Source: a virus
Virus record (IMG/VR): IMGVR_UViG_3300004461_000237
Span: 1-30,001 of that record
DNA: 30,001 bases
Strand: one strand, 5' to 3'
In this document: positions 1 to 30,001 of the stretch, in pieces
How positions within the stretch are numbered: position 1 is the first letter of the stretch
Layout: every line of letters begins with the position of its first letter
The notes under the pieces: model-generated
Told to the model about the DNA's origin: nothing
What the model saw: only the letters and a program-made list of their open reading frames with translations
The model's database searches: none
Made by a program: the position numbers and the translations under genes

Positions 1-2415
1 GCCAATCAGCTGGTGACAAACCCAGACAACAGCCAAGAGCCGCGTTTTGCTTGCAACACCGTAATTGGCAACAGAGCCGAAGCTTTCAACGTGTTGCAAG
101 ATTTGGCAAGCGTATTTCGCGGAATGCTTTTTTGGCAAGCAAATACGATCCAGGCGGCTGCTGATCACGGCAATCTGAATGGAACGGCAATCGCCCCCGT
201 TCACCTTTACACAAATAGCAACGTTATTGATGGAGCGTTTAGTTACTCGGGCACTTCACTTAAAACACGCAGCACTAGTATTAGAGTTAGGTATAACGAT
301 CCACAAAACTTCTATAAATCTAACTTTGTTGTTGTTGAAGATGCAACACTGATTAGCAAGTATGGATACCAGATAAAAGAAATCGTTGCCATTGGCGCAA
401 CGTCTAAATTTCAAGCCCAACGTTTAGGCCGTTGGATGCTGGCATCTGAGGAAATTGATGGAGAAGTCGTAAGTTTTACCACTGGCCTGCAAGGAGCAGT
501 CGTATTGCCGGGCCAAGTGTTTGCTGTAGCAGACGAGATGCGTCAAGGCGTAAGACTTGCGGGACGTGTCAGTAGCGCAACAACTAGCTCGATCACTACA
601 GATCAGACAATTGCTTTACCCGCTGGGTCTAGTCATACGCTCACATGCACGATGCCTGATGGAGCGGTTGAAACCAGATCAATCGCTAGTACAGCTGGAG
701 CGGTAATTAATACGTCGTCATTTAGCAATGCTCCGTTAGAGCAATCAATTTGGTCAATTGCTTCCTCTAGCGTCCAACAGCAAAAATTCAAATGCTTATC
801 TGTTGCTGACAACGGCGAAGGTCAGTATTCAATCACAGCGGTTGAGCATAATGACAGCATCTATCAAACGGCAGACACTGGGACAGATCTAGTTTTCCAG
901 GATGTGACGCTTTTTAATGATGCGCCTGCTAACCCTATAAATTTAACGATAGAAACGCGACAGATTGTAAACGGGCAAACGACATCGAACAGAACACTTG
1001 TGTCATGGAGTCGTGGACAAGATGGAGTCACTTTTGGTTTTGAATTGCGTTACAAGATTGCTGGCGGCAATTATCAAATCATTCAAACTTCCGATACCAG
1101 TTTTGAAATTGATAATTTAGACCCAGGCCGATTGCTAACAGTTCAGGTTAGATCAATTGGCGCACCCCCTGTTAATAGAAAATCAGCATGGGTTACAGCG
1201 ACTGGTGTGATCTCAGCTCCTGACGTTGATCCCGATAATCCTGGCACAGTTGCAAGACCAACCTCTCCGATTAATGTCACTATTCAAGCCACTGAAGGCG
1301 ATCAAGTCGTCTTTAGGTGGGAAATCCCTCAGTCAGTTAGTGCAACATCTCGCGCCAACCTTTTAGCAGTAATTCGACACTCAACACAACTTGATGGATC
1401 GGGTGAATGGTCAAACAGCACGCTTTTGAGAATAGTCAAGGCCGAAACTAATTCGGTTGTTATGCCGTTGATGGAAGGCGAATATCTTATCAAGTTTCAG
1501 GACGAAAGCGGGCAGCGGAGCATAAAGGCAGTTAGCGCAACAATTGATTTGCCGGATCGGTTGCCGCGTTTGAATATCGACGTAAGAAGAGAAGACGCAG
1601 ACTCGCCGCCGTTCCAAGGTGAAAAAGTAGGAGTTTTCTACAGTTCTGTTTATGACGGTCTTATCATGGACGGAGACGACAGGATCGACGCTAAGCCTGA
1701 CTTTGACGCAATCCCAATATTTGATTTCTTTGGGGAGAGGCTTGCTGCTGGCGAATATTTTTTCCGTAATGTCTTGGACTTTGGTGGTGTTTTCAATGCC
1801 GTTTTCACTCGTACACTGACAAGTCGCGGCTTGTATCCAGAGCAAGGAATTGACACTCGCACTGAGCTGATTGACAGATGGTCAGATTTTGACGGGGAAA
1901 TTCCAGATGATACAAATGCGGCTATCTATTTCAGAACTAGCAACCAGGCTACAACTGAGGAGTTTTTCTTGCTAGAGGACCTTGATTTTCTTTTGCTGGA
2001 AAGTGGCGACAAAATTGAGATGGAATCAAACATAAATTTTGGCCCGTGGTTCCCAATGGAAGCAGGGAGGCACACTGGCAGGCAGTTCCAGTTCAAGGCC
2101 GAGATGATGACGATGCACCCAGATCAAACGCCGTTAATTGATCGCCTGGGTTACACGATGCAGCTTGAGTCTCGAACTGAGAGTAGTGCAACCATAGCTT
2201 CTGACGGTGGACTGAAAGCAGTAGTTTTTGACAATGCTTTTTACCAAGAGCCAAGCCTCGGAATAATTGCGTTCAATCTGGCGTCTGGGGACTATTATGA
2301 AATCACAGCAGCTTCTAGGTCTGGTTTCACTATTGCGTTCAAGGACGGCTCTGACGCCTTAATTGATCGGAGTTTCCAGTACCAAGCAGCGGGTTACGGC
2401 ACTGAGCAGTCTTAA
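1..2415 (+). CDS. Tail tip / host-specificity protein, lambda J-like (5' end missing)
   Basis: The frame is open to the first base, so the true start lies outside the window; the GTG at 13 is internal. The opening residues (PRFACNTVIG, then DLASVFRGMLFW) match the central part of lambda J-type tail-tip proteins, which close the tail tube and contact the host receptor. Two fibronectin type III-like stretches follow, at roughly residues 305-400 and 410-515 counted from the GTG. The C-terminal 280 residues are beta-rich and unassigned. It heads a + strand run of fibre genes, with the next ATG two bases after its stop, as expected for the end of a siphovirus tail module. The family call is from sequence resemblance, not a search. 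Confidence 0.85.
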   Translation, partial: ANQLVTNPDNSQEPRFACNTVIGNRAEAFNVLQDLASVFRGMLFWQANTIQAAADHGNLNGTAIAPVHLYTNSNVIDGAFSYSGTSLKTRSTSIRVRYNDPQNFYKSNFVVVEDATLISKYGYQIKEIVAIGATSKFQAQRLGRWMLASEEIDGEVVSFTTGLQGAVVLPGQVFAVADEMRQGVRLAGRVSSATTSSITTDQTIALPAGSSHTLTCTMPDGAVETRSIASTAGAVINTSSFSNAPLEQSIWSIASSSVQQQKFKCLSVADNGEGQYSITAVEHNDSIYQTADTGTDLVFQDVTLFNDAPANPINLTIETRQIVNGQTTSNRTLVSWSRGQDGVTFGFELRYKIAGGNYQIIQTSDTSFEIDNLDPGRLLTVQVRSIGAPPVNRKSAWVTATGVISAPDVDPDNPGTVARPTSPINVTIQATEGDQVVFRWEIPQSVSATSRANLLAVIRHSTQLDGSGEWSNSTLLRIVKAETNSVVMPLMEGEYLIKFQDESGQRSIKAVSATIDLPDRLPRLNIDVRREDADSPPFQGEKVGVFYSSVYDGLIMDGDDRIDAKPDFDAIPIFDFFGERLAAGEYFFRNVLDFGGVFNAVFTRTLTSRGLYPEQGIDTRTELIDRWSDFDGEIPDDTNAAIYFRTSNQATTEEFFLLEDLDFLLLESGDKIEMESNINFGPWFPMEAGRHTGRQFQFKAEMMTMHPDQTPLIDRLGYTMQLESRTESSATIASDGGLKAVVFDNAFYQEPSLGIIAFNLASGDYYEITAASRSGFTIAFKDGSDALIDRSFQYQAAGYGTEQS

Positions 2416-2417
2416 AA

Positions 2418-3608
2418 ATGAGCCCACAGCACGACGGTGTAATTGCTAACGCTTCAGGCGCAGCGGTTAGGCAAGATCTGAACAATGCCTTGCAGGCTCT
2501 GCTCTCAAACAGTTCTGGCGCAACAGCTCCAGCTACCACGTATGCCTTTCAGTTTTGGGCGGATACAACCGCAGGACAGCTGAAGCAAAGAAATTCAGCA
2601 AACGATGCGTGGATCGTTGTAGCCGAGTTGGACGGCATTGAGGAGAACCTTGTTCTTAGGAACAAAACCCCAGAAGATTTTGACAATGGCCGGGAAAGCA
2701 TTGTGGCTTTTGAAGGCACTCAATCCGGCGGTGAAGTCTCAACGCTTGCAAATATTGAGGCCAATCATTCTGGAACGGCAGACGATGAAAAAGGTAGATT
2801 GGTTTTTAAGACCAACAACGGCAGTACGCTAACAACTGCTTTAAGTATTGATGACCAGCAACACGCAGATTTTAACTTTGACAGCAGTGTCAACATCAAG
2901 TTAAGCGGCGATAGCGCCCAAGTAGATCCACCCGCGATAATTAGCCTGACCGCTCCAACCGGCATAGGGAGCGTAGCTACTCAGCAAATCCTAGGGAATC
3001 TAAACACTTTGAAGTTCAAAGTTTCGCCGGGGGGAGCTGCTGCAACAGAAGTATTGAGCCTAGCGAGCACACATGCAACGTTCTCGACATCCGTTAGCGG
3101 AACGATGCGATATGAAACGGCTGTAACCGCAACAAGCGGCAGCGTAGTTAATTTTGACAATTTACCAAGCTGGGCGAAAAGAATAAAAGTTGTAGGATAT
3201 AGCGTTTCTTTTACCGGTGAGAGTGATCTCCTTGGGTTGAGACTTAAGACCTCCTCTGGTGCAGTTATTGCAAACTACCGCAGCACGTCATCAGCTAATT
3301 GGTACGATGGCTCAATTCAAAGGACTCTTTCTGAAACTGCCACTAGCGCCTTCACATATAGATTCGGCAGAGCCTCAAGCGTTCGCGACTTTGAGCATAC
3401 GTTTACAAAAATTAGTTTTGGCTCTGATCCTGACGTTTATATATCTACTGGAATAATGGGCGCTCAATTTAATTCGGGAGCAGCTTATGGAAATGTGACG
3501 GCAGGCGGCGTGATTAACACGCTGGGAGCGGTAACAGGTGTTCAAGTTTTTTCAACACTAGGCGCCGCCTTCGATAGCGGTACAATGACAGTCATCTGCG
3601 AGGGTTAA
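2418..3608 (+). CDS. Tail fibre / appendage structural protein
   Basis: 396 residues. The N-terminus (MSPQHDGVIANASGAAVRQD, then NALQALLSNSSGATAP and a FQFWADTTAGQLKQRN segment) is the small attachment domain often found at the start of phage fibre proteins. The rest is Ser/Thr/Gly-rich and beta-prone, with no catalytic motif seen. It follows the tail-tip gene by two bases and is probably cotranslated with it. It is likely a trimeric side or tip fibre subunit that helps host recognition. The exact position in the virion cannot be read from sequence. Confidence 0.75.
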   Translation: MSPQHDGVIANASGAAVRQDLNNALQALLSNSSGATAPATTYAFQFWADTTAGQLKQRNSANDAWIVVAELDGIEENLVLRNKTPEDFDNGRESIVAFEGTQSGGEVSTLANIEANHSGTADDEKGRLVFKTNNGSTLTTALSIDDQQHADFNFDSSVNIKLSGDSAQVDPPAIISLTAPTGIGSVATQQILGNLNTLKFKVSPGGAAATEVLSLASTHATFSTSVSGTMRYETAVTATSGSVVNFDNLPSWAKRIKVVGYSVSFTGESDLLGLRLKTSSGAVIANYRSTSSANWYDGSIQRTLSETATSAFTYRFGRASSVRDFEHTFTKISFGSDPDVYISTGIMGAQFNSGAAYGNVTAGGVINTLGAVTGVQVFSTLGAAFDSGTMTVICEG

Positions 3609-3611
3609 GCC

Positions 3612-3806
3612 ATGAAATGTATTATCGTTGATTGCAACACAAAAGAAGTCATTACAAGGGAAATGACGGCAGAAGAAGAGGCCGCTCATGTTGCCTCATT
3701 GGAGGGGATGCCAAGCGTTGATATGAACGCTGAACTGACTCCGGCTGAAAAGCTTGAACGCGCAGGGCTGACCGTTGCAGAGCTTCGCGGTCTTTTAGAC
3801 CTTTAA
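3612..3806 (+). CDS. Small acidic protein between fibre genes
   Basis: 64 residues, acidic and mostly helical, with a C-terminal segment ELTPAEKLERAGLTVAELRGLLDL that looks like a short helical pair. It starts three bases after the upstream fibre stop. Small acidic proteins of this kind sit beside fibre genes in many phages and may act as assembly chaperones or linkers, but no family is recognised with certainty here. Function unknown. Confidence 0.7.
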   Translation: MKCIIVDCNTKEVITREMTAEEEAAHVASLEGMPSVDMNAELTPAEKLERAGLTVAELRGLLDL

Positions 3807-3821
3807 CCACGGCATGGACTA

Positions 3822-4880
3822 ATGGCTGATCGCAAAATTACGAATCTTGCCGCCCTCGGCTCTCCAGCTGCTGGCGATTTACTGCCAGTTATTGACATTT
3901 CAGAGGCAGCTAATGTCAACAAAAATAAGTCAATTACGCTTGAATCGCTATTTAGGACTTTAGGAGACGGTTCGGCGGGTGCTCCTGCGATTGGCTTTTT
4001 GTCTGACGTTGGTCTAAGTGGTATTTTTCGCCCTGGTGTCAACGAGCTGGGTTTTAGCTGTAACTCAACCTTCATTGGAAAATTCACATCAACTGGCCTT
4101 CAGTTAGGAACTGGAACGGCTGATGCGCAGCTGCATCTTTTTAGCGCGGACACGACTGATCAGGTCGTCATCGAAAACAATGACGCGGGCTTGGATACTG
4201 CTCCAGATTTGGTTTTATACCGTAACTCTGCATCACCAGCCAGCGGCGACAATCTTGGAAATCTAGAATTTCGCGCAAACGATTCTGGCGGGAACCCTCA
4301 CGCTTATGCGCAAATCCTTGGGCAAATCAGTACCGCTACTGATGCGTCAGAGGACGGAATCCTTGACATTATGTCATCGGCTTCTGGGGTTATTGCAAGC
4401 CGAATTAGGGTAAAAGGCCCTTATGTGGGAGTTGGCGAGGTTGACCCGATATTCCCGCTCCACTTGACGACGAGCCTCACGGGTACGGGGATCAGGTCGG
4501 AATGCAGTGCTGATGATCCTGCATCTGGCGGTGATATAACGATGTTCCATCGTCGTGGTGCGTCAGGCGCTGGACAAGATGCAGATATTTTAGGAACGCT
4601 GTTTTATCGAGGGAAAAACGACAACGCAACACCGGGCGAGGTTGACTACGCCTCGATTGAGGGCAGCATCGTTGATGCAAGCGATACGACAGAAGACGGC
4701 AGTCTGAAGTTTTCCGTTCAAACCGCTGGCACGCTGACGACTCAGTTTCAAATCAGCGGCAACGTTTTAAGCATTCCTAATGTTCAAACGTTTGCAGACA
4801 ACACAGCTGCAACAGCTGGCGGGCTTTCAGCTGGCAACGTTTACCGCAAAAGTGACGGTACACTAATGATCGTTTTTTAA
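3822..4880 (+). CDS. Tail fibre-like structural protein
   Basis: 352 residues. The N-terminus (MADRKITNLAALGSPAAGDL, then LPVIDISEAANVNKNKSITL) is a recurring opening domain of phage fibre and neck proteins. The middle carries GTGTADAQLHLFSADTTDQV-type beta-solenoid segments, and the C-terminus ends with NVYRKSDGTLMIVF, a common closing motif of marine phage fibre proteins. No chaperone-type autocleavage domain is visible. It belongs to the same + strand block as its neighbours and is probably a second fibre subunit. Confidence 0.75.
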   Translation: MADRKITNLAALGSPAAGDLLPVIDISEAANVNKNKSITLESLFRTLGDGSAGAPAIGFLSDVGLSGIFRPGVNELGFSCNSTFIGKFTSTGLQLGTGTADAQLHLFSADTTDQVVIENNDAGLDTAPDLVLYRNSASPASGDNLGNLEFRANDSGGNPHAYAQILGQISTATDASEDGILDIMSSASGVIASRIRVKGPYVGVGEVDPIFPLHLTTSLTGTGIRSECSADDPASGGDITMFHRRGASGAGQDADILGTLFYRGKNDNATPGEVDYASIEGSIVDASDTTEDGSLKFSVQTAGTLTTQFQISGNVLSIPNVQTFADNTAATAGGLSAGNVYRKSDGTLMIVF

Positions 4881-4892
4881 CGCAAAAAGCAA

Positions 4893-5084
4893 ATGAAACG
4901 CCCTGATCCAATGATTCCCGCAAAACCTGGCGCGGAAGACGTTGAAGCCATGAGGAACAGAAGCGCATGGATTAATGCGCTTTATGTTTACGAAGGTCGT
5001 CAAAACAAAGACCACCCAATGCACGGTCTTTACACAGGTCTTGCAAAAGCGCACCCTTCACTGAAGGACACAGGGGACAGCTGA
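4893..5084 (+). CDS. Small hypothetical protein in the fibre cluster
   Basis: 63 residues, with a proline-rich basic start (MKRPDPMIPAKPG), a central YVYEGRQNKDHPMHGLYTGL segment, and no membrane helix or signal peptide. It begins 12 bases after the upstream fibre stop. From memory, similar short proteins occur beside fibre genes in cyanophages. No function can be assigned. Confidence 0.6.
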   Translation: MKRPDPMIPAKPGAEDVEAMRNRSAWINALYVYEGRQNKDHPMHGLYTGLAKAHPSLKDTGDS

Positions 5085-5130
5085 CCTTTTAAGCTGCTTA
5101 GAGGTAGTATGAACGCAATGGGCGGAGAGT

Positions 5131-5469
5131 ATGTCTGTTTCTCCTGGCACGTATAATTTCACGCTTCAAAGGCGAGCAGATTTTTCGTTGGCATTGCAGT
5201 TTAAGGACAGCAACAGCGCAGCTATCGACTTAACAGGTGCAACCGTAGCTGCGCAGGCGTGGAGCGAAAAGAGGACGACTAAGTACGCTGATTTTGCGGT
5301 TGTTTATACGAGTCGAGCGAATGGTCAGGTCACTATTTCTCTTACCGATGTTCAGACAACTGATTTTCCTGACAGTCTGAACTATGACGTTTTAGTCACT
5401 GACTCCGGAGGTATTAAGGATTATTACTTAGAAGGTCAAATTACTGTTTCGCAGGGGTATACGGCATGA
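5131..5469 (+). CDS. Baseplate/fibre-associated beta-sandwich protein
   Basis: 112 residues predicted as an all-beta domain: TYNFTLQRRADFSLALQFKD, then DLTGATVAAQAWSEKRTTKY and VQTTDFPDSLNYDVLVTDSG. This pattern resembles the N-terminal domain of BppU-like upper baseplate proteins, which bind fibres to the tail end. The start has a GGAG ribosome site five bases upstream. Its stop overlaps the next start by four bases (ATGA), so the two are translationally coupled. The family assignment is an inference. Confidence 0.7.
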   Translation: MSVSPGTYNFTLQRRADFSLALQFKDSNSAAIDLTGATVAAQAWSEKRTTKYADFAVVYTSRANGQVTISLTDVQTTDFPDSLNYDVLVTDSGGIKDYYLEGQITVSQGYTA

Positions 5470-5726
5470 CGACGGTCAACGTAACAACTCAAGCCAATAC
5501 CGTTACAGTCCAAGACTCCAGCGGTTCAACAGTTGTTGAAGCTCCAGTCACAACCGTTGTGACGGCATCAACGATTGGGCCGCGAGGCGCGTCCGGTTCC
5601 GGGTTTGTACTTGATGGTTCCGCTAAAGTGGATACAAGCGTGATTTATTACGATCAAGCGTCCGGCGAATACAAAGCCGACAGCACTTGGACTGTTTCCA
5701 CTCTTGTTCTCGGGGGCAATTTTTAG
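5466..5726 (+). CDS. Small fibre-associated structural protein
   Basis: 86 residues, Val/Thr-rich and beta-prone, with a short collagen-like kink (GPRGASGSG) near residue 40. The C-terminus (YYDQASGEYKADSTWTVSTL) resembles the ends of fibre attachment domains. It is coupled to the preceding beta-sandwich gene by an ATGA overlap and is followed three bases later by the large fibre. It is probably a connector or short fibre. No specific function is assigned. Confidence 0.65.
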   Translation: MTTVNVTTQANTVTVQDSSGSTVVEAPVTTVVTASTIGPRGASGSGFVLDGSAKVDTSVIYYDQASGEYKADSTWTVSTLVLGGNF

Positions 5727-5729
5727 GCC

Positions 5730-7214
5730 ATGGCAAACACCATCAGAATCAAAAAGAGAGCAGCGGGGGGAGCGTCTGGCGCTCCTAGCAGCCTTGCGCC
5801 TTCTGAGTTGGCCTATTCAGAGGTTGACAATATTTTGTCGTATGGATTTGGAGACGCAGGAGGGGGGAATGCGTCAAGCGTCATAGCTATTGCAGGATCT
5901 GGTGCTTATTGCACGCTAACGGGAAATCAAAGCTTATCCGGAAACAAAACTTTTACCGGAACGGTTGACTTAAGCGGTGCAACTTTAAGCGGTAATACAA
6001 CATTTTCAAATAATCTTACGGTTACAGGTGACCTAAACGTTCAGGGAACGACAACGACTATTGACAGTCAGACGCTGGATGTCACTGATAAAAACATCAC
6101 ACTGGGCAATGTCACTACGCCCACTGATGTAACGGCTGACGGCGGTGGCATTTCGCTGTTGGGCGCGACAACAAAAACGTTTAATTGGGTAGATAGCACA
6201 GATAGTTGGACAGCTAGCGAGCACATTGATCTAGCCTCCGGGAAGGAGTTTAAGGTTGCTGGAACGTCAGTTCTAAGTGGTTCGACTCTGGGCTCTGGTG
6301 TCACCGGGTCAAGCCTGACCAGTGTCGGCACGATTGCGACCGGCGTTTGGAACGGGACCACAATCGGACGCGCTCACGGCGGCACAGGGCTCACCGCCGC
6401 TCCATCTAACGGCCAGTTGCTCATTGGCAACGGCAGTGGTTATACGTTGTCCACGCTCACTGCTGGATCGAACATTACGATCACAGAGGGCAGCGGTTCA
6501 ATCACGATTGCTTCAGCTGGTGGCGCGAGTGTTGCAGCCGGTGATGGTATTGATGTTGTCGGCTCTACTGTCAGCTTGGACTTAAAAGCCAATGGTGGCC
6601 TTGTAATTGAATCGACTGAGGCATGTGTTGACCTCGGCGCATCTGCGATCACTGGAACGCTGGCGATTGGTGATGGTGGAACGGGCGCAACTTCAGCGTC
6701 AGCCGCACGAACCGCACTGGGCGTTGCAATTGGTAGTGATGTCCAGGCGTTTGATGCACAGCTAACTACGTTCGCTGGAGCCAGCGCCACAACAGCATCA
6801 GCACTGGTTGCACTGACTCAGGCTGAGGTTCAGATCTTAGACGGCGCGACGCTATCAACAGCAGAGCTGAACTACGTCAATGGGGTTACATCAGCGATCC
6901 AGACCCAGCTAGACGGCAAGCAAGCCTCTGATGCCCAGCTGACAACGCTAGCGGGAATGGCTGCTGGTACGGCCACAAACCTGGCAGCATTAACCAGCAC
7001 AGAAGTTGCAATTCTCGATGGAGCCACAGTCACCACGACTGAGCTGAATATCATCGACGGCAACACGGCGGCAACAGCCACCACGTTGGCAGCAGCTGAT
7101 CGAATGGTAATCAACGACGCTGGAACAATGGTTCAGGTTGCGTTGAGCGATCTGGTGACATTCATGGAGAATGGAGCAGTCAGCGGATTTGAAGTTGACG
7201 GCGGTACATTCTGA
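5730..7214 (+). CDS. Large tail fibre with MANTIR N-terminal domain
   Basis: 494 residues. The N-terminus MANTIRIKKRAAGG, then APSSLAPSELAYSEVDNIL, is the short attachment domain seen at the start of many marine phage fibres and resembles the Mtd N-terminal fold. A long Gly/Thr/Ser-rich shaft follows (LTVTGDLNVQGTTTTIDSQT, then GVWNGTTIGRAHGGTG). Near-repeat modules occupy residues 345-470, with two DAQLTT(F/L)AG openings, EV(Q/A)ILDGAT twice and TELN twice. The repeats suggest a shaft that could lengthen or shorten by recombination. It shares its N-terminus with the next gene. Confidence 0.8.
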   Translation: MANTIRIKKRAAGGASGAPSSLAPSELAYSEVDNILSYGFGDAGGGNASSVIAIAGSGAYCTLTGNQSLSGNKTFTGTVDLSGATLSGNTTFSNNLTVTGDLNVQGTTTTIDSQTLDVTDKNITLGNVTTPTDVTADGGGISLLGATTKTFNWVDSTDSWTASEHIDLASGKEFKVAGTSVLSGSTLGSGVTGSSLTSVGTIATGVWNGTTIGRAHGGTGLTAAPSNGQLLIGNGSGYTLSTLTAGSNITITEGSGSITIASAGGASVAAGDGIDVVGSTVSLDLKANGGLVIESTEACVDLGASAITGTLAIGDGGTGATSASAARTALGVAIGSDVQAFDAQLTTFAGASATTASALVALTQAEVQILDGATLSTAELNYVNGVTSAIQTQLDGKQASDAQLTTLAGMAAGTATNLAALTSTEVAILDGATVTTTELNIIDGNTAATATTLAAADRMVINDAGTMVQVALSDLVTFMENGAVSGFEVDGGTF

Positions 7215-7217
7215 TCT

Positions 7218-8162
7218 ATGGCAAACACGATCCGGCATAAGCGGGGTACATCTGACCCCGCCGCAGGTGACTTCACCGGTACAGGCGAACTGTTGGTTAA
7301 CACGACCGATGGTGGCCTGTTCACTCTGACTGACGGTAGTTCTGTCATCGAAATTGGTGCAGGCGGGGGCGGGGGCGGAGAGCCCCTGCGGTATTTACAC
7401 GTTGACGGCACTGGCACTCAAGATTTATCAACAACAGCGATTACGCTGGATTTTGATACAACTATTGCAACCTCTGACGCTGGCGATTTTACGGTAGGAA
7501 CTGGCGGTGAAATTACAGTTGTAAACGCTGGTAATTACTACGTCGAATACAGCGCAACAGGCGACCAAACTGATGGAGGTAACAGACTCATTGTCTCAGC
7601 ACAACTTGAAGTCAACGGCACGGTTGTCACTGGATCACAAGCTGATGTTTACTCTAGAAACACATCAGATGGTGGCTTTAGTGCCGTTGGTTCTTCTTTT
7701 GTTGTTTTATCCGCCAACGATGTTATTCGTGTTCGAGCGTTTAGCGATAGCAATAGTATAACGGGAACAATTGATAACTCAATTTCTGGTTTATCAATGT
7801 TCAGCCTTAGCGGCTCAGGGCCGCAGGGAGATACTGGTGCAACTGGTCCGGCTGGGCCAAGTGACGTTCCGCAAAACTCACAGACGGGAGCATATACGCT
7901 CGTGGCCACCGATAACGGCAAGCATATTAATATAACCACAGGCGGGGTTACCGTGCCAAACAGTGTGTTCAGTATTGGAAACGTCGTTTCTATTTACAAC
8001 GATAGCGGAAGTAATCAGACGATTACACAGGGCACAGGGGTGACGTTGCGGCTTGCTGGTGGCAGTGCAACAGGAAACCGGACTTTAGGTCAATATGGGC
8101 TTTGCACCGCTCTCTGCGTTGGATCAGGCGAGTTCGTGATTAGTGGCGCAGGATTGACATAG
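7218..8162 (+). CDS. Tail fibre with MANTIR domain, glycine hinge, TNF/C1q-like domain and collagen-like stretch
   Basis: 314 residues. The first 45 residues (MANTIRHKRGTSDPAAGDF, then GELLVNTTDGGLFTLTDGS) repeat the attachment domain of the preceding fibre. A poly-glycine hinge (GAGGGGGGEP) is encoded by a G-rich tract at about 7361-7378. Residues about 55-195 look like a jelly-roll trimerisation domain of the C1q/TNF type (NAGNYYVEYSATGDQTDGGN). A short Gly-X-Y collagen-like stretch follows (GPQGDTGATGPAGPS), then a beta-rich end. It is probably a paralogue of the upstream fibre at its base with a different receptor-binding tip. Confidence 0.8.
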   Translation: MANTIRHKRGTSDPAAGDFTGTGELLVNTTDGGLFTLTDGSSVIEIGAGGGGGGEPLRYLHVDGTGTQDLSTTAITLDFDTTIATSDAGDFTVGTGGEITVVNAGNYYVEYSATGDQTDGGNRLIVSAQLEVNGTVVTGSQADVYSRNTSDGGFSAVGSSFVVLSANDVIRVRAFSDSNSITGTIDNSISGLSMFSLSGSGPQGDTGATGPAGPSDVPQNSQTGAYTLVATDNGKHINITTGGVTVPNSVFSIGNVVSIYNDSGSNQTITQGTGVTLRLAGGSATGNRTLGQYGLCTALCVGSGEFVISGAGLT

Positions 8163-8806
8163 TGGGTATTCTTCAGACAGTAATTGGTAGTTACACCATT
8201 CAGACGCCTGCTGCCTCTGACTGGGAAGTTTTCTATGTAGCCGAAGGGAGCGCTACTAACACTATCCCAGCCGCAAGCTTGCAGGAAAACGATCTAATCG
8301 TTGTGGTGGGCGGTTCTGACGATCAAAATGTGAGCATGGGTTATACCAACTTAACCGCAACTACCTTAAGAGTCGCTGATACTAACAGCATTGAACACAG
8401 GATTGACTATGGGGTAGTGCCTAGTAATCCGAGCAGTATCCAAGTCAGTTTTTCAGGCGCAACTTATGGTTTAACCATGGGATTCAGGAAATCTGGGTCT
8501 AGTTCGACATATAGTGTGGCCATTAAATTAACCACCACTTCGTTTACCAGACCTTCGCATAACGGCACGAGCTTGAGTTTTAGCGCAGGAAGCCTCGCTT
8601 TGCTGTTGGGGTTGTTGGACGATGACGCATCGTCAATGGATCCGCCGTCAGTCTCAACGAAAATTGGAGAAGACCAAAGCGGCAGTGGCTCAATCGGTGC
8701 CGGATACCGCAAAATCGACACTGCCGGAAACTATTCATGGGGCACATGGTCTACCAGTAGCACTGACGCATCGCTGGCATTCGTGATAGAGATTCAAGAG
8801 TCGTAG
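8162..8806 (+). CDS. Virion-associated beta-rich protein (GTG start)
   Basis: 214 residues. The GTG start shares one base with the upstream stop (TAGTG), which points to coupled translation. The protein is Ser/Thr-rich and beta-prone with no signal peptide. The C-terminus SLAFVIEIQES is typical of small appendage proteins that end the fibre block. It is possibly the fibre tip or a receptor-binding adhesin. No catalytic motif is visible and no family is recognised. Confidence 0.7.
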   Translation: MGILQTVIGSYTIQTPAASDWEVFYVAEGSATNTIPAASLQENDLIVVVGGSDDQNVSMGYTNLTATTLRVADTNSIEHRIDYGVVPSNPSSIQVSFSGATYGLTMGFRKSGSSSTYSVAIKLTTTSFTRPSHNGTSLSFSAGSLALLLGLLDDDASSMDPPSVSTKIGEDQSGSGSIGAGYRKIDTAGNYSWGTWSTSSTDASLAFVIEIQES

Positions 8807-8889
8807 CAAGACGACGGTTCAACGCGCCATCGAGCTGACTAACAGGACAGTGTATTAACTGGCTGGGAATGAAAGCAGGTAAGATCTGA

Positions 8890-9267
8890 GTGGTTTTGCT
8901 TATTTTCATGATCAAATCTTTTTCTTGCCTTGCCGGTGCGCTTGCTTTTGGAGCGTCTGCTGCTATTGCTGGTCCTTATGCCAACGTTGAGGCCAATGCA
9001 GGTTGGGTTGGCTCTGATTACTCAGGCAACGTGACTGACCTTCACTTGGGCTATGAGTACAGCGAAGGCCCTTACAGCGTCTATTTGCAGGGCGGTCCTG
9101 CTTTCGTGTCTGTTGATGGCATGGATTCAGAGCTTGAGTTTTCCGGCAAAATTGGCGGATCTGTTGCGGCCAGCGAGAACATTTCTGTTTATGCAGAGCT
9201 TGCTGGAATCACTGGCGATCTGAACAACAGCTACGGCGGCAAGCTTGGTGCCAAGTACAACTTCTGA
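8890..9267 (+). CDS. Secreted outer-membrane beta-barrel-like protein
   Basis: A signal peptide (MIKSFSCLAGALAFGASAAI) with probable cleavage after AIA is followed by about 100 residues of alternating strands (YANVEANAGWVGSDYSG, LHLGYEYSEGPYSVYLQGGP) ending in GAKYNF. A C-terminal aromatic ending is the classical signal for barrel insertion. The GTG at 8890 is the longest start; the ATG at 8908 gives the cleaner signal peptide and may be correct. At about 100 mature residues it could form only a small barrel. From memory, short porin-like genes like this recur in marine cyanophages. A role in host-envelope change or lysis is inference only. Confidence 0.75.
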   Translation: MVLLIFMIKSFSCLAGALAFGASAAIAGPYANVEANAGWVGSDYSGNVTDLHLGYEYSEGPYSVYLQGGPAFVSVDGMDSELEFSGKIGGSVAASENISVYAELAGITGDLNNSYGGKLGAKYNF

Positions 9268-9314
9268 TGTATAGTCAGAAAGACTGAGGTGGTTCTTGGT
9301 CAGGGTTGAGAAAG

Positions 9315-9347
9315 CCCCTAGTATTCTCACACTGCTAGGGGTTTTTT
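9315..9347 (+). terminator. Rho-independent terminator whose 3' arm contains the next gene's ribosome site
   Basis: A perfect 7-bp stem, CCCCTAG (9315-9321) with CTAGGGG (9335-9341), is followed by six T. It closes the tail/barrel transcript. The AGGGG of the 3' arm lies seven bases before the ATG at 9349, so the same bases can serve as that gene's Shine-Dalgarno site. Confidence 0.85.
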
Positions 9348-9348
9348 C

Positions 9349-9585
9349 ATGCAAAAGATTTTTAACACGCTTGCCGTCTTGTCGTTTGCGGTGTCTGGAG
9401 CGTTAGCCGGTGGCAGCTATTACGCTTTCAGCAAGTTGCCAGAATTGAAACAACAGGCAATAGATGAAGCTAAAGCTCTTGTCGGTGAGTTAGTTTCTGG
9501 AGCGGTGACAGATGCAATGCCCAGTCAGGTCAAAGAACTGATTCCGGTGTTGCCAACTGAAACCGGTCCTGCTTTGCCTTTTTGA
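9349..9585 (+). CDS. Small membrane-anchored or secreted protein
   Basis: 78 residues. An N-terminal hydrophobic helix (IFNTLAVLSFAVSGALAGGS) could be an uncleaved anchor or a signal peptide, followed by a helical, mildly acidic domain (LPELKQQAIDEAKALVGELV). The ATG lies directly behind a terminator whose 3' arm supplies the ribosome site, so its expression may depend on read-through. Position near the lysis genes makes a lysis-accessory role possible, but nothing in the sequence proves it. Confidence 0.65.
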   Translation: MQKIFNTLAVLSFAVSGALAGGSYYAFSKLPELKQQAIDEAKALVGELVSGAVTDAMPSQVKELIPVLPTETGPALPF

Positions 9586-9815
9586 TGTCAGATCTGATCA
9601 ATTCGCCAGACCACTACAACCAGGGTCGTGTTGAAGTTATTGAGGTAATTGAAGATGCCGTTCAGGATGCTGACGACGTTGTGAGCGGTTATTTACTGGG
9701 CCAAACGCTCAAGTATCTGCTGAGGATGTGGCACAAGGGGGATGCGCTCCAGGATGCAGGAAAGGCTTCTTGGTATTTGGATCGGTTGATCGCTAGGTTG
9801 CAAGGCAATGCCTGA
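9585..9815 (+). CDS. DUF3310-family small protein
   Basis: The sequence SPDHYNQGRVEVIEVIEDAV, then YLLGQTLKYLLRMWHKGDAL and KASWYLDRLIARL matches the DUF3310 pattern (HY...G.EVI..I, YL.G...KY..R...KG, KA.WYL..LI) common in phages. The domain is a small helical protein of unknown function, sometimes near nucleotide-metabolism genes. The ATG overlaps the upstream stop (TGATG); a TTG three bases earlier is the alternative start. The last eight bases overlap the next gene. Confidence 0.8.
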   Translation: MSDLINSPDHYNQGRVEVIEVIEDAVQDADDVVSGYLLGQTLKYLLRMWHKGDALQDAGKASWYLDRLIARLQGNA

Positions 9816-10431
9816 AATTCGCACTATTGGGATCAATGAGGTTTCTGGATGGTGGTCGGATATTCCAGCGCCTTTGTCTATGCCAACCGCCCCACCGGTA
9901 ACGGTGAATATTGGTGTGCCGATTATCGACCTGCCCAGTTTCAACGCACTGGATTACAGGCCAGAAAAACTAATTGCCGATCCGGTAGCTCCAATCCCGA
10001 GCCCTCCTGCGCCTGAAACACCAGAGCTGCCAGCGGCAGCTGCGTTGAGTCTTCCCGAGGAAAAGACGGCAATTGACAAGGATCCGAGGTGTCCTCCTCT
10101 TAGAGCCAGAGAGGTTGGTACGGTTATTCAAGGCGGGAAAGAAGTAATTTCGGGCTATGAGATTCAGGACGGTAAGTGCGTCGTCCTATATGAATCGATT
10201 CCATTGCCTGAACAAGTTATAGCAGCTGTTCCATCGCTGCCTCAAGTGACGACTGTTGGGGTTACTGCTGTCGTTGGTGTTTCAGCTGGTCTCGCCACGC
10301 CGCTTCTTCTTAAAACAATAAAACCTATTATCAAAAAAACTTTAAGCAGAGTGCAAAAAGCTTTAGGTCATATTGATGCGCCTTTATCTGTTAGCGAGAG
10401 GAGGGCTGCTCAAAGGTTGCTACGGGAATAG
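9808..10431 (+). CDS. Proline-rich protein with one membrane segment
   Basis: 207 residues. A proline-rich stretch lies at about residues 60-90 (APIPSPPAPETPELP). A hydrophobic segment at about 145-167 (TTVGVTAVVGVSAGLATPLL) is followed by a basic tail (KTIKPIIKKTLSRVQKALGH), giving a likely single membrane pass with a positive cytoplasmic end. It overlaps the preceding gene by eight bases and its 3' end overlaps the convergent - strand gene by 41 bases. It may be a structural or lysis-accessory protein; not recognised. Confidence 0.65.
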   Translation: MPEIRTIGINEVSGWWSDIPAPLSMPTAPPVTVNIGVPIIDLPSFNALDYRPEKLIADPVAPIPSPPAPETPELPAAAALSLPEEKTAIDKDPRCPPLRAREVGTVIQGGKEVISGYEIQDGKCVVLYESIPLPEQVIAAVPSLPQVTTVGVTAVVGVSAGLATPLLLKTIKPIIKKTLSRVQKALGHIDAPLSVSERRAAQRLLRE

Positions 10432-11173
10432 CGTGCTTATGGGGCAAAATTTGTCCAGGTTTAGGCGTAATTATCACGTCAGCGCAAACCCTGTAATAGG
10501 GTGATTTTGGATGAAAACTAATACCTTTTAGCTTTAATTCTCCACAATTTTTTAATCTAGCAATTTCGTATTCTAACCTTCTAGTTTCAATGTTTTGCTG
10601 ATTGAGCTTAATATTAGTGTCTGCCATTTGTTTGCAACGTGCTTGCAAGCCACCGTCTAAAGGTACGGTTAATTGCATCGAAAGTCCGCCGCTCCAGTTG
10701 TGCGAATCTTTCTGGCCCGTTCTTGTTGGCATTGAGTAAAGGATGGATCCCGGATTATCGAGTATCCCATTATCATCCAGATCAGAAATATCGTATACAG
10801 GGTCATCGTAATAGCTCTCAAACGGCAACTGCCAAGATTTGGACCTGTTGACATACGGGGTGACTGTCAATGTTGGGCCTTGGCATTGAATGCCATTGCC
10901 GTAAGAGTTGGTTAGATGCTGTGACGGTGCAATCATTACCGCCTGATTCGTGACACTTCCTGAGCTGGTTGCTGTTGGAGCGGCAGTAGCTGAAACCCCA
11001 CCAATGGTGTTGGCATTCGCCGGAGCTGCTAGGGCTATTGCGAAAAAGTAGAGATAGTGTCGGTTATTTGATTTATTTCGGTGACGCGCTGAATTGTAGT
11101 TACGTTTGAAAGTCCTGGGCCAGAGTAAGTCTCGACAAGCTGAAAGGACTGACCTGGGTTGGTGATCTGCCAT
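10391..11173 (-). CDS. Secreted protein with C-terminal helical/Cys domain; start unresolved
   Basis: A signal-peptide-like segment (YLYFFAIALAAPANANTIGG, cleavage after ANA) begins near 11050, yet no ATG, GTG or TTG lies just upstream in frame. The nearest canonical start is ATG 11173, 139 bases inside the preceding gene. The mature part has a beta-rich domain, GGLSMQLTVPLDGGLQARC, a helical segment, then LKNCGELKLKG and YYRVCADVIITP with paired cysteines. From memory, similar PLDGG...RC proteins occur in marine picocyanobacteria and their phages. Either a non-canonical start, a -1 frameshift from the upstream gene or a sequence error explains the N-terminus. It is the last gene of a four-gene leftward set. 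Confidence 0.65.
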   Translation of the reverse strand: MADHQPRSVLSACRDLLWPRTFKRNYNSARHRNKSNNRHYLYFFAIALAAPANANTIGGVSATAAPTATSSGSVTNQAVMIAPSQHLTNSYGNGIQCQGPTLTVTPYVNRSKSWQLPFESYYDDPVYDISDLDDNGILDNPGSILYSMPTRTGQKDSHNWSGGLSMQLTVPLDGGLQARCKQMADTNIKLNQQNIETRRLEYEIARLKNCGELKLKGISFHPKSPYYRVCADVIITPKPGQILPHKHAIPVATFEQPSSR

Positions 11174-11460
11174 TCTGGCTTGTTTCGCACGTTTAGAGCT
11201 GACCATGAATTGAGATTTGTAGTGCCTGGGGTGAGACTTGCGCCGTCAACTGGCTCAATGTTGACGCCACTGACTGAGTATTGCCAGCCAGTCTCGTAAG
11301 ATTCGCTGACAATTGTTTCGGTAACGTTGCTGGTTGTTTCTGTATGTGTAGTCATAGAGCCAGTTGAGAAATTGGGCACAACTGGCACTCCTTTTGCGGC
11401 TGGTGCAAAACCTATGCCATTTGCGGCTAGGCTAAAAAACAACATGAGCAGGAACTTCAT
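11035..11460 (-). CDS. Secreted beta-rich protein
   Basis: 141 residues with a signal peptide (MKFLLMLFFSLAANGIGFAP) and a Thr/Ser-rich beta domain (MTTHTETTSNVTETIVSESY, SGVNIEPVDGASLTPGT). Its start shares one base with the upstream stop and its 3' end overlaps the next ORF, so the cluster looks translationally coupled. There are no cysteines or catalytic motifs in the mature part. Similar three-gene sets of exported beta proteins occur, from memory, in several marine cyanophages. Function is unknown; an envelope or virion-surface role is possible. Confidence 0.7.
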   Translation of the reverse strand: MKFLLMLFFSLAANGIGFAPAAKGVPVVPNFSTGSMTTHTETTSNVTETIVSESYETGWQYSVSGVNIEPVDGASLTPGTTNLNSWSALNVRNKPEWQITNPGQSFQLVETYSGPGLSNVTTIQRVTEINQITDTISTFSQ

Positions 11461-11948
11461 TAGTCGATGCTCAATTCAGTAATAATTTGACCGATTGCCG
11501 ATGTTCCTGCCCCGCCTGCGGTCAAGGTCAATCCGTTATCGGAAGCAACGGTTCCGGCCAGCGAGCCAGCAACACCGCCGGAAGTTGTCGTTGTCCGACC
11601 AAGTGTGGGAAGTGTTGGGACTATTCCAGTTGATACAGAGCTTCCAGAGAGGCTGGCGTCGCCTTCTAGAAATGATTCACTAAAGGAAAAAGCATTTCCA
11701 GAGGTTGTAACGCTGTAGTCGGCAGCGGTGTAACCAACAGCTGAACCAGCAGTAAGAGCATCTAGTCCGCCCGCTGTGTCGAGCGTGATGTTTGAGCCTG
11801 AGACGGCGTAACTGCTGCCAACACGCTCAGCGATAGAACCAGCCCCGTCAACTTGGAGCTGAACAGAACTCTGAATCCTATGTGTCATGTCAGCATGAGC
11901 GGCTGAAGAGGAGAGCAACGTAATGGCTAAGAAAGCAAACCGTTTCAT
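11460..11948 (-). CDS. Secreted repetitive beta protein
   Basis: 162 residues. The signal peptide (MKRFAFLAITLLSSSAAHAD) is cleaved probably after AHA. The mature protein opens with MTHRIQSSVQLQVDGAGSIA and is rich in Gly, Ser and Thr, with short beta repeats (NITLDTAGGLDALTAGSAV, TVASDNGLTLTAGGAGTSA). It overlaps the upstream membrane-protein gene by four bases (ATGA) and abuts the next gene. The composition suggests an extracellular or periplasmic structural protein rather than an enzyme. Unrecognised beyond resemblance to cyanophage proteins. Confidence 0.75.
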   Translation of the reverse strand: MKRFAFLAITLLSSSAAHADMTHRIQSSVQLQVDGAGSIAERVGSSYAVSGSNITLDTAGGLDALTAGSAVGYTAADYSVTTSGNAFSFSESFLEGDASLSGSSVSTGIVPTLPTLGRTTTTSGGVAGSLAGTVASDNGLTLTAGGAGTSAIGQIITELSID

Positions 11949-12205
11949 TTTGGTAAGGAGCCGGATGGCTCAATTTTAGGGGGCTGCTTCTTCTGTTGAT
12001 TAGCGGCTTTTCGTTCAATACCAAAGGATGCCATTGCTCCAGTAAGCAAGCTTGCTACAAACGTGTTGTCCATTTTCATTTGAGGAAAGACTCCTAGATA
12101 CGAAACGGTCAGCAACGTTGCGCTCCAGAAGAGCACAGCGCACTTAACTAGGTCAGCAACCGAGATGCCTTCTTTTTCGTCTTGATGTTCTTGTGGATCT
12201 GCCAT
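11945..12205 (-). CDS. Small two-helix membrane protein, holin candidate
   Basis: 86 residues: an acidic N-terminus (MADPQEHQDEKEGISVADLV), a first hydrophobic helix (AVLFWSATLLTVSYLGVF), a second weaker one (TFVASLLTGAMASFGI), and a basic proline-rich tail (RKAANQQKKQPPKIEPSGSL). Size, two helices and a charged tail fit a class II holin, and the peptidase gene lies about 600 bases away on the other strand. It is the first gene of the leftward set. Only 26 bases separate its start from the divergent gene at 12232, so promoter elements must extend into coding DNA. Confidence 0.6.
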   Translation of the reverse strand: MADPQEHQDEKEGISVADLVKCAVLFWSATLLTVSYLGVFPQMKMDNTFVASLLTGAMASFGIERKAANQQKKQPPKIEPSGSLPK

Positions 12206-12231
12206 GATTAGTCGAAGCGCCTGGTCGAGCG

Positions 12232-12483
12232 GTGGTCGAAGTTTTTGCTGCTGTAGCTGGGGCGCTCATCGGTGTTGGTGGTCTGTTAGTTGCAGGTGCT
12301 AACCGTCAGAACCAAACCGGTCGAGATTCGCTCGTAAGGCTGACCTCAGCTGTTGATAATTTAGCCACCAGGATGGACGTTCTACACACGGACCTAAGGC
12401 TGAGGGATCAGGAAATTTTTGCGAGGATTAGCGAGCTGGAACGGTCTGTTGCAAGACTTGAGGGCCATAGTGACCGGAACTAG
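12232..12483 (+). CDS. Membrane-anchored coiled-coil protein (GTG start)
   Basis: 83 residues. One N-terminal helix (VFAAVAGALIGVGGLLVAGA) is followed by a heptad-like coiled coil (SAVDNLATRMDVLHTDLRLR, ISELERSVARLEGH). The GTG is the first possible start after an upstream in-frame stop. This architecture suits an inner-membrane spanin or holin-like accessory. It leads the + strand lysis group that ends with the C39-like peptidase. Confidence 0.6.
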   Translation: MVEVFAAVAGALIGVGGLLVAGANRQNQTGRDSLVRLTSAVDNLATRMDVLHTDLRLRDQEIFARISELERSVARLEGHSDRN

Positions 12484-12486
12484 ACT

Positions 12487-12681
12487 GTGACCAATAGCGG
12501 AAAGCTCATGGTGTTTCTCGTTCGTCCGATCTTGTTTTCGTTTTTGAAGAGCAAGGCAGTTAAAAAACTGATTGTTGACCTGCTGTGGGCTTACGCCAAA
12601 ACAACGGATAACACTGTGGATGATCAGGTTGTTGTTTTTGTCGAGAAGAACCTGTTCCCTGAAGACAGGATTGAGAAATGA
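12487..12681 (+). CDS. Small basic/hydrophobic protein in the lysis cluster
   Basis: 64 residues with an N-terminal amphipathic or hydrophobic helix (LMVFLVRPILFSFLKSKAVK) followed by DLLWAYAKTTDNTVDDQVVV. The GTG start lies three bases after the upstream stop, and the stop overlaps the next ATG (ATGA). It may be membrane-associated. No family recognised. Confidence 0.6.
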   Translation: MTNSGKLMVFLVRPILFSFLKSKAVKKLIVDLLWAYAKTTDNTVDDQVVVFVEKNLFPEDRIEK

Positions 12682-12836
12682 AAACTGACCCTGCTTGGGT
12701 CTTGATCAGCGGGTTCTTTATTCTTGGAACCTTAGTAGCCGTCGTTATTGGAGGCGGTGGTTTTTTGTTCCTGAGTGGTTTTCACGCAGGAGCCTTGTCT
12801 AGACCTGAATGCCCTAAACCGGCATTGGGGAAATGA
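12678..12836 (+). CDS. 52-residue single-pass membrane peptide
   Basis: ATG at 12678 overlaps the upstream stop and its own stop overlaps the next ATG, both as ATGA, so it sits in a coupled chain. The peptide has one long hydrophobic segment (LISGFFILGTLVAVVIGGGG then FLFLSGF) and a short C-terminal tail with one cysteine (RPECPKPALGK). A membrane peptide directly before a peptidase gene suggests a lysis-accessory or holin-like role, by position only. Confidence 0.6.
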   Translation: MKTDPAWVLISGFFILGTLVAVVIGGGGFLFLSGFHAGALSRPECPKPALGK

Positions 12837-13543
12837 ATCGTTTTTCTTTCTTAGTGCTTAGTCTTCTTCCTTTTTTTAGTCACTTTCGCGGAACCCCGCA
12901 CCAGCTAGCAGCAATTTCCGAGCTAGAGGATTCTTTGCCTGAAGAGCTGCTGAGAGAGGATGCTGCTTGGTTTGAGGCTTGGAAAGCTAGTGGGATAGCG
13001 CAGCAAACCCATGTGCCTTATTTTCACCAATTAGATAACAAATCCGGCAGGGGTTACAGGGAATGTTTTAGCTCTTCTGCTGCGATGGTTGCCGCCTTTT
13101 ACGGAAAGGTGAAGACTGATGATGAATACAACAGGATTAGGGAACGGTTTGGCGATACAACAAGCATTGACGCTCAAGTTCGTGCATTGAGATCTCTGGG
13201 CTTACATGCTGAATTTAGGCAGGACGGTGATGGGAGCCTGGTTGAAGCTGAGTTAGCAGCAGGTCGTCCGGTTGCTGTTGGTTGGCTTCATCACGGTGAT
13301 ATGAGCAGAGGCGAACCACCAATATGTGACAGCTACGGCTGTGGTCATTGGAGCGTCATTGTTGGCTTTGATAAGGATGATTGGATCATGCACGACCCAA
13401 GAGGCTTGCCAGATATTGAACGCGGAGGTCACTCAGGTCGTTATGGCGGAAACAACGCAAAAGTTTCACGTCAAGCATTCCAGCAAAGATGGGAAGTTGA
13501 GGGCTCTGGAACGGGCTGGGTGATATTGGTTGACGATGAGTAA
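12833..13543 (+). CDS. C39-like cysteine peptidase, possible endolysin
   Basis: 236 residues. An N-terminal hydrophobic segment (FSFLVLSLLPFFSHF) may be a signal-anchor. From residue 61 the pattern fits peptidase_C39-like domains: VPYFHQLDN, catalytic Cys78 in RECFSSSAAM, His172 in CGHWSVIVGF and Asp188 in HDPRG. Such domains cleave peptide bonds; in phages they occur as lysis or virion enzymes. Its place at the end of a chain of small membrane proteins supports a role in peptidoglycan-peptide cleavage at lysis. An alternative is processing or maturation of a phage protein. No separate muramidase is seen in the window. Confidence 0.8.
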   Translation: MNRFSFLVLSLLPFFSHFRGTPHQLAAISELEDSLPEELLREDAAWFEAWKASGIAQQTHVPYFHQLDNKSGRGYRECFSSSAAMVAAFYGKVKTDDEYNRIRERFGDTTSIDAQVRALRSLGLHAEFRQDGDGSLVEAELAAGRPVAVGWLHHGDMSRGEPPICDSYGCGHWSVIVGFDKDDWIMHDPRGLPDIERGGHSGRYGGNNAKVSRQAFQQRWEVEGSGTGWVILVDDE

Positions 13544-13565
13544 GCTGACGTTTTAATTGACTTGT

Positions 13566-14087
13566 ATGGCGGTTCTGTGCGATCACGAAATCCGGGCCTT
13601 GTGCGATAGCCATCAAATGGTTTGGCCTTTCGTTCCAGAACTATTAAATCCAGCAAGCTTGGATCTTCGCTTAGGTCATCGGTTGATGATTGAGGTGAGC
13701 GATAAGCGTGAGTTGATCGATATTGATATATCAGACCGAACGGAGGAGGATCCTTACTATTTAGCTCCTAGTGAGTTTGTACTAGCGGAGACCGTTGAGA
13801 CGTTTAATCTGCCTGACGATATTTCGGCTCAGTTCGTTTTGAAGTCAAGCCGTGCAAGGACGGGGCTAAATCATGCTCTTGCCGGTTGGTGCGATCCAGG
13901 TTGGCACGGAAGCAAGTTGACGCTGGAATTGACCAATGAGCGTCGTTATCACGGCTTGCATCTGTATCCCAATCTAAAGATTGGTCAGATGGTTTTCCAT
14001 CGCATGAGCGACGTTCCAGCCCTTAGTTATGCGGTGACAGGCAATTACAACAACCATTTACGGGTTATGCCGTCTGTTGCTGCCTGA
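13566..14087 (+). CDS. dcd: dCTP deaminase (Dcd/DUT superfamily)
   Basis: 173 residues from ATG 13566; the TTG at 13557 would add three. Family motifs are clear: LNPASLDLRLGHRL near residues 27-40, the active-site loop LKSSRARTGL (Ser94/95, Arg98), DPGWHGSKLTLELTN with the likely general-acid/base Glu121, and the GQMVFHRM strand. Dcd turns dCTP into dUTP and ammonia, feeding thymidylate synthesis through dUMP. Bifunctional dCTP deaminase-dUTPases exist and the sequence does not decide which this is. No dUTPase or thymidylate synthase is seen in the window. It sits between the lysis and replication blocks. Confidence 0.88.
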   Translation: MAVLCDHEIRALCDSHQMVWPFVPELLNPASLDLRLGHRLMIEVSDKRELIDIDISDRTEEDPYYLAPSEFVLAETVETFNLPDDISAQFVLKSSRARTGLNHALAGWCDPGWHGSKLTLELTNERRYHGLHLYPNLKIGQMVFHRMSDVPALSYAVTGNYNNHLRVMPSVAA

Positions 14088-14314
14088 TGGGCCTCTACTG
14101 GCTCTGGTCCTATTTGATCGCGTTCTGGTCAACTGTTGTCTTGAATTGCGCCAAACCGGTGAATTGGGAAAATTGCTGGCCACCGCAAGAGTGGCTAGTT
14201 CCTACGTTCCATGACTACATTCGGTCTAAGCGTCCTTATCACGAGGAGCGCAAAAAGCTGGAGAACGTTGATGGACGAGATGTCATGGATGATCGCAGAG
14301 TTGACGCTCCATGA
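14087..14314 (+). CDS. Small Trp-rich protein
   Basis: 75 residues with an aromatic, membrane-interfacial N-terminus (LYWLWSYLIAFWSTVVLNC) and a charged tail. The ATG overlaps the dCTP deaminase stop (TGATG), so it is coupled to it. The last 44 bases overlap the next gene in another frame. It probably has one membrane helix. No family recognised. Confidence 0.6.
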   Translation: MGLYWLWSYLIAFWSTVVLNCAKPVNWENCWPPQEWLVPTFHDYIRSKRPYHEERKKLENVDGRDVMDDRRVDAP

Positions 14315-14486
14315 AGAGCTAATGATGGAGCGGTCGGTTCGTTCTATTCACAACACTGAAGACCTTGAAGAAGTCCAAGGTTTATGTGCTTCTTTGGTGC
14401 GGCAGAACTGGCATCAGCGTAAATTGTTGTGCCAAGCGATCAGCAAGATTGCCGAGATGGATGCTCAATCAGTTTGTTTGGAGTGA
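14271..14486 (+). CDS. Small helical acidic protein
   Basis: 71 residues from ATG 14271, which has a GGAG site six bases upstream; this start is better supported than the further upstream ATG at 14211. The sequence is helical (MDEMSWMIAELTLHEELMME, DLEEVQGLCASLVRQNWHQR), with no known motif. It is the last gene of the rightward lysis/nucleotide block and overlaps the convergent gene's 3' end by 22 bases. Confidence 0.6.
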   Translation: MDEMSWMIAELTLHEELMMERSVRSIHNTEDLEEVQGLCASLVRQNWHQRKLLCQAISKIAEMDAQSVCLE

Positions 14487-14752
14487 TCGGACTTTTTTTC
14501 AAGTCTTTTTTTGAATTCACGCGCTCTGCCCTCCAGTCGAGCTTGAACAGCATCTTCCCAAACTAATTGGTCTGACTCAGCGGCTATTGCTTCTTCTTCT
14601 GGGAATTGAGACTTTAGCCATTTGTAAACAAGATTTCTAATAAACTCCGAAGGCTTTACGCCTTGCAGCTTTGCTTCTTCCAGGAGCAAGTTGCCGCGAT
14701 GTGGCTCCAAGAGTAGTTGTATGTAAATTCGGTTGCCGTGCTTTCCTGCCAT
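14465..14752 (-). CDS. Ribbon-helix-helix-like small protein
   Basis: 95 residues. The N-terminal half (GNRIYIQLLLEPHRGNLLLE then EAKLQGVKPSEFIRNLVYKW) has the strand-helix-helix pattern of CopG/Arc-type repressors, where the strand pairs in a dimer and inserts into DNA. The C-terminal half is a charged helix (VWEDAVQARLEGRAREFKKR). It is the distal gene of the leftward primase operon and could be a regulator of early genes. DNA binding is inferred. Confidence 0.65.
   Translation of the reverse strand: MAGKHGNRIYIQLLLEPHRGNLLLEEAKLQGVKPSEFIRNLVYKWLKSQFPEEEAIAAESDQLVWEDAVQARLEGRAREFKKRLEKKSDHSKQTD
14490..14512 (+). terminator. Weak candidate terminator for the rightward block
   Basis: GACTT (14490-14494) pairs with AAGTC (14501-14505) and is followed by seven T. 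The stem is only 5 bp and lies inside the 3' end of a convergent gene, but it is placed just after the last + strand stop. Confidence 0.35.
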
Positions 14753-14776
14753 TTTTAATCAGTTATTACAGAAATG

Positions 14777-14986
14777 TTACCATGTTACTGAGTCGTCAAC
14801 ATTCTTCTTCCAAGCTGTTGCCTGCGCTTTTCTGCTGTTGGAGCGTTGAACTTTGGAGCCGCTTCTGACTTGTCTGGCGCCCTCCAGGAACATTGCAGCG
14901 CGTTGTAGGTCAGCTGTTGTTGCTGTGCGAATTGCCTGATGTAGACGTTCCAAATTGATCTGCCTTCCTGTCTTGGGAACAGGCAT
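14777..14986 (-). CDS. Small basic helical protein
   Basis: 69 residues from MPVPKTGRQ (ATG 14986); an ATG at 15001 would add five residues. The protein is helical and basic (INLERLHQAIRTATTADLQR then RRSG-type basic tail KVQRSNSRKAQATAWKKN). It overlaps the 3' end of the upstream gene by 77 bases in a different frame. Unrecognised; possibly nucleic-acid binding by charge. Confidence 0.55.
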   Translation of the reverse strand: MPVPKTGRQINLERLHQAIRTATTADLQRAAMFLEGARQVRSGSKVQRSNSRKAQATAWKKNVDDSVTW

Positions 14987-15083
14987 AGTCCATCGCTCCA
15001 TTAAGCGTTGTATGACAAGTTAGTTCAGACTTGGAATCAATGACAACCCAACGGCCCAGCTTCTGAAAGATTTTGAACTTCAT
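14910..15083 (-). CDS. 57-residue protein coupled to upstream gene
   Basis: The ATG at 15083 overlaps the upstream stop as ATGA. The N-terminal 35 residues (MKFKIFQKLGRWVVIDSKSE, LTCHTTLNGAMDYACSQ) form a compact beta-beta-alpha pattern that looks like a real small domain. The Ser/Asn-rich tail is the part that overlaps the next gene. Function unknown. Confidence 0.55.
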   Translation of the reverse strand: MKFKIFQKLGRWVVIDSKSELTCHTTLNGAMDYACSQDRKADQFGTSTSGNSHSNNS

Positions 15084-15319
15084 TGGCTTTCTATTAATGC
15101 TGTTAGGACTGGGAATTTAGAGGTTGGATGAGCAGAAAGTATTGAGACATCAACGCCACATTCTAGGGCTGCTGTTATCTGCCCTTGAAAGTGGTTTATG
15201 TCTTCTTCGTAAATTACCTGCTCGACGCATAACACTTTTTCCTCTTGGTCATAACTTGTATATCTAGTTATGGCCAGAGGCAATGAGCTGTCATTACTTT
15301 GGCAATAGTAAACGTTCAC
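15080..15319 (-). CDS. Small hypothetical protein (GTG start)
   Basis: 79 residues from the GTG at 15319, four bases after the upstream stop; a longer ORF reaching 15484 would overlap the RHH gene and is rejected. The sequence (NVYYCQSNDSSLPLAITRYT, VLCVEQVIYEEDINHFQGQI) is mixed alpha/beta with no known motif. It is coupled to the next gene by ATGA. Part of the leftward replication operon. Confidence 0.55.
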   Translation of the reverse strand: MNVYYCQSNDSSLPLAITRYTSYDQEEKVLCVEQVIYEEDINHFQGQITAALECGVDVSILSAHPTSKFPVLTALIESQ

Positions 15320-15323
15320 TAGC

Positions 15324-15587
15324 TTATTGACTGGCTTCCAGTGACTTGAACTCGACAAGGCAGGCTGCGACGACGTTTTCAGCCTGACTTCTCGTAAGAA
15401 TGTTGCCAATCTTGCGACGAACCTTGCCAACAGTTTGATAAAAAACATCAGGGGTGATTGACGCACAGGAAGGAAGGTCGGCAAGCCTTTCGCGCATTAC
15501 ATCTGCACGGTTTAGTTTTCTAGCTTTAGCTTCTCTCTCAAGGCTTGCTATTAGAGAGTCTGATAGGCGGACTTTGATTTCTTTCAT
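15324..15587 (-). CDS. Ribbon-helix-helix-like DNA-binding protein
   Basis: 87 residues opening with MKEIKVRLSDSLIASLEREA then KARKLNRADVMRERLADLP, a close fit to the strand-helix-helix (CopG/Arc) pattern. The C-terminal part (YQTVGKVRRKIGNILTRSQA) adds a second helical domain. It overlaps the upstream gene by 50 bases. It is a candidate early regulator or plasmid-copy-control-like protein of the replication operon, and possibly the binder of the TGTCCCA cluster a few hundred bases upstream. That link is inference only. Confidence 0.7.
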   Translation of the reverse strand: MKEIKVRLSDSLIASLEREAKARKLNRADVMRERLADLPSCASITPDVFYQTVGKVRRKIGNILTRSQAENVVAACLVEFKSLEASQ

Positions 15588-15732
15588 TGGAAGATTTTAC
15601 TCTGCGCTTAGACGACTTGTGTGATTTACGAGACGGTTTGACATATGGGTCTTGAGCAATGGCTTTCAGTGTTTCAAGGTAGCCGGGTGGCTCGTCCACT
15701 CCACCAGCTTTAAGGATCTCAGTCCAATTCAT
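15538..15732 (-). CDS. Small basic protein downstream of primase
   Basis: 64 residues. The N-terminal helix (MNWTEILKAGGVDEPPGYLE then TLKAIAQDPY) is followed by a very basic low-complexity tail (KPSRKSHKSSKRRVKSSNER). A charged tail of this kind suggests nucleic-acid or protein binding. It overlaps the next RHH gene by 50 bases, and 92 bases separate it from the primase stop. Confidence 0.55.
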   Translation of the reverse strand: MNWTEILKAGGVDEPPGYLETLKAIAQDPYVKPSRKSHKSSKRRVKSSNERNQSPPIRLSNSKP

Positions 15733-15759
15733 GCTTCACGCGCGTATAGATGCCGTATA

Positions 15760-15964
15760 TGTCCCAACCGCCCCAAAACGCAGTGATAGCAGCGAAAGAG
15801 GGGTGGGACACAGGGGGTGGACAACTAGGTTTGTCCCAAGTCATCCGCTCCAACAACAATCTCAACCGAACCCTCTAAAAGGGTGGGACAAGTAAGCGTT
15901 GTCCCAGGCTTGTGTCCCAGGGTAGATTCCGTTCCAGCACTGGGATCTATAGGGTTATGGGACA
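15760..15964. repeat. Cluster of seven TGTCCCA/TGGGACA heptamers
   Basis: TGTCCCA occurs at 15760-15766, 15832-15838, 15900-15906 and 15913-15919. Its reverse complement TGGGACA occurs at 15804-15810, 15884-15890 and 15958-15964. The cluster spans the last 140 bases of the primase gene and the following gap, in several reading frames, so codon use does not explain it. The pair at 15884/15900 forms an 8-bp hairpin (TGGGACAA / TTGTCCCA). It may be a repressor operator or replication-origin iterons. Confidence 0.7.
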
Positions 15965-18056
15965 CTTTTGAACCCTCTCCACGCGCGAGAACAGCTTTAT
16001 AGCTCTTGCTTTGAGATTCTTCTGGAACGGTTGAGACGATGAGTCCTCTTTTTTCCAGCCTTTGGAGCGATTTGCGTATAGCGGCTGAAGATCCACGAAT
16101 CAGGGAGTCGTAGAGGAGATCTTCTCTGGAGCGTGAATCTGGCCAAGCAGCAACCAGTCTTTGAAGGACTCTTCCGGTGACAGAAGCAGGAGAGGTGTCT
16201 TTTTCGTCAACGGCTGGGGTGAAGTCAGAAACGGTGAAGGAAAGGTCGTCGTCCATCTGCATTACCAATTGGGTGTTGGAGCGTCCAGACCGTGACTTCT
16301 CGATCGTTATGAGGCGGCTGTGAGCCCCTACAGAGCGTTTCTCCTCGTCAGTGGGCTGTCTAAGCGCCCATGTCTCGTCAACGGCGTCACGAATCGCTGA
16401 GGTACCTCTGAAGCCACCGTTCTTGTTGGCGTGGTGAACGATAAGGATCGTTGTGGCCGGGAAGAGGATGCCGTTGTTTTTGGTGAGCCAGTAGAGGGGT
16501 TGAGCAAACTCAGACTTGTTTTCATCAAAGGCCCGTCCACCAGAGCAACCAATGAGGGAATCAATGACGACCAGCTTTGGCTGATGCTTGTTCATTAACT
16601 TGACGAACTGTGCATAGCGTTGAAGCTGCCAGTCAGTCAGGAGCCTTGTGTTCTCATCGATTGGATAATCGACCTCTTCTAGCTGCTCTTTGATCTGCAT
16701 CAGAGACTGATCACCGTTGAGCAGCAATACAGGCCCTTGTTGTACTGGAACGTTGTTTCCCCTGACGAGGAACGGTTCACCAAGCGAGACGTGTTTGGCG
16801 ATAGCCCAAGCCGTCATTGACTTGCCATCACCACCAGCGCCATATATCAAGACGACAGAGGGATGAGGAAGGACATCAGGGATGAGGTATTCACGCTGAG
16901 TGTCCAACTCCATAAGTTCAGGCAAGGTCAGGATGTTTCTCTTGTTTTCGTACTGAAGCTGATCAACGATCAAACGCTCTAACGCGCCTTGATCTCTGTA
17001 GCCAGCCTGAAGAGCCAGAGTATTGAGCTTGTAGTTGACCTCAGCAGGGTTATCAAGATCAAGTATTTTTTTGGCGCGGTTCATGACTTCATGGAAGTCA
17101 AGAGTTGCGGTACGAATTTCTTGGACCTTGCGTTCGTCAGCAGTTTTTACGATTTTTTTTGCGTCTTCCGAAAATCGGTGCCTCTCTGGGTCTTCTCTAT
17201 CGGCTAACCAGATCAGGGTTCCAATGCCTACAGCACCACCTTTGAAGGAGAACCAGACATCTCTACAGGGGTCTGAGTCTTGCCATTCAGAAGCAAAGTC
17301 AGGATCCTCTGCGGACCAGGCAGACCAAAGCATTAAACCAGCTTCAGTTGGCAAGGCAGAGTTAATTGCCATACCAATTTTGACCCAATGATCTCTGGAT
17401 CCTTTGCCTTTGCAGGGAATTACATCTAGGCAATCTTTGATAATTTCAAAGACTTCATCTGCGGTTCTATCTGAGAAGTCAAGATCACGTTTAACCATAG
17501 TTTTTGGCGGCTGTCTCATTTCCGCCAACAACCAGTCTGGAGCTACTGGAATGGAGTTGAGATCTCCTTCAATTTTATATTCACCAGGCGTAGAAGTTTT
17601 GCCACCTGGATAGGCACCAAAGATGACGCCCTGCCGTTTTGAGTTCCAGAGGATTTCGTAATCCTGATCACCAAGCCCTCGGCCTTCTACGACGTTCCAT
17701 AGCTCTTCTGGAACGCGGAACAAGTACTTGGCAGCATTGACCCTGGTCGAAGTAACGACAGGGGCATTGTGGAGCGTATGACCCCAAATCTTGAGGAGCT
17801 TCTTGAGGCCACGATCAACATCAAGAATGACGATGCCATTGCCTCTGATGCCGGTGAAGACGCCAACAGCTTGAAGGTCAGGATTCTTTTGGGACGCAAG
17901 GGCAACATCAGCTGGCCCAAATTTGTGATCGAAGCTGGCTTCTAGGGGGTTCTTTCCGGTTGCGGGCTTACCGGAGAGCATTGGAGCGCCTTTGCGATAT
18001 ATCGGCGCGTATACCAGTCCTGAGGGAAGCGTGTTGACGAATTGAAAAAAGTTCAT
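15825..18056 (-). CDS. Primase-polymerase / RecA-like helicase fusion
   Basis: 743 residues. Residues 1-180 resemble the bifunctional primase-polymerase (AEP) domain, with the metal-binding pair in ILDVD (Asp79, Asp81). Residues 200-290 resemble the PriCT-2 primase C-terminal domain (EVFEIIKDCLDVIPCKGKGS, HWVKIGMAINSAL, WFSFKGGAVGIGTL). A RecA/AAA-25-type ATPase follows, with Walker A IYGAGGDGKS (404-413), Walker B LVVIDS (495-500) and HH at 541-542. The end looks like a winged helix (LLYDSLIRGSSAAIRKSLQR). It would prime and unwind DNA at the phage fork. The usual AEP second-motif histidine is not evident: the position reads STRVNAAKYLFRV. It heads a leftward operon with a candidate promoter at 18151-18179. 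Confidence 0.88.
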   Translation of the reverse strand: MNFFQFVNTLPSGLVYAPIYRKGAPMLSGKPATGKNPLEASFDHKFGPADVALASQKNPDLQAVGVFTGIRGNGIVILDVDRGLKKLLKIWGHTLHNAPVVTSTRVNAAKYLFRVPEELWNVVEGRGLGDQDYEILWNSKRQGVIFGAYPGGKTSTPGEYKIEGDLNSIPVAPDWLLAEMRQPPKTMVKRDLDFSDRTADEVFEIIKDCLDVIPCKGKGSRDHWVKIGMAINSALPTEAGLMLWSAWSAEDPDFASEWQDSDPCRDVWFSFKGGAVGIGTLIWLADREDPERHRFSEDAKKIVKTADERKVQEIRTATLDFHEVMNRAKKILDLDNPAEVNYKLNTLALQAGYRDQGALERLIVDQLQYENKRNILTLPELMELDTQREYLIPDVLPHPSVVLIYGAGGDGKSMTAWAIAKHVSLGEPFLVRGNNVPVQQGPVLLLNGDQSLMQIKEQLEEVDYPIDENTRLLTDWQLQRYAQFVKLMNKHQPKLVVIDSLIGCSGGRAFDENKSEFAQPLYWLTKNNGILFPATTILIVHHANKNGGFRGTSAIRDAVDETWALRQPTDEEKRSVGAHSRLITIEKSRSGRSNTQLVMQMDDDLSFTVSDFTPAVDEKDTSPASVTGRVLQRLVAAWPDSRSREDLLYDSLIRGSSAAIRKSLQRLEKRGLIVSTVPEESQSKSYKAVLARGEGSKVSHNPIDPSAGTESTLGHKPGTTLTCPTLLEGSVEIVVGADDLGQT

Positions 18057-18085
18057 GTACTATGAGAATGTGGTGTTCAAGCCTG

Positions 18086-18120
18086 TCCCCTGAGTGTGGT
18101 TTCGCTCAGGGGATTTTTTT
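18086..18120 (+). terminator. Rightward terminator upstream of the primase start
   Basis: The 9-bp perfect stem TCCCCTGAG (18086-18094) with CTCAGGGGA (18105-18113) is followed by seven T on the + strand only. It would stop rightward (antisense) transcription arriving from the primase region before it enters the SSB operon. In leftward transcripts the same hairpin would lie in the primase 5' leader. Confidence 0.8.
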
Positions 18121-18133
18121 ATTCTAGACCGAC

Positions 18134-18162
18134 TTGACGTCTAGGCCGTGATCGTATAGTAT
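18134..18162 (+). promoter_or_regulatory. Candidate rightward sigma70-type promoter for the SSB operon
   Basis: TTGACG (18134-18139) is followed after 17 bases by TAGTAT (18157-18162), 48 bases before the GTG at 18210. It overlaps the leftward candidate promoter, so the two could not be occupied by polymerase at once. Confidence 0.35.
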
Positions 18163-18179
18163 TTGAAGGCATCGGTCAA
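18151..18179 (-). promoter_or_regulatory. Candidate leftward sigma70-type promoter for the primase operon
   Basis: Read on the - strand, TTGACC (18179-18174) is followed after 17 bases by TACGAT (18156-18151), matching TTGACA/TATAAT in 5 and 4 of 6 positions. It lies about 95 bases before the primase ATG. Confidence 0.4.
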
Positions 18180-18209
18180 CGATGCAAAAACACATCCCGT
18201 AATTTCTAC

Positions 18210-18815
18210 GTGAAACTCTCTTCAACATTCCTCCAGTCAATGGAGCAACAGGCCGAAGGTAATTCCTCAAAAGATAATTATCTTCGCTACACAAAGTTAG
18301 AAGCAGGCAAGCCTGCAAACTTTGCACTTTTAGAGGAAGACCCTCTCTGCTACTGGCTTGTCTGGGCTGACGGTACGGACGGAAGTGCAAAACCTTTCCG
18401 TTTTGTATCTCAACCATCTCAGGCTGACATCGATGCAGAGTTTGGTGCTAACTACACTCAAGCTCTGAATTATGACAAGACAGGCCCAAGAAAGCCCCAA
18501 GAATGTTTAACCTGGCCAGTTTATAACTGGGACTTAAATCTAGTTCAAGTTCTTGAAGTTTCCCACGTTTCTTTGGCTCGTCAGTTTGCAAAGTACGGTC
18601 TTAATCGAAAGTATTCTAAGAACCTTTTGGGCTGGGACTTTGAGTTAAGCAAGATCCAAGCTGATATGACTCGTTATGAGCTTCTTATCGTTCCCCGCGA
18701 TGATGAAGAGCATTCTGACGACAAGATGGATGCTGCTTGGGAGAAAGCCCAGAAGAACGGATTTGACCTACAGCAAATGGTTGTAGGCGGCGATCCATTT
18801 AATCCAGCAGGCTGA
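18210..18815 (+). CDS. Probable single-stranded DNA-binding protein
   Basis: 201 residues from GTG 18210; ATG 18240 is an alternative. The pattern DNYLRYTKLEAGKPANFALL, then CYWLVWADGTDGSAKPFRF, LTWPVYNWDLNLVQVLEV and YELLIVPRDDEE recalls the OB-fold core of gp32-like phage ssDNA-binding proteins (KDNYLKF...; W.VYN...V.VLE). It ends with an acidic stretch (RDDEEHSDDKMDAAWEKA) near the C-terminus, although the last residues (GGDPFNPAG) are not acidic. It leads the rightward operon with the nuclease gene, opposite the primase. No zinc finger as in T4 gp32 is present. The assignment rests on resemblance and context. Confidence 0.6.
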   Translation: MKLSSTFLQSMEQQAEGNSSKDNYLRYTKLEAGKPANFALLEEDPLCYWLVWADGTDGSAKPFRFVSQPSQADIDAEFGANYTQALNYDKTGPRKPQECLTWPVYNWDLNLVQVLEVSHVSLARQFAKYGLNRKYSKNLLGWDFELSKIQADMTRYELLIVPRDDEEHSDDKMDAAWEKAQKNGFDLQQMVVGGDPFNPAG

Positions 18816-18841
18816 TCATTTGGAGCGGCAGGACTAGGTTT

Positions 18842-18976
18842 TTGGATCTTATTACCGAAAGCCTGCCTGTCCGCAATCGGTTGTGGAAGCTGCTAGGTCA
18901 GGCGGTTTCACTTGTAGGCAACCAGATTGCAGAATGGATTCCAATCTTGGAACGGTGCTGGCACAGTTCAGCGTGA
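18842..18976 (+). CDS. Possible 44-residue peptide (TTG start)
   Basis: The TTG at 18842 has AGGA eight bases upstream. The peptide (LITESLPVRNRLWKLLGQAV then VGNQIAEWIPILERCWHSSA) is amphipathic and helical. A competing frame from 18883 to 19077 (64 residues) is more Cys/Pro-rich and cannot be excluded. It lies between the SSB and nuclease genes; a heptamer TGGAGCG precedes it at 18821. Confidence 0.35.
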   Translation: MDLITESLPVRNRLWKLLGQAVSLVGNQIAEWIPILERCWHSSA

Positions 18977-19061
18977 ACCAACATGCCACCGTCAAGGCAG
19001 GAACGTCCATAAGTCCGCTCTTCTTTCCGTGGTATTCTGATTTTGGATACCTATGCCTTGA

Positions 19062-19235
19062 ATGGCTAAAGACCTAGAAGTTTTTTTGATTCCAGAGCCT
19101 GTGACTACGGTTTTGGAGGATGGCTGTATACGGATTGATCTTGGGGAGCACAGCATGATTGTGTCCAGTTTCCATTTGGTACAGCCAAAGATCAACCTAT
19201 TAACAAAGAAATGGCTGGAGCAACATGCCGGATGA
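19062..19235 (+). CDS. 57-residue protein coupled to the nuclease gene
   Basis: ATG 19062 to TGA 19235. The peptide (MAKDLEVFLIPEPVTTVLED, GCIRIDLGEHSMIVSSFHLV) is a compact beta-rich sequence with a basic C-terminus (LLTKKWLEQHAG). Its last 11 bases overlap the nuclease start, as in the coupled genes around it. No function assigned. Confidence 0.55.
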   Translation: MAKDLEVFLIPEPVTTVLEDGCIRIDLGEHSMIVSSFHLVQPKINLLTKKWLEQHAG

Positions 19236-20052
19236 TGTTCAAGAGAAACTGGCAACACTACGAAAGTGGCATTTAGAGCAAGACAACTCAGGTCCATTTC
19301 GGATATATCGAGATGAAGAGGATCGTGAGTATCACTCTGTGACTCACATTTTGAAACACACTGCTCCTGACAGTCAGAAGGATGCTTTGGCCCGATGGTC
19401 AAAAAAGCCAGGGAGTGACCTACAGAGACAAATTGCGTGTGATCGTGGGACGGTAGTTCATGAGAAGTGCGAGTATGTGCTCAAGACCGCTTCAAAGTTG
19501 GCCCGTCAGAGTGCCAACAAGAAGGGATCGTGGAAGGTTTGGGATGATGGTTTGGCACGTCCTCCAAAAGCCGTCACCGCCTGGGCACTTAAGAAGTCGA
19601 TGGAGGGAGCGCCCAAAGTTAATTGGGCAGCCCGTGAGTACGCCAGAGGTATATCAGATTGGCTGGTTAGCGGAACGGTGACAGCGATTCACGCATCAGA
19701 GTTCAGCATTAGCCACACGTCAGGTTTTGCTGGGACGGCAGACGCCCTAATAGACACACCGCTGGGTCTAACGATCTGTGACTTTAAGACAAGTTCTAGG
19801 GAGTCAGATAAGCCTGAATCATGGCTTGTAGATCACCAAGACCAACTTGGTGCTTATAGTCTTGGCTTACAGGAGATGATCGGCCTAAAGGTGAAAGCTG
19901 GAGCGATCATCATTGGCAAACCGAACGGTACTGTCCAGTTGAGGATGATGAGCGAATTGGAGATGCGTGGCTGTGAGTGTCGATGGTCTGAGCGTCTTAG
20001 TCGTTATCAAGCTATGTTGGCGCTTGGAGCGTTAGATCTTGATGCCGCCTAG
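19225..20052 (+). CDS. PD-(D/E)XK nuclease of RecB/Cas4 type
   Basis: 275 residues with the ordered motifs of the RecB-family nuclease fold: RGTVVHE (His79, Glu80), Glu159 in the ASEF strand, FAGTADALI with Asp173, ICDFKTSS with Asp186 and Lys188, and the Q..AY motif DQLGAYSLGL. The fold cuts DNA ends using one or two metals. A GGAG site lies six bases before the ATG. No iron-sulphur cysteine cluster of true Cas4 or AddB type is seen. In phages such nucleases act in recombination, host DNA degradation or replication; with the SSB gene in the same operon, recombination-dependent replication is a fair guess. Confidence 0.82.
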   Translation: MPDDVQEKLATLRKWHLEQDNSGPFRIYRDEEDREYHSVTHILKHTAPDSQKDALARWSKKPGSDLQRQIACDRGTVVHEKCEYVLKTASKLARQSANKKGSWKVWDDGLARPPKAVTAWALKKSMEGAPKVNWAAREYARGISDWLVSGTVTAIHASEFSISHTSGFAGTADALIDTPLGLTICDFKTSSRESDKPESWLVDHQDQLGAYSLGLQEMIGLKVKAGAIIIGKPNGTVQLRMMSELEMRGCECRWSERLSRYQAMLALGALDLDAA

Positions 20053-20218
20053 AGCAGAGGACATGAGTCGTGGCGCAAATGAGCGTCAAGTATTTTTCAA
20101 CATTGATAGAGCAAGAGAGGAGGCAGCGTCAGCTGCGAGTCCTGAAGGATTAACAGCACTTGGCAAAGGATTTTGGTATAGGAACCAGGAGCAAAAAAAA
20201 CGCCGTAATAGGCGATGA
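20042..20218 (+). CDS. 58-residue basic protein, coupled both sides
   Basis: The ATG at 20042 lies inside the end of the nuclease gene and its TGA overlaps the next ATG (ATGA). The peptide (MPPRAEDMSRGANERQVFFN, IDRAREEAASAASPEGL) is charged, with a basic end (YRNQEQKKRRNRR). Overlaps at both ends support real translation. Function unknown. Confidence 0.55.
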   Translation: MPPRAEDMSRGANERQVFFNIDRAREEAASAASPEGLTALGKGFWYRNQEQKKRRNRR

Positions 20219-20406
20219 ATTTAGAAAGAGCTTTAGAGGATATATTTACAGGACAAAGAAATGTCGCTAAAGAGGCCAAAGAGCTTGGTATGTCAACACA
20301 GGAGTTAAAGGATATATTTACAGAGTACGCAATAAAACGCCCCATCAACATTAATGATGAGGACGTTTGGAACGTAGACACAGAACCGTCCTGGCCCTAC
20401 ATGTGA
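20215..20406 (+). CDS. Small helical protein with an internal repeat
   Basis: 63 residues with two related units, LEDIFTGQRNVAKEAKELG and LKDIFTEYAIK. Between them AKEAKELGMSTQELKDIF has a helix-turn-helix-like rhythm. The repeat is also exact at DNA level for 15 bases. Its last ten bases overlap the 3' end of the convergent zinc-ribbon gene. It may be a small DNA-binding protein, but the evidence is thin. Confidence 0.6.
   Translation: MNLERALEDIFTGQRNVAKEAKELGMSTQELKDIFTEYAIKRPININDEDVWNVDTEPSWPYM
20237..20323 (+). repeat. 15-bp direct repeat AGGATATATTTACAG
   Basis: Identical copies lie at 20237-20251 and 20309-20323, 72 bases (24 codons) apart, in the same reading frame. They encode DIFT in both units of the protein. 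An intragenic duplication is the simplest reading. Confidence 0.8.
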
Positions 20407-20696
20407 GACCTCAGGTCAGCATCGATCTGTTTTAACAACACTTGAATCGCCTTAGTTTTCTGTTGAATCTTTTTATCAACAATAACCCCGCGAAGCTTAT
20501 TCACATCACTAAAGCTCAACTGCAAGGTAGACCATCTATGACCACAAACTTGACATTCATGCCTTCTTCTAACGATACAATCTTTTGGAGCGTAACCTTT
20601 CCAAGCTTTAATGAGCGAGTTATGAGTAGTATTAATCTTTCTAGTTTCAAGCGTGTCTGATCTTTCATGATTACAGTCAGGGCAGGTCAAGTTCAT
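20397..20696 (-). CDS. NrdR-like zinc-ribbon protein
   Basis: 99 residues. Cysteine pairs CPDC (5, 8) and CQVC (48, 51), with RRRHE before the second pair and HRWSTLQ after it, match the zinc ribbon of NrdR and the Ogr-type phage activators. The NrdR ATP-cone domain is absent; the C-terminal half is a charged helix (GVIVDKKIQQKTKAIQVLLK). The family binds DNA and regulates ribonucleotide reductase or late genes. It is the last gene of the leftward 22.1-20.4 kb chain. A second zinc ribbon lies at 26476. Confidence 0.7.
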   Translation of the reverse strand: MNLTCPDCNHERSDTLETRKINTTHNSLIKAWKGYAPKDCIVRRRHECQVCGHRWSTLQLSFSDVNKLRGVIVDKKIQQKTKAIQVLLKQIDADLRSHM

Positions 20697-20697
20697 A

Positions 20698-21018
20698 CTA
20701 AATTACCGTTTTGGTTTGGTGGTTAGGATCAGATTCATCTAGATGTGCTTCAGGGCCAAACCCTTCTGCCGCTATCCGATCATGATGCTGTTCATTTGGA
20801 GCGGAAGGTTGATCATCGAAGGAATCAAGCCAATCACGTAAAGCCTGACCAGTAGCCAAAGATTTTGGCCAAGCGCAAAACTTTAACAGGCTTTTTTTAT
20901 CATAAAATAGCCTGGATATATGTGGTTTCCAGGCTACATAAACAGGGGAAGGCCCTTCTCTACGAAGAGACCTTTCCACGAATAGAGCATTTGGGACGTG
21001 AAACTGATCAGGTTTCAT
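20698..21018 (-). CDS. Hypothetical protein
   Basis: 106 residues. The N-terminal half is basic and aromatic (VERSLRREGPSPVYVAWKPH, SRLFYDKKSLLKFCAWPKSL); the C-terminal third is acidic and His-rich (PNEQHHDRIAAEGFGPEAHL). It is coupled to the upstream gene by ATGA. No motif recognised. Confidence 0.6.
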   Translation of the reverse strand: MKPDQFHVPNALFVERSLRREGPSPVYVAWKPHISRLFYDKKSLLKFCAWPKSLATGQALRDWLDSFDDQPSAPNEQHHDRIAAEGFGPEAHLDESDPNHQTKTVI

Positions 21019-21257
21019 TTGAAGAAGAGTTGTCGTTGACGGTATTCGAGCAATTCTTTGGTGTAGGTGTTGTGGGGATGTTCTAGGACTGCATCCATTG
21101 CTCGGTCTACTTCATCCCAGGTTGCTGCCCCTTCGAGTGCCAAGGCGGTTAGGTCGTCCAGTTTATGCAACTCAACAGCATTTGGAAGGGCAGGATATTT
21201 TGGAAGATCCCTAGCTTTTCCTTTGTAGTAGTTGCGATAGGTGTTGTAATCCATCAT
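21015..21257 (-). CDS. Small helical hypothetical protein
   Basis: 80 residues (MMDYNTYRNYYKGKARDLPK, LDDLTALALEGAATWDEVDR), with no membrane segment. ATGA overlaps join it to the genes on both sides. Function unknown. Confidence 0.6.
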   Translation of the reverse strand: MMDYNTYRNYYKGKARDLPKYPALPNAVELHKLDDLTALALEGAATWDEVDRAMDAVLEHPHNTYTKELLEYRQRQLFFK

Positions 21258-21496
21258 TTGTCTTCAGGGTAAGGGAGTCCATTTTCGATCCAATCGTATT
21301 CAGGGATCAATTGATTTGTATCAGGACAGGGAGCAAACCAGCCCCCTTCATCTAGCTCCCAGTTTGCATTGGTACGGATGTCATAGATGCGATCCCACTC
21401 TGCTGTTGCTGCATCAATTTTGTCTAGATGTTCGTACCATGTCGGACATCTTTCTAGCATCAGTAGATTTTGTTGAGGGGTGTGTAGGTCGTTCAT
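21254..21496 (-). CDS. Small acidic hypothetical protein
   Basis: 80 residues from ATG 21496, chosen because it overlaps the upstream stop as ATGA; a frame extending to 21571 would lie inside the HTH gene. It is acidic and Trp-rich (LERCPTWYEHLDKIDAATAE, ELDEGGWFAPCPDTN). No family recognised. Confidence 0.6.
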   Translation of the reverse strand: MNDLHTPQQNLLMLERCPTWYEHLDKIDAATAEWDRIYDIRTNANWELDEGGWFAPCPDTNQLIPEYDWIENGLPYPEDK

Positions 21497-21852
21497 GCGA
21501 AAGGGGAAGATGATTGAGTGTTGTAGCCTTGCCATCTTTTGGCTTGATCCATTGCTTTGACTAGGCTGCAAATAGCTTTGTCATCACCAGTAGCAACAGC
21601 AACTTCAAAGCGATGTTGAAGCATTGCTAGGACGCTATCGGTGTTTACTGGTTCGGAAGATTCTTCAATGCTTGGACCGTCATCGCTTAGCTGAAGCTCA
21701 GCGTTAGCTGCTGTGATGTCGTTGTAAGCGGTGGAACGTGAGACGCAAAACTTTGCGCTGATCATTGTTGCGATAGATGAAGTACGGATACTTCTTTCAA
21801 GCATTGCTGAAGCGTAAGACAGGCGGGCTTGGACTTCCTGATGGGTTGACAT
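21493..21852 (-). CDS. Helix-turn-helix protein, terminase-small-like or regulator
   Basis: 119 residues. SIATMISAKFCVSRSTAYND has a clear helix-turn-helix shape (alanine and glycine-like turn positions, SRSTAY recognition helix). The following acidic linker (LSDDGPSIEESSEPVNTDSV) and helix (EVAVATGDDKAICSLVKAMD) resemble the layout of some terminase small subunits. However, a better placed small-subunit candidate lies next to terL at 24749-25126, so a regulatory role is equally possible. Confidence 0.6.
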   Translation of the reverse strand: MSTHQEVQARLSYASAMLERSIRTSSIATMISAKFCVSRSTAYNDITAANAELQLSDDGPSIEESSEPVNTDSVLAMLQHRFEVAVATGDDKAICSLVKAMDQAKRWQGYNTQSSSPFA

Positions 21853-21882
21853 TGTTGGATGGATTGGAAAAGTTGGACAAAA

Positions 21883-22029
21883 TCAGATCGAGTTGCGTTC
21901 TGCTGTTGTTGGAACGGAATTTTCGAGGTCGTGAAGGTCAGCGAGATATTCCATCATTTCGAGTTCTTCCTCGGTCAAGTCATCGGGCAATGCTGGGAAA
22001 TAGTCGTTTTCGTAGTCGGAGAAGTTCAT
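21883..22029 (-). CDS. 48-residue acidic peptide
   Basis: The ATG at 22029 opens a strongly acidic peptide (MNFSDYENDYFPALPDDLTE, EELEMMEYLADLHDLENSVP). Its start overlaps the stop of a possible upstream micro-gene (ATGA), and the next gene follows 30 bases downstream. Acidic DNA-mimic-like peptides exist in phages, but that role is only speculation here. Confidence 0.5.
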   Translation of the reverse strand: MNFSDYENDYFPALPDDLTEEELEMMEYLADLHDLENSVPTTAERNSI

Positions 22030-22103
22030 TTGAGAAAGCTAAGGATGAAGTTTTTGAGTGTCTGAAGCTTGGTGTTTCTGGTTCGTGGGAAAGCTTTTGT
22101 CAT
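22026..22103 (-). CDS. Possible 25-residue basic micro-peptide
   Basis: ATG 22103 to TGA 22026 encodes MTKAFPRTRNTKLQTLKNFI then LSFLK, linked by ATGA to the following gene. A TTG at 22157 in the same frame would extend it to 43 residues, and a 17-residue frame upstream also ends in ATGA. Support is only the coupling pattern. Confidence 0.25.
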   Translation of the reverse strand: MTKAFPRTRNTKLQTLKNFILSFLK

Positions 22104-22190
22104 GGGCGGTTTCGTGTTGGTGTTGTTGGAACGGATCGCTTGTGCTGACCCATTCAAGTGCTATCCTATCAAAGCAACCAACCAAAAGCA

Positions 22191-22412
22191 ATGGCTACGC
22201 TCAAACGACTGTTAGACGAGGATCACTACGTGGCTAGTGTTCAACCCCAGGAGTTCATGTCCCCTGACGAGTCAGCAATGCTCGTAGAAGCCCTCGACAC
22301 GTACTGCGAGCAGGCTACGAACCGCGCTAAGGCTGGCAGAGCGTTATGGGTTCGAGAGAAGCTTCTCAGGGCTCGTAGTGAGGGTTCCGTGATCACCTTT
22401 CTCGGAACCTGA
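22191..22412 (+). CDS. Small helical hypothetical protein
   Basis: 73 residues from ATG 22191; the longer frame from 22158 lacks a ribosome site. It is charged and helical (MATLKRLLDEDHYVASVQPQ, EQATNRAKAGRALWVREKLL). It is divergent from the leftward chain; CTATCCTATCAAAGCA at 22160 is a possible -10 region. Function unknown. Confidence 0.55.
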   Translation: MATLKRLLDEDHYVASVQPQEFMSPDESAMLVEALDTYCEQATNRAKAGRALWVREKLLRARSEGSVITFLGT

Positions 22413-22450
22413 AAACCCACCTAACCTTAATCAAACATCACACAATCAAA

Positions 22451-22645
22451 ATGGAACTCACTTCAGAACAATTTCACAGAATGCTTGGAACGATTCGCCG
22501 TAATGGTGGATCCTTCTCCGTCAAGCTTGCGGACTGTCTCGCAGCTGCTGACCCCATTAATCGTCAACGCTTGCTTGAGTGCTTCCCTGAGCTGGTAGAG
22601 CGTTACGGTCCAGAGTCCGTCTTCAATCGCGAGCTTGTGGCCTAG
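22451..22645 (+). CDS. Conserved small cyanobacterial/cyanophage-type protein
   Basis: 64 residues (MELTSEQFHRMLGTIRRNGG, SFSVKLADCLAAADPINRQR, LLECFPELVERYGP). The pattern 'NGGSF.VKLA..L..ADP.NRQR...FPE.V..YGP' is one I recall from many marine picocyanobacterial and phage genomes, where its function is unknown. It is chosen over the overlapping - strand frame at 22463-22705. It is followed by a bidirectional terminator. Confidence 0.7.
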   Translation: MELTSEQFHRMLGTIRRNGGSFSVKLADCLAAADPINRQRLLECFPELVERYGPESVFNRELVA

Positions 22646-22668
22646 CTGCTTTTGGTACGGAACCATGA

Positions 22669-22698
22669 AAAAGGCCCCGCTCTTTGGCGGGGCTTTGC
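22669..22698. terminator. Bidirectional hairpin terminator between convergent genes
   Basis: GCCCCGC (22674-22680) pairs with GCGGGGC (22687-22693), flanked by AAAAAG on the left and CTTTG on the right. The leftward transcript ends in TTTTT, the rightward one in TTTG, so the leftward direction is the stronger. Confidence 0.75.
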
Positions 22699-22701
22699 GT
22701 T

Positions 22702-23409
22702 TCATACTGTTTGGACGTACTTAGCGCCTGAACCATGCGCCTGAACGTATATATCAGTCTTGTCTCCATCGCATAGCGAACAGGTCAGACACTGCGCTTT
22801 ACTCCCTTCTACTGTTGCGGGACACTTTTTAATCCCTGCGTACTCGATGTTGATAGGAACAACGCTAAAAGTTTTCCATCCTTGGGCGCTGGCGTCCAGG
22901 TAATCTTGCATTCCGTCACAACTAGCTTGCATGGAACCTTTCGCCCACTGCGCCCAGGCTTCTTTCCATTGGTGCGTGTAGGCTGTGTGACCTGCAGCTG
23001 CGCTATTAACAGCGTTAAAAATGATCGGGTTAATAATGGCTGGATCTCCATAGGCTCCCCAGCGAATCTTGACCTTTGACAGGTACTTCCTACCTTGTGC
23101 AACGGTTAGATCTGTTTCGTACTTACCAGCCTTGAACGCACGCCAGACACTAAGCGGAGCCTGCCCCACGTTGACGTAACAAGAGCGGGAACCGTCTTCC
23201 TGTTTTCTATGTCCACAGTTTCCACAGATCGAAACGTCAGCGCCAATCTGTACAGCCTCAACAGGGTTTAAATCACTCCTCAGGATCCAGACCTGAGCCA
23301 TGTTGCCGGTCTTCCTGTTGCTTGATTTCAGCGTCAAGATCACCACGTAAGGTGATCCGTCAATAGGACTCGATCCCTGATCGAGAATAAATCCGAGAGG
23401 TTTCCCCAT
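22702..23409 (-). CDS. DUF7227-like Cys-motif phage protein
   Basis: 235 residues. The layout PYVVILTLKSSNRKTGNMAQ, VWILRSDLNPVEAVQIGADV, ICGNCGHR, SCYVNVGQAPLSVWRAFKAG, KIRWGAYGDPA, YTHQW and CPATVEG..AQCLTCSLCDG is one I recognise from a widespread phage family (DUF7227) of unknown function. Two Cys clusters suggest a metal or iron-sulphur site. The mono-cistronic unit has terminators on both sides; a TTGGTACGG element lies ten bases upstream of its ATG. Confidence 0.72.
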   Translation of the reverse strand: MGKPLGFILDQGSSPIDGSPYVVILTLKSSNRKTGNMAQVWILRSDLNPVEAVQIGADVSICGNCGHRKQEDGSRSCYVNVGQAPLSVWRAFKAGKYETDLTVAQGRKYLSKVKIRWGAYGDPAIINPIIFNAVNSAAAGHTAYTHQWKEAWAQWAKGSMQASCDGMQDYLDASAQGWKTFSVVPINIEYAGIKKCPATVEGSKAQCLTCSLCDGDKTDIYVQAHGSGAKYVQTV

Positions 23410-23483
23410 AGTGTTGTGTTGGTACGGTTGTCGGGTCGCGAGCTTTGATCCCGTGATCCCCTAGTATCCTAACAGCAAAGCAT

Positions 23484-23508
23484 AAAAAAGCCCGGCTTTA
23501 GGCCGGGC
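23484..23508 (-). terminator. Leftward terminator
   Basis: GCCCGGC (23490-23496) pairs with GCCGGGC (23502-23508); the leftward transcript continues in six U. It lies directly behind the stop of the gene ending at 23514. Confidence 0.8.
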
Positions 23509-23513
23509 GGTTT

Positions 23514-23717
23514 TCATCCTGCTGTGTCGATGAATGGCTGGCCTGTCTTGTTCAGGTGATCCTTCCATTCATCCAAGATGTCCATGATTTCGCCGTGATC
23601 CCCATTAAAGACGTTTGCCGGGTCGTATGAATAACGGCTTTCGGACTTAATGAAATTAAAGATCCGTAGCCTGTAACGTCTGCCGCCTTGAAAACTTAAT
23701 TCGAGTTTGCGATACAT
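23514..23717 (-). CDS. Small beta-rich hypothetical protein
   Basis: 67 residues from ATG 23717; the frame extends to 23759 but the shorter start clears the upstream hairpin. The sequence (MYRKLELSFQGGRRYRLRIF, NFIKSESRYSYDPANVFNGD) begins with a strand pair. It is a single-gene unit with a terminator behind it and a TTGGTACGG element 14 bases upstream. Function unknown. Confidence 0.55.
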   Translation of the reverse strand: MYRKLELSFQGGRRYRLRIFNFIKSESRYSYDPANVFNGDHGEIMDILDEWKDHLNKTGQPFIDTAG

Positions 23718-23747
23718 AAGGTTTGTTTTGTTGGTACGGATACGAGA

Positions 23748-23767
23748 AAGCCCGCTCAAAGGCGGGC
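23748..23767 (-). terminator. Weak leftward terminator
   Basis: GCCCGC (23750-23755) pairs with GCGGGC (23762-23767); only three U follow. It sits just behind the stop of the gene ending at 23773. Confidence 0.5.
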
Positions 23768-23772
23768 GATCC

Positions 23773-24009
23773 TTAAAGCTCAGATGTTGGAATGATCCGG
23801 CACTCTTTGTTGTCAGTCCAGAAAGGCTTCATCTGAATAACAAACAACTCAGCACGCTCTAAAGTTTCGAAGAACTCAGAGTTTGCCCATAGCTTGCTAC
23901 CTTGAAACCCGTACGATCTTTGAAGAACATACTTAGCAGTCATAACGCCGGTTGATGAAATAGACATAAAGTCAGAAGCGGTGAAAGTTACATAGGGAGA
24001 TGAGATCAT
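23773..24009 (-). CDS. Hypothetical protein coupled to an upstream membrane peptide
   Basis: 78 residues from ATG 24009, chosen because it overlaps the upstream stop as ATGA; an ATG at 24021 also has a ribosome site (AGGA, seven bases). The sequence (MISSPYVTFTASDFMSISST, ETLERAELFVIQMKPFWTDN) is a mixed alpha/beta small protein. Unrecognised. Confidence 0.55.
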   Translation of the reverse strand: MISSPYVTFTASDFMSISSTGVMTAKYVLQRSYGFQGSKLWANSEFFETLERAELFVIQMKPFWTDNKECRIIPTSEL

Positions 24010-24164
24010 CGCTGATTCCATCCTGCGATCCTATGGACTTGTGTTCCGCTGTTTTGGTTCGGTGTCTCGGCCAAGCTCTGACCGGCAACGTTGACCAAGA
24101 GGCCAACGCAACCGACCGAGAACAAAGCGAGGCAACAGCGTGTGAAATAGGTCTCAAGCGTCAT
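24006..24164 (-). CDS. 52-residue protein with signal-peptide-like helix
   Basis: ATG 24164 to TGA 24006, overlapping the next start as ATGA. A hydrophobic segment with three cysteines (RCCLALFSVGCVGLLVNVAG) ends in QSLAETPNQ, giving either an exported or a membrane-anchored peptide. VGCVG might be a poor lipobox but lacks the usual pattern. It is the first gene of the leftward unit that starts below the Fur-like array. Confidence 0.5.
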   Translation of the reverse strand: MTLETYFTRCCLALFSVGCVGLLVNVAGQSLAETPNQNSGTQVHRIAGWNQR

Positions 24165-24426
24165 GGTGTTGTCTCGTGGTGTTGTGGGTGTTTGAAGCGG
24201 TTCTAGGGTGGCTCACCCGCTTTTAGTGATAGCGATGCGGTAAAGGGTCTAGCCAGTCAAAGCGGTTTGGCGCTGCAATGGTGCAAACCATGGCAGGCCG
24301 TGAGATCCTTTGATCCACTATCAGTGGGTGAGCTTATGTGGTTGTCCAGGTGCTTAGGCTTGCTAGGCCAGGGAGAAGAAAGCGGGAAGCGAACTCCCCC
24401 CTCTCTTCTCTTCTATTATTATAGTC

Positions 24427-24455
24427 GATTTAATCGAAAACTACGGGATTAAATC
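24427..24455. repeat. 9-bp inverted repeat
   Basis: GATTTAATC (24427-24435) and GATTAAATC (24447-24455) are perfect reverse complements separated by 11 bases. Their centres are about two helical turns apart, as for a dimeric operator; an A-rich stretch follows. Confidence 0.65.
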
Positions 24456-24480
24456 AAAAAGAATTGTAAACTTTTAACGC

Positions 24481-24650
24481 GAACGATTCTCAAGTAAAAT
24501 GATAATCATTCTCACTATTTTAATAATGATAATCATTCTCACTTTTTCACAACGTTGCGAAAGCGTACTATTTTGTACTACCGAGAACGATAATCATTCT
24601 CATTCTCAATAGGGGGGCGGTGTTGCGAATAAAAATGAGAATCATTCTCA
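24481..24650. promoter_or_regulatory. Array of Fur/Zur-box-like 7-1-7 palindromes
   Basis: TGATAATCATTCTCA occurs exactly at 24500-24514 and 24527-24541. CGATAATCATTCTCA occurs at 24588-24602, with a second ATTCTCA tandem at 24602-24608. TGAGAATCATTCTCA, a perfect 7-1-7 palindrome, occurs at 24636-24650, and a degenerate unit ending ATTCTCA lies at 24478-24492. The established Fur/Zur-family site is TGATAATnATTATCA. The 19-base windows match the classical Fur box GATAATGATAATCATTATC at 16, 17, 16 and 15 of 19 positions by hand count. Binding by a host Fur, Zur or PerR protein is inferred; no such regulator is encoded here. Confidence 0.7.
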
Positions 24651-24696
24651 GGCCCGGTACCCTAAACATATTCTCGTCAACTAGCACTCGTGTACT

Positions 24697-24722
24697 AAAA
24701 AAGCCCCCCAATATGGAAGGCT
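24697..24722 (-). terminator. Leftward terminator behind the terminase small subunit candidate
   Basis: In leftward RNA AGCCUUCC pairs with GGGGGGCU (8 bp, two G-U pairs) round a 5-base loop, followed by six U. It separates the small-subunit gene from the Fur-like array, so genes left of the array need their own promoter. Confidence 0.78.
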
Positions 24723-24748
24723 CGGTGTCTTTGCTGTTGTTTGGAGCG

Positions 24749-25126
24749 TCAGGTGGTTTTGTCTTCGATCTTGATCGTCAGATCAGGCGCTTGGATATTG
24801 ACGACTTCAGTTGATTCACCGATAACACGTCCAATGGAATCCAGAACCTGACTCGCGGTTTGCAATTGCCCTTTCTTTAGAGCTTGATGAAAGAGTTTGG
24901 TGCGCATGTGTTGAAGTCTCGCCAACATATTTTCGCGATCTTCTTTCCAGTCTTCATCAACAAGTGCTTTTACATCACGCCAATCACGCCAAGCGGTAGG
25001 AATGCTGACTTGTTCTTTTTCGGCATGATCATAAACGAGTGCTCTAGCTGAAAGCCCATCGAGTTGACGACGATATAAGCGTCTCACCCGTTCATCTTTA
25101 ACCGCGTCAGGCGTTCTAAGTCCCAT
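24749..25126 (-). CDS. Candidate terminase small subunit
   Basis: 125 residues from ATG 25126 (MGLRTPDAVKDERVRRLYRR); the frame opens at 25222 but that start overlaps terL. Basic N-terminal helices contain AEKEQVSIPTAWRDWRDVKA, a helix-turn-helix-like segment. A helical oligomerisation region (LARLQHMRTKLFHQALKKGQ then LQTASQVLDSIGRVIGES) and a beta-rich tail (IQAPDLTIKIEDKTT) resemble small-subunit proteins of marine phages, which recognise DNA for packaging. Its position next to terL supports the call, though it is divergent rather than collinear. Confidence 0.6.
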   Translation of the reverse strand: MGLRTPDAVKDERVRRLYRRQLDGLSARALVYDHAEKEQVSIPTAWRDWRDVKALVDEDWKEDRENMLARLQHMRTKLFHQALKKGQLQTASQVLDSIGRVIGESTEVVNIQAPDLTIKIEDKTT

Positions 25127-25220
25127 TTGCCACAAGATTACCGTTCCACAAATGATAACTGTTGCTGGAGCGTGTGGACAACGGGGGGCAGGGGTCAGAA
25201 AGCTATGTATTGTGATAGGC

Positions 25221-26474
25221 ATGAGTCAAAAATCCGACCCCATTCAACTTCGATGGGCGCAAGGCGAAGTATTTTCGTGCGACAAGCGATTCCGAGTATT
25301 AGTAGCGGGTCGTCGATTCGGCAAATCGTACCTGTCATGCGTTGAGTTGTTGCGTGGAGCGATCAATCGACCAGGGGAGACGTTTTTTTATTGTGCGCCA
25401 ACGTATCGAATGGCGAAAGACATTGCTTGGAGAGCGTTAAAGAAGCTTGTACCGAAGGTATGGATTCACAGTAAGAACGAAACGGACCTCAGGATCGAGC
25501 TAATCAACGGATCCACGATTGAATTAAAGGGAACCGAGAACGCAATGGCGTTAAGGGGTCGAAGTTTAAGTGGAGTGGTGTTGGATGAGGCTGCATTTAT
25601 GGATGCAGAGGTGTGGTTTGAGGTAATACGACCAGCTTTAGCGGATAAGGAGGGTTGGGCGCTGTTTATTTCAACGCCTGATGGCACAGCTAGCTGGTTT
25701 TATGACTTGTGGTGTTATGTGGCGGAAGATCCCACAGAATTATGGCAACGGTGGAGTTATACAACGATTGACGGGGGGAATGTTAGTGCGAAGGAGGTGG
25801 AAGCAGCCCGAGCGCAGCTTGATTCTCGAACGTTTCGACAAGAATTCGAGGCAAGCTTCGAGAATTTAACGGGTTTAGTTGCGATCAGTTTTTCGGACGA
25901 GAACATATCAACAGAAGCGCGAGATATTGCGATTCAGCCGTTGTTATTGGGGGTTGATTTTAACGTCGATCCAATGAGTGGAATTGTGGCAGTAAAGGAT
26001 GGTCACACGTTGTATGTATTTGACGAGATCATGTTGACGGGTGGAGCAACGACATGGGATTTTGCGGAGGAGGTTACCCGTCGATATGGTGTGGATCGAA
26101 GGATTATTGCGTGTCCAGACCCTACGGGCGGGGCCAGGAAGACACAGGGTGTGGGGGTTACGGACCATGCAATTTTGCGTCGAAGTGGATTCACGGTGCA
26201 ATCGCCGAAAGCGCCATGGAAGATCCGTGACAAAATTACTTCAGTCAATACAGCATTGATGGATGCGACGGGAGAGCGTCGTACAGTGATTCACCCACGA
26301 TGCAAGAGTTTGATCAAATCACTGCGGACATTGACCTATTCCCCTGGGACGGGTCTACCGAATAAGAATTTAGGGGTAGACCACGCCTTCGACGCCTTCG
26401 GATATTTAGTTTTACAACAGTTTAATTTAGCTAAACCCGAGACCATGGGAACTACTTCTTATCGGTTGTATTGA
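25221..26474 (+). CDS. terL: Terminase large subunit (packaging ATPase/nuclease)
   Basis: 417 residues from MSQKSDPIQ (ATG 25221). Walker A VAGRRFGKS is at 28-36, and Walker B LSGVVLDE with catalytic Glu123 at 117-123. The C-terminal RNase H-like nuclease has Asp246 in GVDFNVD, a second acidic site in ACPDPTG (Asp300) and Asp387/Asp391 in GVDHAFDAFGY. The motor pumps DNA into the procapsid and cuts it. The start is chosen at MSQKSD because upstream residues are not terminase-like; the longer frame to 25152 is rejected. It leads the rightward head-gene block. Confidence 0.92.
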   Translation: MSQKSDPIQLRWAQGEVFSCDKRFRVLVAGRRFGKSYLSCVELLRGAINRPGETFFYCAPTYRMAKDIAWRALKKLVPKVWIHSKNETDLRIELINGSTIELKGTENAMALRGRSLSGVVLDEAAFMDAEVWFEVIRPALADKEGWALFISTPDGTASWFYDLWCYVAEDPTELWQRWSYTTIDGGNVSAKEVEAARAQLDSRTFRQEFEASFENLTGLVAISFSDENISTEARDIAIQPLLLGVDFNVDPMSGIVAVKDGHTLYVFDEIMLTGGATTWDFAEEVTRRYGVDRRIIACPDPTGGARKTQGVGVTDHAILRRSGFTVQSPKAPWKIRDKITSVNTALMDATGERRTVIHPRCKSLIKSLRTLTYSPGTGLPNKNLGVDHAFDAFGYLVLQQFNLAKPETMGTTSYRLY

Positions 26475-26475
26475 A

Positions 26476-26727
26476 GTGAAGTCACTGAGGAGAATGCCCT
26501 GCCCTGCTTGCGGATCGGGGGAAACAAAGGTCGTGTCTACCTATACATCACAAGATGATGATGTAGTGAGGTTTCGTGTTTGCGAGGAGTGCGGCAAGAA
26601 ATTTAGGACGCTCCAGCCCCCGGAGGACATCCTTGCCAACACGCTAGTAGTTAAGTACTACCCGCGAGACACTGAGAAGCATAAGAAGAAGATGATCATC
26701 CTTGAGTGCGATCCACGATTGGCCTAG
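26476..26727 (+). CDS. Second NrdR-like zinc-ribbon protein
   Basis: 83 residues with CPAC (9, 12) and CEEC (36, 39) plus KKFRT, the NrdR zinc-ribbon signature. The NrdR ATP cone is missing; the tail is basic (YYPRDTEKHKKKMIILE). GTG 26476 lies just behind terL; ATG 26494 gives the typical start MPCPACG but its AGGAG lies only one base away. The family normally represses ribonucleotide reductase genes by binding NrdR boxes; in the head block its target is unknown. Its relation to the ribbon at 20397 is only the shared fold. Confidence 0.7.
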   Translation: MKSLRRMPCPACGSGETKVVSTYTSQDDDVVRFRVCEECGKKFRTLQPPEDILANTLVVKYYPRDTEKHKKKMIILECDPRLA

Positions 26728-26771
26728 AATGTGGCAAGTCAATCCCGGTTGCGGGCTTCCTGGGGTAATTG

Positions 26772-26879
26772 ATGGCTAGTCCTAAATCTAAAAAATCTTC
26801 AGCGATGAAGCGTTGCGAAGGTTACATGAAGGCCGTTCGAGGCGGCAAAAAGAAAACCACTACTAAGAAGAAAAAATGA
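26772..26879 (+). CDS. 35-residue lysine-rich peptide
   Basis: ATG 26772 to TGA 26879, overlapping the next start as ATGA. The peptide (MASPKSKKSSAMKRCEGYMK then AVRGGKKKTTTKKKK) is extremely basic, as expected for a DNA- or capsid-interior-binding peptide. Similar tiny basic proteins accompany head genes in marine phages. Confidence 0.6.
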   Translation: MASPKSKKSSAMKRCEGYMKAVRGGKKKTTTKKKK

Positions 26880-27061
26880 CACCTAAGAAAAAGCGTGGAC
26901 TGTACGCAAACATCGCGGCAAAGCGTAAACGCATAAAAGCCGGTTCTGGTGAAAAAATGCGTGAGCCAGGCGCTAAAGGCGCTCCAACCGCAAAGGCTTT
27001 TAAGAAAGCTGCAAAAACGGCAAAAAAATCGAGCCGCAAAGCGGCAGGAGGTAAGAAGTAA
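26876..27061 (+). CDS. Small basic GLYANIAAKRKR protein
   Basis: 61 residues (MTPKKKRGLYANIAAKRKRI, KAGSGEKMREPGAKGAPTAK). From memory, this 'G-L-Y/W-x-N-I-x-A-K-R-K-R ... P-G-x-K-x-x-P-T' pattern is widespread in marine phages; function unknown. It is coupled upstream by ATGA and downstream by TAATG. The strong charge suggests DNA or RNA contact inside the virion. Confidence 0.75.
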   Translation: MTPKKKRGLYANIAAKRKRIKAGSGEKMREPGAKGAPTAKAFKKAAKTAKKSSRKAAGGKK

Positions 27062-27411
27062 TGGCTGCTGTTGCAAATACGGCTGTTGACAGGTTTACTA
27101 ACGCTGTCGAGCACACGGGGGCAGAGATGACCAGCGTGGATGACTGGATGCAAGTCCCTGCCCATTCTGCTAGTTATGCTTTTGCTGCAAACGTTTCATC
27201 TAGCGGCAATTTTACGCTTGCTATAGAGGCAAATTTCAACGGCGACGGCTCTTGGTTCACAATTGACACCAGCAAGACAATCAACGCAGCCGGTCAATAC
27301 GTTTACTTCTGCGACGGCAAGCCCGCCACCCTTATTCGTATGCGGATCGCCTCTATTGCATCTGGTACGGTTTCGTTAATACCGCACATCACCGTGGCTT
27401 ACCACGGTTAA
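27061..27411 (+). CDS. Beta-rich virion protein
   Basis: 116 residues of beta-prone sequence (SVDDWMQVPAHSASYAFAAN, GNFTLAIEANFNGDGSWFTI, PATLIRMRIASIASGTVSLI). Its size and beta content fit a head-completion or decoration protein. It is joined to the basic gene by TAATG. No diagnostic motif is visible, so the role is inference. Confidence 0.65.
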   Translation: MAAVANTAVDRFTNAVEHTGAEMTSVDDWMQVPAHSASYAFAANVSSSGNFTLAIEANFNGDGSWFTIDTSKTINAAGQYVYFCDGKPATLIRMRIASIASGTVSLIPHITVAYHG

Positions 27412-27452
27412 GGAGTTAGACTTATAGGCATAGAACCTTCCTATGTCTACCA

Positions 27453-27875
27453 ATGGCTGTTATTCGAGGAGAAGAGGGCTCTGTTCAGTTTGACGCTGCT
27501 GGGGCTACCAACGCAACCATCGTTGGTACTCGTAGCTGGACACTGAGCATCTCAAAAGAAACGCTTGATACGAGCAAGCACGGCGACAGCTTCCGTACCA
27601 ACGTCGGAAGCATGATCTCTGGCTCTGGCACAGTTGAGCTTGTTTACGATCCTGATGCGACCGGTCAATCGGGACTCATCGAGGACATCGTGACAACTGC
27701 TGATCCAGCTGATGCAACGTTTGAGCTATTTACTACTGGCTCAAGCACTGGCACTGATTCAGTGAGTTTTGCTGGCATCATTACCAGCATGGATATTGGA
27801 TCTACTGCCGGTGATCTTGTCGTTGCAACATGTAACTTCATCACCAGTGGAACCATTACCAGCAACCTTGAGTAA
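27453..27875 (+). CDS. Tail tube protein candidate
   Basis: 140 residues: MAVIRGEEGSVQFDAAGATN, RSWTLSISKETLDTSKHGDS, SMISGSGTVELVYD and DSVSFAGIITSMDIGSTAGD. The order 'GxEGxV', 'W..dis.ET.D.T..GD..' and 'G.G...' strands matches major tail-tube proteins of siphoviruses, which polymerise into the tail lumen. Its position upstream of the portal gene is unusual for this role. A phage-tail beta-sandwich decoration protein is the alternative. Confidence 0.6.
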   Translation: MAVIRGEEGSVQFDAAGATNATIVGTRSWTLSISKETLDTSKHGDSFRTNVGSMISGSGTVELVYDPDATGQSGLIEDIVTTADPADATFELFTTGSSTGTDSVSFAGIITSMDIGSTAGDLVVATCNFITSGTITSNLE

Positions 27876-27886
27876 AGGTTGATCCA

Positions 27887-28159
27887 ATGGTTGAATATCG
27901 CGGCGAGCGATTTGCTGGCTACAACAAACCTAAGCGCACTCCGAGTCACCCAACAAAATCCCATGCCGTTTTGGTAAAGGAAGGTGAAACGATTCGACTG
28001 ATCCGATTCGGACAACAGGGAGTGAGTGGCTCACCAAAGCGTGAAGGAGAATCTGTAGCAGCAAAACGTCGCCGTGAATCCTTTAAGGCTCGCCATGCAG
28101 CCAATATCAAGCGTGGCAAGCTTTCCCCTGCTTATTGGGCCAATCGCGTGAAATGGTGA
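27887..28159 (+). CDS. Conserved basic phage protein (DUF6321-like)
   Basis: 90 residues (NKPKRTPSHPTKSHAVLVKE, TIRLIRFGQQGVSG, RRRESFKARHAANIKRGKLS, PAYWANRVKW). From memory, the block 'K.H.V.VK.G....IRFG.QG..G', 'FKARH..NI..GK.S.AYWA..VKW' belongs to a small family widespread in marine phages (DUF6321). Function unknown. It starts 11 bases after the tail-tube stop and ends one base before the portal start. Confidence 0.75.
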   Translation: MVEYRGERFAGYNKPKRTPSHPTKSHAVLVKEGETIRLIRFGQQGVSGSPKREGESVAAKRRRESFKARHAANIKRGKLSPAYWANRVKW

Positions 28160-28160
28160 C

Positions 28161-29621
28161 ATGACTTATTCCGTTCCTGGCTCGGTACGCACTCACCTTG
28201 TCAGCTCTTCCTACCTTGGAAGCGTTGATAGTCCATTTGTTCGCACCAAAGCGGTGATCGATCAAATGAAGGCATGGGAAATAATGAAAGCGGTGACAAG
28301 TGGCACCGAGTATTTGCGTGAAAACAGCGAAACCTTCTTGCCGCTTGAGCCCCGAGAGGACTATTCAGCTTATTTGGCGCGTGTTAATAGAGCTGTATTT
28401 TCGCCCTATACGCAACGCCTAATCAGAGCAGCTGCTGGTTTGATTCTGCGTAAGCCGATTAGCGTTGAAGGGGATTCTTATTGGACTGAAGTTTTTAATA
28501 AAGATGTTGACGGTTGCGGCTCTGATATTGACGAGTACGCGCGAAGATTAGCAACATGTGCTTTAACTTATGGTCATTCTCATACTTTAGTTGATTTTCC
28601 TGCACCTACTAACGCTAGGAATCTTGCAGAAGAACGTGCGCAAAATCGCCGACCATACTGGATTGAAGTAGATCCAACCAATATTTATGGATGGCGTCTA
28701 GATAGAGAGTCAAATTATGGGAAGTTGACTCAAATACGCGTTGGCGAAAAGGCAGTTGTTGCTGACGGAGAGTTTGGAGAAAAGGTTTATGATCAAATTC
28801 GTGTTATCGAGCCAGGTCGTTACCGTGTCTATCGTCAGGAGCAGCAAAAACAAGAGATGCAGGGCTCTTTTCCGTACCCTAACTCTTTCAACCAATTAGA
28901 CGCTAATGCGGATTTTGAGCTAGTAGAGCAAGGGCCTTATAGCCTTGAAGATATTCCTATTGTAACTATTTACGCCAATAAAGTTGAAACAATGGTTAGC
29001 CGTCCACCGTTGCTGGATATTGCTTATCTCAATCTTGCTCACTTCCAGCGTCAGGCTGATCTGATCCATAGTTTGCATATCGCAAGCCAGCCTATGTTGG
29101 TTTTAGAAGGATGGGACGATCAAACAAAAGATATGGCTGTTAGCGTCAATTACGCAATGGCAACACAGCCTGGTAATAAAGTTTATTACGTCGAACCTGC
29201 TTCTAGTGCTTTTGAGGCTCAGTCAGCAGAAATACAAGAGCTACAGCAGCAAATGGGAATGCTGGGTCTTAGCACTCTGGGAGGCCAAAAGTTCGTAGCA
29301 GAATCGGCTGATGCAAGACGCTTGGATCGCATTGAGACAAACTCGATGCTGGCAATAATCTCAATGGATATTGAGTCTGGTCTTCAAAAGGCTTATGACA
29401 TAGCAGCAAAATATTTAGGCATTGAACCTCCCAAGATCAAGCTAAGTCGTGATTTTGATCTTCAGAGGTTAATTGGTCAAGACATTACGGCAATGGGTCA
29501 GCTGTTCGAGGATCAGATTATTGATCGCGACGAGTTCCGAGACATGTTGGTTCAAGGCGAAATTTTACCTAAAGCGGCAGCGCCGAGCAGTGAGGCTAAA
29601 GTAGAAGAGCCGCAACTTTAA
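28161..29621 (+). CDS. Portal protein (DUF4055 type)
   Basis: 486 residues. The core LEPREDYSAYLARVNRAVFS, PYTQRLIRAAAGLILRKPIS, TCALTYGHSHTLVDFPAPTN and YWIEVDPTNIYGWRLDRES matches the DUF4055 portal family of marine siphoviruses. The C-terminal half has the stem and clip features MISMDIESGLQKAYDIAAKY and DFDLQRLIGQDITAMGQLFE. Twelve copies form the ring through which DNA enters and leaves the head. The expected scaffold gene follows. Confidence 0.85.
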   Translation: MTYSVPGSVRTHLVSSSYLGSVDSPFVRTKAVIDQMKAWEIMKAVTSGTEYLRENSETFLPLEPREDYSAYLARVNRAVFSPYTQRLIRAAAGLILRKPISVEGDSYWTEVFNKDVDGCGSDIDEYARRLATCALTYGHSHTLVDFPAPTNARNLAEERAQNRRPYWIEVDPTNIYGWRLDRESNYGKLTQIRVGEKAVVADGEFGEKVYDQIRVIEPGRYRVYRQEQQKQEMQGSFPYPNSFNQLDANADFELVEQGPYSLEDIPIVTIYANKVETMVSRPPLLDIAYLNLAHFQRQADLIHSLHIASQPMLVLEGWDDQTKDMAVSVNYAMATQPGNKVYYVEPASSAFEAQSAEIQELQQQMGMLGLSTLGGQKFVAESADARRLDRIETNSMLAIISMDIESGLQKAYDIAAKYLGIEPPKIKLSRDFDLQRLIGQDITAMGQLFEDQIIDRDEFRDMLVQGEILPKAAAPSSEAKVEEPQL

Positions 29622-29626
29622 GAATC

Positions 29627-29749
29627 ATGGCTGGACTCCGTTTTGAAGAGCTAAACCCTCCCAAGAAAGAAGAGCCTGTAGCTCCCTCTCCCAAGAAAAC
29701 TACTAAAAGAGCAAAGTCTAGTAAAGTAGAAGAGTCTACTAATTCTTAA
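29627..29749 (+). CDS. 40-residue Lys/Pro-rich peptide between portal and scaffold
   Basis: ATG 29627 to TAA 29749. The peptide (MAGLRFEELNPPKKEEPVAP, SPKKTTKRAKSSKVEESTNS) is low-complexity and charged, and ends two bases before the scaffold start. It may be a head-assembly accessory. No function assigned. Confidence 0.55.
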   Translation: MAGLRFEELNPPKKEEPVAPSPKKTTKRAKSSKVEESTNS

Positions 29750-29751
29750 AG

Positions 29752-30001
29752 ATGGAAGAACAAGTCATCCAGGAGACGCCCGTGGTGTCTTCTGAACAGC
29801 CCGTGGCTGAGACTGAAAACACTGTCAATATTGATGTCTCTGCTTATCAGCAGCAACTTCAAGCGGAAAAAGCTCGTGCTGAAGAAGCTGAGGGCAAGTT
29901 TCAACGTGTCAAGGAGAAGATGAATGCTCTTGACGAAAAAATGCGTTCAGAGCGGCAGCAGAAACTTGAAGACCAAGGTCAATGGAAAGATCTTTGGGAG
30001 G
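29752..30001 (+). CDS. Capsid scaffold protein (3' end missing)
   Basis: The frame runs out of the window after 83 codons. Acidic N-terminus (MEEQVIQETPVVSSEQPVAE) and a Gln/Glu-rich coiled coil (AYQQQLQAEKARAEEAEGKF, QRVKEKMNALDEKMRSERQQ) are typical for head scaffold proteins, which shape the procapsid and then leave. Position directly after the portal supports the call. Confidence 0.7.
   Translation, partial: MEEQVIQETPVVSSEQPVAETENTVNIDVSAYQQQLQAEKARAEEAEGKFQRVKEKMNALDEKMRSERQQKLEDQGQWKDLWE

Follow-up and report, generated by a model that had tools for sequence, protein, structure and literature searches.

A mirrored eight-site array at the 3' end of a phage PrimPol-RepA primase gene as a probable replication origin read by the enzyme's own winged helix

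At the 3' end of its primase-helicase gene, an uncultured marine virus carries eight TGTCCCA sites, one of them degenerate, arranged as a dyad. We hold with good confidence that this array is an iteron-type replication origin, to which the virus's own PrimPol-RepA helicase binds through its C-terminal winged helix. The precedents among initiator helicases (SaPI, SCCmec, P4 alpha and PrimQH), the arrays found inside the ORF and the failure of the neighbouring RHH proteins to follow the sites together point to an origin read by the winged helix. The window analysed (30,001 bp) is the whole of an IMG/VR virus record. A blastn search of INPHARED found no DNA relatives of the window, and a literature search with the heptamer string returned chance matches only, e.g. 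primers.

The array and its dyad

The exact heptamer TGTCCCA/TGGGACA is present in eight copies in the window, seven of which are packed into 205 bp (15760–15964). Shuffled sequences gave an expectation of 3.8 copies of TGTCCCA per 30 kb, and the Poisson chance of seven copies in 205 bp is ~1e-15 per position. The positions and strands given for the seven copies in the initial annotation were confirmed (Table 1), and the single outlying copy that it mentioned does exist, at 879–885 on the minus strand rather than near 889. The copies do fall in mixed codon frames and do run past the stop codon, as had been described: five lie within the primase CDS, in three frames, and two beyond the stop (15825–15827). 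The perfect 8-bp hairpin reported there is also present, with two arm pairs instead of one (15912–15919/15958–15965 and 15831–15838/15884–15891).

Beyond that description, the sites form an exact dyad, which includes the degenerate eighth site. The strand order of TGTCCCA over the eight sites is + - - + | - + + -, and the four mirrored pairs have a common centre at 15861.5 (±0.5). The array is flanked by ACGCGCG words at approximately ±120 bp; CGCGCG occurs only three times in the window, two of which are these flanking words. In the relatives L054 and L062 the array is bracketed by CTATATATAAGAGT and ACTCTTATATAG instead of the ACGCGCG pair, and this bracket is also roughly symmetric. With f denoting TGGGACA on the coding strand, and with distances taken from where the primase stop codon ends, the site offsets were -139r -94f -81f -65r | -13f +15r +59f for the window, to which L039 and L076 add an intact +2r. 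Six of the seven exact sites in the window, and all eight in L039, are mirrored within 1 bp. Pairing of all eight sites was also obtained for GGGACA in L028, L030, L034 and L036, and for TGGACA in L014 and L018.

Table 1. Coordinates of the array, its flanking words and the primase-helicase features in the window
Feature	Position	Strand	Basis or remark
Primase-helicase CDS, 743 aa	15825..18056	-	Pfam PF09250, PF08707, PF13481; AlphaFold model; Foldseek
Predicted winged helix, residues 626-688 (recognition helix 657-669)	15993..16181	-	AlphaFold (whole protein; domain alone)
Arg661 codon	16074..16076	-	Residue tracking motif class
C-terminal tail, residues 691-743	15828..15986	-	Bears five sites; predicted disordered, pLDDT <50
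Flanking word ACGCGCGA	15981..15988		~123 bp from dyad, opposite side
Site 1 (outer)	15958..15964	-	TGTCCCA
Site 2	15913..15919	+	TGTCCCA
Site 3	15900..15906	+	TGTCCCA
Site 4 (inner)	15884..15890	-	TGTCCCA
Dyad centre of eight-site array	15861..15862		Centres of four mirrored pairs
Site 5 (inner)	15832..15838	+	TGTCCCA
Site 6	15817..15823	-	Degenerate TGTCCAC; intact TGTCCCA at same place in L039, L076
Site 7	15804..15810	-	TGTCCCA
Site 8 (outer)	15760..15766	+	TGTCCCA
Flanking palindromic word ACGCGCGT	15738..15745		~120 bp from dyad; conserved in relatives

Elsewhere in the window, a stretch without a convincing ORF (24498–24656) contains four Fur-box-like palindromes (AATGATAATCATTCTCA; TGAGAATcATTCTCA at 24636–24650). 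Exact matches to them were found in the window only among the relatives examined, many of which end short of this region. Two small ORFs, at 20397–20696 (-) and 26476–26727 (+), read like putative NrdR-type zinc-ribbon proteins (CPxC...CxxC).

Conservation and geometry among relatives

Eight dyad-paired sites were found at the primase 3' end in 66 of 86 close relatives and six in 16, compared with 0/1042 and 8/1042 respectively for control windows of 700 bp taken at random from the relatives' own contigs. A test that picks the best 6-mer itself recovered this array in the majority of 127 distinct relatives. Rather than being lost in relatives, an outcome that the initial annotation would have counted against its reading, the cluster is kept with its words changed. 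No clear array was seen in L052. L020, L030 and L039 carry an insertion of ~1.2 kb that separates the RHH gene from the small MNWTEIL ORF and leaves the array intact.

Within a half-array the sites are spaced ~44-13-16 bp from start to start, in the window group as well as in L113, L128, L129, L130, L134, L135, L165, L174, L189, L202, L210 and others. This spacing is broadly kept down to ~40% protein identity, and the mirrored layout is kept across families. Variants include a five-site half [44–45, 12–13, 12, 15] in L058, L063 and L064 (~40% identity), a three-site half in L047 and L056, and a half without the middle site in L139. In L073 and in the L054 type, both halves have the middle site in the opposite orientation, so that the dyad is retained.

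The central gap between the two halves varies among relatives, with values of 20–22, 31–32, 38, 41–42, 52, 55, 63–65, 76 and 98 bp, which cluster at multiples of ~10.5–10.9 bp (simulated p 0.0003 with unique values and 0.02 with one value per clump). Helical phasing of the gap is therefore likely, although suggestive only, because p is 0.02 with one value per clump and the 38 bp gap of L062 is off the helical phase.

Nucleotide conservation is higher in the sites than in their flanks, third codon positions included. In class A arrays (defined below) identity was 0.92 for site columns against 0.70 outside, and at third codon positions 0.98 within the sites against 0.66 outside, with classes B and C behaving alike. 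Taken together with the predicted disorder of the tail encoded here, this indicates that these codons serve the DNA words.

The primase-helicase and residue 661

The encoded protein has the domain order Prim-Pol, PriCT_2, RepA-like AAA_25 helicase, predicted C-terminal winged helix and predicted disordered tail. A Foldseek search with the AlphaFold model showed that the helicase core resembles RSF1010 RepA and DnaB-type SF4 helicases, and in fold searches the predicted winged helix matched MarR/ArsR-type and other winged-helix DNA-binding proteins. P4 alpha was not among the matches listed in either fold search, which says nothing on relatedness. A PDB sequence search with the primase found no relative for the winged helix, and the primase matched nothing in INPHARED beyond a Salmonella contig and an S-CBS4 ATPase of the RecA family, both weakly.

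Among relatives at 66–77% identity, three classes of word occupy homologous places: TGGGACA (class A), CTGGACA, or GTGGACA at some sites (class B), and GGGGACA/AGGGACA (class C). All of the sites of one array change together. Co-variation was analysed in 81 primases with at least 60% identity, and only two primase columns, 661 and 719, carried the full class information. Since residue 719 lies within the site-bearing tail, residue 661 is the sole non-tail column that tracks the word perfectly (81/81), being arginine in class A (28/28), lysine in class C (30/30) and histidine or glutamine in class B (16+7). It falls in the predicted recognition helix. Compared with the value of 1.0 for primase residue 661, the best class information in neighbouring proteins was 0.50 for RHH15324, 0.55 for rhh14465 and ≤0.76 for the other neighbours tested.

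In a tree of 41 dereplicated primase cores (residues 1–600), there are four changes of class, and every one of them is accompanied by a change at residue 661. Examples are the C types L100 and L104 within an A clade (97/84) and the A type L039 within a C clade (96/86). Whether by swaps of a whole 3' cassette or by point changes, the reader and its words would, either way, travel together. Arginine is also paired with TGGGACA in the farther relatives L054, L062, L138, L139 and L140. However, L185 (61% identity) has lysine with TGGGACA, and L056 has lysine with a TGYGACA-like word. Because these two break the class rule, residue 661 appears to be a main determinant and not a universal code. The L185 array itself consists of seven exact sites inside the ORF, with one inner site missing.

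Scans for the geometry without reference to proteins

We scanned 2.9 million viral contigs for the geometry alone (TGTCYCA-36..38-TGRGACA-5..6-TGRGACA-9-TGTCYCA). This retrieved 65 stretches. In 62 of them the array sits at the 3' end of a PrimPol-RepA primase gene; the remaining three matches lie ≤80 bp from a contig end. A second scan, using GGGACA, brought in 49 further stretches; the primase is present in 48 of them, and the remaining one lies ~95 bp from a contig end. With both scans pooled, 110/110 testable matches were located at the 3' end of a gene of the PrimPol-RepA primase family, showing that, for these two words and in that collection, the array is specific to this family. Residue 661 in the second scan was lysine in 38/38 readable class C arrays and arginine in the eight TGGGACA ones.

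A strict half-array scan with CTGGACA gave no match, because the outer site of class B is GTGGACA, and a TGRAACA half-array scan gave none either. The array test applied to S-2L, BPP-1 and S-CBS4 found no comparable array. By eye, the region after the PrimPol gene of S-2L (L163; ~23040–23400) is rich in GGCAC/GTGCC and might be a differently built origin. Eight bacterial genome contigs (L142, L144, L146, L147, L149, L151, L155 and L156) encode RepA-like ATPases that are 26–30% identical to the helicase domain of the window, and clusters of GTCCCA/GTCTCA/GTTTCA/GGGACA-like words lie at or after the 3' ends of these genes, with eight dyad-paired GTCTCA in L144. To judge from these words, the same origin logic may possibly operate in bacterial mobile elements.

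Alternative explanations

The array might instead be an operator, not an origin, through which some phage regulator, be it the winged helix of the primase or another, controls transcription at the joint between the primase and the downstream gene. In the window and close relatives it does extend across the primase stop codon and the interval that precedes the next ORF, and iteron initiators often autoregulate. We nevertheless regard this as unlikely, since in L058, L063, L064, L047, L139, L185, L196 and L194 the primase ORF contains the whole array, as much as 537 bp ahead of where the ORF ends, and the array thus is not tied to the next promoter. Moreover, the next genes (MNW15538 and RHH15324) have no match in L054 and L062, and a fixed mirrored layout would be unusual for an operator. 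Binding by the primase for another purpose, e.g. autoregulation or copy control, would give rise to the same pattern. That the sites belong to the RHH proteins encoded beside the primase (15324–15587 and 14465–14752), an option raised in the initial annotation, is extremely improbable. Although the genes adjoin and one of the proteins has an RHH_1 match, no RHH residue tracks the motif class, RHH15324 was not detected in L054 and L062, which keep the TGGGACA array, and the matches of the protein-blind scans stay with the 3' end of the primase gene, including those cases in which the ORF contains the array.

Nucleic-acid structure might also account for the repeats without any protein reading the words, either as a pRN1-like stem-loop origin or as an RNA structure at the operon joint, the latter having likewise been considered at the outset. 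The strand folds better than shuffles (z -3.5), and a stem-loop 3' of the PrimPol gene has been proposed for pRN1 and phage BPP-1 (PMC4234260). A stem, however, needs only matching partner arms, yet the eight sites share one word and switch it in concert; the flips of the middle site on both sides in L073 and L054 remove the inner hairpins and keep the dyad; and one protein residue (661) tracks the word. The RNA fold is accounted for by the inverted sites and is not conserved. Structure is thus very improbable as the main explanation. There is likewise only a very slight chance that the words are template sites at which the Prim-Pol domain starts primers. The protein does have such a domain, and the NrS-1 enzyme prefers a short template word. 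The CCPol-MP of SCCmec primes preferentially near its iterons (PMC7581432). But priming sites would be expected to spread over the lagging strand, whereas the window has one other exact copy, and the tracking residue is in the winged helix rather than in the Prim-Pol domain. Replication iterons, also among the options first listed, are by comparison strongly supported by the mirrored eight-site array, its conservation and the co-variation of residue and word.

Proposed mechanism and comparison with known systems

Judging from the co-variation, the primase-helicase very probably binds the array sites, and it is quite probable that the array acts as an origin. In the mechanism that we propose for such an origin, the recognition helix (residue 661 and its neighbours) would read the heptamer, and four subunits would occupy each half-array. 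The two halves would lie opposite one another along a common face of the helix, since central gap lengths tend towards integral numbers of helical turns. The bound halves could then seed two oppositely oriented RepA-type hexamers, a loading step to which we give an even chance; the hexamers would unwind the DNA outward, and the fused Prim-Pol would prime synthesis.

The closest precedents are SaPI Rep and SCCmec Cch2, whose C-terminal domain binds iterons directly downstream of their own gene (PMC7581432). Like the present system, they have a self-loading initiator helicase with a C-terminal DNA-binding domain (predicted here), short iterons 3' of the gene (AAGTG for Cch2) and a proposed pair of hexamers. 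Theirs, however, are DUF927 and D5-like helicases, whereas here a Prim-Pol is fused to a RepA-type helicase, the array overlaps the coding end, and an eight-site dyad is kept across families with switched words. P4 alpha (described in PMC4234260) is also a primase-helicase with a C-terminal winged helix and origin repeats, which it binds and for which binding is predicted here, but its primase is of the TOPRIM type, and the present array is a single dyad at the gene 3' end. Multiple short sites near the initiator gene, the 3'-end position and a predicted C-terminal DNA-binding domain, all features of origins with a self-loading Rep, were found here. No AT-rich unwinding element was found at the array (GC 0.50–0.58 around it), and L054 and L062 alone have AT-rich flank words. 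The GC skew of the window is positive over almost its whole length and does not switch at the array. Because the iteron, position and C-terminal-domain features are present but the AT-rich element is not, the array would work like SaPI Rep/ori and P4 alpha as a variant rather than as a member of the SaPI or P4 type.

PrimQH primases share the domain order (AEP, PriCT, a P-loop ATPase of RepA, DnaB or other type, and a C-terminal WH), and their winged helix has been predicted to recognise the origin; the available part of that work identifies no origin (PMC5862659), whereas candidate sites and a specificity residue can be named here. RSF1010 RepA/RepB'/RepC likewise combine a RepA-type SF4 hexameric helicase core, a primase and an iteron reader, but as three separate proteins instead of one polypeptide. 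Word switching together with the DNA-binding domain recalls the RepA_N initiator of the Vibrio cholerae PLE, in which this domain co-varies with the origin by repeated swapping (PMC8263062), although that initiator is unrelated and the PLE iterons, three of ~30 bp each, lie in non-coding DNA. pRN1 ORF904 (PMC4234260) also joins PrimPol, helicase and C-terminal winged helix and has its origin 3' of the gene, but needs a large stem-loop and has no iterons, whereas here the repeats, not a stem-loop, are conserved. For BPP-1 (PrimPol-PriCT_2-SF3-WH), the authors of the pRN1 study searched for iterons and put forward a stem-loop in their place (PMC4234260).

Relative to the open-access literature, three things are new: a mirrored geometry that persists from family to family, its location within codons for a fused PrimPol-RepA protein, and the link between residue and word. 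More tentatively, and at somewhat less than even chance, these features may define an undescribed class of phage origin, in which a mirrored array of 8–10 sites lies in the C-terminal codons of a one-protein PrimPol-RepA replisome, same-face halves at variable distance load two head-to-head SF4 hexamers, and interchangeable word/helix types make the replication of related phages mutually exclusive. The types in view are TGGGACA-R, GGGGACA-K and CTGGACA-Q/H.

Implications

The winged helix of PrimPol-RepA proteins, so far only a predicted origin reader, can now be paired with concrete target words, with a mirrored layout of sites and with a single specificity residue, and a word that changes together with one amino acid makes the origin idea directly testable. 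Geometry scans offer a way to find origins in uncultured phages from DNA alone, having given no false match in two scans. The switching of words points to a change of origin type between related phages, as in the PLE satellites, in which the suspected driver is a nuclease that cuts the origin. Should two hexamers prove to load head to head, the array would offer a clearly defined SF4 system for comparison with SV40 T antigen and E1.
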